Source: Gallionellaceae bacterium (lineage in GTDB: Bacteria > Pseudomonadota > Gammaproteobacteria > Burkholderiales > Gallionellaceae). Taken from it: a stretch of DNA of 64,000 bases. The position numbers were made by a program, and so were the translations under genes. Numbering within the stretch: the first letter of the stretch is position 1; each line of letters opens with the position of its first letter. Shown here in pieces: positions 1 to 64,000 of the stretch. The stretch is from NCBI GenBank assembly GCA_019753125.1, contig JAIELH010000026.1:18262-82261 (forward strand), in the 5' to 3' direction. The notes below the pieces were generated by a model. That model was not told the origin of the DNA and ran no database searches. It worked only from the letters and a program-made list of their open reading frames with translations.

Positions 1-2
1 TG

Positions 3-575
3 CAAAGCAGCCAAACAAACAGCTATCCGGCAAGTATCCGCAAGTTAGAATCAGGCAACCTCATTCTGGTTGGCATGATGGGGTCCGGAAAAACCACGAT
101 GGGAAGGTTGCTGGCCAAGCATCTGGGCAAGACCTTTATCGACAGTGATGAAGAAATCCAGAAACGTACCGGTGTAACCATTCAGCACATATTTGATGTT
201 GAAGGCGAGGCGGGTTTCCGCCAGCGCGAAACGGTTGTGCTTTATGACCTGGTTCAACAAGATAATTTGGTGTTGGCAACCGGTGGCGGCGCGATCCTGT
301 CGGAGCAAAACCGTGCGATGCTGCAACAGAATGGCATCGTTATTTATTTGAAGACAGGCGTGCCGGATTTGTTGCAGCGCACCCGGCATGACCGCAATCG
401 CCCGTTGTTGCAGACCGGCGATCCATATGCCAAATTGACGGAGCTGCATCAGCAGCGCGATCCGCTGTACCAGCAGGTTGCGGATGTTGTCATTCAGAGC
501 GGCAAGCAGAGCGTGCACGCCTTGATGTTGCGCTTGGTGGATGAAATAGGGTTGTTCAGAAAAAACAGCGCTTAG
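3..575 (+). CDS. aroK: Shikimate kinase, 5' end outside window
   Basis: Phosphorylates shikimate to shikimate 3-phosphate in the cytoplasmic chorismate pathway. The Walker A loop GMMGSGKTT is followed by the shikimate-binding DSDEEI segment and a GGGAI loop, then a lid region with RTRHDRNRPLL. The ORF track starts at the ATG at 75, but that codon lies inside the P-loop. The preceding codons encode NLILVG, the expected first beta strand, and the frame stays open to the window edge. The true start is therefore upstream and the gene is listed as partial. It is followed by aroB, the usual partner. Product call is firm; only the start is unknown. Confidence 0.93.
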   Translation, partial: QSSQTNSYPASIRKLESGNLILVGMMGSGKTTMGRLLAKHLGKTFIDSDEEIQKRTGVTIQHIFDVEGEAGFRQRETVVLYDLVQQDNLVLATGGGAILSEQNRAMLQQNGIVIYLKTGVPDLLQRTRHDRNRPLLQTGDPYAKLTELHQQRDPLYQQVADVVIQSGKQSVHALMLRLVDEIGLFRKNSA

Positions 576-604
576 GGAGTTGGCAATTCTTAATGTACCA
601 ATTA

Positions 605-706
605 GAAGGAGAAGGGATAAGGGTGAAGGGTTGAAGGGTAAAACCCTCACCCCATTTATTCGGAGAGGCGGTTTTACCCTTCTCCCTTCCCTCTTCTCCC
701 TTCACC
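605..706. repeat. Inverted pair of degenerate heptamer repeats between aroK and aroB
   Basis: The left arm (605-644) reads as variants of GGGTGAA/GGGATAA in a 7-base period. The right arm (671-706) reads as CCCTTCT/CCCTTCC variants and is nearly its reverse complement, so the transcript can fold into a long imperfect hairpin. It fills most of the 184-base aroK-aroB gap. There is no T-run suited to an intrinsic terminator. Same repeat style as at many other places in this window. Confidence 0.7.
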
Positions 707-759
707 ATAAAATGTATATTAGTAATTTCATTCCCACTTGGTAAATTTACCGGAAGATT

Positions 760-1845
760 ATGCAAACACTGACAGTGGGATTGGGAGAACGCAGTTATCC
801 GATATATATCGGCAGTGGCTTGCTCGGCCAAGCCGGGTTGCTGCAAAGCGTTTTGCCGCGCAAGCGGGCGGCCATCGTCACCAATACCACGGTCGCGCCG
901 CTGTATCTGGAAAAGCTCCGGCAGACTTTGCAGCATATCGGCGTCAGCAGTGTGCCGGTCATCTTGCCGGATGGCGAGGAGTATAAAAACACCGGTACGC
1001 TGAACCTGATTTACGACGCGTTGCTCACCCATCGCTGTGAGCGGACCACGCCGCTGATCGCACTTGGAGGCGGTGTGATCGGCGACATGACCGGTTATGC
1101 CGCAGCGACCTATTTGCGCGGCGTGCCGTTCATCCAGGTGCCGACCACGCTGCTCGCGCAGGTGGATTCTTCGGTGGGCGGCAAGACCGGCATCAATCAT
1201 CCGCTCGGCAAAAACATGATCGGCGCTTTCTATCAGCCGCAACTGGTGCTGGCCGACATCGATACGCTGAATACCTTGCCGGACAACGAGCTTGCGGCGG
1301 GGATTGCCGAGGTCATCAAGTACGGCCTGATCCGCGACCTGCCTTTTTTCGAATGGCTGGAGCAGAACATCGAGAAGCTGCTGGCGCGCGATACTGCCGC
1401 GTTGCAATACGCGATTGCGCGCAGCTGCCAGAATAAGGCCGATGTCGTTGCGGCAGACGAACGCGAAAGCGGCGAACGTGCTTTGCTGAATCTGGGGCAT
1501 ACCTTCGGCCATGCGATCGAATCCGGTATGGGCTATGGCAACTGGCTGCATGGCGAAGGTGTTGCGGCGGGGACAATCATGGCGGCGGATCTGTCGCGGC
1601 GCCTGGGCTGGATCGGCGCGCAGGATGTGTTGCGCATCCGCAAATTATTCGAACGGGCAAAGTTGCCTGTCGTCGCTCCCGATCTGGGCGCTGAAAAATA
1701 TCTCGAGCTGATGGGGCTGGACAAAAAAGTGGAAGGCGGGAAAATACGTTTCGTGCTGCTCAAGGAAATCGGCCGCGCCGTGGTTTATGGCGATGTGCCG
1801 GACGATTTGTTGCGCCAGACTCTGGAGGCATCGGTACGTGACTGA
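760..1845 (+). CDS. aroB: 3-dehydroquinate synthase
   Basis: Converts DAHP to 3-dehydroquinate, the second step of the shikimate pathway, using NAD and a divalent metal. The 361 residues match the family length. Visible are the nucleotide-binding stretch [12 protein letters not shown], the glycine-rich [22 protein letters not shown], the substrate loop [20 protein letters not shown], and the metal-binding [11 protein letters not shown] and [10 protein letters not shown] histidines. Start ATG 760 has a GGAAG element just upstream. Its stop overlaps the dgt start by 8 bases, suggesting translational coupling. Confidence 0.97.
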
Positions 1846-2971
1846 TCTGGCGAGTTACGCCGTCAGCGAGAAGAACTCGCGCGGGCGGAAAATTGCTGAA
1901 GAGGCCCCGCAGGGGCGTAGCGAGTTCCAGCGCGACCGCGACCGTATCGTTCATTCCGCCGCCTTCCGCCGCCTCGAATACAAGACGCAGGTATTCGTGA
2001 ACCATGAAGGCGACCTGTTTCGCACCCGCCTCACCCATAGCATCGAAGTCGCGCAAATCGCCCGTTCGATAGCGCGCCGCCTGAATCTGAACGAAGACCT
2101 TGCCGAGGCTATTTCGCTTGCGCATGATTTGGGGCATACCCCGTTCGGCCATGCCGGTCAGGATGCGCTGAATGCCTGCATGAAAGCCTATGGCGGCTTC
2201 GAGCACAACCTGCAATCGCTGCGGGTGGTGGACTTGCTGGAAGAACGCTATGCCGCATTCGACGGGCTGAATCTGTGTTTTGAAACCCGCGAAGGCATAC
2301 TCAAACACTGCTCGGCGGGGAATGCAGCACAACTGGGCGAGCTGGGCGAACGCTTTTTGAATAACCGCCGGCCCTCGCTGGAAGCGCAGGTTGCCAACCT
2401 TGCCGACGAAATTGCCTACAACAACCATGATGTGGATGATGGTCTGCGTTCCGGACTGATCACGCTCGAACAGCTTGCCGCAGTTCCGCTGGTAGCGGAG
2501 CATCTGGAAGAGGTGCGCAGCGCCTACCCCGGTCTGGCTGGCCGGCGCGTGGTGCATGAAGCCGTGCGGCGCATGATCAATACGCTGGTATCGGATTTAA
2601 TCCGGCAGAGCGAACGCAATATCGGCAACAACAGTCCTGCCACGCTGGAAGAGGTGCGCAGCGCGCCGGCGATGATTGCCTTCAGCGATGAAATGAATGA
2701 ACAACAGCGTGTGCTGAAGAGTTTTTTGCACACCCATTTGTACCGCCACTATCGCGTGTTGCGCATGAGCGCCAAGGCGCAGCGCATCATCAGCGACTTG
2801 TTCGGCATATTCATGGCGGACAGCCGTCTGTTGCCGCCGCAGTTCCAATATCAGGCAGAGTCGGACCGTGCCCGTGCCGTTGCCGACTATATTGCCGGCA
2901 TGACCGACCGCTACGCGATCCGCGAACACCGGCGGATTTTTGCGGTGGAAGAAGTGCCGGTCGGTTTTTAG
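1838..2971 (+). CDS. dgt: dGTPase-like deoxynucleoside triphosphohydrolase
   Basis: HD-domain hydrolase that removes triphosphate from dNTPs. The metal-binding HD signature is seen as [13 protein letters not shown] and [19 protein letters not shown], with a later [13 protein letters not shown]. The ORF track begins at 1787 inside aroB. The GTG at 1838, which overlaps the aroB stop and has TGGAGG about ten bases upstream, gives the expected N-terminus ([16 protein letters not shown]) and 377 residues. This type-2 subfamily commonly follows aroB in betaproteobacteria. The C-terminal [15 protein letters not shown] tail is intact. Confidence 0.92.
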
Positions 2972-3023
2972 CCGGGATACCTGCCTACGCAGTTAACGGA
3001 CGGTTTGTCTCTGCATCCTGGCG

Positions 3024-4646
3024 TTATACCGGCGCGAAGCTGACGCGCTCGTAATCGACTCCGCGCCCCACACTCAAGACCATTTTGACGTTTTCCGCTT
3101 CGCCGCTCTGGTGCAGTATTGCGATCACGCGCCCCGCCTGGAAATAGTCACGCGGGATAATCAGGCTGGCGGGCGAATTGAGCGCCGCAACAGCCTGCAA
3201 TAGAAATGCCGGGAGATATCTGTCGGATACGGACAGATTTACTCCGGTTGCACGTATGCTGACTGCCTTGGCGACGCCGGGCAGATAACGCACGCCGATT
3301 TGCAATTGCCCGGCACGCGATACGTTTGCCCAAGCGGTCACCCCCAGTATGAAAATGTCCGCATCGCTGGGCCGTAGTCCGACCAGTTGGTTGTAGTTCA
3401 GTCTGCCGCCGAAAGTGTCCTGGCGTGTGAGGCGCGCGCCCATAACGCTCTCATTGTCGAGCTGCCAGGTTTCCAGCGGGTAGCCCATCTCCAGCAGTTC
3501 CTTGTTTTGCGCATCTTGCAAAGCCTTGTCGAAGGCTTCGGCCCGGTGGAGTGAAGCGCTGTCCCTGGCAATATCCCGCGCGGGTTGTTTGAACGGCTTT
3601 CCGGACAGGTGCGCATAAATGCTTTCCGGTTTATAGCAAAGCTGGGTTTGTTTGGCGACCGGGCGCCGTTCGGTATGGCGTATATTGAGATCATCGCACC
3701 AGCACTGGTGCAGCAAAGACAGGAATTCAATGCAATCATGGCTGCTGCTATGGTCGCACAGGTTGGCCTGCCGGGGAGTCTGGCCTTGTTGCAGCAGAAT
3801 AGTCTTGACGCGCAGCAGCTTGGAGAGCGGAACCATTGCCAGGTAGCGCATGCTGCTGCTGTGCGCCACTTGTTTGACGGGTTGCAAGCCCCGGGTGCTC
3901 GACAGGTCCACTGCAAGCGGAGGCGCGTCACCCTTGCTGACGGTATAACTGTGCTCCACAGTGACGGTATTGCTCCATTGCGCCAGCCAGCGATCCAGCA
4001 ACTGCAACTGCGAACGGGTCAGTTCGGCGGGGCGCGCATAACAGGCGAGCAGGGTTTTGACATAGATGCTGCGGCAACTGCCGCGCGACTGGGTGGCGCT
4101 CAGCGGATCGTCCACATCCGCCTGTTGCAGGCCTTGTTCTTCGGCAAAAGCATACAGCTCATGCAGTTGATGCCATAGTTTTGGCTCGAACTCATAGCCG
4201 GTGCGCAAGTGCTCGAAGATCTCCAGCCCGCTATACAGCAGGCAGCGTTGGCACAGCAATGCGCCATGTTTGCCGAGCTGCTTGTCGCCGGCCATATAGG
4301 CTTGCAGGCAACGCTGATAGCCCAACACCATCGCCTGCCAGAGTTGCACGATGGCAACAAAAACCATTAGTTCACTTTCATTCAACGGCAGCGGCCGGGC
4401 AATCAATTTTTTGGCGTAATCGTCCTGCACATAGCCGACGGTCTCGCGCAGCAGTTCCAGCGCATTCAAACGCTCCAGTCCGCGCATCGGGTAGCGGTTG
4501 AGCTCGTTGATCTGGGTGAGCAGCAGGCTGTGCGCCAGTTGCAGGTTGGTCAGTTGCAGTTGCCCGAGCCATTGCGCGCAACCCGCCGCATCCTTGAAAA
4601 CAGGATTGGCGCGATCGTCAGTGGGTTCGAGCGGCAGGGTCAGCAT
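3024..4646 (-). CDS. Conserved protein of unknown function, 540 residues
   Basis: A long intact ORF convergent with dgt. I do not recognise a named domain. The N-terminal half (about 1-250) is leucine- and glutamine-rich and looks all-helical. A Cys-rich stretch CQRCLLYSGLEIF lies near residue 130 and another, CDDLNIRHTERRPVAKQ, in the middle. The last ~120 residues look like a small beta-rich domain (AWANVSRAGQLQIGVRYLPG, then PASLIIPRDYFQAGRVIAIL). No signal peptide or membrane segment is seen, so a cytoplasmic protein is likely. A PilZ-like C-terminal barrel is conceivable, but the RxxxR/NxSxxG signature is not visible. Coding potential is good; function unknown. Confidence 0.75.
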   Translation of the reverse strand: MLTLPLEPTDDRANPVFKDAAGCAQWLGQLQLTNLQLAHSLLLTQINELNRYPMRGLERLNALELLRETVGYVQDDYAKKLIARPLPLNESELMVFVAIVQLWQAMVLGYQRCLQAYMAGDKQLGKHGALLCQRCLLYSGLEIFEHLRTGYEFEPKLWHQLHELYAFAEEQGLQQADVDDPLSATQSRGSCRSIYVKTLLACYARPAELTRSQLQLLDRWLAQWSNTVTVEHSYTVSKGDAPPLAVDLSSTRGLQPVKQVAHSSSMRYLAMVPLSKLLRVKTILLQQGQTPRQANLCDHSSSHDCIEFLSLLHQCWCDDLNIRHTERRPVAKQTQLCYKPESIYAHLSGKPFKQPARDIARDSASLHRAEAFDKALQDAQNKELLEMGYPLETWQLDNESVMGARLTRQDTFGGRLNYNQLVGLRPSDADIFILGVTAWANVSRAGQLQIGVRYLPGVAKAVSIRATGVNLSVSDRYLPAFLLQAVAALNSPASLIIPRDYFQAGRVIAILHQSGEAENVKMVLSVGRGVDYERVSFAPV

Positions 4647-4703
4647 GGCTGTTATTTTTGTTTCAAGCTGGCGCTCTTCATCAGGAGCGCTTCCCGGTCA
4701 AGG

Positions 4704-4783
4704 GGGCTTGAGGGCTGTGGGCTGAGGAAAATCCCCGCCCCTGTTTTGGTTCAGCCCTCAGCACTCTAACCTCTAACCTCATA
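4704..4783. repeat. Heptamer repeat inverted pair
   Basis: The left part (4704-4727) reads GGGCTTG AGGGCTG TGGGCTG. The right part (4750-4783) reads TCAGCCC TCAGCAC TCTAACC TCTAACC in a clean 7-base period. The GGGCTGAGG and CAGCCCTCAG segments can pair. It lies between the 540-residue unknown and the FAD oxidoreductase gene and touches the 3' end of the latter. Confidence 0.6.
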
Positions 4784-7700
4784 GCAACACTCTTTCAATG
4801 CCGCCATGATTCGCGTTCTGGACATAATTTTCCAGCCAGTTTGCACCGAGCAAATGCCTGGCCATTTCGACAACTATATAGTCCGGTGTCGTGCCGCTGT
4901 CGTCGTTGTAACGTGACAAACCCTGATAGCAGGCCGGGCAGGAGGTGAGTATCTTGATTTCGCCGGCAAAGCCATCGGCCCGTAGCGAGTTGGCGCCTTT
5001 GCGCATTTCCTCTTCCTTGCGGAAACGCACCTGCGTGGCAATGTGCGGCAGCGCAACGCCAAAGCTGCCGGATTCTCCGCAGCAGCGGTCATTGAGCGGC
5101 ACATCGGTTCCCATCAACTGGCTTGTTACTTTGAGAGGTTGATAGGTTTTCATCGGCGAGTGGCAGGGGTCGTGGTACATGTAGCGCACACCGGTGGGAG
5201 TTTCCAGTTTTACACCCTTCTCAAGCAGATATTCGTGGATGTCGAGCAGTCGGCAACCGGGAAAGATTTTTTCGAACTGGTATTTCATCAGTTGATCCAT
5301 GCAGGTGCCGCACGACAGGATGATCGTCTTGATGTCGAGATAGTTCAGCGTGTTTGCGACACGGTGGAACAGCACACGGTTGTCGGTGGTAATTTTGCTG
5401 CCCTGCTCCTCATGGCCGGCGGCAGCCTGCGGGTAACCGCAGCACAGGTAACCCGGCGGCAATACGGTGATGGCCCCCATTTCATATAGCATCGCCTGTG
5501 TCGCCAATCCTACCTGGCTGAACAGCCGTTCCGAGCCGCAGCCGGGAAAATAAAATACCGCTTCGCTATTTTCGTTCAGCTTGCGCGGGTTGCGGATGAT
5601 CGGCACGATGCTGCTGTCCTCGATGTCGAGCAATGCGCGCGAAGTTTTCTTGGGCAGGCCGCCCGGCATCGGCTTGTTGAAAAAGTGGATTACTTGCGCC
5701 TTGACTGGCGCGCCCCCGACGGTGGCCGGCGGGTGTTTGGTCAGGTTGCCCAGCAAGCCGAGCCGCCTGGCAATTTGATAGCCGAGGCGCTGTCCTTTAT
5801 AAGCCCACTCGATCATCACCTTGCGTATCAGCTTGATGGTGGCAGGGTCGGTGCTGTTGAGGAATAACATTGAAGCCGCGCTGACCGGGTTGAATTTCTT
5901 TTTGCCCAGTTTGCGCAGGAAATTACGCATCGCTACCGACACATCGCCAAAGTCGATATCCACCGGGCAGGGGCTCTTGCACTTGTGGCAGATCGTGCAA
6001 TGATCGGCGACATCGCCGAATTCGGCGAAGTGCTGTATCGAAACGCCGCGGCGCGTTTGTTCCTCATATAAGAACGCCTCGATCAGCAACGAGGTGGCGA
6101 GGATTTTGTTGCGCGGCGAATACAGCAGGTTGGCGCGCGGCACGTGGGTGTTGCATGCCGGCTTGCATTTGCCGCAACGCAAACAATCCTTGATCGAATC
6201 GGATATCTGGCCCAGCTCGCTTTTTTCCAGGATCAGGCTTTCCAGCTCCATTAAATTAAAGCTGGGGGTGTAGGCGCGCTCCAGATTGCTGCCCTTGAGC
6301 AGTTTGCCCTTGTTGAAGCGCCCTTCCGGATCGATCTGCTGCTTGTAGGCAGTAAATGCGGCGATTTCGTGCGGGTCAAGAAAATCGAATTTGGTGATGC
6401 CGATGCCGTGTTCGCCGGAGATCACGCCGCCCAGATCTTTCGCCAGTTGCATGATGCGATCCACCGCGCCATAGGCCTGTTGCAGCATCGCGTAATCGTC
6501 CGAATTGACCGGGATGTTGGTGTGCACGTTGCCGTCGCCGGCGTGCATGTGCAATGCGACAAACACGCGGCTTTTCAGCACGCCCTGATGGATCGCGTTG
6601 CACTGGTCGAGAATCGGTTGATAGGTGTTGCCGCTGAACATCTGGCGCAACGGTTCGCGCAACTCGCGTTTCCATGAGGCGCGGATGCTGTGGTCTTGCA
6701 GGGCGTGGAAGATAGAGCTGGTAGCAAGAGGCAGGGTTGGGCTACCCGCTACTGGCCACTCGCTACTGGCTGCATCAAGATTGTCCAGCAGCCACTGCCA
6801 GCGTTTGCGCACTCCGGCGAGCAGGCGTTGCGCTTCCTGCGGGCGGTTGCCGAGCAGTTCCGCATCGCCAAGCTGGGCGTCGTCCTGGTAATGCAGCGGC
6901 AATTCGCCGCTGAAGAATTCATCCAGCGCATCCAGCAGCTTGAGCTTGTTGTGCAGTGACAATTCGATGTTGATGCGCTCGATGCCGTCGCAGTAATCGC
7001 CCATGCGCGGCAGCGGGATCACCACATCTTCGTTGACCTTGAATGCGTTGGTATGTTTTGCGATCGCGGCGGTGCGCGCGCGATCCAGCCAGAATTTCTT
7101 GCGCGCCTCGGCAGATACGGCGATGAAGCCTTCGCCGCTGCGCAGGTTGGCCAGCCGCACAATCTCCGAAGCGGCGGCAGCGGCAGCATCCGCATCATCG
7201 CTCACCACATCGGCGATCAGCACCATCTTTGGGTGCGTGCCGCGTTTGGATTTGGTGGCGTAGCCCACCGCTTTCAGGTAGCGCTCGTCGAGGTGCTCCA
7301 GCCCGGCCAGGAAAACCTGGGACGGGGGAAGGGGGAAGGGCGAAGGGGGGGGGGTGCGCTTATCAAATAATGAAGTGATCTCGATGATCGCCGGCACCGC
7401 TTCGCGCACCTGGCCGAAAAATTCCAGGCACACGGTGCGCGTGTGCTTATGTGCGCGGTGCAGGATGAAACGCGCCGAGGTGATGATGCCGTCGCAGCCT
7501 TCCTTCTGGATGCCGGGCAGACCGGACAGGAATTTGTCGGTGACATCCTTGCCGAGCCCGGCCTTGCGGAATGCGCCACCGTGGATGGTCAGTATTTCCG
7601 GTTCACCGTGCGGCGTTTTGCCATCCTGCCCCAAACGGCTGATGCGGAACTGGGCGGTTTCTGCATCGTGGATTTTGCCGAGATTGTGGTTCAGGCGTTC

Positions 7701-8693
7701 CACCAGCATCCAGTTGCCGTCTGGCGTCACCATTTTCCACGATGCCAGGTTATCCAGCGCGGTGCCCCACAGCACCGCCTTCTTGCCGCCAGCGTTCATT
7801 GCCACGTTGCCGCCGATGCAGCAGGCGTCCGCCGAAGTCGGGTCGACCGCAAACACCAGGCCATTGTTGTCGGCCGCCTCCATCACGCGCCGTGTGACGG
7901 CGCCTGCGCCGCAGTGGATCGTGGCGTAAGGCTCTTGCAGCCCGGGCAAAACAAGAGGCTCGATCGGAGAAAGCGTGTCCAGTTTTTCGGTGTTGATGAC
8001 GGCGGCATGCTTGGTGAGCGGCACTGCGCCGCCGGTATAGCCGGTGCCGCCGCCGCGCGGGATGATGGTCAGGCCAAGTTCGATGCAGGCGCGCACCAGC
8101 GGCGCAACTTCTTCTTCGGCATCGGGATGCAATACCACAAACGGATATTCCACACGCCAGTCGGTGGCGTCGGTGACGTGCGATACGCGCGCCAGCCCGT
8201 CGAACTGGATGTTGTCCTTGCGCGTGATGCGGCTCAACACGCGCAATGCGCGCCTGCGCAACTGCAAGGTGTGCTCGAATTCAGCGGAGAATTGGTCGAT
8301 TGCCGCGCCGGCCAGCTCCAGCAGGCGTTTTACCTTGTCGTTGTGGTTGCGGCCGCTACGCTGAACATCGTCTTCGCCGACGTTAGTCTTCACCGCACCT
8401 TCGGTGTCCTGGCGGCGCGCTTCGATGGCATTCAGGCGGTGATGCAGCGCGCCGATCAGCGCCTCGCGCCGTTCGCGGTTGGCGAGCAGGTCGTCTTCCA
8501 GATACGGGTTGCGTGTCAGCACCCAGATATCGCCCAGCACTTCGTACAGCATTTGCGCCGAGCGTCCGGTGCGCCGCTCTTCGCGTAGCGTGTCGATGAT
8601 GTCCCATGCCTCGGCGCCGAGAATGCGCAGGACGATCTCGCGGTCAGAAAACGAGGTGTAGTTGTAGGGGATTTCGCGCAAACGTGCCGTCAT
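4779..8693 (-). CDS. Fused FAD-linked oxidase / 4Fe-4S / CCG-domain oxidoreductase
   Basis: Predicted cytoplasmic or membrane-associated flavin/iron-sulfur dehydrogenase related to D-lactate/glycolate oxidases, with the electron-transfer module fused on. Start chosen at ATG 8693 ([20 protein letters not shown]), which opens the DUF3683-type N-terminus; the track start at 8840 adds an atypical 49 residues. Order: DUF3683 (1-~130), FAD-binding with [14 protein letters not shown] near 211, FAD-oxidase C-terminal domain ending [11 protein letters not shown], two 4Fe-4S clusters ([11 protein letters not shown] near 835, [14 protein letters not shown] near 898), then two CCG heterodisulfide-reductase-type motifs (LCCGYP and [11 protein letters not shown]). 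Two low-complexity insertions (near 448-459 and 640-657) coincide with heptamer repeats. Physiological substrate unknown. Confidence 0.88.
6738..6775. repeat. Heptamer repeat inside the FAD oxidoreductase gene
   Basis: Reads CCCGCTA CTGGCCA CTCGCTA CTGGCTG with 7-base period. On the coding strand it writes the low-complexity peptide [17 protein letters not shown], in frame, between conserved parts of the FAD-oxidase C-terminal domain. Confidence 0.6.
7318..7352. repeat. G-rich heptamer repeat inside the FAD oxidoreductase gene
   Basis: Reads GGGGGAA GGGGGAA GGGCGAA followed by a run of ten G. In the gene it encodes the proline-rich insert [14 protein letters not shown] just before the conserved [17 protein letters not shown] segment. 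The homopolymer would be prone to slippage and sequencing error, but the frame is intact as given. Confidence 0.6.
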
Positions 8694-8820
8694 GGTGTTC
8701 CTTATCCAAGATGTGCATTTTACCTTAGAGTCGATTTCAGCAGGCTTCAAATTCTGATTGAAATTGGCATTAACAAGTCCTTTATGCAGCGCCCGGCTCC
8801 TGCGGATAGAATGCATGGGT

Positions 8821-9381
8821 ATGAGCCATTCATCCGACACGACAGTACGGGTATTTTTTGCCTTATGGCCGACGGCTGCCGAATACGGTCAGATTGGTGC
8901 GTGGCAGAAACCGCTGATGAACCTGGCCGGCGGGCGGGCGATGCGTACGGATATGCTGCATGCCACGCTGGTGTTCGTCGGCGCAATCGGGCAGTCCAGG
9001 CTTGAAGCGTTGCAGCTTGCCGCGCAAGAAGTTGACGCGGCAGAGTTCGAGTTGTGCTTTGATGAGGCGCGCTACTGGGGGCACAACCATATCGTCTATG
9101 CCGCGCCCAAGCGCGTACCGCAACAACTGGTGCAACTGGTCGGCGCGCTGGAGCAGCGCTTGGCCGCGCATCATTTCAAGTTCGACCAGCGTGAACACAA
9201 GCCGCATATCACGCTGTTGCGCAACGCCCGCTGGAGCGCGCCGTTGCCGGTAATGCCGCCGGTGCGCTGGCAGATAAAGGATTTTGCGCTGGTGCAATCG
9301 GTGCAGCGGCAAGGCGCTTCCGCTTACCGGGTATTGGCGCGGTTTCCGCTGGCACAGCATTGCGCCAGCATCCTGCCATAA
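8821..9381 (+). CDS. thpR: 2'-5' RNA ligase family (cyclic phosphodiesterase fold)
   Basis: Two-H phosphoesterase superfamily; family members cyclise or hydrolyse 2',3'-cyclic RNA ends. Both HxT catalytic motifs are present, HATLVFVG (about residue 45) and HITLLRNA (about 130), at typical spacing in 186 residues. The ORF track starts at 8758; ATG 8821 ([17 protein letters not shown]) gives the normal N-terminus, with a second ATG at 8815. It is divergent from the FAD oxidoreductase gene. In vivo role of the bacterial enzymes is poorly defined. Confidence 0.88.
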
Positions 9382-9436
9382 CCCTGTTGGGCGATGGTAT
9401 TATTGCGGCATCGTTAAAACACACCAAAATCAGGCT

Positions 9437-10171
9437 ATGCCGTCGCACCAGACTAAAATTGCAGCGGAAACCGATTGCGCAACTGTCAGTTGCGAAAATT
9501 GCGGCATATTCCAGCTCTGCCATTCGGTGGGCGGGGATACGGATCTGAGTGTGCTCGATACGATCGTAAAGAGCCGCAGGACGATGAAGCGCGGGGAGTT
9601 TTTATACCGGGCGGGGGATGCCTTTCGTGCGATCTATGCGATCCGTGGCGGGGTGATTAAAACTTCCATTTTTGCCAGTGATGGCGGTGCTCAAATAACC
9701 GGCTTCCATATTGCCGGCGAGGTGCTTGGGCTTGATGCGATCACAGCCGGGCGACATGGCTGCGATGCTGTCGCGATTGAAGCAGCCAGCGTTTGCGAAG
9801 TTCCGTTTGCCCTGTTCAAGGAACTCGGTAAGGAGTTTCCGGATTTGCCGTACAAAATGCTCGAAATCATGAGCCGCGATATTCTGCATAGCCATGAACT
9901 GATGCTGTTGCTGGGCAAAAAAAATGCCGAAGAACGCCTGGCTACCTATTTGCTGAATATGTCCAGCCGCATGGCAAAGCGCAGTTTCTCGGCCACGCAA
10001 CTCAATATGAACATGTCGCGCAGCGATATCGGCAATTATCTGGGAATGGCGGAAGAAACCGTATGCCGTACTTTCAGCCGCTTCCAGGAAGAAGGATTGC
10101 TTACGATACGACGCAAGCAAATCATATTAAACGACCTTGCCAGACTCAGGGCAAAGGTTTATCGTCGTTAG
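9437..10171 (+). CDS. fnr: FNR-type oxygen-responsive transcription regulator
   Basis: CRP/FNR family activator for the anaerobic switch. The N-terminal CENCGIFQLC gives the C-x2-C-x5-C pattern of FNR, and a fourth cysteine sits in ASVCEVPF at the place of FNR Cys122, so a [4Fe-4S] cluster is expected. The cyclic-nucleotide-like barrel is followed by the dimer helix and a winged helix-turn-helix, RSDIGNYLGMAEETVCRTFSRFQEEG. Start chosen at ATG 9437 (MPSHQTKIAAETD); the longer track ORF begins inside thpR. The recognition helix has ETVCR where E. coli FNR has ETISR. The next gene, a haem-binding protein, may be a target or partner. Confidence 0.93.
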   Translation: MPSHQTKIAAETDCATVSCENCGIFQLCHSVGGDTDLSVLDTIVKSRRTMKRGEFLYRAGDAFRAIYAIRGGVIKTSIFASDGGAQITGFHIAGEVLGLDAITAGRHGCDAVAIEAASVCEVPFALFKELGKEFPDLPYKMLEIMSRDILHSHELMLLLGKKNAEERLATYLLNMSSRMAKRSFSATQLNMNMSRSDIGNYLGMAEETVCRTFSRFQEEGLLTIRRKQIILNDLARLRAKVYRR

Positions 10172-10213
10172 TGTCAGGCCGTTTTCGGCTTTAATCATCT
10201 TGAAGGAGTATTC

Positions 10214-10777
10214 ATGAAGAAATTATTGATGGCCGCTGCGGTTTTGACCGCTCCGTTTGTTGCCACATTTGCCAACGCCGGCGACGATGTGTTGTTGGGG
10301 GAAGCGCGCAAGGTGGCCGCAACGTTGCCGCCAAAACTCCTTGCTGCGTTGCAGGAGGAAATCAACAAATCCGGCCCCGAAGGCGCGATTTCGGTCTGCA
10401 AGGAGATGGCGCCAAAAGCGGCCGGCGAAGTATCACAGCAGACCGGGTGGAAGATCAAACGGGTTAGCCTCAAAGCGCGCAACGAGTCGCGCGCGACCCC
10501 CGACGCTTGGGAGAAAGCCGCTCTCGAAGATTTCGACAAGCGCGCCGCCGCGGGCGAGCCGCCAGCCCAGCTGGAAAAAGGCGAGAAGGTCGACAATGAA
10601 TACCGCTATGTCAAAGCGCTGCCGGTGCAGCCGCTCTGCCTCAACTGCCATGGGCCGGCAGATCAACTCGGCGCCGCCGTCAAGGCCGCTCTCGCGCAGC
10701 AATACCCCAATGATCGCGCAACCGGTTACGCCGCAGGCCAGATTCGCGGCGCGATCAGTGTGCGCAAACCGCTTTAA
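10214..10777 (+). CDS. DUF3365 (Tll0287-like) haem c protein, periplasmic
   Basis: An N-terminal signal peptide (MKKLLMAAAVLTAPFVATFANA) precedes a DUF3365-type domain with one CxxCH haem c site, CLNCHGP near residue 140, and a C-terminal RGAISVRKPL typical of the family. Family members are redox or haem-binding sensor domains, sometimes fused to signalling modules; here it stands alone at 187 residues. AAGGAG lies seven bases before the ATG. It is 42 bases behind the FNR gene on the same strand, so a redox link is plausible by context. Confidence 0.87.
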   Translation: MKKLLMAAAVLTAPFVATFANAGDDVLLGEARKVAATLPPKLLAALQEEINKSGPEGAISVCKEMAPKAAGEVSQQTGWKIKRVSLKARNESRATPDAWEKAALEDFDKRAAAGEPPAQLEKGEKVDNEYRYVKALPVQPLCLNCHGPADQLGAAVKAALAQQYPNDRATGYAAGQIRGAISVRKPL

Positions 10778-10806
10778 CCTTCTTGTATCTTATTGGCTGC
10801 ACTTGT

Positions 10807-10950
10807 GATGGTGCGTTCGATCCGGTTTTGCGTGCTCTTTATGAGCGCCCCGTTAAATCCGGCAAGCCGGAAAAGGTTGCACTGGTTGCCGGTACGCGCA
10901 AGTTCCAGACCATCCTGAATGCAATGGTTAAGCACAAAACCGTTGAATGA
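10807..10950 (+). pseudogene. IS110-family transposase C-terminal remnant
   Basis: The open frame FDPVLRALYERPVKSGKPEKVALVAGTRKFQTILNAMVKHKTVE ends at a TGA and matches the C-terminal end of IS110/IS1111 transposases (consensus like NPVIRAFY..GKPKKVAL.A..RKLLTILNAM). No start, no catalytic domain and no insertion-sequence ends are visible, so this is a decayed scrap. It sits between the haem c gene and the sugar cluster, hinting at how that cluster arrived. The rest of 10951-11009 holds only the gmd leader. Confidence 0.72.
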
Positions 10951-11009
10951 ATCGCTTCATTTTGCTTGACATGAAAGACAGTTGCTGAAATTAAAGCGAA
11001 CAGGGCAAA

Positions 11010-11987
11010 TTGAAAAAAGTATTAATCACCGGTATTAATGGGCAGGACGGATCATATTTGGCAGAGCTACTTCTGTCCTGTGGATACGAAGTGCATGGCA
11101 TTGTACGGCGTGAAGCCATTGAGGATGCTGCGCACCGTCTGTCCAATATCAGCCACTTATGCGACAAAGTGAAACTTCACGTTGGCTCGGTTGACAACCA
11201 TCTCTCTATCTACAAAATTGTAGCGAATATTCAACCGGACGAATGCTATCACCTTGCCGCTTCAAGCTTCGTGAGCTATACGTTTGACGATGAAGCGTCG
11301 GTTGTATCAAATAACTTCACGGCCACACATGCGTTGCTGGCCAGCATCAAAGAGCTTGCGCCAAACTGCCGGGTTTATTTTGCCGGATCGAGCGAGATGT
11401 TTGGAGATGCAAGAGTCACACCGCAGAATGAGTCGACGCCCTTCAACCCAAGATCGGTATATGGCATTTCAAAATTAGCCGCGTTTCATCTGGCGAGAAG
11501 CTACCGTGAGCATCATAAATTGTTTGTGGCTGCGGGCATTCTGTACAACCACGAATCACCACGCCGGGGCTTTCAGTTTGTCACCAGGAAAATCAGCGCT
11601 ACTGTTGCAAAGATCCATCTTGGGCATGCCAATTATCTGGAATTAGGGAATATAGATGCTTTAAGAGACTGGGGTTACGCTCCTGACTATGTGGTGGCCA
11701 TGCATGCAATGCTTCAGCAAGATATACCCGAAGACTTTGTGGTCGCCACCGGCGCTTTGCATTCAGTCAAAGAGTTTTTGATTAAAGCCTTTGCTGTGGC
11801 CGGTCTCGACTATAAGCCTTATTTGCGCATTAAATCGGAGCATTTCAGGCAGGGTGAGGCAGTGCCTTTATGCGGCGATGCAAGCAAGGCGCGACGTTTA
11901 TTGGGCTGGCGTCCTACCAAAACATTTGAACAAGTTGTAGAAGAAATGGTGCTTGCGGATATCGAACGCCTCAGAGGGAATCAATGA
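11010..11987 (+). CDS. gmd: GDP-mannose 4,6-dehydratase family
   Basis: Short-chain dehydrogenase/reductase that makes GDP-4-keto-6-deoxy-mannose from GDP-mannose. The Rossmann motif TGINGQDGSYLAELLL is at the N-terminus. The catalytic Ser-Glu of AGSSEMFG, the YGISK Tyr-Lys pair, and the GMD hallmark NHESPRRGFQFVTRK plus DALRDWGYAPDYV are all present. 325 residues, the normal size. The start is TTG (ttgaaaaaagta), the only sensible one. Its stop overlaps the next start as ATGA. With the aminotransferase downstream it points to GDP-perosamine synthesis. Confidence 0.9.
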   Translation: MKKVLITGINGQDGSYLAELLLSCGYEVHGIVRREAIEDAAHRLSNISHLCDKVKLHVGSVDNHLSIYKIVANIQPDECYHLAASSFVSYTFDDEASVVSNNFTATHALLASIKELAPNCRVYFAGSSEMFGDARVTPQNESTPFNPRSVYGISKLAAFHLARSYREHHKLFVAAGILYNHESPRRGFQFVTRKISATVAKIHLGHANYLELGNIDALRDWGYAPDYVVAMHAMLQQDIPEDFVVATGALHSVKEFLIKAFAVAGLDYKPYLRIKSEHFRQGEAVPLCGDASKARRLLGWRPTKTFEQVVEEMVLADIERLRGNQ

Positions 11988-13204
11988 GAGTTCTATTCAC
12001 AACACCAATTCTGGAGCACCCTGCTGCGGGAGGGCCGCAATTACGCATCGAGAACTCGATAAAGGCATTATCGAGAGTATGTGAACTCGATATTGTATAC
12101 AGGGCTTCCGCACACACTGAAGCCGTTGAGAAAACCAGTAATTTTTTTCGAAACTACGCATCTGAATACAGTGTCTTGTCCAGACCAATTCCAGAAGGTT
12201 TGTTTTTTCGTGGCCTGTCATTGGCTGAAAGAGCCTTGAATCGCTTTTTCGATACAAGGACTGCCGGGCAGGCAAAGTATATTCTCGATCATATTGACCG
12301 CAGGCGGATTGATATCCTGTGGTTTGGATATGGAAATATTTCATATCCGCTGATCAAATATATTAAAGCGCGAAAGCCAAACCTGAAGGTAGTGTGCGAC
12401 ACGGATAGCGTATGGTCACGTTTTGTGTTGCGCGAGTTGCCGTACGCGAGCGGGTTAAGAAAATTACGAATATGGCGAACCGGGCGAAAAAAAGAGCTGG
12501 AAGAACGAGCTTGGGTAAAGCTGTGTGACGTAACCACTGCGGTGTCTGAGATTGATGCGGAATATTATAGAAGCATTGCGGATGAGCCAGGCAGGATACA
12601 TTTATTTTCAAATGTGATTGATGCCGAAAATTACAAGCTGCCACCCCCGCCTCCAGCTGGTTTCAAGAAGCCATCCATTTATCTTGCCGGAAGCTTCGGC
12701 CATTACAATAGCCCCATGGATACTGCAACTCGCTGGATGCTGGAAGATATCTTTCCCCGTGTGCTTCAAAGCCATCCTGAAGTGCATTTTTATATTGTGG
12801 GCCGCAATTCGGAGCTGGGTTTTGGCCATATGAACAGCCCGCATATTACTGTTACGGGGCAACTGGAGACGGTATTGCCGTATCTTTGCAACACCGATGT
12901 TGCGCTTGTTCCGTTGAAGTTTGAATCGGGCACACGTTTCAAGATATTGGAAGCCGGAGCCTGCAAGGTGCCGCTTGTTTCGACAACTCTGGGTGCGGAG
13001 GGCATTCCTGTGCTGAACGGACGGGATATCCTGATTGCTGATGAACCGCAAGATTTTGCAAAGGCAATTGCCAGATTGCTTGACGATAAAGAGCTTGCTA
13101 AAACATTGGCGCTAAACTGCCATAATTTGGTCGACGAACATTTTAGTGTTGAATCGTTGGCTATCGAGGCGAAACATATTCTGGAATACCTGAACCGTGA
13201 TTGA
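11984..13204 (+). CDS. Glycosyltransferase, GT-B fold (GT4-like)
   Basis: 406 residues. The N-terminal half carries the family-like start MRVLFTTPILEHPAAGGPQLR. The C-terminal half has FSNVIDAENY, the nucleotide-binding VALVPLKFESGTRFKILEAGACKVPLVST segment with a conserved ExxACKxP, and TTLGAEGI. It probably transfers the deoxyamino sugar made by its neighbours onto a surface polysaccharide, but donor and acceptor cannot be read from sequence. The start overlaps the gmd stop by 4 bases and the end overlaps the next gene by 8, so the four genes behave as one operon. Confidence 0.85.
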   Translation: MRVLFTTPILEHPAAGGPQLRIENSIKALSRVCELDIVYRASAHTEAVEKTSNFFRNYASEYSVLSRPIPEGLFFRGLSLAERALNRFFDTRTAGQAKYILDHIDRRRIDILWFGYGNISYPLIKYIKARKPNLKVVCDTDSVWSRFVLRELPYASGLRKLRIWRTGRKKELEERAWVKLCDVTTAVSEIDAEYYRSIADEPGRIHLFSNVIDAENYKLPPPPPAGFKKPSIYLAGSFGHYNSPMDTATRWMLEDIFPRVLQSHPEVHFYIVGRNSELGFGHMNSPHITVTGQLETVLPYLCNTDVALVPLKFESGTRFKILEAGACKVPLVSTTLGAEGIPVLNGRDILIADEPQDFAKAIARLLDDKELAKTLALNCHNLVDEHFSVESLAIEAKHILEYLNRD

Positions 13205-13634
13205 GCGCATCGTAAACAAGGAGCAAGAACTTGCGATTATCATCCGCCATTCCTTCCGCAAGGATGGTATCGAGTTTTTTACTCCCGGCGCCTACTCTCA
13301 GCAGATTGGTTACATGAATCGCCCGGCAGGGTATGTTATTTCACCTCATGTGCACAACCCCGTAGCACGTGAAGTTCAATATACCAAGGAGGTCTTGCTT
13401 ATCAAGAGCGGCCGGTTAAGGGTGGATTTCTATTCGGAAGAGCAGGAATATCTGGAAAGCGCTATTCTGGAAACGGGTGACGTCATTATGCTTGCTTATG
13501 GCGGGCATGGTTTTGAAATGCTGGAGCCAACGGAAATCATCGAGGTCAAGCAGGGTCCCTATGCAGGCGACCAGGATAAGACACGATTCGAACCTGTTGA
13601 TGCAAACGCCTTGAGAATGCGAGGAAGCAACTGA
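13197..13634 (+). CDS. Small cupin-fold protein in sugar cluster
   Basis: 145 residues starting at a GTG that overlaps the glycosyltransferase stop by 8 bases. The cupin-like core is ISPHVHNPVAREVQYTKEVLLIKSGRLRVDF, then LETGDVIMLAYGGHGFEML. The HxH motif suggests a metal or small-ligand site. Such proteins recur in surface-sugar clusters next to DegT aminotransferases; whether this one is an isomerase, a formyl-transfer accessory or a regulator is not visible. The next gene starts directly after its TGA. Confidence 0.75.
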   Translation: MIERIVNKEQELAIIIRHSFRKDGIEFFTPGAYSQQIGYMNRPAGYVISPHVHNPVAREVQYTKEVLLIKSGRLRVDFYSEEQEYLESAILETGDVIMLAYGGHGFEMLEPTEIIEVKQGPYAGDQDKTRFEPVDANALRMRGSN

Positions 13635-14747
13635 ATGATCCCCGTCAATGAGCCATTATTGGACGGCAATGAAAAAAAGTATCTTCTGGAGTGCATCGAA
13701 ACCGGGTGGATTTCTTCCGAAGGCCCGTTTATCAAGCGGTTCGAAGAACGGTTTGCCGCACTGGTTGGGCGCAAATACGGGATTGCCGTATGCAATGGCA
13801 CGGCGGCACTTGATGCGTCAGTGGAAGCGCTTGGCATCGGGCGCGGCGATGAAGTTGTCATGCCGACCTTCACTATCATTTCATGCATCAATCAAATTGT
13901 TCGTGCCGGCGCCAAGCCCGTTCTGGTGGACAGCGATCCGCTAACCTGGAACATGGATGTCACGCAGATCGAGGCGAAGATTACGGCTCGCACCAAGGCC
14001 ATCATGGCTGTGCATATTTTTGGTTTGCCGGTGGACATGGAGCCATTGTTGGAGCTTGCCCGCAAACATGGGCTGAAAGTGATCGAAGACGCCGCCGAAA
14101 TGCATGGCCAGGCTTGCATGGGCAGACCCTGTGGCAGCTTTGGCGACATCAGCACCTTTAGTTTCTACCCCAACAAACACATAACGACAGGTGAGGGTGG
14201 CATGATTGTGACTGACGATCTTGCGCTTGCCGAAAAATGCCGCTCCTTGCGTAATCTCTGCTTCAAACCCGAGCAGCGTTTCGTGCATGATGAACTGGGC
14301 TGGAATCTGCGCATGACCAATTTGCAGGCGGCGCTGGGTTTGGCGCAGATGGAACGACTGGATAAATTTGTGCAGATCAAACGCCGTATGGGCGCGCGTT
14401 ATACCGAGTTGCTGGAGGGTACGCCGGGTATTCAACTGCCGCTGGCGCATACCGATTATGCCGACAACATCTATTGGGTGTTCGGTATGGTGCTGGATGA
14501 CAGCGTACCGTTTGATGCCAAGGAGGCAATGGCCAGATTGGGCAAGCTTGGTATTGGCACGCGCCCGTTTTTCTGGCCGATGCACGAGCAGCCGGTGTTC
14601 AGGAAAATGGGGCTATTTGCCAATATAAACTTTCCTGTAGCTGAACGCATTGCCCGGCGTGGATTTTATATTCCCAGCGGCTTGGCGCTGACTGATGAGC
14701 AAATGGAGCAATCCGCAGCAGCGGTGAAAGAAGTTTTAACTCATTGA
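13635..14747 (+). CDS. per: DegT/DnrJ/EryC1 aminotransferase, GDP-perosamine synthase-like
   Basis: PLP enzyme that aminates a 4-keto sugar nucleotide. The opening MIPVNEPLLDGNEKKYLLECIETGWISSEG and the PLP-lysine region STFSFYPNKHITTGEGGMIVTDD closely resemble RfbE/Per perosamine synthases. DAAEMHG holds the expected PLP-nitrogen Asp region. 370 residues, full length. With gmd in the same operon, GDP-mannose to GDP-4-keto-6-deoxymannose to GDP-perosamine is the simplest pathway. A different 4-amino-4,6-dideoxy sugar is possible. The following 190 bases hold nothing I can name. Confidence 0.85.
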   Translation: MIPVNEPLLDGNEKKYLLECIETGWISSEGPFIKRFEERFAALVGRKYGIAVCNGTAALDASVEALGIGRGDEVVMPTFTIISCINQIVRAGAKPVLVDSDPLTWNMDVTQIEAKITARTKAIMAVHIFGLPVDMEPLLELARKHGLKVIEDAAEMHGQACMGRPCGSFGDISTFSFYPNKHITTGEGGMIVTDDLALAEKCRSLRNLCFKPEQRFVHDELGWNLRMTNLQAALGLAQMERLDKFVQIKRRMGARYTELLEGTPGIQLPLAHTDYADNIYWVFGMVLDDSVPFDAKEAMARLGKLGIGTRPFFWPMHEQPVFRKMGLFANINFPVAERIARRGFYIPSGLALTDEQMEQSAAAVKEVLTH

Positions 14748-14935
14748 GTTTACAAGGCTGCTGCGCATGGTTTGCTTATGCACACAGGCGCCAAGAGCAG
14801 ATACTCAGTACCTTTTCCTGAATGTCTGGCTCATCACTCGGCAATGAAAAAAACTGGTGGCAGCGCAGCCATGCAATTCTCGAAAAAAGATACCAAATCA
14901 AGAGTCCAGTAGCGACGGGGCTTGCAGCATAGCGG

Positions 14936-15388
14936 TTAACTCTGCTCCCAGGGCAATCCGGCAGCGCGCCAGCCGCCGGTGGTATTGCGGTGCTCGTCGC
15001 TGTCTTTTTCGCCCTCGAATCCTTCCAGCACGTTGTAGCAGCCGGTATAACCGGCCTGCGTCGCGGCGATGGCTGCGGCATTTGCGCGTGCGCCACTGCG
15101 GCACATGAACAGCACCAGAGCTTCCTTTTCCACTTGCTGCTCCAGTTGGCTGAGGAAACTCGGATTGGGTTTCATGCCCGGATAGGTCAGCCATTCGATT
15201 TCGACGGCGCCGGGCACGCGGCCTACCCAGTCCAGCTCGGCGCGGCTGCGCACGTCCACCAGCTTGGCGCCGGGCGCGGATTGCAGGATTTCGTAAGCCT
15301 CATCCGGGAATAGTGCGCCCTCGTAGGGCAGATTCATTTCTTTGGCGCGTTGTTGCGCGGTTTGCAAAGTGGCAGTAATTTTTCCCAT
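14936..15388 (-). CDS. Rhodanese-domain protein
   Basis: Single rhodanese domain, 150 residues, no signal peptide. The active-site loop MCRSGARAN carries the catalytic cysteine; the preceding LVDVRSRAELDWVGRVPGAVEIEW is the standard CH2-type N-terminal part. Likely a cytoplasmic sulfur carrier or sulfurtransferase. It is convergent with the sugar operon and divergent from the CDF gene. Substrate not predictable. Confidence 0.87.
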   Translation of the reverse strand: MGKITATLQTAQQRAKEMNLPYEGALFPDEAYEILQSAPGAKLVDVRSRAELDWVGRVPGAVEIEWLTYPGMKPNPSFLSQLEQQVEKEALVLFMCRSGARANAAAIAATQAGYTGCYNVLEGFEGEKDSDEHRNTTGGWRAAGLPWEQS

Positions 15389-15508
15389 GATGTCTCTTTC
15401 TCTTGAATACGGTGGTTTTTGGATGCAGGGGTAGTGCTTAATGGAGGTTCAATGATATATCCATAAATGCTATGCTGTGACGCACCGGTACATACTAACG
15501 CAACCGAC

Positions 15509-16699
15509 ATGAAAAATCATTCCCGTCAGGCTCCTTCCGGCACCACGATCGACGCTTTTGAATCGGTGCACCCCGAGCGTTTTGCGGCCGCGCAAAAAAG
15601 TACCTGGGTAAGTATCGCGATCAATTTGCTGTTGACGTTGTTTCAGGTAGTCGGCGGGTTTTTCAGTCATTCCCAAGCCTTGATGGCGGACGGCTTGCAT
15701 TCCTTGTCCGATCTGCTTTCCGATATTCTGGTGCTGTACGCGAACCGCCACGGCAACCGGCACGCCGATGAAAATCATCCGTATGGCCACGCGCGGATCG
15801 AAACCGCCGCGACGCTGATTCTCGGCGCGTTTCTGGCGATGCTCGGCGTTGGTTTGCTGGTGGCGGCGGCAATGCGCTTGCAGCATCCGGAAGCTTTACG
15901 GGCGATCAACCCGCTGGCGCTTGCCGTTGCAGTCATCGCGTTGATCGCCAAGGAAGGGATGTTCCGCTACATGCTGGCCGTGGCGCTGCGGGTGCGTTCG
16001 CAGATGCTGGTGGCGAACGCCTGGCATGCGCGCTCGGATGCGGCGTCCTCGTTGGTCGTGGTAGTCGGGATTATCGGCAATTTGCTCGGCTACACGTTCC
16101 TCGATCTGGTCGCGGCAGCCGTGGTGGGGGTGATGATCGCGCATATGGGCGGCAAGCTGGCGCTCGAGGCGATGGCGGAGCTGATCGATACCGGTCTGGG
16201 CGCCGAAGAGGTCGAGGCGATCCGCCAGACTTTGCGCGACACGCCGGGCGTGCTTGGGCTGCATGAATTGCGCACGCGCAAAATGGCCGACAACGCGCTG
16301 GTCGACGCGCACATCATGGTCGATCCGAAGATCAGCGTCTCCGAAGGGCACTACATCGCCGAGGCGGCGCGGCGGGCCGTGCTGGCCAAACATCATGTCA
16401 TGGATGTGATGGTGCATATCGACCCGGAAGACGATCACAAGGCAAAGCCCAACGCGCACCTGCCCAGCCGTACGGCATTGCTCGAGCATCTTGCCACGCA
16501 GCTTGGCGATCCGGCGATAAAGGGCTGTCGCGTGATTTTTCATTATCTGGACGGCATGATCGATGCGGAAATTTATCTGCCCGCCGGGCAGCTACCTCAC
16601 GAGCACGCCGATGCATTGCAGGTGCGCTGTAATAACCTGACGGTTCAAGATCCGCTGTTTCGCGCGATCCATATCCACCGCAGCCACGCACAAAATTAG
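15509..16699 (+). CDS. Cation diffusion facilitator metal efflux protein
   Basis: CDF family proton/metal antiporter of the inner membrane. About six membrane segments. The two metal-site motifs are HSLSDLLSD and HARSDAASS (HxxxD), and a His-rich loop RHGNRHADENHPYGHARIE follows the first. The usual cytoplasmic dimerisation domain (GVLGLHELRTRKMADNALVDAHIMVDP) is followed by an extra ~95 residues, beginning DHKAKPNAHLPSR and ending HIHRSHAQN, resembling a second ferredoxin-like repeat. Start set at ATG 15509; the track start at 15467 is upstream of the natural N-terminus. The metal (Zn, Fe, Mn) cannot be fixed. Its 3' end carries the glnA enhancer. Confidence 0.9.
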   Translation: MKNHSRQAPSGTTIDAFESVHPERFAAAQKSTWVSIAINLLLTLFQVVGGFFSHSQALMADGLHSLSDLLSDILVLYANRHGNRHADENHPYGHARIETAATLILGAFLAMLGVGLLVAAAMRLQHPEALRAINPLALAVAVIALIAKEGMFRYMLAVALRVRSQMLVANAWHARSDAASSLVVVVGIIGNLLGYTFLDLVAAAVVGVMIAHMGGKLALEAMAELIDTGLGAEEVEAIRQTLRDTPGVLGLHELRTRKMADNALVDAHIMVDPKISVSEGHYIAEAARRAVLAKHHVMDVMVHIDPEDDHKAKPNAHLPSRTALLEHLATQLGDPAIKGCRVIFHYLDGMIDAEIYLPAGQLPHEHADALQVRCNNLTVQDPLFRAIHIHRSHAQN

Positions 16700-16702
16700 T
16701 GC
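16688..16702 (+). promoter_or_regulatory. NtrC-type enhancer site upstream of glnA
   Basis: GCACAAAATTAGTGC has GCAC and GTGC half sites spaced by 7 bases, as in the enterobacterial glnA enhancers. It lies about 130 bases before the expected start of transcription, straddling the CDF stop codon. A weaker second candidate, TGCAAAATATTTTGTGCG at 16732-16749, has 8-base spacing. Confidence 0.65.
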
Positions 16703-16798
16703 GCAAACAAATGCGCCGCGCCCGACTTTGGTGCAAAATATTTTGTGCGCCGGATAACGGGCTTATGGCACAATGCCGTTTTGCTTTGCGGGTGCCTT

Positions 16799-16814
16799 TG
16801 GCACGATATCTGCA
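16799..16814 (+). promoter_or_regulatory. Sigma-54 promoter of glnA
   Basis: TGGCACGATATCTGCA matches the -24/-12 consensus TGGCACG-N4-TTGCW at all fixed positions but one, with exactly 10 bases between GG and GC. Transcription would begin near 16825, leaving a leader of about 55 bases to the ATG. An NtrC-type site lies at an enhancer distance, and ntrB-ntrC lie downstream. Confidence 0.8.
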
Positions 16815-16880
16815 ACCAAAGATTTCAGTTGTTGGTTAGTTCGATTTGCTTATTATTTTTTGTACTTTGGGGAGAAAGTT

Positions 16881-18296
16881 ATGTCGATGTCGGCAAATGA
16901 TGTATTGAAGATGATCAAAGACCACGATGTGAAGTTCGTGGATTTCCGTTTTACCGATACGCGCGGCAAAGAGCAGCACGTCGGCGTACCCGCCAAATAT
17001 GTTGGCATGGACAAGTTTGAAGACGGCCACGCCTTCGACGGCTCCTCGATCGCCGGGTGGAAGGGCATCCAGGCTTCCGACATGTTGCTGATGCCGGATC
17101 CCTCGACCGCCTATCTCGATCCGTTCATGGATGAAAACACGCTGGTGATTACCTGCGACGTCGTCGAGCCATCCGACGGCAAGGGCTATGACCGCGATCC
17201 GCGTTCGATCGCGAAGCGCGCCGAAGCGTACCTGAAATCCAGCGGCGTCGGCGACACCGCTTTTTTTGGCCCGGAGCCGGAATTTTTCATCTTCGACTCG
17301 GTGAACTGGCATGTCGACATGTCCGGCTGCTCGTTGAAGATCAACTCCGAAGAGGCTGCATGGGCAACCGGCGAGAAGTTTGACGGCGGCAACACCGGGC
17401 ATCGCCCGATGGTCAAGGGCGGCTACTTCCCGGTTCCACCGGTCGACAGCCTGAACGATATCCGCGCCGCGATGTGCCTGGCTTTGGAAGATATCGGCAT
17501 CGAAGTCGAAGTGCATCACCACGAAGTGGCGACAGCCGGCCAATGCGAGATCGGCACCAAGTTCAACACCTTGGTGCGCCGCGCCGACCAGACCCAGGCA
17601 TTGAAATACGTCGTGCACAACGTCGCGCACCAATACGGCAAGACCGCGACCTTTATGCCCAAGCCCATCGTCGGCGACAACGGCTCCGGCATGCATGTGC
17701 ACCAGTCGATCTGGAAAGACGGCAAGAACACGTTCGCAGGCAACGGCTACGCCGGCCTGTCCGAGACCGCGCTGTTCTACATCGGCGGCATCATCAAGCA
17801 CGCCAAGGCGCTGAACGCGATCTGCAACCCCGGCACCAACTCTTACAAGCGTCTGGTTCCGCACTACGAAGCGCCGGTCAAGCTGGCTTACTCGGCGAAA
17901 AACCGTTCCGCTTCGATCCGCATTCCGCACGTAGCCAGCGACAAGGCGCGCCGTATCGAGACCCGTTTCCCGGATCCGACCGCAAACCCGTATCTGTGCT
18001 TTGCCGCGCTGATGATGGCCGGTTTGGACGGCATCCAGAACAAGATTCACCCCGGCGATCCGGCCGACAAGAATCTGTACGATCTGCCGCCTGAAGAGGA
18101 CGCAAAGATTCCAACTGTATGCGCATCGCTGGATGAGGCGCTGGCTCATCTGGACAAGGATCGCGAGTTCCTGACACGCGGCGGCGTGTTCTCGAGCGAC
18201 TTCATCGATGCCTTCATCGCCTTGAAGATGGAAGAGGTCAACAAGATTCGCATGACCACGCATCCGGTCGAATTCGACATGTACTACAGCATCTAA
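16881..18296 (+). CDS. glnA: Glutamine synthetase type I
   Basis: ATP-dependent ammonium assimilation into glutamine; dodecameric cytoplasmic enzyme. 471 residues from ATG 16881, which has GGGGAGA ten bases upstream; the longer track ORF adds leader codons. Seen: [12 protein letters not shown], the metal ligands in [12 protein letters not shown], the ATP site [16 protein letters not shown], the [15 protein letters not shown] loop, and the adenylylation tyrosine in [10 protein letters not shown] near residue 398. The last shows it is regulated by GlnE-type adenylylation. Expression is very likely sigma-54/NtrC-controlled. A strong terminator follows. Confidence 0.98.
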
Positions 18297-18314
18297 GCAT
18301 CACGCAAGACAAAA

Positions 18315-18342
18315 CAAAAACGGGGCTGATGCCCCGTTTTTG
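18315..18342 (+). terminator. Intrinsic terminator after glnA
   Basis: CAAAAACGGGGC-TGAT-GCCCCGTTTTTG is a perfect 12-bp stem with a four-base loop, ending in a T-rich tract, 19 bases after the glnA stop. It separates glnA from the ntrB side. Confidence 0.93.
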
Positions 18343-18423
18343 TTTATTGCGCCGAATTGTAATTGTTTGTGCGTGCGGAGCGCTTGGCCTATACTTGCCG
18401 CATCACCTTGAGGAAGAACAGAC

Positions 18424-18921
18424 ATGAAACTTCGATATTTGTTTGCCATGTTATTTTGCCCGATGTTTGCGCAGGCGGAAATCTACAAGGCTGTCGATGC
18501 GGATGGGCACGTCACTTATTCCAGCACGCCGATCAAGGGCAGCAAGAAAATCATCCTGGAACCGCTTTCGACCACGCTTCCGCCGGGACACGCACGCTCT
18601 GCAACTTCACCGGAGGGCTTCCCGAAGGTGGATGGCGCAACCCAGAAGGGACGCGACGAGACGCGCCGCAGGATTCTGCAGGACGAATTGAGCAGTGAGG
18701 AAAAACTGCTTGAAGAAGCCAGAAAAAACCTGAAGAGTGCCGAGGAAAACCCGGAAGTATTCAAGGTGGTTGTCGGCAAGAAGCCCGATGGCTCGCCGGT
18801 TACCGAGACGCGGCGCAATGTTGCCAAGTACGATGAAAAAATAAAGCTGTTGAATGAACAGGTCGATTTGCATCAGAAAAATATTGAAGCCCTCAAGACT
18901 GAGCTGTCCAAACTCAAGTAA
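18424..18921 (+). CDS. DUF4124-domain exported protein
   Basis: Signal peptide MKLRYLFAMLFCPMFAQA, then the DUF4124 core EIYKAVDADGHVTYSSTPIKGSKKI. The second half (about 80-165) is Lys/Glu-rich helix, probably coiled coil (LSSEEKLLEEARKNLKSAEEN and LNEQVDLHQKNIEALKTELSKLK). Periplasmic, function unknown. A DUF4124 gene in this place between glnA and ntrB is a common betaproteobacterial arrangement. Its stop codon TAA shares its last base with the first base of the palindromic element that follows. Confidence 0.82.
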   Translation: MKLRYLFAMLFCPMFAQAEIYKAVDADGHVTYSSTPIKGSKKIILEPLSTTLPPGHARSATSPEGFPKVDGATQKGRDETRRRILQDELSSEEKLLEEARKNLKSAEENPEVFKVVVGKKPDGSPVTETRRNVAKYDEKIKLLNEQVDLHQKNIEALKTELSKLK

Positions 18922-19188
18922 GGGCTCGTAAATGAATAACATGGGCTTACGTTGCAACGTATTCGGGATGAGTGCAAGGCGCGAAGCGCAGCGAATGGTC
19001 GTTCCATTCGCAAGCTTCGCAACACCGCAATCGCCCGAATACGCTGCAACCCTCCGGGCTGGGGTCGCTTTGGGCTCATCCCTATGTTGCGAGCCGCTTG
19101 TTGTGAATGACACAACCGCGCGTCTCGCGCCTTGGTCTGCGCCCAAAGCGACCCCAGCGTAAGCCCATGTTATTCATTTACGAGCCCT
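18921..19188. mobile_element. 268-bp MITE-like element with 31-bp perfect terminal inverted repeats
   Basis: AGGGCTCGTAAATGAATAACATGGGCTTACG (first 20 bases AGGGCTCGTAAATGAATAAC) at 18921-18951 is exactly reverse-complemented at 19158-19188. Inside are two further hairpins. GTTGCARCGTATTCGGG (18951-18967) pairs with 19034-19050 and encloses GAATGGTCGTTCCATTC. CTGGGGTCGCTTTGGGC (19059-19075) pairs with 19141-19157. No protein is encoded. Consistent with a non-autonomous mobile element or a strongly folded RNA; no target-site duplication is obvious. Confidence 0.7.
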
Positions 19189-19228
19189 AACTTCCACTCT
19201 GGCATGTTTTCTGCATTACAAGTAGAGT

Positions 19229-20269
19229 ATGCCTGATTTTCATCTTCTTGCTCTTGAACACCTCGATACGGCAGTCATCCTGCTGGATGAAGCGTCGCGT
19301 ATCGTCTACCTCAATCCGGCCGCAGAGCATCTGTTTGACATAAGCGGCAAAAATTTGTTGGGGCATCCGGTTGATCAGGCGTTCACACACGCCGAGCAAC
19401 TGTCCAGCGCGATGCGCCAGGCGATAAGCAACAACGCCAGTTATATCGAGCATGACCTGACGCTTGGCACGCATGCGCACGGCAAATTGCATCTGCGTTG
19501 TGCGGCAACGCCGCTGCAATATTCGGAACATTATTTGCTGCTGGAGTTTCATCCGATAGACCGGCCGCTGAAGCTGGCGCGCGAAGAGCAGATGCTGGAT
19601 CAGACGCAGGCCAACCGCCTGCTGCTGCGCAATCTGGCGCACGAGATAAAAAACCCGCTGGGCGGCATACGCGGCGCGGCGCAGTTGCTCGAACAGGAAC
19701 TGGAAAAACCGGCATTGCGCGAATATACCCAGGTCATCGTGCAAGAGGCAGACCGGCTGCGCTCGTTGATGGAGAAGCTGCTCAGCCCGCAAAATGCATC
19801 GCACTATAGCGCGCTCAATATCCACGAAGTCATGGAGCGGGTGCGCAGTGTGGTGCTGGCGGAAATGCCGGCGGAGCTTGAAATACAGCGCGACTACGAC
19901 ATCAGCCTGCCGGCGCTGGTCGGCGACAAGGAGCAACTGATACAGGCGATGCTCAACATCGTGCGCAACGCAGCACAAGCGATGCAGGGCAGCGGCACCA
20001 TCACGCTGCGCACCCGCATCGCGCGCCAGGTGACGCTGATCAAGCGCCGCCACCGGCTCGCGGTGATGGTGCAAATTATCGATAACGGCCCCGGCATCCC
20101 CGTGGAATTGCAGGACAAGATTTTTTATCCGCTGGTATCGGGGCGTGCCAACGGCCACGGCCTGGGGTTGACACTGGCGCAGGACTACGTCAGCCAGCAT
20201 CACGGCACGATAGAATTCGACAGCGAACCGGGGCGCACGTGTTTTACCGTGCTGCTTCCTCTTCCATAA
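19229..20269 (+). CDS. glnL: Nitrogen regulation sensor kinase NtrB
   Basis: Cytoplasmic histidine kinase/phosphatase that controls NtrC under PII input. An N-terminal PAS domain (HLLALEHLDTAVILLDEASRIVYLNPAAEHLFD) is followed by the H-box RNLAHEIKNPLGGIRGAAQLLEQE (His near 138) and the ATPase with N box LNIVRNAAQAM, G1 DNGPGIP and G2 GHGLGLTLAQD. 346 residues, standard size. It is separated from glnA by a terminator and by the palindromic element, so it probably has its own promoter. ntrC starts 6 bases after its stop. Confidence 0.95.
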   Translation: MPDFHLLALEHLDTAVILLDEASRIVYLNPAAEHLFDISGKNLLGHPVDQAFTHAEQLSSAMRQAISNNASYIEHDLTLGTHAHGKLHLRCAATPLQYSEHYLLLEFHPIDRPLKLAREEQMLDQTQANRLLLRNLAHEIKNPLGGIRGAAQLLEQELEKPALREYTQVIVQEADRLRSLMEKLLSPQNASHYSALNIHEVMERVRSVVLAEMPAELEIQRDYDISLPALVGDKEQLIQAMLNIVRNAAQAMQGSGTITLRTRIARQVTLIKRRHRLAVMVQIIDNGPGIPVELQDKIFYPLVSGRANGHGLGLTLAQDYVSQHHGTIEFDSEPGRTCFTVLLPLP

Positions 20270-20275
20270 AGGTAA

Positions 20276-21697
<1,422 letters not shown>

Positions 21698-22017
21698 GTG
21701 TTGCGTGAACAGTGTAATTTGCTGGAACAGATTTATTGGCGATGATAAATGCGCACTCCGTGCGATGAGCAGCCGTTCGCTCAATTGATTTCCCATAGGG
21801 GGTCAAAAAAACGGCTGCGGTGCATTTCATCTATATCTTTCGGTCTATTGACCGGGAGTTTGCCAAGGGGTAGGGTGCGGTGCAGTGAGCCGGGGCGACC
21901 GACAGAGCGGTAACGTGCCTAGCAGTGGAGATGCCGTGTATCCATCTATAGACACAGAACTCCACCTATGGCAACAAATGCCTATAGGTGGGTATTTTTC
22001 GATGATGTATATTTTAC
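21698..22017. other. Gene-free 320-base stretch before cassette array
   Basis: No convincing ORF on either strand. It contains small dyads (CGGTCTATTGACCG near 21840; CCACCTATGGCA/TGCCTATAGGTGG near 21963-21993, followed by TATTTTT, which could terminate transcription). No integrase gene or full attI is recognisable. Confidence 0.5.
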
Positions 22018-22024
22018 GTTGGGC
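22018..22024 (+). other. Integron core site GTTGGGC at left end of array 1
   Basis: ACGTTGGGCATC here is the same as the right-hand core of the complete attC at 23665-23727. It fits GTTRRRY. No matching left half is found upstream, so it could be the remains of an attI-type simple site or of a truncated attC. It marks the start of the first cassette. Confidence 0.55.
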
Positions 22025-22066
22025 ATCGTCATTGGGGTTGTGAAGATTCATTACTTGGAGAAATAA

Positions 22067-22636
22067 ATGCGTACGTTGATTATCGTAATTTTTGCTGTGC
22101 TGCTCGTCGGATGTGCGAACACCACACAGAGATACGGAATTTCTACAGAGAACAACCAAATCCTGAGAGGTATTGAAAGTCCGCATCAAATTAAGGTTGG
22201 TGTATTTACCAGCTCTGGGCCAAACAGCGCGACAATTAATTGCCGTAGCGTGCGTCCACTTATCGTACCATCATCATCCTATGAGTCCTATATCAGGGAG
22301 GCACTGATTGACGAGCTAAAGCTATCTGGTCTCTATTCAGACACCGCTAGCACCGAGCTTACAATGCACTTTGAAAAAATTGATTTCAGCTCCGCGCTGA
22401 CTGGCAATTGGGTAATTAGCGCGCAGTTCGCTGTTGCAGGAAAATCATCTTTTACGATAACGAGCAACTATGGAATTCCTGACGTAAACTTCGGGCCAGA
22501 CCTTGCTTGTTCAAATACAGCGTCAGCATTTGTACCGGCAGTTCAAAACTTCCTGAAGACCTTATTCCTCGACCCACGGTTCAAGGAGGCTATTCTTGGC
22601 TCCGGCAATTCCAAGTCGGCATCTACTACTCGGTAA
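22067..22636 (+). CDS. Putative lipoprotein, integron cassette gene 1
   Basis: 189 residues with a type II signal (MRTLIIVIFAVLLVGC; lipobox LVGC). TTGGAG sits eight bases before the ATG. The rest is mixed alpha/beta with no domain I recognise. It is markedly AT-richer than the neighbouring ntrC and ends 12 bases before an attC site, so it is the payload of a gene cassette. Function unknown; envelope location is an inference from the lipobox. Confidence 0.72.
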   Translation: MRTLIIVIFAVLLVGCANTTQRYGISTENNQILRGIESPHQIKVGVFTSSGPNSATINCRSVRPLIVPSSSYESYIREALIDELKLSGLYSDTASTELTMHFEKIDFSSALTGNWVISAQFAVAGKSSFTITSNYGIPDVNFGPDLACSNTASAFVPAVQNFLKTLFLDPRFKEAILGSGNSKSASTTR

Positions 22637-22648
22637 AGTAGTTTCGAT

Positions 22649-22712
22649 GCCCAACCCTACATTCGATCGGGGCAGGCCAGAAGCGGCCTGCCCCTCAATT
22701 TGAACGCCGGGC
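22649..22712 (+). repeat. attC site 1 (64 bp)
   Basis: Left core GCCCAAC at 22649; right core GCCGGGC at 22706, in the context AACGCCGGGC where the other sites have AACGTTGGGC. The centre GGGGCAGGCC-AGAAGC-GGCCTGCCCC makes a strong hairpin. The right third, GCGGCCTGCCCCTCAATTTG, is identical to attC site 2. Confidence 0.75.
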
Positions 22713-22718
22713 TTTAGA

Positions 22719-23105
22719 ATGCAATTGTCACAATTCCGCGCCAAATTTCTGCTGACTACTTTGCTACAATTTCTGATCCATGCAAACGATGCCGCTGCGA
22801 GAGGCGGATACACCGGCACTTGTCGTGGCCCTGAAAATGAGTGTGGTGGTAGTGCAATTATCGGCTTCAGTTTCATTGCTTTTGTAGCCATCTATTTTAA
22901 GGTTTTGGGTAAGCGCCCAGCGAAGGACTGTCCAGGCTTCTTTCTCATACTGATTTTCATGGGCATTTCAATTGCGCTCGCTTTCGTTACAGTTATAATT
23001 GCTTCAAGCGTTGTTGGGCTTTCGTTGCTTTGGGCGTGGCTACTGGGTGGTATATCCTGCTTTACTTCGTTTGCTTATCTGCTTAACCTCTCATTCACAA
23101 AATGA
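22719..23105 (+). CDS. Small membrane protein, integron cassette gene 2
   Basis: 128 residues. A possible signal or anchor lies at the N-terminus (FLLTTLLQFLIHANDAAA), then a Cys-containing loop CRGPENECGG, then three hydrophobic segments (IIGFSFIAFVAIYF, FLILIFMGISIALAFVTVIIASSVVGL, LLWAWLLGGISCFTSFAYLL). No family recognised. It begins 7 bases after attC 1 and ends 8 bases before attC 2, which is the classic cassette layout. No clear Shine-Dalgarno before the ATG. Confidence 0.65.
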   Translation: MQLSQFRAKFLLTTLLQFLIHANDAAARGGYTGTCRGPENECGGSAIIGFSFIAFVAIYFKVLGKRPAKDCPGFFLILIFMGISIALAFVTVIIASSVVGLSLLWAWLLGGISCFTSFAYLLNLSFTK

Positions 23106-23112
23106 CACAGTT

Positions 23113-23171
23113 GCCCAACCCATCAGTCAAGCGGGACTGAAGCGGCCTGCCCCTCAATTTGAACGTTGGGC
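23113..23171 (+). repeat. attC site 2 (59 bp)
   Basis: GCCCAAC at 23113-23119 and its exact complement GTTGGGC at 23165-23171 enclose 45 bases, giving the textbook 59-base length. The inner right part is shared with attC 1. Confidence 0.85.
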
Positions 23172-23197
23172 ACTATCTAATGAGAAAAGGGGACGCT

Positions 23198-23659
23198 ATG
23201 AGCTTAGATAACGTATCGAAATTATTTGGAATAATTTCTTCTCTTGTTGCGGTGGTCGCACTCCTTTGGAATGTTCATGTCTTTCAGGCAACAGCTAAGA
23301 GTAATGAGGAGGTGTTGCGCTCAACAGTTGCACAGCAACAAGAGTCAGCAGCAGTCGAGTTGCACAATAGCTACCTAAATCTTGTATTTCAAAATTCGGC
23401 TTTTGCGTTCGAGAAGCAGAATGTTGCAGACCTCCCACCTGAGAAACAACAACGCTACATATTGTTTGCAATAGCCACTGTCAGAGTCGCAGAACGACTT
23501 TACTCGCTCACGAAGGGAAATCCGCTTTGGAATCGCTCTATTGATGAAATGCTCTCAAATCATCTTGAGTTCATAGCCACAAATTTTTCCTGCAGCGATT
23601 TTAGTCCAGAATTTGGTGCTTACCTAAAAAAGAGGGTCAACAACCTTGCTTGCAAATAG
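23198..23659 (+). CDS. Membrane-anchored protein, integron cassette gene 3
   Basis: The track ORF starts at a TTG inside attC 2. The ATG at 23198 (MSLDNVSKLFG), preceded by AAAAGGGG, is the better start and gives 153 residues; an ATG at 23180 is an alternative. One N-terminal membrane segment (IISSLVAVVALLWNVHVF) is followed by a soluble helical domain. No family recognised. The stop lies 5 bases before attC 3. Confidence 0.7.
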   Translation: MSLDNVSKLFGIISSLVAVVALLWNVHVFQATAKSNEEVLRSTVAQQQESAAVELHNSYLNLVFQNSAFAFEKQNVADLPPEKQQRYILFAIATVRVAERLYSLTKGNPLWNRSIDEMLSNHLEFIATNFSCSDFSPEFGAYLKKRVNNLACK

Positions 23660-23664
23660 CCTTT

Positions 23665-23727
23665 GCCCAACCCGGCAGTCGAGAGGGGCTGCGCAAAAGC
23701 GCGCAGCCCCTCACTTTTACGTTGGGC
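23665..23727 (+). repeat. attC site 3 (63 bp)
   Basis: GCCCAAC at 23665-23671 and GTTGGGC at 23721-23727 are exact complements. The centre GAGAGGGGCTGCGC-AAAAG-CGCGCAGCCCCTC is a long hairpin, as required for single-strand attC folding. Confidence 0.87.
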
Positions 23728-23768
23728 ATCACTACAATTCACCTTAACAAATTTGGAGCGTATTCATA

Positions 23769-24500
23769 ATGACGACACGACACGACACGGAAACTGAATA
23801 TGAGAGAAATCAGCGATTCAACTCCCTCGTGTCTTACCTTCATTCGTTCCGATACAGAAACATTCTGACGCTGTTCAAGGCCATTGCACGAGAAACAGAC
23901 GGTAAGCCGATTAAAGTCATCGATATTGGTTGCGCTCATGCCAAATTGTTCTCGGTACTCAATGAACGCTTCGATATTGACTATACGGGTATTGAAATTA
24001 ACTCTGTTTTTGTCGAGGCTGCGCGCTCAAGATACGCCGGAGACCCGAACTTTCGTGTGATACACGATTCCGCCGCAAACGCTTTAGCGAATTTGAAGCA
24101 CGCCGACATTATTGTCGCTTTGGAAACACTCGAACATATACCGGAACATGATGTGGTACGAATTATCGAGGCTGTTGCTGCTGCTAAACCACGACTTTTC
24201 GTATGCTCGGTGCCGGTAGAAATTGGCCCGGCCATTTGGCTAAAGAATGTTGGCTCTCTCGTTACCGGCTATATGCGCCATAAGGAATATCGCTGGTCTG
24301 AGACATTTTGGGCTGGGCTATATCAACTCGATAGGTTGCCGCCGCATGATACCGGCCACAAGGGCTTTGATTGGAGGTGGTTGGCACAGACAATTCATCA
24401 CAATATGAAGATCAAAGAGACCCGTTGCTTCCCATTGAGCCTATTGCCTGCTGCGGTTGCCTTTTCAGTATTCATGATCGCAGAGCCGAGGGAGCAGTGA
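23769..24500 (+). CDS. SAM-dependent methyltransferase, integron cassette gene 4
   Basis: Class I methyltransferase: motif I VIDIGCAHAKLFSVL (about residue 42), acidic IEIN after strand 2, and ALETLEHIPEHDV (about 118), as in the Methyltransf_11/23 families. 243 residues, no membrane segment of note. Substrate unknown; the related small-molecule enzymes include quinone and lipid methylases. Unlike the others, its stop lies only 1-2 bases before the next attC core. Confidence 0.82.
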   Translation: MTTRHDTETEYERNQRFNSLVSYLHSFRYRNILTLFKAIARETDGKPIKVIDIGCAHAKLFSVLNERFDIDYTGIEINSVFVEAARSRYAGDPNFRVIHDSAANALANLKHADIIVALETLEHIPEHDVVRIIEAVAAAKPRLFVCSVPVEIGPAIWLKNVGSLVTGYMRHKEYRWSETFWAGLYQLDRLPPHDTGHKGFDWRWLAQTIHHNMKIKETRCFPLSLLPAAVAFSVFMIAEPREQ

Positions 24501-24501
24501 T

Positions 24502-24568
24502 GCCCAACCCGGTGGTCAACCGTACCTTTCGCATAAAGCCGCGCAGCGCCGGTTAGCTCTCGTTAGGG
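24502..24568 (+). repeat. attC site 4 (67 bp, degenerate)
   Basis: GCCCAACCCGGTGGTCAACC opens like attC 3 (GCCCAACCCGGCAGTC). The right core is CGTTAGGG at 24562, which departs from GTTRRRY in its last base. Central hairpin weaker than in sites 1-3. The following 150 bases up to the antitoxin contain no gene I can support. Confidence 0.6.
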
Positions 24569-24720
24569 ATACGCTGAACAAGCCCCGATTTTCGACAGCT
24601 ATTCGGCGCATCCGGTTTTTCATGTTGATACTTTTTCTACAGCTTCGTTAGCGGCCGAACCAAGACAACTGGGAAAGCCAAGAGTAAAATGCCTTAGTCT
24701 CAGCCAAAGGAGTATTCACC

Positions 24721-24951
24721 ATGTCTGCATTGCTAGTCGAGTTAGAGAAACAAGCATGTTCACTTTTGCCTGAAGAGCGAGCACATCTTGCTGAGGTTCT
24801 GCTTGAGTCACTACATGACTCCCACCTGTCCGAAATCGAAACAGAGTGGGAACGAGAAATTGAGAAGCGTGTCGCCGCTTTCGACAGGGGGGAACTACAG
24901 ATCTATCCGGCAGAGGATGTGTTTGCTGAAGCAAGGCGCATGACCCAGTGA
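24721..24951 (+). CDS. Antitoxin, putative addiction module component (TIGR02574-like)
   Basis: 76 residues, MSALLVELEKQACSLLPEERAHLAEVLLESLHD, the typical N-terminus of the small addiction-module component family. The C-terminal half (EWEREIEKRVAAFDRGELQIYPAEDVFAEARR) would wrap the toxin. AAGGAG lies eight bases upstream of ATG. It overlaps the toxin start by 4 bases (GTGA). Toxin-antitoxin pairs are common in integron cassettes, thought to stabilise arrays. Confidence 0.85.
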   Translation: MSALLVELEKQACSLLPEERAHLAEVLLESLHDSHLSEIETEWEREIEKRVAAFDRGELQIYPAEDVFAEARRMTQ

Positions 24952-25250
24952 AGCGAGCACGTTTTGTCGCAGAAGTTCGCCAAGAATTTCTTGCTGAGGT
25001 CGCTTATTACAACGAAGCACAACCGGGCTTAGGAAAGCGCTTTACCAAAGCCGTCGAAGAAGCAACTGTCCGAGCATTGACTTTCCCGCTATCAGGGACA
25101 CCATCAGCTTCAAATACGAGGCGCGTTTTTCTCAAAGGGTTTCCTTTCTCGCTTTTCTACCGGCAAGAGGGCGAAGGTATAGTCGTTTTTGCAGCTTCAC
25201 ATAATTCTCGTAAACCCCGTTACTGGGTCGGTCGTACCCGTGGCCGCTAA
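24948..25250 (+). CDS. RelE/ParE-family toxin
   Basis: 100 residues from a GTG overlapping the antitoxin stop. Pattern FVAEVRQEFLAEVAYYNEAQPGLGKRF..AVEEATVRALTFPLSG, then RRVFLKGFPFSLFYRQEGEGIVVFAASHNSRKPRYW is that of ParE/RelE toxins paired with TIGR02574 antitoxins. Whether it acts on gyrase or mRNA is not decidable. Its stop codon TAA lies within the start of an attC-like half site. Confidence 0.85.
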   Translation: MKRARFVAEVRQEFLAEVAYYNEAQPGLGKRFTKAVEEATVRALTFPLSGTPSASNTRRVFLKGFPFSLFYRQEGEGIVVFAASHNSRKPRYWVGRTRGR

Positions 25251-25262
25251 CCCGGCGGTAAG
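25245..25262 (+). repeat. Half attC remnant at right end of array 1
   Basis: CGCTAACCCGGCGGTAAG matches the left ends of attC 3 and 4 (core plus AACCCGGC.GT), but no right core GTTRRRY follows before yraN. Interpreted as a truncated attC marking the array end. The rest of the gap to 25360 holds nothing I recognise. Confidence 0.5.
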
Positions 25263-25360
25263 GTAACGAAGTTTTGCATTACGACATTTCCACATTTTTA
25301 TTTCATTTACACCATCAACACTGGCATTTTGCCGGGCGGATCAGGCTTAATTGATCCCTT

Positions 25361-25705
25361 TCATGCATCAAACGCATTCTTGATCCATTGCATCTGTTTG
25401 CCCTGCGCGTCATCGGTCAGCACGACATCGAAGCGGCACTGTGGTGTGTTGGCGAGGGTGGAAAGATACTGTTGTGCGGTGCGGATGATGCGCTGTTGTT
25501 TGCGGGTGTCGATGCTGGCCGCCGCGCCGCCGAAATCCGCATTGCGCCGCAGGCGCACCTCGACGAATACCAGTACCGCACCGTCGCGCATGATCAGGTC
25601 GATTTCGCCGAAACGGCTGCGGTAATTCTGCGTGACCAGATTCAATCCGTGTTGCCGCAAGTACTGCGCCGCCTGCTGTTCGGCCTGCGCGCCGGTGCCG
25701 TTCAT
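25361..25705 (-). CDS. yraN: UPF0102 family protein YraN
   Basis: 114 residues. Opens MNGTGAQAEQQAAQYLRQHGLNLVTQNYRSRFGEIDLI, then VFVEVRLRRN; the GEIDLI...FVEVR pair is the nuclease-like (PD-(D/E)XK fold) signature of UPF0102. Function not established in the family. Overlaps the end of lppC by 4 bases, so they are co-transcribed. Confidence 0.93.
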   Translation of the reverse strand: MNGTGAQAEQQAAQYLRQHGLNLVTQNYRSRFGEIDLIMRDGAVLVFVEVRLRRNADFGGAAASIDTRKQQRIIRTAQQYLSTLANTPQCRFDVVLTDDAQGKQMQWIKNAFDA

Positions 25706-26829
25706 GGCTTCCCGGCTGGCTGTTCGGGAAATACCGGCGCTACAGATACGGGTTGCATGTTGTCGGGTTGTGCCTGCCCCTGGGAGAAGCTCGCCGGAGC
25801 TCCAGCACGCTGAAAGTGGCGACCGCGAAGCTGTATGTTTCCGGTTACCCCGTCCAGCGGCAGAGCGTCATGGACTTTATCGGTTAGCAGCAATTGAATC
25901 AGCCGGAATGCGTCGATGCCGAGCGCATAAAGCCGTTCGCGCTCTGCGGGAAGCGGCGGATTGGCGCGCGGGTAAATCATCACCGCCGGGTGGTCGGCTT
26001 GCAGCAACCAGGGCATGTCGACAAAATGGACGCCATTCAAATCATAATTGGTCAGCGGATTGTGGTTGCCGGCAAAGATTTGCGAGGTGGCGTAGATCGG
26101 CAATTTGCCCGGCAAATAAGGGCGGATCAGGGTGGCTTTGCCGGTATCGACGGCTAGAAATACCGCTGTGCCGGACTGGTTGTTGATACCGGCGAGCGCA
26201 ACGCGGTCTCCGTTGAATTCGATTCCTTGCAACAGCGCCCCGCCGGATGCGCGCCATTCATCCTCGAAAGCCAGTTGCAAACGATGGGATAACTGTGTGC
26301 CGGCGGCGATGACGATGGCCTGATGCAGGCCATGCTGCGCGGCCAGTTGCGCGGCTTGCCGCGCTTCTGCTTCCACATCCATGCCGAAAAAGTACAAGCG
26401 TCCGGCCGCTTCACTATCCGTGATATTCAGTGCGAGGGTCGGCACCGGGATATCTTTTTCTGCCGCCAGCGTGTTGACGCCATTGCGTGTCAGCGGGCCG
26501 GCTATCGCACGGGCGCCGCTGGCGACGGCCAGGCGATATAACGCAACGATGTCGTTGCTCTCATCGAAGCATCCATATACGCGTACCGGCAGGCCTTGCA
26601 AATCCTGACCGGCCGCCGCCTGGAATCCCTGCTCCACCGCTTCGGCGGCCGAGCCGAAGATTGCCGACTTCAGCGGCAGCAACAGCGCGATGTGCGGCAC
26701 GGGTTTTTCGTTGCCGGGAACGAGCGGCATGACAGCCGCATCGGTGGCGCAAGCAAAACCGCTCACGTATAGTGCCAAGAGAACCGATAGCCCCAGAAAA
26801 TCCGATAACCAGAGGAACACACGTTGCAT
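25702..26829 (-). CDS. LppC / LpoA-type penicillin-binding protein activator
   Basis: 375 residues from ATG 26829 (MQRVFLWLSDFLGLSVLLALYVSG); the track start at 26844 lies inside the rsmI region. The N-terminal hydrophobic segment ends FACATDA, not a canonical lipobox, so it may be a plain signal peptide here. The LppC fold is seen in PHIALLLPLKSAIFGSAAEAVEQGFQAA and ARAIAGPLTRNGVNTLA (periplasmic-binding-protein-like). Only the C-terminal domain of E. coli LpoA is represented. It likely assists peptidoglycan synthases in the periplasm; arrangement lppC-yraN divergent from rsmI is conserved widely. Confidence 0.87.
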   Translation of the reverse strand: MQRVFLWLSDFLGLSVLLALYVSGFACATDAAVMPLVPGNEKPVPHIALLLPLKSAIFGSAAEAVEQGFQAAAGQDLQGLPVRVYGCFDESNDIVALYRLAVASGARAIAGPLTRNGVNTLAAEKDIPVPTLALNITDSEAAGRLYFFGMDVEAEARQAAQLAAQHGLHQAIVIAAGTQLSHRLQLAFEDEWRASGGALLQGIEFNGDRVALAGINNQSGTAVFLAVDTGKATLIRPYLPGKLPIYATSQIFAGNHNPLTNYDLNGVHFVDMPWLLQADHPAVMIYPRANPPLPAERERLYALGIDAFRLIQLLLTDKVHDALPLDGVTGNIQLRGRHFQRAGAPASFSQGQAQPDNMQPVSVAPVFPEQPAGKP

Positions 26830-27693
26830 AACGAACGACCGCAAAAACTGGAACCCGCATTATATGTAGTTGCCACCCCGATTGGTAATTTGCGCGATAT
26901 CACGCTGCGCGCGCTGGATGTGCTGGCGGCGGCTGACGTGGTCGCGGCGGAAGACACGCGCAATACCGCCCATCTGTTGACGCATCACGGCATCGGCGCA
27001 AGCCGGCTGATGGCGGTGCATCAGCACAATGAACGCGGCGCTGCGGAAAAAATCGTCGCGTTGCTGCAGGCGGGACAAAGCGTCGCATTTGTCAGCGACG
27101 CGGGCACCCCGGCCGTCAGCGATCCGGGCGCATTGCTGGTGCAGGCCGTGCTGGCGGCGGGCCTGCGCGTCATTCCGATTCCCGGCGCGAGTGCCGCAAT
27201 CGCGGCACTGTCGGTCTCCGGGCTGAATCATCCGCATTTCCTGTTCTATGGCTTCCTGCCGAACAAGTCCGCCGCACGGCGTACGGTTCTGGAATCCTTG
27301 CGCGACCATCCCTGCACGCTGGCATTTTACGAAGCGCCACACCGCATCGTCGAATGCGTGGCCGACCTGCATGCGGTGCTGGGCGGCGAGCGGCAGATCG
27401 TGCTGGCGCGCGAGATCACCAAGCTGTTCGAAACGATTCATGCCTGCCGCCTGGCCGATGCCGAGGCCTGGTTGCTGTCCGACAGCAACCGGCAGCGCGG
27501 CGAGTTTGTCGTGCTGGTTTCCGGTGCGGGACCGCAACCAGGTTTGCCTGCCGAGGTAAGGCGCATTCTCGAAGCGCTGCTCGGAGAATTGCCGCTCAAA
27601 CAGGCGGTGCAGCTCGCCGCAAAAATCAGCATGGCCAACCGCAACGACCTGTATCAACTGGCGCTGGAAATAAAAGATTCACGGCAGCCATAG
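26824..27693 (+). CDS. rsmI: 16S rRNA (cytidine-2'-O)-methyltransferase
   Basis: Methylates C1402 of 16S rRNA with SAM. Tetrapyrrole-methylase fold: LYVVATPIGNLRDITLRALDVL, AAEDTRNTAHLL, VSDAGTPAVSDPG, and IPGASAAIAALSVSGL. 289 residues. The start is TTG at 26824, with AGAGGA seven bases before it; no ATG or GTG fits. This start overlaps the divergent lppC start codon by 3 bases within TTGCAT. Confidence 0.95.
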   Translation: MHNERPQKLEPALYVVATPIGNLRDITLRALDVLAAADVVAAEDTRNTAHLLTHHGIGASRLMAVHQHNERGAAEKIVALLQAGQSVAFVSDAGTPAVSDPGALLVQAVLAAGLRVIPIPGASAAIAALSVSGLNHPHFLFYGFLPNKSAARRTVLESLRDHPCTLAFYEAPHRIVECVADLHAVLGGERQIVLAREITKLFETIHACRLADAEAWLLSDSNRQRGEFVVLVSGAGPQPGLPAEVRRILEALLGELPLKQAVQLAAKISMANRNDLYQLALEIKDSRQP

Positions 27694-27833
27694 CGTCCTC
27701 AGAACTTATGTGGGATGCCATACAGTATTGACAGTATTTCGCAAAACGCGGAAACTGTGCGCCATAACCAGCGACTTAACGAGTGTTGTTTGCTCACCTA
27801 GTCAGATGGCCAGTAGCTCTATCAGTAGTTCAT

Positions 27834-27888
27834 TAGTGCCGATTTGACATCAGCTTGCGGGGCACTTAAAAGATTCCAGCTAAAGCGA
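27834..27888 (+). ncRNA. SAM-II riboswitch upstream of metX
   Basis: AGTGCC (27835) pairs exactly with GGCACT (27861) as P1. The loop begins GATTTGA and carries GCTTGC. P1 is followed by TAAAAGA and then CCAGCTAAAGCG, where AAGC (27883-27886) can pair back to GCTT (27853-27856) to close the pseudoknot. Layout and conserved words match the SAM-II (metA) class, which binds S-adenosylmethionine. It sits before a methionine gene and is followed by a terminator. Confidence 0.82.
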
Positions 27889-27891
27889 GGC

Positions 27892-27928
27892 AACCCGTTT
27901 TGGCACAAGCTGAACGGGTTTTGTTTTT
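27892..27928 (+). terminator. Intrinsic terminator between SAM-II aptamer and metX
   Basis: AACCCGTT (27892-27899) pairs with AACGGGTT (27913-27920), followed by TTTGTTTTT. Placed directly after the aptamer and before the metX start, it suggests SAM-dependent transcription termination in addition to, or in place of, translational control. Confidence 0.8.
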
Positions 27929-27940
27929 GGGATAGACATT

Positions 27941-29080
27941 TTGAACGCATCGAATAGTATTGGTATCGTGACAGCGCAGCGTGTGCGATTCGACACCCCG
28001 CTGGTCTTCCGCAGCGGTGCGGTGTTGCCGCGCTACGAGCTGGCGTATGAGACCTATGGCAAGCTGAATGCCGGCAAGAGCAATGCGATCCTGATTTGCC
28101 ATGCGCTGTCCGGACATCATCATGTGGCCGGCTATTACGCGGATGACCCGGCGAACACCGGCTGGTGGGACAACATGGTGGGGCCGGGCAAGCCGATCGA
28201 CACCGATAAATTCTTTGTGATCGGGGTGAACAACCTCGGTGGCTGTCACGGTTCGACCGGGCCATCCTCGATCAATCCGGAAACAGGCAATCAATATGGC
28301 GCAAGCTTTCCGGTCATCACGGTGGAAGACTGGGTGGAGTCGCAGGCGCGTCTTGCCGACTTGCTCGGCATCCGGCAATTCGCCGCAGTGATCGGCGGCA
28401 GTCTGGGCGGCATGCAGGCGTTGCAATGGTCGCTGGCTTACCCGGAGCGGGTGCGGCATGTCTTCGCGATCGCCGCCGCGCCGCGCCTTACCGCGCAGAA
28501 CATCGCGTTCAACGACGTGGCGCGCAATGCGATCCTGACCGACCCGGATTTTCATGGCGGCGATTATTACCAGCACGGTGTGGTGCCGACGCGCGGGCTG
28601 CGCCTGGCGCGCATGCTGGGGCATATCACTTACCTGTCCGACGATGCGATGGCCGACAAGTTCGGGCGCGGGCTGCGCGCCGACAAATTCGGCTATAACT
28701 ACGACATCGAATTCGAGATCGAGTCCTATTTGCGTTATCAGGGCGACAAATTTGCCGCCTATTTTGACGCCAACACCTATTTACTGATGACCAAGGCTCT
28801 GGATTATTTCGACCCGTCGCATGATTTCGGCGGCGATTTGAACCGGGCGTTTTCCCGCGCGCAGGCGAATTTTCTGGTGATCTCGTTCACCACCGACTGG
28901 CGCTTCTCGCCACAGCGTTCGCGCGAAATCGTGCGCCCGTTGCTGCACAATCGCCGCAATGTCAGCTATGCGGAAATCACCTCCACGCATGGGCATGATT
29001 CCTTTCTGATGGAGCATCCGCATTATTTCGACGTGATGCGCGCCTATCTCGACAACGTAGCCAGCGAGTGCTGCAAATGA
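27941..29080 (+). CDS. metX: Homoserine O-acyltransferase MetX
   Basis: Alpha/beta hydrolase that activates homoserine by acyl transfer at the start of methionine synthesis. Nucleophile elbow [12 protein letters not shown], oxyanion region [13 protein letters not shown], and catalytic DxxH end [11 protein letters not shown]. 379 residues. The start is TTG at 27941 with GGGA eight bases before it. Betaproteobacterial MetX proteins can use succinyl-CoA or acetyl-CoA; the sequence alone does not decide. Controlled by the SAM-II riboswitch; metW overlaps its stop. Confidence 0.95.
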
Positions 29081-29691
29081 ACCCGAACGACATCGCCAAA
29101 CTTGCGATAGCCCGGCCCGACTTCGCCGCGATCGCATCCTGGATACCCAAGGGCGCATCGGTGCTCGACCTCGGCTGCGGTGACGGCAGTCTGCTGCGCT
29201 ACCTCAAGGAAACACGCGCCGTCAGCGGCTACGGCGTAGAGATCAGCGACCTCGATATCGTGTCGTGCATCGCCAACGGCGTGAACGTGATCCAGAACGA
29301 CCTCGAGTCCGGTTTGTCCGATTTCGAAAGCGGCTCGTTCGACTTCGTGATGCTGTCGCAAACGCTGCAAGCGACGCGCCATACCGAGCCGTTGATTCAG
29401 GAGATGCTGCGCGTCGGACGCGAAGGCATCGTCAGCTTCCCCAACTTTAGTTACTGGCGCAACCGCCTCAGCGTGCTGCTCGGCAACATGCCGGTGTCGA
29501 GCGAATTGCCCTACCAGTGGTATGACACGCCGAACGTGCATCTGTGCACGCTGAACGATTTCGAAACATTCTGCCGCGACCATCGCGTCGCGATACTCGA
29601 ACGGCGCGTGATGACCGGCGAGCGCGAAATAAGCGTGCTGCCGAATCTGCTCGGCAGCACGGCGGTGTACCGGTTTCAGCGTGGGTTGTAG
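29077..29691 (+). CDS. metW: Methionine biosynthesis protein MetW
   Basis: Methyltransferase-fold protein with [16 protein letters not shown] (motif I) and [36 protein letters not shown], hallmark of MetW. It usually acts with MetX and is required for its activity in some proteobacteria. Start at ATG 29077, overlapping the metX stop as ATGA; the track start 9 bases earlier is a GTG inside metX. 204 residues. Confidence 0.94.
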
Positions 29692-29776
29692 AGGTGCGAT
29701 AAATGGGACTGATCAATCCGCTGGCTGAAAACCTGATTCCAAAAATGAAAGCCCCCAATAAAATGGGCTTCCAGCC

Positions 29777-30829
29777 ATGAGCATAATTACTTCATCAGCC
29801 GACAACCGCTATCAAGATTTCCTGCGCGACATCAAAACGCAGGTTGCCCAGAGCCGGATCGGTGCAGCGCGGGCGGTCAATCGCAGCCTCATCGGACTGT
29901 ACTGGTCGTTGGGCAAAATGATTGTGGAGCGGCAAGAAGAGTTGGGCTGGGGGAGTGCGGTGGTCGATCAACTCTCTGCCGATTTGCGCAATGAGTTCCC
30001 CGATATGAGCGGGTTTTCACCGCGCAACCTTTGGGACATCAAGCGTTTCTACGAAACCTATGTCAGCGCGCCCGAATTTCTGCGACAGCTTGTCGCAGAA
30101 ATACCCTGGGGGCAGAACATCCTGATCTTTCAACGGGTAAAAAACGAAGCTGCGCGCCGCTACTATCTGGAAGCCACCGCCCGGCTGGGCTGGACGCGCA
30201 ATGTACTGCTTAACCAGATCAAGGCCGGGGCGTATCAAGCAAGCCTGCAAGACAAAACACACAACTTTCCCGCTGTGCTGCCTCAGCACTTGGCCGAACA
30301 GGCAGATGAGGCGCTGAAAAGCCGTTATAGCCTGGAATTCCTTGGTATCAATCAAACTGTGCACGAGCGCGAGCTGGAGAAACGGCTCATCGCCCGGCTC
30401 AAGGATTTTATGATTGAACTGGGTTATGGCTTTTGCTTCGTCGGCAGCCAATACCGGCTCACGCTGAGCGAAAACGAATATTTTATTGATCTGCTGTTCT
30501 ACCACCGCTTCCTGAAATGCTTGGTTGCGGTCGAACTTAAGACCGGGCGCTTTCGCCCCGAATATGCGGGTAAGATGGACTTCTATCTCGAAGTACTGAA
30601 TGAAAAAGAGCGCGCGCCGGACGAAAACCCCGCCATCGGCATCATCCTGTGTGCGGAGCGCGACCAACTGGAAGTCGAGTTCAGCCTGAAGTCCAAAGCG
30701 AATGCAATCGGCGTGGCAACTTACCAGCTCTACCCCAAATTGCCCAAAGAATACCAAGGCCGTTTGCCGACCGAGGAAGACTGGCAACGCCTGCTTGAAT
30801 CGGCGCGAAATTCGGAATCCACAACATGA
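29777..30829 (+). CDS. DUF1016 family PD-(D/E)XK nuclease (YhcG-like)
   Basis: 350 residues. The N-terminal DUF1016 part (RVAQSRIGAARAVN-type start, then LGWGSAVVDQLSADLRNEFPDMSGFSPRNLWDIKRFYETY) is followed by a PDDEXK nuclease core: NEYFIDLLFYHRFLKCLVAVELKTGRF. Family members are implicated in defence or accessory DNA processing, often beside restriction-modification genes. An hsdM fragment lies right downstream, so it probably belongs to a decayed type I restriction island. Confidence 0.9.
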   Translation: MSIITSSADNRYQDFLRDIKTQVAQSRIGAARAVNRSLIGLYWSLGKMIVERQEELGWGSAVVDQLSADLRNEFPDMSGFSPRNLWDIKRFYETYVSAPEFLRQLVAEIPWGQNILIFQRVKNEAARRYYLEATARLGWTRNVLLNQIKAGAYQASLQDKTHNFPAVLPQHLAEQADEALKSRYSLEFLGINQTVHERELEKRLIARLKDFMIELGYGFCFVGSQYRLTLSENEYFIDLLFYHRFLKCLVAVELKTGRFRPEYAGKMDFYLEVLNEKERAPDENPAIGIILCAERDQLEVEFSLKSKANAIGVATYQLYPKLPKEYQGRLPTEEDWQRLLESARNSESTT

Positions 30830-30956
30830 GCGCGCAAATACGATTGCTTGATCACGAGACAGCCTGCGCATGGATATTAAGCGGCAAGCGGGAGTCATCG
30901 TGCGGTAAGCTGTAGAGCGCGCCATACCTGCGGCGGCGTTTATATAAACAGGCGGA

Positions 30957-31322
30957 ATGAAAATAATGCTGGCCCCTTTGCCCCATCACGACTACCGCAC
31001 CAACATCCACCACACGCTGAAAAAGAAGCCGCTGCGCTTCGAGGATTTGCAGGAATTCATCGCCTGCTACAACCCGCTCAACCGCTTTGATCGCAAGGAA
31101 GGCTGGAACGAGGCCACGAACCCCGAAGGGCGCTGGCGCAAATTCAGCTACGAGCAAATCATTGCGCGCGACAAGACCAGCCTGGATATTTTCTGGTTGA
31201 AGGACAAGAGCCTTGCCGATCTGGATAACCTGCCGGAACCGGATGAGCTTGCACTGGAGATCATCGATAACCTGGAGGCCGGGCCGGACAGTTTCAGGAC
31301 GGTTGTTGCGGCGCTGGAGTAA
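30957..31322 (+). pseudogene. Type I restriction-modification methylase (HsdM) C-terminal remnant
   Basis: 121 codons, LRFEDLQEFIACYNPLNRFDRKE...GRWRKFSYEQIIARDKTSLDIFWLKDKSLADLDNLPEPDELALEIIDNLEAG, match the C-terminal tail that follows the methylase domain in HsdM proteins. The SAM-binding and NPPF motifs are absent and no hsdS or hsdR is nearby, so this is a truncated gene. The 127 bases before it hold no recognisable methylase sequence. The frame may still be expressed as a short peptide. Confidence 0.75.
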
Positions 31323-32593
31323 TGGCAAGCATGCCCATCTGGCAACAACTCTTCACGCGCCGCATGCTGATCTGCGTGTTCACCGGTTTCGCCTCCGGTC
31401 TGCCGCTGTATCTGCTGTTTAATCTGATACCCGCCTGGTTGCGCAGCGAGCACGTCGATCTTAAAACCATCGGCCTGTTCGCGCTGATCCAGTTTCCCTA
31501 TACGTGGAAATTCCTGTGGTCGCCGCTGCTGGACCGTTACGTGGTGCCAGTGCTCGGGCGGCGGCGCGGCTGGATGCTGCTGACGCAGATCGGGCTGTTG
31601 CTGGTGATCGCGCTGCTCGGCGGATTCTCGCCGCAGCACAGCCTGTCTTCGATCGTGCTGCTGTGCACGCTGCTCGCCTTTCTTTCCGCGACGCAGGATA
31701 TCGTGCTCGACGCTTTCCGCCGCGAGCTGCTCTCCGATGCCGAGCTGGGGCTGGGCAACGCGGTGCATGTCAATGCATACCGCATCGCCGGGCTGGTTCC
31801 TGGTTCGCTGTCGCTGATTCTGGCCGACCATTTGCCGTGGGATATGGTGTTTATCATCACCGCGCTGTTCATGCTGCCCGGCATCGCGATGACGCTGCTG
31901 GCGAATGAGCCGCAGGGGGCGATTGCGCCGAAGACGCTGCGCGAGGCGGTGGTCGAGCCGTTCCGCGAATTCGTCGGGCGGCAGGGCTGGCAAGGTGCGC
32001 TGCTGATCCTGGCATTCCTGCTCTTCTACAAACTCGGCGACAGCCTGTGCACCGCGCTGGCCACGCCGTTTTATCTCGACATGGGATTCACCAAATCGCA
32101 GATCGGCCTGATCGCGAAGAACGCCGGGCTGTGGCCGGCGGTAATCGGCGCACTGCTCGGCGGCGTCTGGATGCTGAAGCTCGGCATCAACCGCGCGCTG
32201 TGGCTGTTCGGCGTCGTGCAAGTCGTGTCGATATTCGGTTTCTACTGGCTGGCGCTGCAAGGGGTGCAGGCTGAAGTCAGCGCGGCGCATCTGACCCAGC
32301 TCGCGTTCGTGATCGGGCTGGAAGCGTTCGGGGTCGGCCTGGGTACGGCGGCCTTCGTCGCCTACATCGCGCACACCACCCATCCTTCCTACACCGCCAC
32401 GCAGTTCGCGCTGTTCACCAGTCTCGCCGCCGTGCCGCGCACCTTCGTCAATGCGACGGCTGGCTGGCTGGTAGAGCAGATGGGCTGGAGCGGTTTCTTC
32501 CTGCTGTGCGCGGCACTGGCGATACCGGGGATGCTGTTGCTGCTGAAGGTCGCGCCGTGGAATAGTGTTGCCCGAAGCGAGCCAGTGACCTAA
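31322..32593 (+). CDS. ampG: AmpG-like MFS permease
   Basis: 423-residue inner-membrane transporter with about 12 hydrophobic segments. LICVFTGFASGLPLYLLFNLIPAWLR, then FALIQFPYTWKFLWSPLLDRY and ATQDIVLDAFRREL are the AmpG family signatures. It imports anhydro-muropeptides released by cell-wall turnover for recycling. The start ATG shares a base with the preceding stop; ATG 31331 is an alternative. Independent promoter not seen. Confidence 0.9.
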   Translation: MASMPIWQQLFTRRMLICVFTGFASGLPLYLLFNLIPAWLRSEHVDLKTIGLFALIQFPYTWKFLWSPLLDRYVVPVLGRRRGWMLLTQIGLLLVIALLGGFSPQHSLSSIVLLCTLLAFLSATQDIVLDAFRRELLSDAELGLGNAVHVNAYRIAGLVPGSLSLILADHLPWDMVFIITALFMLPGIAMTLLANEPQGAIAPKTLREAVVEPFREFVGRQGWQGALLILAFLLFYKLGDSLCTALATPFYLDMGFTKSQIGLIAKNAGLWPAVIGALLGGVWMLKLGINRALWLFGVVQVVSIFGFYWLALQGVQAEVSAAHLTQLAFVIGLEAFGVGLGTAAFVAYIAHTTHPSYTATQFALFTSLAAVPRTFVNATAGWLVEQMGWSGFFLLCAALAIPGMLLLLKVAPWNSVARSEPVT

Positions 32594-32610
32594 AACGGCT
32601 GGGATAACCG

Positions 32611-33420
32611 ATGAAGCATTTCCTGATGTGCGAGCCGAGATTTTTTGAAGTGTGCTATGTGATCAATCCCTGGATGGAAGGCAACTTGGGGCAGGTGAAC
32701 AAGGCGCTGGCGCAACAGCAGTGGGAAAATCTGTATGGCATTGTGAAAAGACTGGCATCGGTCAGCCTGATCGAGCCTGTTGCCGGACTGCCGGATATGG
32801 TGTTCACCGCCAATGCGGGACTCGTCCGCAAAAATGAAAATGGTACAAAAGATTTCATCGTCTCATCATTCCGCCATGCCGAGAGGCAACCGGAAGCAAA
32901 GCGGTTTGAAAAATTCTTTTCCTCCCATGGCTACAGGGTGCGGCATCTTCAGGCAAACACGCTATTCGAAGGTGCGGGGGATGCACTGTTCGATTCGCGG
33001 GAGAGGTTATGGGTCGGTTCTGGAATCAGGAGCGATTCACATGCGCTGCATGAAATTGTCGGTGCGCTCGATATCGAAGCCTATGCGCTTGAGCTCATCG
33101 ACCCCCGCTGGTATCACCTCGACACGGCGTTTTGTCCGCTGCCGGAAGGACGGATCATCGCCTATGAAAAAGCGTTCGCCGGGAACAGCGTGGCAACCCT
33201 TAACGATATCTTCGGTGAAAACATCATCTGGGTCTCTGAATTCGACGCCAGAAATTTCGCCTGCAACGCGATCTCCATCAAGCGGAGCGTCATCATGCAT
33301 CATGCCTCGGCAGAGCTGAAATTCGCATTGGCACAACACGGCTTAGAAGTCATCGAGATAGATGTTTCCGAGTTCCTTAAATCCGGCGGCGCATGTAAAT
33401 GCCTGACGCTGGAAATCTGA
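32611..33420 (+). CDS. Amidinotransferase-fold hydrolase (DDAH / arginine deiminase superfamily)
   Basis: 269 residues of the guanidino-group modifying superfamily. The substrate Asp is in PDMVFTANAGL, an acidic residue in FEGAGDALFD, the catalytic His in WYHLDTAFCPL, and the catalytic Cys in GGACKCLTLEI at the C-terminus. The triad is complete, so the enzyme should be active. Dimethylarginine dimethylaminohydrolase, ornithine-forming or arginine-deiminase-type reactions are all possible; substrate undefined. Confidence 0.86.
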   Translation: MKHFLMCEPRFFEVCYVINPWMEGNLGQVNKALAQQQWENLYGIVKRLASVSLIEPVAGLPDMVFTANAGLVRKNENGTKDFIVSSFRHAERQPEAKRFEKFFSSHGYRVRHLQANTLFEGAGDALFDSRERLWVGSGIRSDSHALHEIVGALDIEAYALELIDPRWYHLDTAFCPLPEGRIIAYEKAFAGNSVATLNDIFGENIIWVSEFDARNFACNAISIKRSVIMHHASAELKFALAQHGLEVIEIDVSEFLKSGGACKCLTLEI

Positions 33421-33424
33421 ACAG

Positions 33425-34153
33425 GTGCAGGCAGTGAGCGCCGATGAATTGATTGCCGCCGCACAAAAATTGTCGCGCACCGTATCCGGCCTGTCTTTTT
33501 CTGCGCCGGTCACGCATGTCTATAACCCGCTCGATTATGCCTGGGCATGCCACGAGCAATACCTGCGGCGCTACGGCGATGGCAGGAAGCGCATCGTGTT
33601 TGTCGGCATGAATCCAGGCCCGTTCGGCATGACGCAAATCGGCGTGCCGTTCGGCGAAATCGCGGCGGCGCGCGACTGGCTGCATCTTGATGCGCCCATT
33701 GCCAGGCCATCGCGAGAGAATCCGGCGCGCCCCATCGAAGGCTGGTCATGCCCGCGCAGCGAAGTGAGCGGACGGCGGTTGTGGGGGCTGTTCGCGCAAC
33801 GCTTCGGCGAGGCAGACCAATTCTTCGCCGATCACTTCGTCGCCAACTACTGCCCGCTGGCGTTCTTCGCCGGCGCACGCAACCTCACGCCGGACAAACT
33901 GCCCGCAGACGAGGCCGCCCCGCTGTTTGCGGCCTGCGACGCCCATCTGGCAGAAGTGGTGCGCTCATGCGGCGCGGAGTGGGTGATTGGCATCGGCGGC
34001 TTCGCGGAATCCCGCGCGCGCAACGCGCTGGCAAAGGTTCCAGGCATCCGCTTCGGCCGCATCCTGCACCCCAGCCCGGCCTCGCCCGCCGCCAATCGCG
34101 GCTGGGCAGAACAGGCTACCAGGCAGATGCAGGAATTAGGGTTGTGGGATTAG
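33425..34153 (+). CDS. SMUG-type uracil-DNA glycosylase
   Basis: Removes uracil or oxidised pyrimidines from DNA. The family-1 SMUG signature is clear: FVGMNPGPFGMTQIGVPFGE (catalytic loop) and ILHPSPASPAANRGWAEQA (DNA-intercalating/His loop). 242 residues from a GTG at 33425, 5 bases after the preceding stop, so probably in an operon with the amidinotransferase-fold gene. SMUG homologues are patchy in bacteria. Confidence 0.88.
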   Translation: MQAVSADELIAAAQKLSRTVSGLSFSAPVTHVYNPLDYAWACHEQYLRRYGDGRKRIVFVGMNPGPFGMTQIGVPFGEIAAARDWLHLDAPIARPSRENPARPIEGWSCPRSEVSGRRLWGLFAQRFGEADQFFADHFVANYCPLAFFAGARNLTPDKLPADEAAPLFAACDAHLAEVVRSCGAEWVIGIGGFAESRARNALAKVPGIRFGRILHPSPASPAANRGWAEQATRQMQELGLWD

Positions 34154-34162
34154 TATCTATGC

Positions 34163-34318
34163 TCGCTGCCTGCGCTCGAAGATTGGTGTATTCCTCGCCC
34201 TTGGTCAGCATGGTGTAGATCAAGCGCGCCAACTTGAGCGCAGCGGCGGTCACGACTTCGGGCTTGTCCATGCGCCTGCACATTCTGCGGAAATATGCGC
34301 CCTGCGCTGACTGGCGAA
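34163..34318 (-). pseudogene. IS110-family transposase C-terminal remnant
   Basis: Read on the minus strand, QGAYFRRMCRRMDKPEVVTAAALKLARLIYTMLTKGEEYTN matches the C-terminal end of a second, different IS110 lineage (consensus KPE..T.AA.KLARIIY.ML..G..Y). No start, no catalytic part. It sits exactly at the boundary between the SMUG gene and the minus-strand cassette array. Confidence 0.7.
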
Positions 34319-34353
34319 AATATATGTGACGCTGACCCTAATCAATTCGGGCC

Positions 34354-35316
34354 TCATGTGGCTGGCCTAAAGAGCGCTAATACTTTTGTACGGAGAGCTT
34401 CGTCGCAGAATTCTTCCATGCCTAGCATTCGAATAAGAGCATCTACTTGTTCATCGCTTCGGTGTTCGTATGCGAGAAGCCTTTCAATTTTATGCTTTGG
34501 CAGATACTGATCGAAGTATTGAAATGGATTGGATGTCTTCGGCACATGCGAAATTATCAAGTTCCAACTGCACTTCTTCTGTATGCCTTCGTAGAGACGC
34601 TTGTATTCGAAGTAGGGCTGAAGGATTTGCGCATACTCTTCAAGTACGGCGCCTTTGTGCCAGGCATAAAAGCTTTGCACATGCTTTCGGTATTCAAAAA
34701 AGAGGTCGTAGATGTCGATTGTGTCCGAGGCGCTTTCAATAAACTCCCGTGCTTTTGCGGTCCAGCCATCCCATGCAAGCAACTCAGGCTTCGTAACCGT
34801 GAATCGAGCCGCTCGTGAGTGGGACTTGAAGTCGTGATGAATGACCCAGTTAGCCTGTGCGATGCGCCAATGAGTGTTGTAGTTTCTGAGGCATTGCAAA
34901 AAATCGTGTAGCCCGGGAGAAGAGAAGGCGGCCTTCAATCGATCAAAGTATTCGCTAACGGGTGCAGTCCCCTGAAATTTGCGTGCATGATCGACTAGCG
35001 CCATGAGAGACGAAGTGCAGTGAAAGAGCTTCTTTTTGACAGCGCGAATATGGCTCTCAGCTTCATTCACGTTTGCTTGGTGCCAGAACGTCAGATTTTT
35101 GCTGTGATCTCCGAAGAGACATATCTCGTCGAGAAGCTCGGTGGTGCTTGCATGAAATATCCATATAGTGTCTTCGAGATCCCACACAGCGCGCCATAGC
35201 TTGCCGCCCGAGGTCTCTTCAATTGACTCTCTTGCGTCCGAGAAACTTGTGAATATCGCGGCCTCAATGATGTCGCGAGACCAAGGATGCGGGACGGTGT
35301 CGAGGTAGCGGGTCAT
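34354..35316 (-). CDS. Hypothetical protein, minus-strand cassette
   Basis: 320 residues from ATG 35316 (MTRYLDTVPHPWSRDIIEA). The track start is a TTG formed by the integron core itself. It is a helical protein rich in Trp, His and Phe with no membrane segment and no domain I recognise. The start codon lies three bases after a GTTGGGC core site and directly downstream of the 67-bp repeat, so translation depends on that repeat. Lower G+C than the flanks. It ends next to an IS110 remnant and no complete attC follows. Confidence 0.7.
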   Translation of the reverse strand: MTRYLDTVPHPWSRDIIEAAIFTSFSDARESIEETSGGKLWRAVWDLEDTIWIFHASTTELLDEICLFGDHSKNLTFWHQANVNEAESHIRAVKKKLFHCTSSLMALVDHARKFQGTAPVSEYFDRLKAAFSSPGLHDFLQCLRNYNTHWRIAQANWVIHHDFKSHSRAARFTVTKPELLAWDGWTAKAREFIESASDTIDIYDLFFEYRKHVQSFYAWHKGAVLEEYAQILQPYFEYKRLYEGIQKKCSWNLIISHVPKTSNPFQYFDQYLPKHKIERLLAYEHRSDEQVDALIRMLGMEEFCDEALRTKVLALFRPAT

Positions 35317-35323
35317 GAGGCCC

Positions 35324-35390
35324 AACGTTAAGTGGCTATCCTATTTGACGCAAAATATTGCATCAAGCAGTTGCCTGTTTGTTTATAAAA
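35324..35390 (-). repeat. 67-bp repeat copy B (attachment site/promoter-like)
   Basis: One mismatch to the copy at 36774-36840. On the minus strand it contains TTGATG, 17 bases, then TAGGAT, a reasonable sigma-70-type promoter. A dyad TTGATGCAA-TATT-TTGCGTCAA overlaps it. Its end coincides with the G|TT crossover of the core site GTTGGGC. Confidence 0.7.
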
Positions 35391-35408
35391 TTTGATTCAT
35401 GGTCACAA

Positions 35409-35474
35409 GCCTAACGTAATGGAGCTAAGGGGCTGCGCGCTTTTGCGCAGTCCCGCTTGAGCGCAGGATTAGAC
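35409..35474 (-). repeat. attC site after brnTA cassette (66 bp)
   Basis: On the minus strand it runs from GTCTAAT (35474) to GTTAGGC (35409). The central hairpin GACTGCGCAAAAGCGCGCAGCCCC resembles attC 3 of the plus-strand array (CTGCGCAAAAGCGCGCAGCCCC). The brnA stop codon is inside the left core. Confidence 0.75.
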
Positions 35475-35783
35475 CGATGCATCCCTGAACGCCCGCAATA
35501 CGGTATTGATCTTGGTTTGGTAACCCGGCCCTTGTGCCTTGAACCACTCAAGGACATCTCGATCCACACGAAGCGAAATTGAAGACTTTGTCGGGAGCGG
35601 CTCCAATCCACGACGGACAATCCCTCGAACGATATGTTTCAAACTTGCTTCAGGGTGTTCGGCAGTTGTCTCTGCTTTGGAGTGCTTTGACTCTAAACGA
35701 GCCCAGTCAGTTTTTGACTTCGTCGAAGTAGATTTGTGTTTCACGTTTTGTGGCTTTTCGGAATGAGATGATGCGGATTTCAT
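35469..35783 (-). CDS. brnA: BrnA antitoxin
   Basis: 104 residues from ATG 35783. The lysine/serine-rich N-terminus is followed by the ribbon-helix-helix-like C-terminus SSISLRVDRDVLEWFKAQGPGYQTKINTVLRAFRDA, the BrnA signature. It binds BrnT and autoregulates the operon in known cases. As called it overlaps brnT by 77 bases; a later GTG at 35744 would shorten the overlap. Stop inside the attC core, typical of a tightly packed cassette. Confidence 0.83.
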   Translation of the reverse strand: MKSASSHSEKPQNVKHKSTSTKSKTDWARLESKHSKAETTAEHPEASLKHIVRGIVRRGLEPLPTKSSISLRVDRDVLEWFKAQGPGYQTKINTVLRAFRDASV

Positions 35784-35982
35784 GTTCGTTCTCCGTGTGG
35801 ACAATTGATACGGTAACACCAGCGAGCAATCCCAGCGTAACGAAGCGCTGCTCTCCATAACTGAACCGGTCGTCCTCGAAGGTGAAAGTGATGCCTTCGA
35901 ACACGCGCGGTGCGTCGACAAAATCGAGCCCGTGGTCTTTCAGATTCCGGGTGCGCTTCGTTTCTGTCCAGAAAAATTGCAT
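35707..35982 (-). CDS. brnT: BrnT toxin
   Basis: 91 residues: MQFFWTETKRTRNLKDHGLDFVDAPRVFEG, then RFVTLGLLAGVTVSIVHTENEHEIRIISFRKATKRE, the BrnT RNase-like fold. Type II toxin-antitoxin system with brnA. It is the second toxin-antitoxin pair in a cassette in this window. Confidence 0.88.
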   Translation of the reverse strand: MQFFWTETKRTRNLKDHGLDFVDAPRVFEGITFTFEDDRFSYGEQRFVTLGLLAGVTVSIVHTENEHEIRIISFRKATKRETQIYFDEVKN

Positions 35983-36046
35983 AGACGAATTGTATATACG
36001 TTTCGTGGACGTTGCAAGTCTCGGAGTGGGGAAGCCCTTGTAGTGG

Positions 36047-36095
36047 AATTAACCGGCTCCGCGCTTTTGCGTCCGGGTTGAATGTCGGGTTAGCC
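36047..36095 (-). repeat. attC-like site after CPBP cassette (49 bp)
   Basis: Minus strand GGCTAAC (36095) to GTTAATT (36047), with the inner AACCCGGACGCAAAAGCGCGGAGCCGGTT hairpin. Cores are imperfect, so it is a degenerate attC. The C-terminus of the CPBP protein (LTRHSTRTQKRGAG) is written through it. Confidence 0.6.
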
Positions 36096-36768
36096 CATGC
36101 GCACCGTGTAGCGCCCAGAAGGACACCAGTGCGACAGAAGCCAGCAACGGGACGAAGCCCCAGTTTTCGTTAAGTGGGGCAGAGAGCAGAGGGGTAAAGG
36201 AAAACAGAGCATCGTAGACGGTGTGAATGACGATAGCCGCAAGGATGCTCCCTGAATGAACGTATAAGACACCCAGCAAAATACTGGCAAGAAAAATTTG
36301 CGAAAACGTCCAGACTGTCGGCTCCCAGACACCAATATGCCAGGCAGTAAAAAGCGTGCTTGTGAACAGCACGGATTTCACGAAACCAAATTTTTCGGCC
36401 AAAAGATTCTGAACAATGCCACGGAACAAGAACTCCTCTTTCACGGCCACGGGCACACTGGTTACAGCGAAGAAAATAGCAAGAGAGGGCGAAAGGTTGT
36501 AGTGACCAACGACTGCCGGGATTAGCAGGAACAGGAACAATCCGACGATTAGCAATGGACTCCGAAACGTCGATGGGTTTGTGGTACGAGAGAGGATCAG
36601 AGGCCGCAACAGCCACCAGTAAATTGACGCTGTAGCGATGCGTAAAACCGTGCGAATTGATTCAACCTCAAATGACATCGGCTCATAGAAATGAAGCGTG
36701 AGCCTCGCGATAACCATGGAGAGCAACTCGGTTACAGCAACGATCACAAGGCAGCGTGTGAGATTCAT
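36049..36768 (-). CDS. CPBP-family intramembrane protease
   Basis: 239 residues, about eight hydrophobic segments. The glutamic-type protease motifs are present: EEFLFRGIVQNLL (EExxxR), FTAWHIGVW (FxxxH), and HTVYDALFSF. Such CAAX-protease-like proteins act in prenyl-protein maturation or bacteriocin self-immunity; role here unknown. The ATG is one base after the core GTTAGCC, with no Shine-Dalgarno between, and just downstream of repeat copy A. The last ~15 residues are encoded by the attC. Confidence 0.85.
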   Translation of the reverse strand: MNLTRCLVIVAVTELLSMVIARLTLHFYEPMSFEVESIRTVLRIATASIYWWLLRPLILSRTTNPSTFRSPLLIVGLFLFLLIPAVVGHYNLSPSLAIFFAVTSVPVAVKEEFLFRGIVQNLLAEKFGFVKSVLFTSTLFTAWHIGVWEPTVWTFSQIFLASILLGVLYVHSGSILAAIVIHTVYDALFSFTPLLSAPLNENWGFVPLLASVALVSFWALHGAHGLTRHSTRTQKRGAG

Positions 36769-36773
36769 GGGCT

Positions 36774-36840
36774 AACGTTAAGTGGCCATCCTATTTGACG
36801 CAAAATATTGCATCAAGCAGTTGCCTGTTTGTTTATAAAA
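36774..36840 (-). repeat. 67-bp repeat copy A (attachment site/promoter-like)
   Basis: Same sequence as 35324-35390 with one change. Promoter-like TTGATG (36816-36811), 17 bases, TAGGAT (36793-36788) points toward the CPBP gene. It ends at the core GTTAGCC. Sequence beyond 36840 differs from that beyond copy B. Confidence 0.7.
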
Positions 36841-36984
36841 ATTCATAACCGCTTTAATTTCAGTTGGCTGAGTCATTTTTAGTGCGGCCTGAAATTTTCA
36901 CCAGCCATCGTTCAAAGATACAGCCACGCGGCAACAACCTGCAAGGCGCTCTCTTAAGGAGGCACTGATTTATTCGGTTTTGTC

Positions 36985-37050
36985 GTTCCCGCGAAGGCGG
37001 GAACCCAGTTAAATCAACAGACTGGATCCCCGCCTTCGCGGGGATGACGA
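36985..37050. repeat. Paired palindromic extragenic repeat
   Basis: GTTCCCGCGAAGGCGGGAACCCAGT is followed after 11 bases by ACTGGATCCCCGCCTTCGCGGGGATGAC. Each half is itself a palindrome and the two halves are inverted. It is the widespread proteobacterial REP-like unit, located between the cassette array and the argA stop, where it may also stop transcription. Positions 36841-36984 hold nothing else I can name. Confidence 0.75.
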
Positions 37051-37065
37051 ATAATCAGCGTCCCA

Positions 37066-38412
37066 TTAAATCTTTCTAACGAATACCTTTGATTTGCGCT
37101 GGTAGTTATACAGCGATTTTTTCTGTGCCGGCAGGTCTGAGACATCCGCCTCCTTGAAGCCGCGCTCGATGAACCAGTGTGCGGTGCGCGTCGTCAGCAC
37201 GAACAGTTTTTTCAAGCCCTGCTCCCTGGCAACGGAGGCGATGTGGTTCAGGATTGCTTCGCCGTAACCGCGGTCGCGGCATTGCGCATCCACCGCAAGG
37301 GCGGCCAGTTCGGCGGCGGCCTCGTCGGGGAACGGGTACAGCGCGGCGCAGCCGATGATGCGGTGGTCGTGTTCCAGCACCACGAAGCGCGCGATTTCGC
37401 GTTCCAGCAATTCGCGGTTGCGCCGCACCAGGATTCCCGCTTCTTCCAGCGGGCGCAACAGTTGCAGCACACCGCCGACGTCTTCGATCGTGGCGGCACG
37501 CAGCGTGTTGAGCGTGCTTTCCACCACCATCGTGCCGATGCCTTCGTCGCTGAACAGTTCCTGCAACACCGCGCCATCGGTGTGGCGGCTGATCAGGTGG
37601 GTGCGCGCCACGCCGGCTTCGCAGGCGCGTATCGCGCAGGGCAGGAACAGGCTCACATCGTCCGGCAACTTGCGCTTGCTCATGCCTGACGCGGCGGATT
37701 TTGGCGGGCTCAACACCTCCTGCGCCTGGGCGACGGTAAGCTCCTTGAGCAGCTTGCCCTTCTTGTCCAGCACACCGTCGGTGTCCATCAGGAACATCAG
37801 CTTGTCGGCATCCAGCGCAATCGCGGTGGCGGTGGCGATGTCCTCCAGCGTGACGTTGAATACTTCGCCGGTGGGCGAATAACCGAGCGGCGAGAGCAGC
37901 ACCACTTCGCCGAATTCCATGCGGTCGTTCAGCGCGGCGACATCGACTTTGCGCACCGCGCCGGTATGCATCAAGTCTACGCCGTTGATGATGCCGATCG
38001 GTTGCGCGGTGATGAAATTGCCGCCCGCCACGCGGATGTCGGCATTGGCCATCGGCGAATTCGCCAGGCCCATCGACAGCAGCGCCTCGATTTCGACGCG
38101 CACCCGCCCGACCGCCTCCTTCACGCAGCGCATCGTCTCGGCATCGGTCAGGCGGATGCCGTGATGGTAGGTGTCGCCGAGATTGTTGCGCGCCAGATGC
38201 TCCTCGATCTGCGGCCGCGCGCCATGCACCAGCACCAGCCGGATGCCGAGCGCCGCAAGCAGGTTGAAATCATGCGTCAACTCGACAAACTTGCCGTCCG
38301 CCACCACTTCGCCGCCGAACGCGATGACGAAGGTCTTGCCGCGGAACGCGTTGATGTACGGTGCGACGGAGCGGAACCAGGATACAAAATCGGCAGGAGT
38401 AGTAATGTGCAT
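37066..38412 (-). CDS. argA: N-acetylglutamate synthase
   Basis: First step of arginine synthesis, acetyl-CoA plus glutamate. The N-terminal amino-acid-kinase domain (TFVIAFGGEVVADGKF, LVLVHGARPQIEEHL) senses arginine; the C-terminal GNAT domain (ELAALAVDAQCRDRGYGEAILNHI, FVLTTRTAHWFIERGF) is catalytic. 448 residues, the classical two-domain form. Start MHITTPADFVSWFRSVAPYINAFRGKTF fits the family. Stands alone; arginine feedback is expected from the family. Confidence 0.96.
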   Translation of the reverse strand: MHITTPADFVSWFRSVAPYINAFRGKTFVIAFGGEVVADGKFVELTHDFNLLAALGIRLVLVHGARPQIEEHLARNNLGDTYHHGIRLTDAETMRCVKEAVGRVRVEIEALLSMGLANSPMANADIRVAGGNFITAQPIGIINGVDLMHTGAVRKVDVAALNDRMEFGEVVLLSPLGYSPTGEVFNVTLEDIATATAIALDADKLMFLMDTDGVLDKKGKLLKELTVAQAQEVLSPPKSAASGMSKRKLPDDVSLFLPCAIRACEAGVARTHLISRHTDGAVLQELFSDEGIGTMVVESTLNTLRAATIEDVGGVLQLLRPLEEAGILVRRNRELLEREIARFVVLEHDHRIIGCAALYPFPDEAAAELAALAVDAQCRDRGYGEAILNHIASVAREQGLKKLFVLTTRTAHWFIERGFKEADVSDLPAQKKSLYNYQRKSKVFVRKI

Positions 38413-38570
38413 GATTTGTTTGCTCGTGTTGATTGTATGGATTGTTGGCAGCGAATAATGCCATGAACCGAAAGCGAATTGTGCGTCATTATGAGCAAAA
38501 GCTCCGGCACAGGATTGCAGGTGGGCTCAATGCCAGCGGCTATCCCGCGCCAATCAACAGGTAACGTGCG

Positions 38571-39200
38571 CTACGCAGCCTGCTTTATGCCAGCCAGGGA
38601 GAAATCAGCAATGTGTCCTGCTATCGCTGCGATTTCTTCATGCCCATAGCGCAACTCTGGGTGCAGGCGTTGCAGCACCGGGTGTGAATGCCGGTAATAC
38701 AGGCATTGCCCGAAAATACTGAGGACGCAGCAGCGCAGCCTGGTTGCATCGGCGTTGGCGCCGATGATTTCGCGCACCAGTTCACCGAGAAATTCATGCA
38801 GTGGCGCAATCGCATCGCGCACGATCTGATCCAGCGCCGGGGTGGGGTCGGCCAGTTCGCGCGCCATGATGCGGCACATCGCGGAGGGGTTCTTTTCATC
38901 CAGCAGCATCAGCATGAAATCGCGGATGAACAGGCGCAACCGCACCTCCGGGCAAGCGTCGGCGTTGGCGTTGGCAACCCGCAACGCTTCGAGCGGCGCG
39001 AAATTCAGCGCCTCGGCAAGCAGCCCATCCTTGCTGCCAAAATGGTAATTTACCGCCGCGACATTTGCCTTGGCGCGGCGGCAGATTTCGCGCACTGTCG
39101 CGCCCTGAAAACCGTGCCGCGCAAACACCTCGCGCGCCGCTATCAACAAACGCGTGCGCGTTTGTGCGCTGGCAGCGCCGATTACCGTTTCGCTTGTCAC
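38571..39200 (-). CDS. TetR-family repressor of RND operon (CerR/DUF1956-like)
   Basis: 209 residues. The helix-turn-helix is in RTRLLIAAREVFARHGFQGATVREICRRAKANVAAVNYHFGSKDGLL; the C-terminal domain (MCRIMARELADPTPALDQIV..IAPLHEFLGELV) resembles DUF1956 regulators such as CecR. It overlaps the 3' end of the outer-membrane factor gene by 4 bases, so it is the last gene of the efflux operon and likely its own regulator. Confidence 0.88.
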   Translation of the reverse strand: MTSETVIGAASAQTRTRLLIAAREVFARHGFQGATVREICRRAKANVAAVNYHFGSKDGLLAEALNFAPLEALRVANANADACPEVRLRLFIRDFMLMLLDEKNPSAMCRIMARELADPTPALDQIVRDAIAPLHEFLGELVREIIGANADATRLRCCVLSIFGQCLYYRHSHPVLQRLHPELRYGHEEIAAIAGHIADFSLAGIKQAA

Positions 39201-40633
39201 TTGCCGCCTCCTTGCAAGTCTTTACCTTCCGCAGTATGCCGGCTTTCGCCTGCCAAGGCTTTGTAGAGCTGCGCGTCTGCCGACAGCGCGGCGCGCCGTA
39301 CTTGCACTGTACCCTGTTCTGCGGCGAATGCTTCGCGTTGCGCATCCAGCACTTCAAGATGATTGGCGACCCCTGCCTGATAGCGCGCATCGACCAGCTT
39401 CAGGCGCTGGTTTTGCGCCTGGGCATTGGCCTGTTGTGCAGCCAGTTGCCCGGCGAGTTTTTCGCGCGCATTCAGCAGATCCGCCACCTCGCGGAACGCC
39501 TGCTGGATGGTTTTCTCATATTCGGCAACCGCGATCACCTTGCGCGCCTCGGCGACATCGACGCCGGCGGAGATGCGCCCGGCATCGAACAACGGCAGGC
39601 TGATGGTGGGTTGGAAGCTCCACGCATCACTGCCCGCATCGAACAGCCCGGACAGGCTGCGGCTTGCGGTGCCGGCGCTGCCGGTCAGCGTGATGCGCGG
39701 CAGGAACGCGGCGCGCGCCGCGCCGATGTTGGCGTTTGCGGCAATCAGGCGTTGCTCGGCGGCCAGTACATCGGGGCGCTGCAACAGCACTTCGGCAGGC
39801 AGTCCGGCAATCGGGCCGGTGGCGATGTTTTGCCCGGCAAGCGTGCGCCCGGCGGGCAAATCTTTCATTTCCGCGATAGTCTGGCCCAGCAGCGCGTTGA
39901 GCAGGTTTTCTGCTGCGGCCTGTTGCCGCTCCAGATTCGCGCGCTCGGCCAATGCGGCCTGGTATGCGCCTTCCGCCTGCAAATAATCCAGGTCGCCCGA
40001 CACGCCCAGATCGCGGCGGCGTAAAACCAGCTCCCTGGTTTTCGCGCGTGTTCCGACAGTCGCAGCGGCGAGTTGTGTGCGCTCGCGCAGCTCCAGCAGC
40101 GACAGGTAGGCATTCGCGACATCCGCGATCAGCGACAGGCGGAACGCGCGTTGCGCGGCCTCGGTGGACAAATAATTTGCCTTGGCCGCTTCGTTCAGGC
40201 TGCTGACACGCCCCCAGAAATCCAGCTCGAACGACACCAGGCTAATGCCCACGTCATAGCGTTGCACATGCAAGCTGGCGCCGGTCGTGGATGCGCCCGC
40301 CGGGGTCAGCGAGGCGTTGCGCCCGGCGTTCAGATTCAGGTTCGGCAGCCGGTCCGCCTGCTGGATACCGTATTGCGCGCGTGCTTCGGCGATGCGCGCC
40401 GTGGCGATGCGCAGGTCGCGGTTGTTCTCCAGCGCGGCGGCGATCAGCGCCTGCAGGCGCGGGTCGGTGAAATATTCCCGCCAATCGGCAGGTGCAGCGC
40501 CCTGTACTGTTTTCAAATGCGCAGTATCGGGCCATGCGGCGGAAACCGGTGCGGCGGGGCGTTGATAGTTCGGCATCAGGGAGCAACCGCCCAGCGCCAG
40601 CGTAATTGCGCCGATCACAAATCTCTTACTCAT
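39197..40633 (-). CDS. RND efflux outer-membrane lipoprotein (NodT/OprM family)
   Basis: TolC-like channel, 478 residues from ATG 40633 (MSKRFVIGAITLALGGCSLMPNYQRP), with a clean lipobox LGGC. The family WREYFTDPRLQALIAAALENNRDLRIATARIAEARAQYGIQQA and the matching second OEP repeat are present. The track start at 40669 lies within the pump gene. It overlaps the pump stop by 8 bases. Confidence 0.93.
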   Translation of the reverse strand: MSKRFVIGAITLALGGCSLMPNYQRPAAPVSAAWPDTAHLKTVQGAAPADWREYFTDPRLQALIAAALENNRDLRIATARIAEARAQYGIQQADRLPNLNLNAGRNASLTPAGASTTGASLHVQRYDVGISLVSFELDFWGRVSSLNEAAKANYLSTEAAQRAFRLSLIADVANAYLSLLELRERTQLAAATVGTRAKTRELVLRRRDLGVSGDLDYLQAEGAYQAALAERANLERQQAAAENLLNALLGQTIAEMKDLPAGRTLAGQNIATGPIAGLPAEVLLQRPDVLAAEQRLIAANANIGAARAAFLPRITLTGSAGTASRSLSGLFDAGSDAWSFQPTISLPLFDAGRISAGVDVAEARKVIAVAEYEKTIQQAFREVADLLNAREKLAGQLAAQQANAQAQNQRLKLVDARYQAGVANHLEVLDAQREAFAAEQGTVQVRRAALSADAQLYKALAGESRHTAEGKDLQGGGK

Positions 40634-43600
40634 GATGTTTCTCCTGATGCTCGGCCTGCTTGCGCGCATGCCCCGGGAAAATGCGCCGCACTGTCATGAA
40701 GAACACCGGCACCAGGAAGATCGCAAGCACGGTGGCGGCAACCATGCCGCCGATGACGCCGGTGCCGATCGCGTGGCGGCTCTCCGCCCCGGCACCGGTG
40801 GAGATCGCCAGCGGGAATACGCCGGCAATGAAGGCGATCGAGGTCATCAGGATCGGGCGCAGGCGCAGGCGGCATGCCTCCAGCACTGCGGCGAGGCGCT
40901 CCTGCCCTTCGTCTTCGAGGCGGCGCGCGAACTCGACGATCAGGATCGCGTTCTTGGCGGCGAGCCCGATGATCGCGATCAGCCCGACCTTGAAATAGAC
41001 ATCGTTGGGCAGGCCGCGCAGTTCCACGGCGACCAGCGCGCCGAAAGCGCCGAGCGGCACGGCCAGCATCACCGCGAGCGGGATCGACCAGCTTTCATAC
41101 AATGCGGCGAGCACCAGAAACACCACCAGCAGCGACACGCCAAACAGCAGCGGCGCCTGCTGGCCGGAGAGTTTTTCCTCGGATGAAATGCCCGACCATT
41201 CGAAGCCGATGCCCTGCGGCAGTTTTTGCGCGATCGCTTCCATCGCGGCGAGCGCCTCGCCGCTGGATACGCCCGGAGCGGTCGCGCCGGAAATCTTCAT
41301 CGCCGCCAAGCCATTGTAGCGGTCGAGCTTGGCCGAGCCCGCCACCCATTTGATGCGGACGAATTCGGACAGACGCACCATACGCCCGGCGTTGTTGCGC
41401 ACCGCTGCGCGCATCAGGTCGGCTTCACTCTTGCGCGTATTTTCCCCGGCTTGCATCTGCACGCGCAGCACCCGCCCCTGGCGCACGAAGTCGTTGATGT
41501 AAGCCACGCCAAACAGGGATTGCAGCGTATCGTTGAGGTCGGTGGCATTGACGCCCAGCGTCTCCGCCTTGTCGCGGTCGATGTCGAGAAAAAGCTGCGG
41601 CGCCGGTTCCTGGCCTTCGGGGCGCACGGCGGTCAGGCGCTTGTCGGCCATCGCCATGCCCAGCACCTGATTGCGCGCATCCTGGAGTTTTTCGCGCCCG
41701 ACCCCGCCGCGATCCTGCAAACGGAAATCGAAACCGCCTGCCGAGGCGAGCTCGGGTATCGGCGGCGGGTTGATCGCGAACAGCATCGCCTGTTTCATCC
41801 GGAAGAAATTCATGTTCGCGCGTTTGATCAATGCCTGCGCCGAGTTTTCCTCGCCCGGTCTGGCGTCCCAATCCTTGAGTTTGACGAACGCGAGCGCCAT
41901 GTTCTGCCCGCGGCCGAAGAACGAAAAGCCCAGCACGCCGACCACCTTGTCCACCTGCGGCTGTTTCAGGAAAAACTGCTCGACGGATTCCAGCACCGCC
42001 TGCGATCTTTCTCTTGCGGCAGCGGGCGGCAACTGGATCGCGGTGACGATGTAACCTTGATCTTCCTCCGGCAGAAAGCTGCCCGGCAGTTTCATGTATG
42101 CCCATGCTGCGACCGCGACGATCACCGCATAAATTGCCAGCGAACGCAGCAATCTGCGCACGGTGTAATTCACGCCACCGACATAGCGTGATGTCACACG
42201 ATCGAAGAACCGGTTGAACCAGCCGTGGAAGCCGCGTTCCAGGCTTTCGGCATCGTGCCTGAGCAGGCTCGCGCACAGGGCGGGCGTCAGCGACAGCGCG
42301 AGAAAGGCGGAGAACGCCATCGTTACCACCAGCGTGACGGCAAACTGGCGGTAGATCGCGCCGGTGGAACCGCCGAAGAACGCCATCGGCACAAATACCG
42401 CCGAGAGCACCAGCGAGATCGCGACAATTGCGCCGGTGATTTCGCCCATCGCGACGCGGGTCGCCTCACGCGGCGGCAGGTGCTTGCTGCGCATGTTGCG
42501 CTCGACATTTTCCACGACGACGATCGCGTCATCGACCACGGTTCCGATCGCCAGCACCATCGCAAACAACGTCAGCACGTTGATCGAAAAGCCGAAGGCA
42601 TACAACCCCAGCAGCCCGCCCATCAGCGACACCGGCACGACAATTGCCGGGATCAGCGTAGTGCGCCAGTTACCGAGAAAAATGAACATCACCAGCACCA
42701 CCAGCGCCGCCGCTTCCAGCAAGGTAATCACCACTTCGCGGATCGACAGCTCGATGAAGCGTGTGGTGTCGTAGGGTACGACCCAGTCCACGCCCTGCGG
42801 GAAATAACGCGACAGCTCCTGCATCTTGGCGCGCACGCCGCGCGCGGTTTCGAGCGCATTTGCGCCCGGCGTGATGCGCACCGCCATGCCGGCGATGGGT
42901 TGGCCGTTCAGGCGCGCGGAGCGGCTGTAGTCCTGCGCACCCAACTCGATGCGCGCGATGTCCCTGAGCCGTACGGTCGAGCCGTCCGGGTTGGCGCGCA
43001 CGACGATGTCGCCGAACTCCTCCGGGGTGGCGAGCCGCCCGCGGCTGGTGATGACGGCGTTGACCTCTTGCCCAGGCGTGGCAGGCAATTGCCCTATCTC
43101 GCCCAGCGGCAGCAATGTATTTTGCGCGCGTACTGCGCGGCTGACATCGGCGGGTGAAAGTGCGTAAGACTCCAGCTTTTCCGGTTTGAGCCAGATGCGC
43201 ATCGAATATTCGGTGCCGAACAGCAGCACTTCACCGACACCCTGCACGCGCAGCAGCGGCTCCAGCACGCTGGCGGTGGCGTAGCTGCCGAGATCGACCA
43301 CGTTCAGGCGTCCGTCCGACGAAGCCAGCGCCACCACCATGATGAAGTTGCGCCCGGCGCGGGTCACCGTTACGCCCAGCCGCCGCACGTCGTCCGGCAG
43401 GCGCGCTTCCACGCGCTTGATGCGATTCTGCGCCTCGACCGAGGCGAACTGGATGTCGGTGCCGGGCTTGAAGGTGAGCGTCACCTGGCCGGAGCCGACC
43501 TGCGAGCTGGAATCCATGTAGAGCAGGTTGTCGATGCCGTTCATTTCCTGCTCGATCAGCTGCACCGCGCTTTGCTCGACTACCTGCGCCGATGCGCCCG

Positions 43601-43751
43601 GATAGGTGACGGAAATATCCAGTGCGGGCGGCGCCACCGATGGATATTGCGATACCGGCAATCCGCGCAGCGCCAGTACTCCGGCAAACATGATCAGGAT
43701 CGCGATGACCCAGGCGAAAATCGGGCGGTCGATGAAGAATTTGGCGAACAT
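40626..43751 (-). CDS. RND efflux pump, HAE1 family (AcrB-like)
   Basis: 1041-residue proton-driven multidrug exporter of the inner membrane. MFAKFFIDRPIFAWVIAILIMFAGVLALRGLPVSQYPSVAPP is the standard AcrB opening. The TM4 proton-relay aspartates are in GTVVDDAIVVVENVERNM. The porter domain halves and 12 membrane segments are intact. Forms a tripartite complex with the adaptor and lipoprotein encoded beside it. Substrates unknown; organic toxicants and antibiotics are typical. Confidence 0.96.
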   Translation of the reverse strand: MFAKFFIDRPIFAWVIAILIMFAGVLALRGLPVSQYPSVAPPALDISVTYPGASAQVVEQSAVQLIEQEMNGIDNLLYMDSSSQVGSGQVTLTFKPGTDIQFASVEAQNRIKRVEARLPDDVRRLGVTVTRAGRNFIMVVALASSDGRLNVVDLGSYATASVLEPLLRVQGVGEVLLFGTEYSMRIWLKPEKLESYALSPADVSRAVRAQNTLLPLGEIGQLPATPGQEVNAVITSRGRLATPEEFGDIVVRANPDGSTVRLRDIARIELGAQDYSRSARLNGQPIAGMAVRITPGANALETARGVRAKMQELSRYFPQGVDWVVPYDTTRFIELSIREVVITLLEAAALVVLVMFIFLGNWRTTLIPAIVVPVSLMGGLLGLYAFGFSINVLTLFAMVLAIGTVVDDAIVVVENVERNMRSKHLPPREATRVAMGEITGAIVAISLVLSAVFVPMAFFGGSTGAIYRQFAVTLVVTMAFSAFLALSLTPALCASLLRHDAESLERGFHGWFNRFFDRVTSRYVGGVNYTVRRLLRSLAIYAVIVAVAAWAYMKLPGSFLPEEDQGYIVTAIQLPPAAARERSQAVLESVEQFFLKQPQVDKVVGVLGFSFFGRGQNMALAFVKLKDWDARPGEENSAQALIKRANMNFFRMKQAMLFAINPPPIPELASAGGFDFRLQDRGGVGREKLQDARNQVLGMAMADKRLTAVRPEGQEPAPQLFLDIDRDKAETLGVNATDLNDTLQSLFGVAYINDFVRQGRVLRVQMQAGENTRKSEADLMRAAVRNNAGRMVRLSEFVRIKWVAGSAKLDRYNGLAAMKISGATAPGVSSGEALAAMEAIAQKLPQGIGFEWSGISSEEKLSGQQAPLLFGVSLLVVFLVLAALYESWSIPLAVMLAVPLGAFGALVAVELRGLPNDVYFKVGLIAIIGLAAKNAILIVEFARRLEDEGQERLAAVLEACRLRLRPILMTSIAFIAGVFPLAISTGAGAESRHAIGTGVIGGMVAATVLAIFLVPVFFMTVRRIFPGHARKQAEHQEKHHE

Positions 43752-43763
43752 GAATGATCCTTA

Positions 43764-44924
43764 TTATTTGCCGCTCGCCACAGGCAGAGTTTTTCTGTCC
43801 TCTGTCTTCTGTCCTCTGTCCTCTGATACCGGCTTCACCGATGCTCCCGGGCGCGCTTTCTGCAGGCCATTGACGATGACCTGCTCACCGCCTTTCAGCC
43901 CGCTGCTGACGATGAAGTCTGTGCCCGCCATGCCGCCGGTCTTGATCGGCAGCGGTGCAGCCTTGCCGTCGGGCGCCACTATCATCACGAACTGCCCTTG
44001 CGGCCCGGCCTGCACCGCGCGCTGCGGCACGCGGATCGCATTGTCCGCGAGCGCCTCGGGAAAGCGGACGCGCACGAACATGCCGGGCAACAATTCACGC
44101 TGTGGATTGGGGAATTCGGCACGCAGGCTGACCGCACCAGTGGAAGGGTCGGCGGCCATGTCGGTAAAAAATATCCTGCCCGGCTGCGGGTAGATGCTGC
44201 CATCTTCCAGCAATAATTCCAGTTTGGCAGATTCGGCGCGCCTGAGCTTGCCGCTCTTGATCGCCTGACGCAGGCGCAGCACATCCGCACCGGGCTGGGT
44301 GAAGTTGACGTAGATCGGATCGAGCTGTTCGATCGTCGCCAGCAGCGTGGCCTCGCCCTTGCCGACCAGCGCGCCCTCGGTCACCAGCGCGCGGCCGATG
44401 CGCCCCGAGATCGCCGCCGGCACACCGGCGTATTCCATATCCTGTTCGGCACGGGTCAGCGCGGCCTCGGCCTGCATCGCCTTGGTCATCGCCAAATCGA
44501 ACTCCTGCTGGCTGACCGCCTTGATTTCGAGCAACGGTTTGTAGCGTTCGACGATCTGGCGCGCCGATGCAAAGTCGGCTTTGGCAGCCAAGGCAGCGGC
44601 CTTATAGGTGCGCGCATTGATCTGGAACAGCGATGTGCCCGCTTTCACTTCGCTGCCTTCCTGAAACAGCCGCTTTTCCACCACGCCTTCGACCCGTGCA
44701 CGCACTTGGGCGGTGCGATAGGCCTGCAAGCGTCCGGGCAGTTCCTGCGTGAGTGTCGCGCTGCCCGCCGTTACCGTGATCACCTCCACCTCGGGCGGCG
44801 GCATTGCCGCACCCGGCCCTCCCGGGCCAGCCGGAGCGGCAGGCTTGTCGTGAGCGCCGCCACAGGCGGTCAGCAAGGTGGCGAAAGTAAACGTGAGGGC
44901 ATACAGCCTGGCGATGTGTATCAT
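43764..44924 (-). CDS. RND periplasmic adaptor (AcrA-like lipoprotein)
   Basis: 386 residues with lipobox LLTAC. Lipoyl/hairpin parts: QELPGRLQAYRTAQVRARVEGVVEKRLFQEGSEVKAGTSLFQI, then a coiled hairpin and GRIGRALVTEGALVGKGEATLLATIEQLDPIYVNFTQ. The last ~14 residues before the end, SEDRGQKTEDRKTL, are written by a heptamer repeat and have a 7-residue period, so the C-terminus differs from relatives. First gene of the operon adaptor-pump-channel-TetR. Confidence 0.93.
   Translation of the reverse strand: MIHIARLYALTFTFATLLTACGGAHDKPAAPAGPGGPGAAMPPPEVEVITVTAGSATLTQELPGRLQAYRTAQVRARVEGVVEKRLFQEGSEVKAGTSLFQINARTYKAAALAAKADFASARQIVERYKPLLEIKAVSQQEFDLAMTKAMQAEAALTRAEQDMEYAGVPAAISGRIGRALVTEGALVGKGEATLLATIEQLDPIYVNFTQPGADVLRLRQAIKSGKLRRAESAKLELLLEDGSIYPQPGRIFFTDMAADPSTGAVSLRAEFPNPQRELLPGMFVRVRFPEALADNAIRVPQRAVQAGPQGQFVMIVAPDGKAAPLPIKTGGMAGTDFIVSSGLKGGEQVIVNGLQKARPGASVKPVSEDRGQKTEDRKTLPVASGK
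43795..43826. repeat. Heptamer repeat in 3' end of adaptor gene
   Basis: CTGTCCT CTGTCTT CTGTCCT CTGTCCT CTG, four and a half units of 7 bases. On the coding strand it gives SEDRGQKTEDRK. Confidence 0.75.
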
Positions 44925-44999
44925 TTTTGTTTCCGTAAAATCAATCGCAGGGGCATCATGCCCCTGCTTCCGTGAACCTGCATCAGGTTAAGTGAATTA

Positions 45000-45554
45000 T
45001 TACGCGATGAAGCGTGCTGCAATCTCCGCCACACGCTGGCCGAACAGCCGCGCAGTCTCCACGTCGCCGGGCAGCACCTCGTCCGGGCTGGCATCGGACG
45101 GCGTCTGCATCATCGCGCCGCAGAACGAACCCACATAGTTCACGTCGTTGCGCTGCGCTGCCTTGCTGTTGGACGGCATCATGCCGGTGCCGACCCACAC
45201 CATGCCGTGCTGCATCGCCAGCGTGAACTGATAGTGCAAGGTGGAGAGTTTGTCGCCGTTCATCGTCGCGGAATTGGTGAAACCGGCAGCGATTTTGTTC
45301 TTCCATTTCTGCGTGAACCACGGCTTGGATGAGGCGTCGGCAAATTTCTTGAATTGCCAGCTCACGCAACCCATGTAGGTAGGTGAGCCGAAAATGATTG
45401 CATCGGCCGCTTCCAGCGCAGTCCAGTCCGTATCGGTGATGTTACCCTCGGCATCAATCGCAATCAGCGCACCGCCCGCACCCTGTGCCACAGCTTCGGC
45501 CTGCTTTTTGGTATGCCCGTAACCACTGTGATAAACAACGACGATCTTGGCCAT
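45000..45554 (-). CDS. Flavodoxin-fold NAD(P)H:quinone oxidoreductase-like protein (WrbA-like)
   Basis: 184 residues from ATG 45554 (MAKIVVVYHSGYGHTKKQAEAVAQGA), the FMN phosphate loop. GSPTYMGCVSWQFKKFAD and FTNSATMNGDKLSTLHYQF are the WrbA/flavodoxin-reductase signatures. Likely a soluble FMN enzyme reducing quinones by two electrons. The track start at 45617 is upstream of a good Shine-Dalgarno (AGGGAGAG) and not needed. Confidence 0.87.
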   Translation of the reverse strand: MAKIVVVYHSGYGHTKKQAEAVAQGAGGALIAIDAEGNITDTDWTALEAADAIIFGSPTYMGCVSWQFKKFADASSKPWFTQKWKNKIAAGFTNSATMNGDKLSTLHYQFTLAMQHGMVWVGTGMMPSNSKAAQRNDVNYVGSFCGAMMQTPSDASPDEVLPGDVETARLFGQRVAEIAARFIA

Positions 45555-45720
45555 GATGCTCTCCCTAAGAATTGGTAAATGGATGAACCAGAATTGCGCA
45601 ACGAGCGTATCAAACACCTGTTTGAATGTAAAGCGGCTTCCTAGCTGGACTCAATTGTATTGATTAAGGAGTAATTTGCATTGCTGCAATATTGGGCGCT
45701 GCCGTTGCGTAAATATTCAG

Positions 45721-45957
45721 TTACGGGGGGTCGTCCTGGTTTTTTTGGGTGGCGTCCGCAGGGATTGCCGCGTCGGCTGGCTTGTCGCCGGTTTGTGCAT
45801 CGCCATGTCCGTTCTTGGCGGGGCGATTTTTGGTTGCATCCGCCCAGATGAAACGGCCAAAAAGCACGCATCCTTTCATGCCGGGATTGCACGGCATATT
45901 GTTGACGCGTGCGCATTTTCCATCAATCTCGTGCGGGCATCCCCAGGAGGAGCTCAT
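45721..45957 (-). CDS. Small conserved cysteine-rich protein
   Basis: 78 residues. The N-terminal half is MSSSWGCPHEIDGKCARVNNMPCNPGMKGCVLFGRFIW, with four cysteines in a pattern (C-x7-C-x7-C-x6-C) I have seen conserved in betaproteobacterial small proteins; the C-terminal half is charged and Ala/Asp-rich. Possibly a metal- or Fe-S-binding protein. GGAGG precedes the ATG. Same strand as the small membrane protein and lpxC, so possibly the tail of that transcript. Confidence 0.72.
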   Translation of the reverse strand: MSSSWGCPHEIDGKCARVNNMPCNPGMKGCVLFGRFIWADATKNRPAKNGHGDAQTGDKPADAAIPADATQKNQDDPP

Positions 45958-46002
45958 GAAATTTCCATTTTGGCATGGCGGCGCAAGCGCAATGTGCCGG
46001 CC

Positions 46003-46203
46003 TTATAAAAAAACCCGCCACCCCACCAGAACATAGCGTTCCAGTATGAACAGCAGCCCGAAGATCAGAAACAGGAACACCGTAAAACGTAGTGTCTGCC
46101 AGACAAATTTGAGATAGCGGCGATTGCGCGTGAAGATGTACATTCCGCCGCTCAACACCAGCAGCAATGCAACCAGCACGATGAACAAACGCAGGATCAG
46201 CAT
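46003..46203 (-). CDS. Small membrane protein downstream of lpxC
   Basis: 66 residues with two hydrophobic segments, LILRLFIVLVALLLVLSGGMYIF and VFLFLIFGLLFIL, split by the basic loop TRNRRYLKFVWQTLRF. No named family recognised, but the topology and place after the division cluster look purposeful. The 114 bases between it and lpxC include the dyad GGCGGGC/GCCCGTC and a CAGGAGCGGCTCCTG palindrome. Confidence 0.7.
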   Translation of the reverse strand: MLILRLFIVLVALLLVLSGGMYIFTRNRRYLKFVWQTLRFTVFLFLIFGLLFILERYVLVGWRVFL

Positions 46204-46317
46204 AAGAGGTTTTTAACCGAGATAATTCACAAATTCAAGACACCCGCTGCAGGAGCGGCTCCTGAAACAGACGGAAGCCTGACGGGCAATTTCTAGCCCG
46301 CCATTTTCATGTATGGA

Positions 46318-47229
46318 TCAAACAGGCTGCAATTGCAGGCGCAGGAATGCGGGCGCTTCTTCCACGCTGTCGAAGGTGGCGAACTCCCATGCCTGCTCAT
46401 CCGCGAGCAGCGCGCGCAGCAGCGCATTATTCAGCGCATGGCCGGATTTGTAGCCGGAAAATGCCCCGATCAGCGGATGTCCGAGAAGATACAGGTCGCC
46501 GATCGCATCGAGCACCTTGTGCTTGACGAATTCATCTTCAAAACGCAACCCGTCCGGATTCAGCACGCGGTATTCATCCATCACGATGGCGTTATCCAGG
46601 CTGCCACCCAGCGCCAGGCCCTGAGCGCGCATGTTCTCGACATCGTGCATAAAACCGAAAGTGCGTGCCCGGCTGATGTCGCGCACATAAGATTCCTCGC
46701 CCAGATCAACCGTGACATGCTGTCTGGTATTGGTGAATACCGGGTGGGCAAAATTGATCGTGAAGGTTAATTTGTAACCGTGATGCGGATCAAAGCGCAC
46801 CCATTTGTCGCCTTGTTTCACCTCCACGGCTTTCTTGATGCGGATAAATTTTTTCGCGGCAGACTGCTCGACGATGCCTGCCGATTGCAGCAGGAACACG
46901 AACGTGCCGGCGCTGCCATCCATGATCGGCACTTCAGCACTGTTCAGATCAACATATACATTATCGACACCGAGCCCGGCCAGTGCAGACATCAGGTGCT
47001 CGACGGTGGCGACGCGCACGCCGTTCTGCTCCATGCAGGTGGAAAGGCGCGTGTCATGCACCAGTTCAGCGCACGCATGAATTTCAACGGCCGGCTTCAA
47101 GTCCACACGGCGAAAAACAATGCCGGTATTGGCCGGCGCCGGACGCAAGCCGAGCGCAACCTTTTCACCGCTGTGCAAGCCGACCCCTGTCACATTGACG
47201 GGACTCTTCAGGGTGCGCTGTTTAACCAT
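46318..47229 (-). CDS. lpxC: UDP-3-O-acyl-N-acetylglucosamine deacetylase
   Basis: Zinc enzyme and committed step of lipid A synthesis. 303 residues from ATG 47229 ([23 protein letters not shown]); the track start 24 bases upstream is less like the family. Zinc and catalytic residues: [59 protein letters not shown]. Sits after ftsZ at the end of the dcw cluster, as in many proteobacteria. Confidence 0.96.
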
Positions 47230-47286
47230 CGGTGTCTTGAGCACGGAAATCATTTTGTAATTTTATCACAGCCCCTTTTGCCCTTA

Positions 47287-47317
47287 GATCCTGAATCCTA
47301 AATCCTGAATCCTGTCT
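47287..47317. repeat. Heptamer repeat between ftsZ and lpxC
   Basis: GATCCTG AATCCTA AATCCTG AATCCTG T, clean 7-base period, filling the short gap after the ftsZ stop. Confidence 0.75.
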
Positions 47318-47318
47318 T

Positions 47319-48494
47319 TCAATCCGCCTGTTTGCGCAGGAATGACGGGATATCCAGCATCTCCATCCCGGATTTTTCCATCGCATCGATGGTTTCGCGG
47401 CGGCCACGGCGCATCACGGCAGGCGTATCCAGCTCGTTGTAGTCCACGTTGCTGTTGGCGATCGGCATGTCGTGCGTGCCGGTCCTCTGGTAATCCTGGT
47501 TCTGATAGACAACTTCCGGCTTGGATTGCCTGCCTGCCCGGGGCGCGCCCAGACCGGTCGCCACGACGGTGACGCGCAACTCGTCGCCCATCGCTTCGTC
47601 AAACACCGAGCCGACGATCACGGTCGCTTCTTCTGCGGCGAATTGCACGCACTGCATCACATCGTCGATTTCCTTCAGTTTTAACTGGTTCGATGAAGTG
47701 ATATTGACCAACACGCCGCGCGCGCCGGACATATCGACATCTTCGAGCAACGGGCTGGAAATCGCGCGCTCTGCGGCGACGCGTGCGCGATCCGGACCGG
47801 ATGCGATCGCCGAACCCATCATCGCCATGCCGTTTTCCGACATCACGGTATGCACGTCGGCAAAGTCCACGTTGATCAGGCCGGGCACATTGATCACTTC
47901 GGCAATGCCTGCCACCGCACCCTGCAACACGCCATTGGCGGCCTTGAACGCTTCCGGCACCGTAACATCTTCGCCCAGCACTTCCATCAGCTTCGAGTTC
48001 GGCACGATGATCAGCGAATCGACATGCTCGTGCAGCGCATCGATGCCGGCCTTGGCATAACGCATGCGGTTGCCTTCATAAAGGAACGGTTTGGTGACGA
48101 CCGCGACGGTGAGAATATTCAGCTCGCGCGCAATCTGCGCGACGATCGGCGCGGCGCCGGTGCCGGTGCCACCGCCCATGCCGGCAGTGATGAACACCAT
48201 GTTTGCACCGCTGATCATTTCCTTGATGCGCTCGCGGTCTTCCTCGGCGGCAGCCTGCCCGACCGAAGGTTTGGCGCCTGCGCCGAGACCCTTGGTGATG
48301 TTTGCACCGATCTGCAACTGCGTGCCCGCCTTGCTGCGCTTGAGCGCCTGCGCGTCGGTGTTGATGACGATGAACTCGACACCCTGCACGCCCTGTTCGA
48401 TCATGTGATCCACGGCATTACCGCCGCAACCGCCAACCCCGATAACCTTGATCACCGCATCCTGAGTTTGCGCTTCCATTAGTTCAAACATCAT
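47319..48494 (-). CDS. ftsZ: Cell division protein FtsZ
   Basis: Tubulin-like GTPase forming the division ring. VIGVGGCGGNAVDHMI, the tubulin signature AGMGGGTGTGAAPIVAQIA, and the C-terminal MEMLDIPSFLRKQAD peptide that binds FtsA/ZipA are intact. 391 residues. GGAG lies six bases before ATG 48494. The most frequent family form has GGAGGNAV; here it is GGCGGNAV. Confidence 0.98.
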   Translation of the reverse strand: MMFELMEAQTQDAVIKVIGVGGCGGNAVDHMIEQGVQGVEFIVINTDAQALKRSKAGTQLQIGANITKGLGAGAKPSVGQAAAEEDRERIKEMISGANMVFITAGMGGGTGTGAAPIVAQIARELNILTVAVVTKPFLYEGNRMRYAKAGIDALHEHVDSLIIVPNSKLMEVLGEDVTVPEAFKAANGVLQGAVAGIAEVINVPGLINVDFADVHTVMSENGMAMMGSAIASGPDRARVAAERAISSPLLEDVDMSGARGVLVNITSSNQLKLKEIDDVMQCVQFAAEEATVIVGSVFDEAMGDELRVTVVATGLGAPRAGRQSKPEVVYQNQDYQRTGTHDMPIANSNVDYNELDTPAVMRRGRRETIDAMEKSGMEMLDIPSFLRKQAD

Positions 48495-48520
48495 TATTTC
48501 TCCTTTTCATAATTGCAAAA

Positions 48521-48561
48521 TCAACCCTGAATACTGAACCCTGACCCCAACCCTCAAACCC
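48521..48561. repeat. Heptamer repeat between ftsA and ftsZ
   Basis: TCAACCC TGAATAC TGAACCC TGACCCC AACCCTC, 7-base period, occupying much of the 68-base gap between ftsA and ftsZ. Confidence 0.65.
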
Positions 48562-48562
48562 G

Positions 48563-49798
48563 CTAAAAATTCCCCTGAAACCACGCCTTCAATCTTGCCA
48601 GCACATCGCTGAACGAGCCGGACTGCATCCGCGTCTCCTCGTTGCGCTTGAAATGCTCCAGGCCGTACAGTAGCAAGCCTACGCCCGTCGCCATGCGCGG
48701 CGTTTTAACCATATCGGAGAGCCCGCCGACATACTTCGGTATGCCCAGGCGCACCGGCAGGTGAAAAATCTCCTCGCCCAATTCGACCATGCCCTGCATC
48801 GCGCTGCTGCCGCCGGTAATGACGATGCCGGACGACAGCACGTCTTCGAACCCGCAGCGGCGCAACTCCTGCTGCACCAGCGAATACAGTTCTTCGACGC
48901 GCGGCTCGATCACCTCAGACAGCGTCTGGCGCGACAACATGCGCGGCCCGCGCTCGCCGACACCCGGCACCTCGATCGTGGCGTCGTCGGCCAATTGGCG
49001 CAGCGCGCAGCCGTGCTTGATTTTGAGATCTTCGGCATCCTGCGTCGGGGTACGCAGCGCCATCGCGATATCGTTGGTGATCTGGTCGCCGGCAATCGGG
49101 ATCACGGCGGTGTGGCGGATCGCGCCGCCGGTAAACACCGCAATATCGGTGGTGCCGCCACCGATATCGACGAGGCACACACCCAGCTCTTTTTCATCCT
49201 CGGCAAGCACCGCCTTGCTGGAGGCCAGCGGCTGCAGGATCAATTCGTGAACCTCCAGCCCGCAGCGATGCGTGCATTTCATGATGTTCTGCACCGCCGC
49301 TATCGCGCCGCTGACGATATGCACCTCAACATCGAGGCGCATTCCGCTCATGCCCAGCGGCTTCTTGATGCCGCTCTGCCCGTCGATACTGAATTCCTGC
49401 TCGAGCACATGCAGTTTCTGCTGGTCGCCGGGCAGGCTGATTGAACTTGCCGTTTCCAGAACGCGATCGATGTCGGCCTGCTTTACTTCCTGCTCCTTGA
49501 TTTTCACCATCCCCTTCGAATTGATGCTGCGGATATGGCTGCCGGCAATACCGGCAAACACCTCGCGGATCGTGCAGTCAGCCATCAATTCGGCCTCTTC
49601 CAGCGCGCGCTTGATCGCATCCACCGCCGCCTCGATATTGACCACCATGCCTTTTTTCATACCGTCGGACTTATGCATGCCCATGCCGATCACCTCCAGC
49701 ATGCCATCTGGCTTGACCTCACCGACAATGGCGACAATCTTGGATGTGCCGATATCCAGACCGACCACCAGATTCTTGTTTTCCTTGTTTCTACTCAT
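48563..49798 (-). CDS. ftsA: Cell division protein FtsA
   Basis: Actin-like membrane tether of the Z ring. VVGLDIGTSKIVAIVGE (phosphate 1), CLVDIGGGTTDIAVF (phosphate 2) and the SHF2-inserted 1C domain are seen. The C-terminal amphipathic helix DVLARLKAWFQGNF is present. Start at ATG 49798 with GGAG eight bases before; the GTG three bases earlier is the track start. 411 residues. Confidence 0.97.
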   Translation of the reverse strand: MSRNKENKNLVVGLDIGTSKIVAIVGEVKPDGMLEVIGMGMHKSDGMKKGMVVNIEAAVDAIKRALEEAELMADCTIREVFAGIAGSHIRSINSKGMVKIKEQEVKQADIDRVLETASSISLPGDQQKLHVLEQEFSIDGQSGIKKPLGMSGMRLDVEVHIVSGAIAAVQNIMKCTHRCGLEVHELILQPLASSKAVLAEDEKELGVCLVDIGGGTTDIAVFTGGAIRHTAVIPIAGDQITNDIAMALRTPTQDAEDLKIKHGCALRQLADDATIEVPGVGERGPRMLSRQTLSEVIEPRVEELYSLVQQELRRCGFEDVLSSGIVITGGSSAMQGMVELGEEIFHLPVRLGIPKYVGGLSDMVKTPRMATGVGLLLYGLEHFKRNEETRMQSGSFSDVLARLKAWFQGNF

Positions 49799-49813
49799 CA
49801 CTTGCGCTCCGTT

Positions 49814-49850
49814 TCAGAAGACAGAGGGCAAAGGGCTGAGGACAGAAAAC
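49814..49850. repeat. Degenerate heptamer repeat between ftsQ and ftsA
   Basis: AGAAGAC AGAGGGC AAAGGGC TGAGGAC AGAAAAC. Facing C/T-rich sequence at 49855-49935 is partly complementary, including the end of ftsQ. Makes up most of the 99-base gap. Confidence 0.55.
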
Positions 49851-49897
49851 CTGTCTATTTCCCGCCATCTTCCTTACTCCCTCATTCTTCAATAACT

Positions 49898-50638
49898 TCA
49901 ACCTTCAGACCTCAATTTCCTGTCTTCCGCCATCTGCCTGACAGCAAATCCATTGCGGTATCGCAAATCCACATATTTCACGGCATTCTTTTCATCAGCC
50001 TTCTGTACCCGGCTGGCGATATACGGGTAGGCCAGCACAAACCGTGCGAGACGCTGTTGCATATCTTCACGCCCCAATTCCAGCACCATGCCGTTGTTCA
50101 GCCGCACTTGCCAGGCATGGCGCGGCGACAAGGCAAGCTGCGCCACCCGCAAATTCAACACGGCAAGCTGACGGCTGAATTGCGCGTAATTCTGCGTAAC
50201 TTCCATCGAGTCGCCCGCTTGCCCGATAAAGCCCGGCAAAACCTGCTTGCTTCCGGCGCTAAACACCTCGCCTTGCAGGTTGACCAGGGCATTGTCATTC
50301 CAGCGCGCCAACGCCTGATGTTCTTCCAGTTGCACCGCAAGACTGCCCGGAAATTCGCGGCGTATGCTGACGTTACGCACCCAGGGCAGCTTTTCCAGCG
50401 ACTGCCTTAACCGATCGATATCCACGGTAAAAAAATTACCGGCCGCCTCGCCGCGCAGCACCTGCAAAACCTCCTCCACAGCCACCCGCTCTGGCGCCGC
50501 ATCCAGCCGCACGCCATGCAGCGGGAACAGCCACGGCAAATGCACCGTGTAATGGATTGCGCCATACAGCAGCGCCAGCACGCTGAAAGCAGTCAGCATG
50601 TTGGCGATCGCACGCAGCAATGGCGCGTTATCCCACAT
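49898..50638 (-). CDS. ftsQ: Cell division protein FtsQ
   Basis: Bitopic division protein: one N-terminal membrane segment ([23 protein letters not shown]), POTRA domain ([67 protein letters not shown]), and the FtsQ beta domain. 246 residues. Its start overlaps the ddlB stop by 11 bases. C-terminal end KLRSEG is coded near a repeat. Confidence 0.95.
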
Positions 50639-51593
50639 GCGCCAGCTCCAGCACGCGCAACACCAGTTGCTCGAAGCTGATCCCCGCCTGGCGGGCCGCC
50701 ATCGGCACCAGACTGTGATCGGTCATCCCCGGCGCGGTATTCGCCTCCAGCAGATACGGCTGCCCGTTCTCGCTCATCAGAAAATCCACACGCCCCCATC
50801 CCTGCCCGCCCAGCAGCGCAAAGGCTCGTTGTGCCAGATGCTGCATTTCGGCTTCCTGTGCCGCATTCAGGCCGCTCGGGCACAAATAGCGCGTGTCATC
50901 GCGCAAATATTTGGCCTCGTAGTCATAGAACTCATTGGCTGGTTCGATCTTGATCACCGGCAGCGCCTGCTCGCCCCCATTCGCCGCATCGCCCAGGATC
51001 GCCACGGTGTATTCGCCGCCGCCGACAAACTTTTCCGCAATCACCAGCTTGTCGTGCCTGACCGCTGCCTGATATGCAGCACGTAAACCGCCCATCTCCT
51101 TTACCTTGCTGATACCGACACTGGAGCCTTCGTTGGCGGGTTTGACGAACAGCGGCAAACCCAACCGCCGCGCAACACCCGCCCAATCGCTTTGCTCGTC
51201 AAGCAGCACGTAATCCGGCACCGGCAGGCTCGCCGCCTGCCATACCAGCTTGGTGCGCCACTTGTCCATCCCCAATGCGGAAGCCAGCACACCGCTGCCG
51301 GTGTAGGGAATACCCAGCAACTCCAGCGCGCCCTGTACCGTGCCGTCTTCGCCAAACCTCCCGTGCAGCGCGATGAACGCGCGCTCGAAGCCTTCGTCGT
51401 GCAGCGACTGCAAATTCTGCACTGCGGGGTCGAACCCATGCGCATTCACGCCACTACGTTTCAGCGCCGCCAGCACCGCCGCACCGCTCTTCAGCGATAC
51501 CTCGCGCTCGGCAGATTTGCCCCCATATAACACTGCCACTTTTCCGAAACGTGAGGTGGGAAGAGAAAGGGGAGAAAGGTTGCTCTTATCCAT
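50628..51593 (-). CDS. ddlB: D-alanine--D-alanine ligase
   Basis: ATP-grasp ligase making the D-Ala-D-Ala dipeptide for peptidoglycan. [65 protein letters not shown], and [26 protein letters not shown] are present. Start set at ATG 51593, overlapping murB by 8 bases. The first 16 residues ([17 protein letters not shown]) are written by a heptamer repeat, giving an unusual N-terminal tail before the normal start of the fold. Confidence 0.95.
51548..51585. repeat. Heptamer repeat in 5' end of ddlB
   Basis: GTGAGGT GGGAAGA GAAAGGG GAGAAAG GTTGCTC; on the coding strand it encodes [13 protein letters not shown] ahead of the conserved GKVAVLYGG. Confidence 0.6.
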
Positions 51594-52587
51594 GATTCGC
51601 ATACTCACCAATAATTTTTACTTCCGGATGCAGGTCGATGCCGGTCTGTTTCAGCACCATCGCCCGCACTTCATTGATCAGGTTTTCGATGTCCGCCGCC
51701 GTCGCCCCGCCGGTATTCACAATGAAATTGGCGTGTTTTTCCGATACCCGGGCGCCGCCGATCTGCCTGCCTTTCAGCCCGCACTGCTGGATCAGCCGCG
51801 CCGCATGGTCGTTTGGCGGGTTGCGGAACACCGAGCCGGCATTCGGCAGATTCAGCGGCTGGCTGGCGATACGCTTATCCAGCAAGGACTTGATTTCCTG
51901 CCGTGCCGTCGCGCCATCGCCTTCATTGAACTTCAACCATGCGGCGACGAAGAATTCTTCTGAGGATTTGGGATTTGGGATTTGGGATTTGGACAAGAGC
52001 TCACGGGGGTTTGCCAAATCCGAAATCCCAGTTCCTAATTCCTCACGCCTTTTCACGTGCCGGTAACCAATCTCATAATCCAGCGGGGTGCGCTGATGCA
52101 GCGCGCCGCTCCGGTCGACGGCGAGCACGCGCAGCACCTTTTCCCAGGTCTGGCTGCCATAACAGCCGGCATTCATCGCCAGCATGCCGCCCAGCGTGCC
52201 GGGTATCCCGGCAAAGAATTCCGCGCCGCGCAAATTGTGCAACGCGGCGAAACGCGCCAGCTTTGCGCCGGATACTCCGGCCTCGACGTAGATTCCGCCA
52301 TCCGTTTCGAGGCGCAACTCATTCAACGCGCCGTGCAGCAACAACACCGTGCCGCGCAGCCCGCCGTCGCGCACCAGCAGGTTGCTGCCCAGTCCAACCG
52401 GATACAGCGGTTCGTCAGGCGGCAAGCCGCGCAGGAATGCCAGCAGATCATCCAGATCGGCAGGCTGGTACATGCGCTCTGCCGCGCCGCCTGCACGCCA
52501 ACTGGTGTACTTGCGCATCGGCACGTTGTAGCGCAGCGTGCCACGCAATGCCGGGTCGATGAATTGTTGCGGTTCGCTCATGTTCAT
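51586..52587 (-). CDS. murB: UDP-N-acetylenolpyruvoylglucosamine reductase
   Basis: FAD enzyme completing UDP-MurNAc. [48 protein letters not shown], and [20 protein letters not shown] (catalytic Ser replaced in this motif by the family's type-dependent residue region NAGSVFRNP) are visible. 333 residues, longer than typical because residues ~182-210 ([25 protein letters not shown]) are a heptamer-derived insertion. Starts by ATGA overlap with murC. Confidence 0.94.
51963..52047. repeat. Heptamer inverted pair inserted in murB
   Basis: Left arm (GGATTTG GGATTTG GGATTTG GGATTTG) at 51963-51992; right arm CCAAATC CGAAATC CCAGTTC CTAATTC CTC at 52012-52047. The arms are nearly complementary with a 19-base loop. 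Length is compatible with the murB reading frame. Confidence 0.78.
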
Positions 52588-53984
52588 GACTTTAATAATT
52601 GCACCAACGCACTCGGCGTATTGCCGATCGATCCCGCGCCCATCGTGACGACCACATCGCCATCGCGCACGATCTGCATGATCGCCTGCGGCATATCCTG
52701 GATATTCCCGGCAAACACCGCTTCGTTTTGCCCCGCCACACGCAAGGCGTGCATCAACGCACGCCCGTCTGCCGCGACGATGGGCTGCTCACCTGCCGCA
52801 TAGACTTCCGCCAATACCAGCGCGTCCACGCTGCACAACACCTTCACAAAATCCTCGAACAAGTCGCGGGTGCGCGTGTAACGGTGCGGCTGAAAGGCCA
52901 GCACCAGCCGCCTGCCCGGAAATGCGCCGCGCACCGCCGCCAGCGTCGCGGCCATTTCCACCGGATGGTGGCCGTAATCGTCGATCAACGTGAACACGCC
53001 GCCGCCAGGCAAATCAATCTCGCCATAGCGCTGAAAGCGTCTGCCGACACCCTGGAATTCGGCCAGTGCGGCAACGATCGCGTCATCCGCCACGCAAACT
53101 TCCAGCGCGATCGCGATCGCAGCCAGCGCATTCAGCACGTTATGCCTGCCCGCCAGATTCAGCGTGATATCCAGATCCTTGGGCGTGCCGTTCTGGCGGC
53201 ATTGCGCGGTAAAGTGCATCTTGCCGCCCTCGTGGCGCACATTCACGGCGCGGATCTGCGCGTCCTCGCTGAAGCCATAAGTGCACACCGGCTTGCTGAT
53301 GCGCGGCAATATCTCGCGCACGTTGGCGTCGTCGATGCACAGCATTGCCATGCCGTAGAACGGCAGATGTTCGACGAAATCCACGAATGCCTGCTTGAGC
53401 CGCGCAAAATCGTGGCCGTAGGTTTCCATGTGATCAGCGTCGATGTTCGTGATCACCGCCAGAATCGGCTGCAAATACAAAAAGGAGGCATCCGACTCGT
53501 CGGCTTCGGCGACGATGAATTCGCCGGTGCCGAGCCTGGCGTTGGTGCCGCTGCTGTTGAGCTTTCCGCCGATCACAAAGGTGGGATCGAATCCGCCCTT
53601 GGCCAGCACGCTGGCAGCCAGCGATGTCGTCGTGGTTTTGCCGTGCGTACCCGCCACCGCGATACCCTGACGCAAGCGCATCAGTTCGGCCAGCATCATC
53701 GCGCGCGGCACCACCGGAATACGGCGCGCACGTGCCGCCTGCACCTCGGGGTTGTCCTTGCCGACAGCGGTGGAAACCACCACCGCATTGGCGTCGGCCA
53801 GATGCTGCCCGTCATGCCCGATATACACCGTCGCACCGAGTTGCCTGAGGCGTTGTGTGGCGGCGTTCTCGCCGAGATCGGAACCGCTGACCTGAAAACC
53901 CAGATTCAGCAACACCTCGGCGATGCCGTTCATGCCCGAGCCGCCGATGCCGACAAAATGAAGGTGTTTGACTTTATGCTTCAT
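52584..53984 (-). CDS. murC: UDP-N-acetylmuramate--L-alanine ligase
   Basis: Adds the first amino acid of the stem peptide. [33 protein letters not shown] (nucleotide-binding start), ATP loop [31 protein letters not shown], and [14 protein letters not shown]. 466 residues. A nonamer CACGAAAAG inverted pair lies upstream, between murG and murC. Confidence 0.97.
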
Positions 53985-54001
53985 CTCTTAACCCCATTTG
54001 C

Positions 54002-54074
54002 CCACGAAAGACACGAAAAGCACGAACAAAGCAGGCCACGGTTTTATTTCGTGCCTTTCGTGTTTTTCGTGGAC
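54002..54074. repeat. Nonamer repeat inverted pair between murG and murC
   Basis: CACGAAAGA CACGAAAAG CACGAACAA (54004-54031) faces TTTCGTGCC TTTCGTGTT TTTCGTGGA (54047-54073). It has a 9-base rather than 7-base period but the same inverted layout, and could fold as a hairpin in the murG-murC mRNA. Confidence 0.7.
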
Positions 54075-54091
54075 TGAATTGTTTTTCAGCT

Positions 54092-55270
54092 TCATGCTTC
54101 TGCCAGTTCTGCGCATACCTGCGCCACCTGTTGTGCCGCATCGGTTTTAGCCACGCTACGCGCCTGTTGCGCCATCACCAATAATTTTTGGCGACCTTGC
54201 ACGTCATCTGCAAACTGGCGCAGCAACTGCGCCAGCTTTTCAGCACTCATCTCACCTTGTGGCAATAAAATCGCGGCGCCGCGTTCGCTCAGAAACTGCG
54301 CGTTGTGCGTCTGGTGATCGTCCACCGCAAACGGGAACGGGATCAGGATGCTCGCCACACCCGCCGCAGCCAGTTCTGCGATCGTCAATGCGCCGGCGCG
54401 GCAAATCACCAGATCGGCCTCGGCATAGCGAGCCGCCATGTCGTCGAGGAATGGCCGGATGTCCACCTCCGACACGTTACTGGCGCAGCCAGCCGTTTGC
54501 GGGAGGAGGTGGAGGGGCGGCATTCCCGCACCCGTCGCTTGCGCGCACCGTGTCATGCCGCCCACCTGTACGCCGGCCTGCCGGTATAACTGCTGCACCG
54601 CATCGAAATGCTGCTTGCCGGCCTGATGAATCACGTTCGGACGAACAGCTTCCGGCAGCAGCGCCAATGCCTGCGGCAAGGCTTCGTTGATCGCCTTCGC
54701 CCCCAGGCTGCCGCCGACAACCAGCACGTTCAGCCTGCCGCTGCGCGCGGCATAACGCTGTTGCGGTTCGGCTAATGCCGCGATGTCGCCGCGCACCGGA
54801 TTGCCGCACCAGATGGCTTTGGGCAACACATCGGGAAAACCGCTCAACACCTGCCGCGCGATGCGCGCCAGCACCTTGTTGCTCAATCCGGCAATGGAAT
54901 TTTGCTCGTGTATCACCAGCGGCCTGCGCAGCAACGCCGCGACGATCCCGCCCGGAAAAGTGATGTAGCCGCCCATGCCCAGCACCACATCGGGGCGATG
55001 GCGAAATATCGCGACCGCGCTTTGCCACAATGCGACCAGCAGATTGAACGGCAACCGCACCAGGCGCATGAATCCCTTGCCGCGCACCCCGGAGAAGCGC
55101 ACCCAAGCCATGTTGTAACCATGCCTGGGCACCAGTTCCGCTTCCATGCTGTCAGGCGCGCCCAGCCAAGTCACCAGCCAGCCCTGTGCGCGCAAAATGT
55201 CGGCAACTGCCAAGGCGGGGAAGATATGCCCACCAGTGCCGCCAGCCATGATCAGGATTGAGCGGTTCAT
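54092..55270 (-). CDS. murG: UDP-GlcNAc:lipid I N-acetylglucosaminyltransferase
   Basis: Makes lipid II at the inner face of the membrane. [73 protein letters not shown], and [35 protein letters not shown] are all in place. 392 residues, about 30 longer than usual: residues ~236-268 ([32 protein letters not shown]) are inserted before [11 protein letters not shown]. Probably still functional since it is the only copy in the cluster. Confidence 0.95.
54464..54570. repeat. In-frame insertion within murG flanked by GGCGGCAT/ATGCCGCC
   Basis: On the murG strand GGCGGCATGACACGG opens the segment and GGAATGCCGCCCC lies 30 bases on, an 8-bp inverted repeat. The segment adds about 32 codons absent from standard MurG. 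It differs from the heptamer repeats. Confidence 0.45.
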
Positions 55271-55353
55271 ACCGGAAGCCCCCTTGCTACTCTCCGGTTT
55301 TGGTTTCGGCCGCCCCTGTGGGACTTAACTTGCTCACGCAAGTTAGCCTTCAC

Positions 55354-55419
55354 CGAAACAGACGAGTTGTGAGTGCGTGTACTCATACTGGGAGTCCCCG
55401 CGCAACTCGTCTGTTTTCG
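55354..55419. repeat. Inverted duplicate of ftsW 3' end
   Basis: CGAAACAGACGAGTTG (55354-55369), in the ftsW-murG gap, is the reverse complement of CAACTCGTCTGTTTTCG (55403-55419), which codes for the last residues of FtsW (YENRRVAR). The mRNA can form a 15-16-bp stem just after the stop. A second stem TAACTTGC-TCAC-GCAAGTTA follows at 55326-55345. Confidence 0.7.
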
Positions 55420-56546
55420 TAATCAACTCGTAGCAGCACCGCCGCCGCGATGCAATTCACCACGACGCCGCTACCGCCGAAGCTGAGGAACGGCAGGGTC
55501 AATCCCTTGGTCGGCAGCACGCCCATATTTACGCCGATGTTGATCATCGCCTGCACGCCGAGCCATACGCCGATACCCTGCGCGACCAGCGCCGGGAAGT
55601 TGCGTTCGAGGAATGCGGCATGGCGGCCGATCTGGAAGGCGCGCACCACCAGCACCGCGAACAACACAATCACCGCAGCCACGCCGGCCAGCCCCAGTTC
55701 TTCCGCGATCACCGCCATCAAAAAATCGGTGTGCGCTTCGGGCAAATAAAACAGTTTTTCGACGCTCGCCCCCAGACCCACCCCCAGCCATTCGCCGCGC
55801 CCGAACGCGATCAACGCGTGGCTCAGTTGATAGCCCTTGCCATACGGGTCAGACCACGGATCCATGAAGCCGATGACGCGCTGCATCCGGTATGGCGAGG
55901 AAAGGATCAGCGCGGCAAACGCCAGCGGCAGCGCCACGAGCAGCGCGGCGAACACTTTGATATTGAATCCGCCCAACCACAGCGTGCATAACGCGATCGC
56001 ACAAATCACGACGAACGCGCCCATGTCCGGTTCCAGCAGCAGCAAGCCGCCGACCAGCACCATCACCGCCAGCATCGGCGCGAAAGTTTTTGTCAGCAAA
56101 TGTTTGATCTTGCCTTTGCGTACCGTGTAATCGGCGGCATACAGCACGGCAAACAGCTTCATTAATTCCGAGGGCTGCAGGTTGATCACGAACAACGACA
56201 GCCAGCGCCGGCTGCCGTTCACCTCGCGCCCGATGCCCGGAATCAGAACCAGCACCAGCAATGCGGCGCCGAACAGAAATAAATACGGCGCATAGTTCTG
56301 CCATATCTGCACCGGCACCTGAAAGGCAAACAGGCCGGCCAGCAAACCCACGGTGATGAATATTCCATGGCGCAGCAAGTAATAACCCGGCTGATAGCCG
56401 GTAAATTTGCTTGCCTCCGCCGTGGCGACCGAAGCGGAATAAACCATCACCAGGCCGAGCATCAGCAGACCCGCCAACACCCAGATCAGCAGCTCGTCGA
56501 ATTGCGCCTGCGGCGGGCGGGTGTGGGTTTTGACTAGCGAGACCAT
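55383..56546 (-). CDS. ftsW: Lipid II polymerase FtsW (SEDS family)
   Basis: Septal peptidoglycan glycosyltransferase with about ten membrane segments; partner of Fts[61 protein letters not shown] and the [34 protein letters not shown] end are the SEDS signatures. 387 residues. Overlaps the murD stop by 13 bases. Confidence 0.97.
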
Positions 56547-57970
56547 GCGCCCTCCCCGCCCAGATCGTGCACCGCACCGACAAACACTTCGGCGCGATGC
56601 GCGTAATTGCGGAACATGTCGAAACTGGCACAGGCCGGTGACAGCAGCACCGCGTCGCCGCTTTGCGCCAGTTGCGCTGCCTGCTGCACCGCATCGCTCA
56701 TATCCTTCGCGCGCCGCACCTGCACATGGCAGCCATTCAGCGCGGCTTCGATCAGCGGCGCATCGCGCCCGATCAGCACCACGGCGCGTGCATGCTGCGC
56801 GACTGCCGGCTTGAGCGGCGCGAAATCCTGCCCTTTGCCTTCGCCGCCGGCGATCAGCACCGCTTTACGGCCAAGACCTTGCAATGCGGCCACCGTCGCG
56901 CCGACATTGGTGCCTTTGGAATCGTCGTAATAAGCGATTCCGCCTATTTCCGCGATATGCTCCACGCGATGCGGCAAACCCTTGAAGCTGCGCAATGCGG
57001 CAATCAGCTTGTGCATCGGCAAATCGATCGCACGGCACAATGCCAGTGCGGCCAGCGCATTGGTGGCGTTGTGCAGCCCGGTTACCTGCAACTCGCTGGT
57101 CTTGAGCAAACGCTCGCCGCCCTGCATCAGCCAGATGCTGCCTGCGTGGCGCTCGATGCCGAAGTCGCCTTCGATACCTCCCGAGCTGTCCAGGCCGTTC
57201 CAGCCGCTCATCGATAATATCGGAACAGCAGTTGTGCCAAAGGTTGTATGGGTGCGCCCCGGCAATGCCATGCCTGCGCTGCGTGCATCGTCACGATTCA
57301 ATATTTGCACGCCGCTGCCCTGGAAAATGCGCGCCTTGGCCGCAGCATATTCGTCGATGCCGGCATAGCGATCCAGGTGATCCTCGCTGACATTCAGCAC
57401 CGTCGCCGCATCGGCATTCAGGCTATATGTGGTTTCCAACTGGAAGCTGGACAATTCCAATATCCATATCTCGGGTTGTTGCGCGCCGCGCTGCAAAACG
57501 ACATCCAGCACCGCCGGAGAAATGTTGCCTGCCGCCACCACATCCTTGCCCGCCGCCCGGCACAAATGCTCGACCATCGCAGTGACGGTGGTCTTGCCGT
57601 TTGACCCGGTAATCGCAAGAACCTTGGTATTCGACCGCAGCCCGCTGGCCGCCAGTTGTTGCGCGAATAGCTCGATGTCGCCAACCACGGGAATGCCGCG
57701 TGCCACGGCTTTTGCGACAAGCGGGTCGCGCATCGGCACGCCCGGGCTGATCGCAATCAGATCGATACCGTCAAGCAGCGCCTCGCCGAATGCACCGCAG
57801 AATACCTGTCCGGCCGCCACATACCGGCCTGCTTCAGCCAAACCGGACGGTGCACTGCGACTATCTGCGGCGCGTAAGCGCGCACCCTGCGCGCTGAGCC
57901 AGCGCAGCATCGATAACCCGGTCTCGCCGAGACCGAGTACCAGCACAGATTTGTCAGACCAATTCTTCAA
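56534..57970 (-). CDS. murD: UDP-N-acetylmuramoylalanine--D-glutamate ligase
   Basis: [53 protein letters not shown], and [19 protein letters not shown]. The track start at 58030 runs back through a heptamer hairpin. The TTG at 57970 ([12 protein letters not shown]), preceded by CTGGAGGT, is the better start and gives 478 residues. The TTG start and short spacing predict modest translation. Confidence 0.93.
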
Positions 57971-57986
57971 AATACCTCCAGTTATG

Positions 57987-58060
57987 GTGAGTAGTAAGTT
58001 GTAAGTCGTAAGTGGAAAAACCGCGCGCACTTACCACTTACCACTTACCACTCACCACTA
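57987..58060. repeat. Heptamer inverted pair between mraY and murD
   Basis: GTGAGTA GTAAGTT GTAAGTC GTAAGTG faces GCACTTAC CACTTAC CACTTAC CACTCAC CACTA. Long imperfect hairpin occupying the whole 87-base mraY-murD gap. Confidence 0.8.
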
Positions 58061-59143
58061 TCTCAACTTCAACGTCGCCAGCCCCAGCAATACCAGCAGC
58101 ATCGTGATAATCCAGAAACGCACGACAACCTGCGTCTCTTTCCAGCCCTTCAACTCATAGTGATGATGCAACGGCGCCATGCGGAACACGCGCTTGCCGG
58201 TGAGCTTGAACGAGGCCACCTGGATCATCACCGACACCGCCTCGACGACGAACACGCCGCCCATGATGAACAGCACCAGCTCCTGGCGCACGATCACCGC
58301 CACGACACCGAGCGCCGCGCCGAGCGCCAGCGCGCCGACATCACCCATGAACACTTCGGCCGGGTAAGCGTTGAACCACAGGAACGCCAATCCCGCACCG
58401 GCAATCGCGCCGCAAAATATCGCCAGTTCGCCTGCGCCGGGGATGTAGGGAATACCGAGATATTTCGAGAACACCGCATTACCCGCGACATAGGCAAAGA
58501 TCGACAGTGCGCCGCTGACCATCACGGTCGGCATGATCGCCAGCCCGTCCAGGCCATCGGTCAGATTCACCGCATTGCTGGTGCCGACAATGACAAAATA
58601 CGACAGCACGATGAACGTGAGTGCCGACAACGGGAACACAATGAATTTCAGGAACGGCACGATCAGTTCGGTATGTGCGGGCAAACTGGCGATGCTCCAT
58701 AAATAGGCGCCTGCAACCAAGGCGATAACCGACTGCCAGCCCATCTTTGCCCTGGCTGACAAACCCTTGGGGTTGCGATGCACCACCTTGCGGTAATCAT
58801 CCACCCAGCCGATTGCGCCGAAGCCCAGCGTGGTGAGCAGCACTACCCAGACGTAACGATTGTGCAAGTCGCCCCACAACAACGTAGTGATCGCTATTGA
58901 AACCAGAATCAGCGCGCCGCCCATCGTCGGCGTGCCGGCCTTAACCAGATGCGTCTGCGGCCCATCGCTGCGCACCGATTGGCCGATCTTGTAGGCAGTC
59001 AGCTTGCGGATCATCGCCGGCCCGACCATGAATGAAATGACCAGTGCGGTCATCGCGGCGAGCACGGTGCGCAGCGTGATGTAATTAAACACGCTGAAGA
59101 ACCGGATATCCTGGGCCAGCCATTGGGCGAGTGCTAATAACAT
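58058..59143 (-). CDS. mraY: Phospho-N-acetylmuramoyl-pentapeptide transferase
   Basis: Makes lipid I from UDP-MurNAc-pentapeptide and undecaprenyl phosphate. [37 protein letters not shown] (catalytic aspartates), [29 protein letters not shown], and [26 protein letters not shown]. 361 residues, ten membrane segments. Overlaps murF by 10 bases. Confidence 0.98.
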
Positions 59144-60618
59144 TTAGTGCCCCTTTCGTTGTGGGAAGAGGGAAGGGAGAAGAGGGAAGGGGAAGAGCCG
59201 GCACCCGCTCCACCCTTCTCCCTTCCCACTTCCCCCTTCTCTGTGTCCACGCAGTAGGACACAACACGCTCCATTCTCATGAAGCGCGAGCCTTTCACCA
59301 GCATGGTGGTATTAGCACCCAATTCTTTTTCGAGCGCGCCGCACAAGTCTTCGACGCTCTCGAAATGTTGCCCGCCGCTGCCAAATTCACGCACCGCATT
59401 GCGGCTCAATTCACCCAGCGCATAGAGCTTTTCGATTCCGGCACGGCGCGCCTCGCTGCCGATTTCGGCATGCAAAACCGCCGCATCATCGCCCAGCTCG
59501 CCCATATCGCCCATCACCAGCACGCGCTTGCCGTCGGGCTTTTCAACGGCGCTTTGGGCCAACACGCCGATTGCGGCACACATCGAGGCGGGATTGGCGT
59601 TATAGGTATCGTCGATCAACACCGCACCCTGCCGTGCTGTCTTGCGTTGCAGCCGTCCGGGCACGCCGCCGAAGCGCTGCAAACCGGCGGCAATGATTTC
59701 CAGCGGCAGGTTCAGCGCAACGGCAGCGGCAATTGCGGCCAGCGCATTGCGCGCGTTATGTGCGCCCGGCACTTGCAGCTCGACCGTAAATGCCCCCTGC
59801 GGCGTCTGCACGTCCAGCCTCAATCCGGCACCCTGCGGTTGCCACTGTCCGCAGATGTCTCCAGGTTGATCCAGTGCAAACTCAAGCAGTGACCGGGTGC
59901 CTGCCAGCATGCGCCACAAAGGCGCATGCGCATCATCGGCATTGAGTACCGCCGTGCCTTTGTACGCCAGCCCGGCAAATATCTCACCCTTGGCGTGTGC
60001 CACAGCTTCCACCGAACCCAGTCCTGCCAGATGCGCACCGCTGGCATTGGTGATCAGCGCCACATCGGGACAGGCGATATGCGTCAGGTAATCAATCTCT
60101 CCCGGATGGTTCATGCCCATCTCGATCACCGCATAACGGTGCTGCGCATTCAGTTGCAGCAACGTCAACGGCATGCCGATGTCGTTGTTGAGGTTACCCT
60201 GGGTGGCAAGAACGCCTTTTTCGCTCCCCGCCGCCGCGCGCAATATTGCGGCGAGCATCTCTTTCACCGTGGTCTTGCCGTTGCTGCCGGTGATCGCGAC
60301 CAGCGGAATGTCAAACTGCTTGCGCCAGTACGCGGCAAGCTGGCCCAAGGCCAGGCGCGTATCCTTGACCAGCAGGATTTGGGAATTGGGAATTGGGATT
60401 TTGGAGGTGGCGCTGTCGGCGTTGAGCATCACGGCGGCTGCGCCGGACTGCAATGCGGCGGCGGCAAATTCTGCGCCGTCGAAATGCTCACCGCGTAGCG
60501 CGATGAACAGATCACCCGCCTTGATCTTGCGGCTGTCGCTCGACACGGCAGCAAAGCGCACATCTGCACCGATCAAACGGCCATTCAGCACTTGCGCGGC
60601 TTGCGAAAGCAGCATCAT
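59134..60618 (-). CDS. murF: UDP-MurNAc-tripeptide--D-alanyl-D-alanine ligase
   Basis: Adds D-Ala-D-Ala to the UDP-linked tripeptide. [52 protein letters not shown], [25 protein letters not shown], and YNANPASM are recognisable. Starts by ATGA overlap with murE. Two repeat-derived parts are unusual: [11 protein letters not shown] near residues 69-83, and a C-terminal tail from ~459 ([33 protein letters not shown]) that replaces the normal end. Still expected to be active. Confidence 0.95.
59161..59243. repeat. Heptamer inverted pair in 3' end of murF
   Basis: GTGGGAAGAGGGAAGGGAGAAGAGGGAAGG at 59161-59197 faces CCCTTCT CCCTTCC CACTTCC CCCTTCT at 59213-59241. The same G/A to C/T hairpin type lies between aroK and aroB, 58 kb away. 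Confidence 0.75.
60374..60405. repeat. Heptamer repeat inside murF
   Basis: GGATTTG GGAATTG GGAATTG GGATTTTG G. Close in sequence to the murB repeat (GGATTTG)n; encodes [10 protein letters not shown] in frame before the conserved VKDTRLALG. Confidence 0.72.
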
Positions 60619-62129
60619 GCGCGCACCTCCGCTTGCCAGGTTTGCAGGGCCCGCTGGGCAATTTGCACATCGCTGAACGGATATTTCACGCCGCCGATTT
60701 CCTGATAATCCTCATGCCCCTTGCCCGCCAGCAGCACGGTATCGCGCTGCTGCACCAGACTGATCGCGCGCTCGATCGCGGCGGCACGATCGATAATGAT
60801 TTCGTGATTGTTTGCATTCATACCACCAACCACTTCGGCGATGATGTGCTGCGGGTTCTCGCTGCGCGGGTTGTCGCTGGTGACGATGCAGTAATCCGAA
60901 AATTTTTCGGCAACCATTCCCATCATTGCGCGCTTGCCCCGGTCGCGATCGCCGCCGCAACCGAACACGCAAATCAGCCTGCCGCCGCTCTGAGCGTTTA
61001 CCTCGCGCAACGCCAGCAACACCTTCTCCAGCGCATCCGGCGTGTGCGCGTAATCCACGACCACTGCCGGTTGCTGCATGCCGCCCAGCCGCTGCATGCG
61101 CCCGGCCACCGCCTGCACCTTGCCCAGCAATGGCACGGCCTGATCCAGCGCGATATCGCTGACCAGCAACACCGCAAGCGCCCCGAGCAGATTTGCCGCA
61201 TTGAAGCGCCCGACCAGCGCGCTGCGCAATTGCGCGCCCCCCCAGCTCGAATGTATTTCCAGGCTCAATCCGCATGTGCTCATTTCCACCAGACGACCAT
61301 ACACCATCCGGATGCCGAGCCGCTCGGCCAATTGCAATGCCGCATCGGTCATGCCGTAGCCGACCACCTCCCGCGATGCACCGGAAACCGGCTCATCACA
61401 TAACTCCTCTGCCAGCCCCGCACCGAATGCATCGTCGAGATTGAGCACGACACAGCGCAAATTTTCCCAGTCAAACAGCTTGCGCTTGCTTGCCGTATAG
61501 CTTTCCATATCGCCGTGGTAATCGAGATGGTCGCGGCTCAGATTGGTGAGCAGCGCCACATCGAAGCGCACTCCGTTCACCCGGCCCTGCGCCAGCGCAT
61601 GCGAGGACACTTCCATCGCCACGGCGCGCGCGCCATCGCGCAAGTATTCGGCCAGCAGACCATGCACACTGAGCGCGTCGGGCGTCGTATTGGCGCTGGC
61701 CTGCAAGCCGCCCAACAGCCCGTTGCCCAGCGTGCCGATCAGCGCGCAGCGCTGCCCGGCGGCATCCAGTGCATGCGCAATCCAGTGGCTGGTCGAAGTC
61801 TTGCCGTTGGTGCCGGTGACGCCGATCACCCGCAACCGCTCCGAAGGGCCGCGATACACCGCATCCGCAAGCCAGCCGGCCTTGCGGCGCAAATCGGCCA
61901 CCGCCAGATTGGGCACCTGCCACGCATCGTTCCAGGCAAAATTGTGCGCTTCCCAGATCACCGCGCTCGCGCCCTGCGCAATCGCCTGCGCGATGAACTG
62001 CCGCCCGTCGAGTTTCTCGCCGGGATAGGCAATAAAAGTGTCGCCTTTCTGCACGGCGCGACTGTCATTCACCAGGCGTGATACGGGCACGCCCAGTTTG
62101 CTTGATAGTTCAATAAGAGAAGGCTTCAT
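60615..62129 (-). CDS. murE: UDP-MurNAc-tripeptide synthetase (meso-diaminopimelate-adding)
   Basis: DSRAVQKGDTFIAYPGEKLDGRQF, VTGTNGKTSTSHWIAHAL, NLSRDHLDYHGDMESY, VVDYAHTPDALE, and CFGCGGDRDRGKR. The DNPRSE motif marks meso-DAP rather than lysine specificity, expected for a Gram-negative. 504 residues from ATG 62129, which follows GGAGG by four bases; the GTG at 62132 is less likely. Its ATG shares a base with the ftsI stop. Confidence 0.97.
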   Translation of the reverse strand: MKPSLIELSSKLGVPVSRLVNDSRAVQKGDTFIAYPGEKLDGRQFIAQAIAQGASAVIWEAHNFAWNDAWQVPNLAVADLRRKAGWLADAVYRGPSERLRVIGVTGTNGKTSTSHWIAHALDAAGQRCALIGTLGNGLLGGLQASANTTPDALSVHGLLAEYLRDGARAVAMEVSSHALAQGRVNGVRFDVALLTNLSRDHLDYHGDMESYTASKRKLFDWENLRCVVLNLDDAFGAGLAEELCDEPVSGASREVVGYGMTDAALQLAERLGIRMVYGRLVEMSTCGLSLEIHSSWGGAQLRSALVGRFNAANLLGALAVLLVSDIALDQAVPLLGKVQAVAGRMQRLGGMQQPAVVVDYAHTPDALEKVLLALREVNAQSGGRLICVFGCGGDRDRGKRAMMGMVAEKFSDYCIVTSDNPRSENPQHIIAEVVGGMNANNHEIIIDRAAAIERAISLVQQRDTVLLAGKGHEDYQEIGGVKYPFSDVQIAQRALQTWQAEVRA

Positions 62130-63859
62130 CACACCTCCTCCCTGACGATGTCGGCCGGCGGCGCAATCACGTTATTCAGCGGCGCATCGTTCGGCACGTT
62201 GAGCGCGCGCAGCGCGGCGCCCGTCACCTTGCTGAATACCGGCGCGGCAACCAGCCCGCCGTAATACTGGCCGTTGCTCGGCTCGTCTATCATCACCGCG
62301 ACCACCAGGCGCGGGTTGGATGCCGGCGCAAAGCCGACGAAAGAAGCCACATAGCGGTTCACGTAGCGCCCGCCTTCCAGTTTGTGCGCAGTGCCGGTCT
62401 TGCCCGCCACGCGGTAGCCTGATACCTGCGCCAATGGGGCCGTCCCGCCGGGCATCACCACCAGTTCCAGCATGTCGCGCAACGCCTGCGCAGTGCCATC
62501 AGAAAACACTTTCCTGCCCACTACAGGCGTATCGAGCCTGAGCAGCGAAACAGGCTTCAGCTCGCCGTTGTTGGCAAAAACCGTATAGGCGCGCGCCAGT
62601 TGCAGCAGATTTACCGAAAGGCCGTGCCCATACGACATCGTGGCCTGTTCGATCGGGCGCCAGGTTTTTGGGTCGCGCAGTTTGCCCGAAGCCTCGCCCG
62701 GGAAATTGCTGCCGGTCTGCGCGCCGAAACCGCTATCCGACAAGCTCTGCCACAACGTTTGCGGTTCCAGCGACAAAGCCATTTTTGCCGCGCCGACGTT
62801 GCTGGATTTCTGGATGACCTGCGCCACGGTCAGCATCGATTCCGGATGCGAATCGTGAATTTTCTTGTTGCCCACCGTCATGACGCCATGCTCGGTATTG
62901 ATGACGGTTTCCGGATGCACCTTGCCGCGCTCGATCGCCGTCGCCACCGTGAACGGCTTCATCGTCGAACCCGGCTCGAACAGGTCGGCGATCGCGCGGT
63001 TGCGCATCGCCTTGGCGCTGGCTTTGCCGCGGTTATTGGGGTTGTAGCCGGGGTAATTGGCCAGCGCCAGCACCTCGCCGCTTTTCGCATCCAGCACCAC
63101 CACCGCGCCCGCCTTGGCGTGATGCTGCCTGATTGCATCTTCCAGCTCACGATAGGCCAGATGCTGCACCTTGCCGTCCAGGCTCAGCGCAATATCGCCT
63201 CCGGGCTTCGGCGCATGCAGGCTGCCGGCATCCTCGACAATGTGCCCGCGTCTGTCTTTGATGACGCGCTGGCTGCCGGGCTTGCCTGCCAGTTGTTCCT
63301 GCAAAAGCAACTCCAAACCTTCCTGCCCGTTGTCATCCTGACCGGTGAAACCCAGCGTCTGCGCCGCCTCTTCGCCAGCCGGGTAATAACGGCGGTATTC
63401 GCGCTGCAATGAAATTCCTGGGAAATTCAAGCTGACTACCTGTCTGGCCTGATCGGGAGGCAACTGCCGTTTGAGATAGACAAAATCATGCGAGGTATCC
63501 GACAAGCGTTGTTTCAATTCGTCGACACCGATGCCGAGTGTTTGCGCCAGTTGCTTCACCTGTTTGCCGTCGGCCTCGACATTTGACGGGCTGGCCCATA
63601 CCGATTCCACCGGCGTGCTGACCGCGAGCGGGTCGCCGTTGCGGTCGGTGAGCATGCCGCGATGCGCGCTGACTTCCACGACGCGGCTATAGCGCGCATT
63701 GCCTTTTTCCTGCAAGAAATCGTTGTGTATCCCTTGCAAATACACCCCGCGCCCCATCAGCCCGGCAAGCCCACACAACAACGACACGAATAACGCGGTG
63801 GCGCGCCATCCGGGCAGTTTTGCCGCGATGTCTGGAGGTGCGCTGGCCGCATAATTCAT
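62129..63859 (-). CDS. ftsI: Septal peptidoglycan transpeptidase FtsI (PBP3)
   Basis: Class B penicillin-binding protein. N-terminal membrane anchor (WRATALFVSLLCGLAGLMGRGVYLQGI), pedestal with RGMLTDRNGDPLAVSTPVESVW, active-site FEPGSTMKPFTVA (Ser-x-x-Lys), SSN in IQKSSNVGAAKMAL, and KTG in VAGKTGTAHKLEGGRY. 576 residues. Partner of FtsW. The start overlaps the stop of a short upstream frame. Confidence 0.97.
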   Translation of the reverse strand: MNYAASAPPDIAAKLPGWRATALFVSLLCGLAGLMGRGVYLQGIHNDFLQEKGNARYSRVVEVSAHRGMLTDRNGDPLAVSTPVESVWASPSNVEADGKQVKQLAQTLGIGVDELKQRLSDTSHDFVYLKRQLPPDQARQVVSLNFPGISLQREYRRYYPAGEEAAQTLGFTGQDDNGQEGLELLLQEQLAGKPGSQRVIKDRRGHIVEDAGSLHAPKPGGDIALSLDGKVQHLAYRELEDAIRQHHAKAGAVVVLDAKSGEVLALANYPGYNPNNRGKASAKAMRNRAIADLFEPGSTMKPFTVATAIERGKVHPETVINTEHGVMTVGNKKIHDSHPESMLTVAQVIQKSSNVGAAKMALSLEPQTLWQSLSDSGFGAQTGSNFPGEASGKLRDPKTWRPIEQATMSYGHGLSVNLLQLARAYTVFANNGELKPVSLLRLDTPVVGRKVFSDGTAQALRDMLELVVMPGGTAPLAQVSGYRVAGKTGTAHKLEGGRYVNRYVASFVGFAPASNPRLVVAVMIDEPSNGQYYGGLVAAPVFSKVTGAALRALNVPNDAPLNNVIAPPADIVREEV

Positions 63860-63993
63860 GAGTGTTTGTCTATTAGATCGTCAAATAAATACTGTACAAA
63901 TAGCTGCGATGGCGCATTCGCTCGCAAGCGGCGAGCCGGCGGCTTGCCGGCCGCTACGCTCCATATCTCACGCACTGCATCTGCTTCGTTCAT
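63856..63993 (-). CDS. Possible 45-residue leader ORF upstream of ftsI
   Basis: MNEADAVREIWSVAAGKPPARRLRANAPSQLFVQYLFDDLIDKHS, ending in a TGA that overlaps the ftsI ATG as ATGA. ftsL is normally here but this frame has no membrane segment; the true ftsL probably ends in another frame near 63968 (LKNERSRCSA stop) and lies mostly outside the window. The middle holds a GC-rich palindromic run (GCGGCCGGCAAGCCGCCGGC), so the ORF may be accidental. Not in the ORF track. Confidence 0.25.
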   Translation of the reverse strand: MNEADAVREIWSVAAGKPPARRLRANAPSQLFVQYLFDDLIDKHS

Positions 63994-64000
63994 TTTTCAG

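Follow-up and report, generated by a model that had tools for sequence, protein, structure and literature searches.

A SAM-II riboswitch upstream of metX-metW in a Gallionellaceae bacterium, in which the SAM-binding strands appear to double as an antiterminator

Riboswitches of the SAM-II class (RF00521, SAM_alpha) are commonly found in a terminator-linked form (Corbino 2005; Barrick & Breaker 2007; Huang & Lilley 2018), and the length of P2a differs among known members (PMC6061858). For S. meliloti metZ, Scheuer 2022 (PMC9373788) describes a predicted SAM-dependent terminator, at which termination gives a leader RNA of approx. 100 nt, and this leader RNA rises under high SAM. In Leyn 2014 (PMC4239095), SAM_alpha is reported only from Rhizobiales and Rhodobacterales, and a novel element, metXZ, is presented for beta-proteobacteria, in which it lies upstream of metXW or metZ and has conserved regions capable of forming a pseudoknot, with six conserved regions in its alignment, a downstream terminator and a proposed antiterminator. 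A further Rfam family, RF02424 (Bp2_287, 'Burkholderia sRNA'), has been described next to metZ and metX (Khoo 2012, PMC3521395).

The locus considered here lies within a 64,000-nt stretch of DNA from a Gallionellaceae bacterium (contig JAIELH010000026.1; hereafter, the window), and its features are listed in Table 1. An initial annotation had placed a SAM-II riboswitch with its own terminator in front of metX-metW. All of the SAM-II pieces that it quoted (P1, GATTTG, GCTTGC, TAAAAGA, and GCTAAAGCG at 27879-27887) could be located, and the identity of metX and metW was confirmed by NCBIfam models, with rsmI as the upstream neighbour. The element therefore stands upstream of methionine/SAM biosynthesis genes, as SAM-II elements do. 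The annotation also contrasted the terminator with alphaproteobacterial SAM-II, which was said usually to hide the ribosome site; this was mistaken, since SAM-II elements with terminators are common, and the element is thus not new in kind. What the window adds is a clear example of terminator-linked SAM-II in betaproteobacteria of the Gallionella group, together with a base-level, testable prediction for the coupling of ligand and termination, namely that the SAM-contacting strand would itself be the antiterminator.

Table 1. Features of the metX-metW leader and operon in the window (positions are those of the window).
Feature	Position	Strand	Details and basis
Probable sigma-70 promoter	27728-27756	+	TTGACA 27728-27733, 17-nt spacer, weak -10 GAAACT 27751-27756
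Insert of approx. 60-70 nt between promoter and aptamer	27762-27833	+	Decayed palindrome CGACTTAACGAG; leader lengthened
SAM-II aptamer core	27835-27885	+	RF00521 and order-built model matches; P1 covariation
P1 stem	27835-27840/27861-27866	+	AGTGCC/GGCACT, 6 pairs; sequence
L1	27841-27846	+	GATTTG; sequence
P2 5' strand	27853-27858	+	GCTTGC; sequence
P2 3' strand	27879-27885	+	GCTAAAG; sequence
Candidate antiterminator helix H1	27850-27913	+	UCAGCUUG 27850-27857 with CAAGCUGA 27906-27913; 8-bp perfect complement, encloses H2
Candidate antiterminator hairpin H2	27879-27904	+	GCUAAAGCG 27879-27887 with CGUUUUGGC 27896-27904; 9 bp
Intrinsic terminator	27892-27928	+	Stem 27892-27899/27913-27920, inner GGC/GCU, U tract 27919-27928
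Shine-Dalgarno (SD) and TTG start of metX	27929-27943	+	GGGA 27929-27932, TTG 27941-27943; sequence
metX, homoserine O-succinyltransferase	27941-29080	+	NCBIfam NF047916, 681.6 bits (cut-off 560)
metW	29068-29691	+	NCBIfam TIGR02081, 255.7 bits (cut-off 189.5); overlaps metX (operon)

The resemblance to described SAM-II RNAs comprises P1, the ligand-binding core (GAUUUG, UUGC, and GCUAAA, all intact in the window aptamer), a predicted H-type pseudoknot layout, the methionine-synthesis genes downstream and the terminator after the aptamer. A search with RF00521, which the initial annotation had proposed as a check, did return a full-length match (27826-27900, plus strand, model positions 1-79, 33.0 bits, E 6e-6, in a permissive search of the 321 nt from 27680 to 28000), but its score is under the Rfam gathering score of 36 bits, and in a standard Rfam search no family reached its gathering score across the window. 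The window aptamer further differs from RF00521 SAM-II in that it has no clear P2a helix and in that its leader is lengthened by an insert. To avoid dependence on the Rfam threshold, a model with P1 as the only structure was built from 40 aligned aptamers, all taken from families of the order other than that of the window. This order-built model gave the window aptamer 52.3 bits (E 1.3e-13; the runner-up in the window reached 13.4 bits), and within the whole 2.47 Mb genome the aptamer was the sole convincing match (E 4.9e-12). An 18-bit RF00521 match elsewhere in the genome was rejected, as it is without the SAM-II core.

In the 40-sequence alignment, 99.4% of the P1 cells pair, and the covariation score of P1 is 0.156 compared with 0.049 in shuffles, none of 500 of which reach it. 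Among 105 distinct aptamers, the third pair of P1 is C-G in 51 and U-A in 54; GATTTG is present in 102 of them, and GCTTGC and GCTAAA, both of which belonged to the search pattern, are present in all 105. The GC/GC core of P2 is able to form in each of the 40 aligned aptamers; it is invariant and thus compatible with the pseudoknot rather than evidence for it. A swap test gave no support for the P2a extension, which many SAM-II RNAs have (p=0.99 in Gallionellaceae and 0.17 in the order).

The intrinsic terminator that had been read between the aptamer and the TTG start (AACCCGTT..AACGGGTT, 27892-27920, with a T tract at 27919-27928) is indeed there: its hairpin folds with -13.3 kcal/mol, and TTTTGTTTTT stands directly 3' of the stem. 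A simple terminator scanner gave zero hits at the leader because the stem is interrupted and the outer loop is over the scanner's limit; the terminator is nonetheless present. Of the 66 Gallionellaceae leaders examined, 65 have a hairpin of -8 kcal/mol or lower together with a T tract, and the exception (L108) also has a hairpin, which was not accepted by this rule.

Within this leader, the SAM-binding strand appears, from its base-pairing potential, to double as an antiterminator. The minimum free energy (MFE) fold of the leader contains H1 and H2, not the terminator, and the H2 partner at 27896-27904 comprises the 5' arm and the upper stem of the terminator. In stepwise folding, the MFE, at first -14.1 kcal/mol, falls to -20.2 kcal/mol when the polymerase moves past 27902-27904, and H2 is complete once 27904 has been transcribed, ahead of the terminator 3' arm. 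The antiterminated state and the state with P1 plus terminator have equal computed energies (-26.0 kcal/mol each), in which the pseudoknot and SAM are uncounted, as the folding ignores pseudoknots, ligand, and kinetics. The folding z-score of the full leader is an unremarkable -0.62, and energy by itself therefore proves nothing.

Chance complementarity was assessed by shuffling the terminator hairpin of each of 51 distinct relatives with its own base pairing preserved. H2 was better than 95% of the shuffles (p<0.05) in 50 of the 51 terminators and H1 in 42, in tests that are not independent of each other, and three control aptamer segments passed this level in 0, 0, and 1. Compared with 127 unrelated terminators at these loci, both H2 and H1 are far stronger (Mann-Whitney p 9e-24 and 4e-20, respectively, although the relatedness of the leaders and the invariance of the aptamer side mean that the p-values overstate independence); the control segments were not stronger against these 127. 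In a wider set of 62 terminators that covers other families of the order, and in which some metX and metZ leaders come from one and the same genus, the counts were 38 for H2 and 33 for H1, with 0 and 5 for two controls. The terminator sides of the pairing vary widely (CGUUUUGGC, CGCUUUAGC, GCUCUAGC, and CCCGCGAGAGC), which argues that complementarity has been maintained and that the sequence has not been plainly copied; since the aptamer strands are almost invariant, this is maintained complementarity and not two-sided covariation. Some aptamers that read GCUAAAGA are without H2 and have retained H1.

Because H1 and H2 use strands needed for SAM binding, ligand binding and antitermination would be mutually exclusive. 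Without SAM, the P2 3' strand (GCUAAAGCG) would pair with 27896-27904 as the latter leaves the polymerase, the P2 5' strand (27850-27857) could form a second helix with 27906-27913, and the terminator would be blocked, such that metX-metW would be transcribed. With SAM, which the window RNA is predicted to bind, the P2 pseudoknot around the ligand would hold both strands and leave the terminator arm free; the hairpin at 27892-27920 would then form, and RNA polymerase would halt at the U tract. We infer from the leader both the direction of control (SAM switching the operon off) and the efficiency of termination. The S. meliloti metZ riboswitch, with its predicted SAM-induced terminator, is the closest parallel for such a mechanism, although it is from an alphaproteobacterium, precedes metZ, and, in the main text of the paper, was not tested for pairings of the H1/H2 type (PMC9373788). 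The SAM-II identity of the window element and the transcriptional control of metX-metW that the initial annotation had proposed are both well supported by the model match, conservation, gene context, terminator, and antiterminator. The window RNA is very probably an ordinary sensor of the methyl donor SAM, by which transcription of an operon for methionine synthesis is shut off, and we regard it as highly likely that this SAM-II riboswitch governs metX-metW by transcription attenuation.

A SAM-II aptamer might instead act mainly on translation, with a terminator that is constitutive or yields a leader sRNA, as has been argued for S. meliloti metA, the validated terminator of which is not predicted to be SAM-responsive (PMC9373788). 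The SD region (GGGAU) pairs with L3 of the aptamer in longer folds of the window leader, and in two relatives in the order (L126 and L132) an ATG lies directly 3' of the aptamer. However, the arm of the window terminator can pair with the aptamer strand, this complementarity is conserved, and the SD lies approx. 43 nt 3' of the aptamer core, past the terminator, all of which makes a mainly translational role unlikely. It is far less probable still that the element is a decayed, non-functional SAM-II relic, even though this would account for the sub-threshold score (33 bits against 36) and an insert separates the promoter from the aptamer. The core nucleotides are all intact, as are the terminator and antiterminator, the aptamer reaches 52 bits with the model of 40 other-family aptamers, and most of the SAM-II metX leaders in the order (25 of 36) are likewise under the cut-off.

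Assignment to SAM-V, SAM/SAH, or another pseudoknot riboswitch deserves equally little weight. SAM-V has the same SAM-binding pseudoknot core as the window element and shares this core and its ligand mode with SAM-II (PMC6061858), and the window P2a is weak, as in SAM-V. However, SAM-V is translational and has P3, whereas the hairpin between P1 and L3 is absent from the window aptamer, and the terminator platform is typical of SAM-II. RF00521 was the sole riboswitch family to match at an E limit of 10, up to which the SAM-V model had no match in the window.

The SAM-II element is widespread among the relatives of the window. The closest metX sequences come from Gallionella and Gallionellaceae metagenome-assembled genomes (identity up to 90%), which points to a Gallionella-like betaproteobacterium as the source of the window. 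The GATTTG..GCTTGC core precedes metX in 75 of the 80 closest loci (Gallionellaceae); two of the five core-less loci are contig ends with less than 170 nt of upstream sequence. Of 61 relatives, 28 have an RF00521 match; across the order, such matches occur in 177 of 399 genomes (over the cut-off in 69), compared with 0 of 14 control genomes. Of 109 metX leaders across the order, 36 have both P1 and the SAM-II core by pattern search, where shuffles expect 0.03 and the reverse strand of the same leaders gave 0; most of the 109 leaders are without a pattern-visible core. The Rfam cut-off was reached by 11 of the 36 core-bearing leaders and missed by 25, which suggests that it hides approximately two thirds of the SAM-II metX leaders in the order. 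Eight of the 36 carry an extra segment of a kind that would defeat the RF00521 model. This segment, mostly hairpin-forming, lies between P1 and the AAAU..GCUAAA strand, at a place comparable to that of P3 in SAM-V, and extends this interval to 39-58 nt from 19-21 nt (L212, L240, L241, L246, L266, L271, L273, and L275, and in addition L142); the eight metX aptamers that have it are all under the RF00521 cut-off.

A cut-off that hides SAM-II leaders would account both for the description of metXZ as a new element and for the presence of a mirror-image sRNA family in Rfam. The window agrees with the published description of metXZ, where the element is presented as novel, in position, predicted pseudoknot layout, terminator, and antiterminator (PMC4239095). 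Given the core in 36 metX leaders, only 11 over the cut-off and 8 with the model-defeating segment, the metXZ element, as it is described in Leyn 2014, is probably a SAM-II riboswitch below the Rfam threshold. RF02424 occurs at the same type of locus, with metX/metZ flanks, and most of its model reads as a SAM-II leader and terminator in reverse complement; in contrast to the window element, its annotation is that of an sRNA encoded by the other strand, and the link rests on relatives, as the match in the window is 12.4 bits (minus strand, 27911-27840), below the cut-off of 70. Among 20 loci (L142-L161), cmscan placed RF00521 on the strand opposite RF02424 in 15, and in two further loci (L146 and L154) RF02424 is antisense to SAM-II by pattern. 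Only at L142 does an RF02424 match exceed the cut-off; it runs antisense to a SAM-II core that contains an inserted hairpin, and the gene that follows this SAM-II is metZ-like, judged from its translation only. RF02424 thus corresponds largely to the antisense strand of SAM-II leaders. On balance, we think it likely that one beta-proteobacterial SAM-II riboswitch underlies the RF00521 hits, metXZ, and the wrong-strand RF02424, and that its SAM-binding strands serve as the antiterminator, in a coupling kept order-wide despite diverging terminators.

Further upstream, almost every Gallionellaceae metX locus has the block ATTGACAnnnnnnnnCAAAACnCGGAAACT, as a rule 41-42 nt ahead of the GATTTG of the aptamer, and 27728-27756 is probably the promoter of the window leader. 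The distance from TTGACA to GATTTG is 114 nt in the window compared with 41-42 nt in most relatives, and about a dozen related Gallionella loci have similar inserts of variable length at the same place. The palindrome of the insert (CGACTTAACGAG..CTCGTTAAGTCG) is intact in L054, decayed in the window, and found at a few other sites in the genus; the possibility that it is an abundant genomic repeat was rejected, as there is one copy in the genome and few in the genus. The start codon at the metX start position in relatives is TTG, GTG, or ATG.

Several relatives show other arrangements. In three loci (L011, 1516-1740; L027, 1501-1680; and L028, 1516-1710), a SAM-II aptamer with a terminator is followed by a second SAM-II-like aptamer near the start codon, with an additional hairpin in L011 and L028; the second copies had no Rfam match. 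These tandems were not retained as new, because SAM-II tandems have been reported earlier (PMC9481103). The aptamers of L126, L132, and L258, from the same order, end in GCTAAAGAGGTC, which is followed within a few bases by an ATG, and resemble the type that acts directly on the ribosome site. In L208, a SAM-II riboswitch (119-201, minus strand) and a c-di-GMP-I riboswitch (437-518, plus strand) diverge within one short intergenic region.

Follow-up and report, generated by a model that had tools for sequence, protein, structure and literature searches.

A duplicated attI site in an integrase-less cassette array of a Gallionellaceae bacterium, and the leader frame and hairpin found in its relatives

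CALIN elements are clusters of attC sites without an integron integrase. Chromosomal integrons feed resistance integrons. To our knowledge, little is known of how they express their cassettes, which lack promoters and often a Shine-Dalgarno sequence as well, and ORF-11 has so far been treated as a feature of class 1.

ORF-11 of the class 1 site attI1 helps first cassettes that carry no Shine-Dalgarno sequence (PMC8876359). What is recognised at attI1 is the double-stranded DNA, with its L, R and two direct repeats (PMC4792948, PMC12901181). Excision by IntI1 has been measured for cassettes of the delta-attI type from class 1 and class 2 integrons, and the same paper describes a complete attI1-aacA4-attI1 case (PMC12901181). 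ORF-less promoter cassettes of Treponema carry an attC and promoters that have been tested (PMC8876359). In the open-licence literature, as represented mainly by titles and abstracts, ORF-11 together with attI appears to be confined to class 1 or is not generalised, and on this basis the wider generality of a leader frame is likely to be new.

The window analysed here is a stretch of 64,000 nucleotides from a Gallionellaceae bacterium (contig JAIELH010000026.1). It contains a 67-bp sequence in two copies:

36774..36840, minus strand: copy B, attI heading an array without intI, identical to copy A at 66 of 67 bases, with the first cassette directly after it
35324..35390, minus strand: copy A, attI within the array, separated from the core of the brnTA attC by 18-19 bp

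The identity of the two copies is far beyond chance. An earlier note on this DNA had described the repeat, its boundary and its sequence elements, and the description was borne out by reading of the sequence and by a genome search. Both copies read ...CTTAACGTT on the minus strand and then diverge, to TTGGGCC in one case and TTAGCCC in the other, at a G|TTRRRY core. The pair TTGATG-17-TAGGAT and the dyad TTGATGCAA-TATT-TTGCGTCAA are present in both copies, and the cassette ATG stands 1 base after the 7-bp core in copy B and 3 bases after it in copy A, with no Shine-Dalgarno sequence. The search for more copies, which the note had proposed, found in the whole genome copies A and B and one further copy adjoining intI (contig C7:15247-15313), and no others. 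All three end at a G|TTRRRY crossover, and a cassette comes next. The assembly consists of 97 contigs, its estimated completeness is 88%, and the repeat is short, which would favour an artefact of metagenome assembly as the source of the duplication. However, one base separates the two copies, copy A has unique flanks on both sides, and re-paired flanks would in any case put an attI after the brnTA attC; an artefact is thus very improbable.

The copy on contig C7 is about 91-93% identical to the window repeat. A complete intI, whose product has 325 aa and matches TIGR02249 with 500 bits, starts about 610 bp from this copy, and the copy faces away from the gene. This attI heads cassettes ending in attC-like sites, one of which folds strongly (z -7.25). 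A scan of named genomes with the C7 IntI gave 80 loci, many of them in Gallionellaceae, Methylophilaceae, Rhodocyclaceae and other beta- and gammaproteobacteria. Among named IntI the closest (93%) is from a Gallionella sp. MAG (L025), by which measure the genome appears to be Gallionella-like. In most of these loci a homologous attI lies 85-135 bp upstream of the intI start, again facing away from intI. The 67-bp unit is identified as attI because the C7 copy and its homologues adjoin intI and face away from it; the earlier suggestion of an attI present twice therefore holds, with a third copy and many homologues beside intI. Adjacency to intI was found for the C7 copy and dozens of relatives and not for copies A and B, where intI is gone. 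Judged by sequence, the repeat is the attI of a chromosomal integron lineage found in Gallionella-like bacteria.

The array between and around the two copies contains the following features:

36876..36898, unstranded: remnant of an intI-side motif of the TTTAG-N6-CTAAA type, from comparison with loci L024 and L016, with no intI after it
36049..36768, minus strand: first cassette gene, CPBP/Rce1-like protease (Pfam PF02517, E 2.4e-18)
36034..36096, minus strand: attC-like site belonging to the first cassette, read from sequence, its fold not significant
35707..35982, minus strand: brnT toxin gene of the second cassette (Pfam PF04365, E 3.7e-23)
35469..35783, minus strand: brnA antitoxin gene of the second cassette (Pfam PF14384, E 1e-17)
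35409..35475, minus strand: attC of the brnTA cassette, ending in GTTAGGC, read from sequence
35326..35414, minus strand: 89-bp ORF-less unit of the delta-attI type, from the crossover of the brnTA attC to that of copy A, read from sequence
34354..35316, minus strand: third cassette gene (ORF), headed by copy A

No intI was found in the window by tblastn. An argA-like gene (AA_kinase plus GNAT) occupies the intI side of copy B, where intI would be expected. A related genome (G012:C42) has an attI at the same place by the argA-like gene, likewise without intI, which suggests that the loss of intI is old. Other orphan attI sites were found in the same genome (G012:C71), in G011, G007 and G050, and in further genomes of the order, some of which keep intI fragments. 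Copy B heads an old array by the argA-like gene that has lost its intI, and copy A is a second attI-derived site inside the same array, where the third cassette now follows it. Elsewhere in the genome, contig C7 still encodes an IntI whose attI is a close match. Like a CALIN, the locus is a cassette array without a nearby intI; unlike a CALIN, it has kept attI, once at the head and once inside the array. Orphan and in-array attI sites mean that arrays with attI and without intI exist, a state that is missed by CALIN-type classification.

The right core of the first-cassette attC (36034-36040) is degenerate, reading ACAAGGGC instead of CGTTRRRY, and the junction between the first and second cassettes is therefore probably no longer recombinable. 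The brnTA attC has a stem that does not exceed shuffled sequences (z -0.91). The third cassette gene has no Pfam match, and no attC was seen after it. On the intI side, a conserved dyad TTTAG-N6-CTAAA lies about 25 bp upstream of intI in most loci. Like the box in front of the crossover it belongs to the TTAGGRTG type, and it may bind IntI or a regulator of intI. Positions 36980-37050 of the window hold a dispersed repeat with inverted structure (ttcccgcgaaggcgggaa...ccccgccttcgcgggg) that has many copies in the genus, and positions 34150-34290, just beyond the array, look by eye like the end of an IS110-type transposase.

The displaced, duplicated attI belongs to a known kind of site, but its arrangement is unusual. 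The 89-bp unit starts like a cassette (GTTAGGC...ATGAATC) and then becomes attI, so that a partial attI stands in the place of an attC, after attC(brnTA) and a short spacer. As in delta-attI cassettes (PMC12901181), attI takes the position within an array at which an attC would be expected, and the attC of another cassette lies upstream of it. Unlike those cassettes, this array is chromosomal and without intI, about 67 bp of attI are kept, and the unit has no ORF. The unit may be mobile, still excisable by IntI through attC(brnTA) x attI, a possibility that falls a little short of even. It is bounded by G|TTRRRY on both sides, its attC-x-attI layout matches that of attC-aadB-delta-attI2, which is excised by IntI1 (PMC12901181), and the same genome encodes an IntI with a 92.5% matching attI (C7). 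However, the unit is unique among 158 family genomes and has no attC fold: attC-type pairing (R''/R', L''/L') in the copy A region is no better than in shuffles, with a bottom-strand z of 0.20. The 22-bp start of the unit, GTTAGGCTTGTGACCATGAATC, is otherwise absent from the 158 family genomes apart from one match with three mismatches, and no source for it was found among them. Illegitimate fusion of two arrays is equally possible as the putative origin of copy A, because the left part (TTGTGACCATGAATC) resembles a truncated cassette start. The proposal of an ORF-less promoter cassette stood in part: the unit has no ORF and is delimited by two crossover points, but its right-hand site is attI and not attC, it has no attC fold, and no promoter signal rises above chance. 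It resembles the Treponema promoter cassettes as a short non-coding unit in an array and differs from them in ending in attI; its own promoter score is at chance level.

A short open frame precedes the crossover in each copy:

36778..36846, minus strand: leader ORF of copy B, 22 codons (MNFYKQTGNCLMQYFASNRMAT, then stop), its TAA ending 9 nt before the cassette ATG
35328..35363, minus strand: shortened leader ORF of copy A, 11 codons (MQYFASNRIAT, then stop), the upstream ATG being out of frame

Copy A has lost the longer leader. In the sense of the array, the leader frame at the crossover reads ...AGG ATG GCT ACT TAA or ...ACT TTA CGT TAG. Among 74 intI-linked attI, which were collected by a motif containing the crossover and whose crossovers were assigned by motif, 64 have the leader frame open throughout the 75 nt that precede the TAGG box, where dinucleotide shuffles predict 19.6. 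Each of the remaining five frames is open far less often, in 9, 28, 20, 22 and 14 of the 74, with 17-20 expected. When one sequence is taken per 70%-identity cluster, a partial and rough correction for kinship among attI sequences, the leader frame is open in 26 of 31 (7.1 expected). These relatives suggest that attI sites keep an open mini frame up to the point of insertion.

The stop of the leader lies at +2 in 39 of the 74 sites, at -4 in 21 and later in 14. The +2 stop is a TAG completed by the cassette's own GTTAG, and the -4 stop is a TAA inside attI. In the class 1 attI1 taken as a positive control (L185), ORF-11 has the same phase, with its ATG at -34 and its stop at +2. From the leader stop to the start of the first cassette ORF the median distance is 15 nt (quartiles 9-23), and 27 of the 35 cassettes that start at most 25 nt from the crossover have no Shine-Dalgarno-like sequence. 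The leader ATG is not universal, lying at -88, -76 or -70 in different groups. As in ORF-11, the frame is open to the crossover and stops at the junction; unlike in ORF-11, a Shine-Dalgarno sequence before the leader start is rare among the 74 sites.

A conserved leader peptide was rejected because differences by codon position (175/190/166) show no third-position excess. Lack of conservation in the peptide is expected if the act of translation is what matters. The unconserved peptide also fits another reading, in which some constraint at the DNA level, rather than translation, may keep the frame open. Of 13 orphan attI that lack an intact intI, only 4 keep the corresponding stretch open, in a small sample with partly truncated upstream homology, and the frame therefore appears to relax once intI is lost.

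An own Pc-like promoter, as put forward in the earlier note, finds no support in the sequence. The window pair TTGATG-17-TAGGAT scores 8/12, which is under the threshold of the promoter scan, and sites of this quality arise by chance at about 0.84 per kb. The best promoter scores of 43 attI regions average 8.26, against 8.23 in dinucleotide shuffles, and the TTGAYG-17-TAGGAT pair is missing from the second large attI subfamily. The full proposal is that a Pc promoter (TTGAYG-17-TAGGAT) overlaps the dyad and starts transcription just before the crossover, giving near-leaderless mRNAs, with copy A as a promoter cassette. Cassette ATGs within a few bases of the crossover agree with it, as does the recurrence of the pair at the same position, in a 9/12 form (TTGACG), in about ten intI-linked attI, all of this subfamily. 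However, both hexamers fall within elements conserved for other reasons, namely the dyad and the TAGGATG box, and a transcription start downstream of the leader frame would make the open frame pointless. The proposal is considered unlikely. A sigma-70 promoter in attI or in the antisense start of intI was rejected, as there was no enrichment, and no promoter transcribing the leader was found in the promoter-score searches of attI regions. A promoter at the repeat is possible but unsupported.

The second element in front of the crossover is the dyad:

36795..36816, unstranded: hairpin or dyad of copy B (TTGATGCAA-TATT-TTGCGTCAA), from covariation over 34 attI and folding z-scores
35345..35366, unstranded: hairpin or dyad of copy A, identical in sequence to that of copy B, from sequence and covariation

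All three sites of the dyad in this genome are attI, and in the genus it was found in attI only, apart from two unrelated palindromes in one genome. A genome-wide regulator site was rejected on the first of these counts. In an alignment of 34 attI sites (33 distinct), six of the nine pairs have changed on both sides. The covariation score is 0.222, against 0.109 in shuffles, and none of 500 shuffles reaches it; 86.5% of the alignment cells of the dyad are paired, compared with 33-47% in slid versions. In a set of 33 diverse attI, folding of the stretch between -62 and -5 has a mean z of -2.3 (top strand) and -2.0 (bottom strand), and the adjacent upstream control gives -0.15. Some 10 nt usually separate the end of the stem from the crossover, and the arms of different attI subfamilies have no common sequence at this kept position. 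These data support a hairpin that stands about 10 nt in front of the crossover and has been maintained by paired changes. Wobble asymmetry in the pair table was uninformative as to which strand folds, and no credible match to a known RNA family was obtained.

The dyad could instead be a protein operator or an accessory IntI-binding palindrome of the double-stranded attI, in place of a hairpin formed by RNA or by a single DNA strand. The paired changes in the two arms, the long near-perfect palindromes of some orphans (L196), the about equal folding of the two strands and the recognition of attI1 as double-stranded DNA (PMC4792948, PMC12901181) argue for this reading, whereas the restriction of the dyad to attI in this genome argues against it; it is held to be somewhat less likely than not. 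Because the arms differ completely between subfamilies at a kept position, a structure or a co-evolving IntI is favoured over one host regulator.

The reading preferred here combines an attI repeat, of which copy B heads an intI-less array and copy A lies inside it, with an intact attI that acts both as recombination target and as translation device; it is judged fairly probable as a whole. A short frame without a conserved peptide stays open across the whole intact attI and stops at the crossover, at the TAA inside attI (-4) or at the TAG completed by the GTTAG core of the inserted cassette (+2), with the hairpin directly upstream of the crossover region. Ribosomes stopping at the junction would restart at the cassette start codon a few nucleotides on, so that first cassettes could do without a Shine-Dalgarno sequence. 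The open frame probably helps newly captured genes to be translated, and we infer leader translation and a termination-reinitiation coupling of the kind described for ORF-11 (PMC8876359).

The likeness to attI1 and ORF-11 includes an attI beside intI and a short frame of the same phase whose end falls at the crossover, its TAG being completed by the core of the cassette. The site attI1 also has a short hairpin, GGGC-AGTC-GCCC, just before the L box. Unlike in attI1, the sequence is unrelated, the leader has no obvious Shine-Dalgarno sequence, some sites have an additional TAA at -4, the open stretch is longer (22-38 codons in this subfamily), and the coupling is a prediction from sequence. The conserved anatomy points to a general architecture of attI with leader frame and hairpin. 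The chances are about even that the attI of chromosomal integrons in general, beyond attI1, is selected as a recombination site plus a leader frame whose stop is completed by the cassette, with insertion setting up the coupling, and that the hairpin, conserved in position and variable in sequence, is one more component that has escaped notice. Should the frame belong to attI generally, each cassette insertion would build a translation-coupling junction.

Several other features were observed at attI sites of the relatives. An attI by a decayed or missing intI (L196, L192, L194, L191) can be a long near-perfect palindrome, which in L196 reads ATCCATCCTATTGGATGCAA-AATA-TTGCATCCAATAGGATGGAT. In type-2 attI (L042, L054, L114 and others), an ACACC-TCGA-AGGTG stem overlaps with another possible stem, after which comes a T run, an attenuator-like arrangement. 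A gene pair, the second gene being ParE-like (PF24732), lies between intI and attI in L018 (L018:4718-5175), and the same stretch occurs in L026, L027, L172 and L176; it is apparently a toxin-antitoxin module at the platform. Directly after attI, otherwise unrelated integrons have a near-identical start, GTTGAACTAAACCGCTACGCGGTGG... or GTTAAGCTCAGATAGCCGTGC..., in two groups (L026, L172, L117, L116, L131, L137, L139 and L140; L045, L059, L068, L072, L083, L085 and L126). The shared starts may belong to first cassettes that are very common, or to elements targeting attI.
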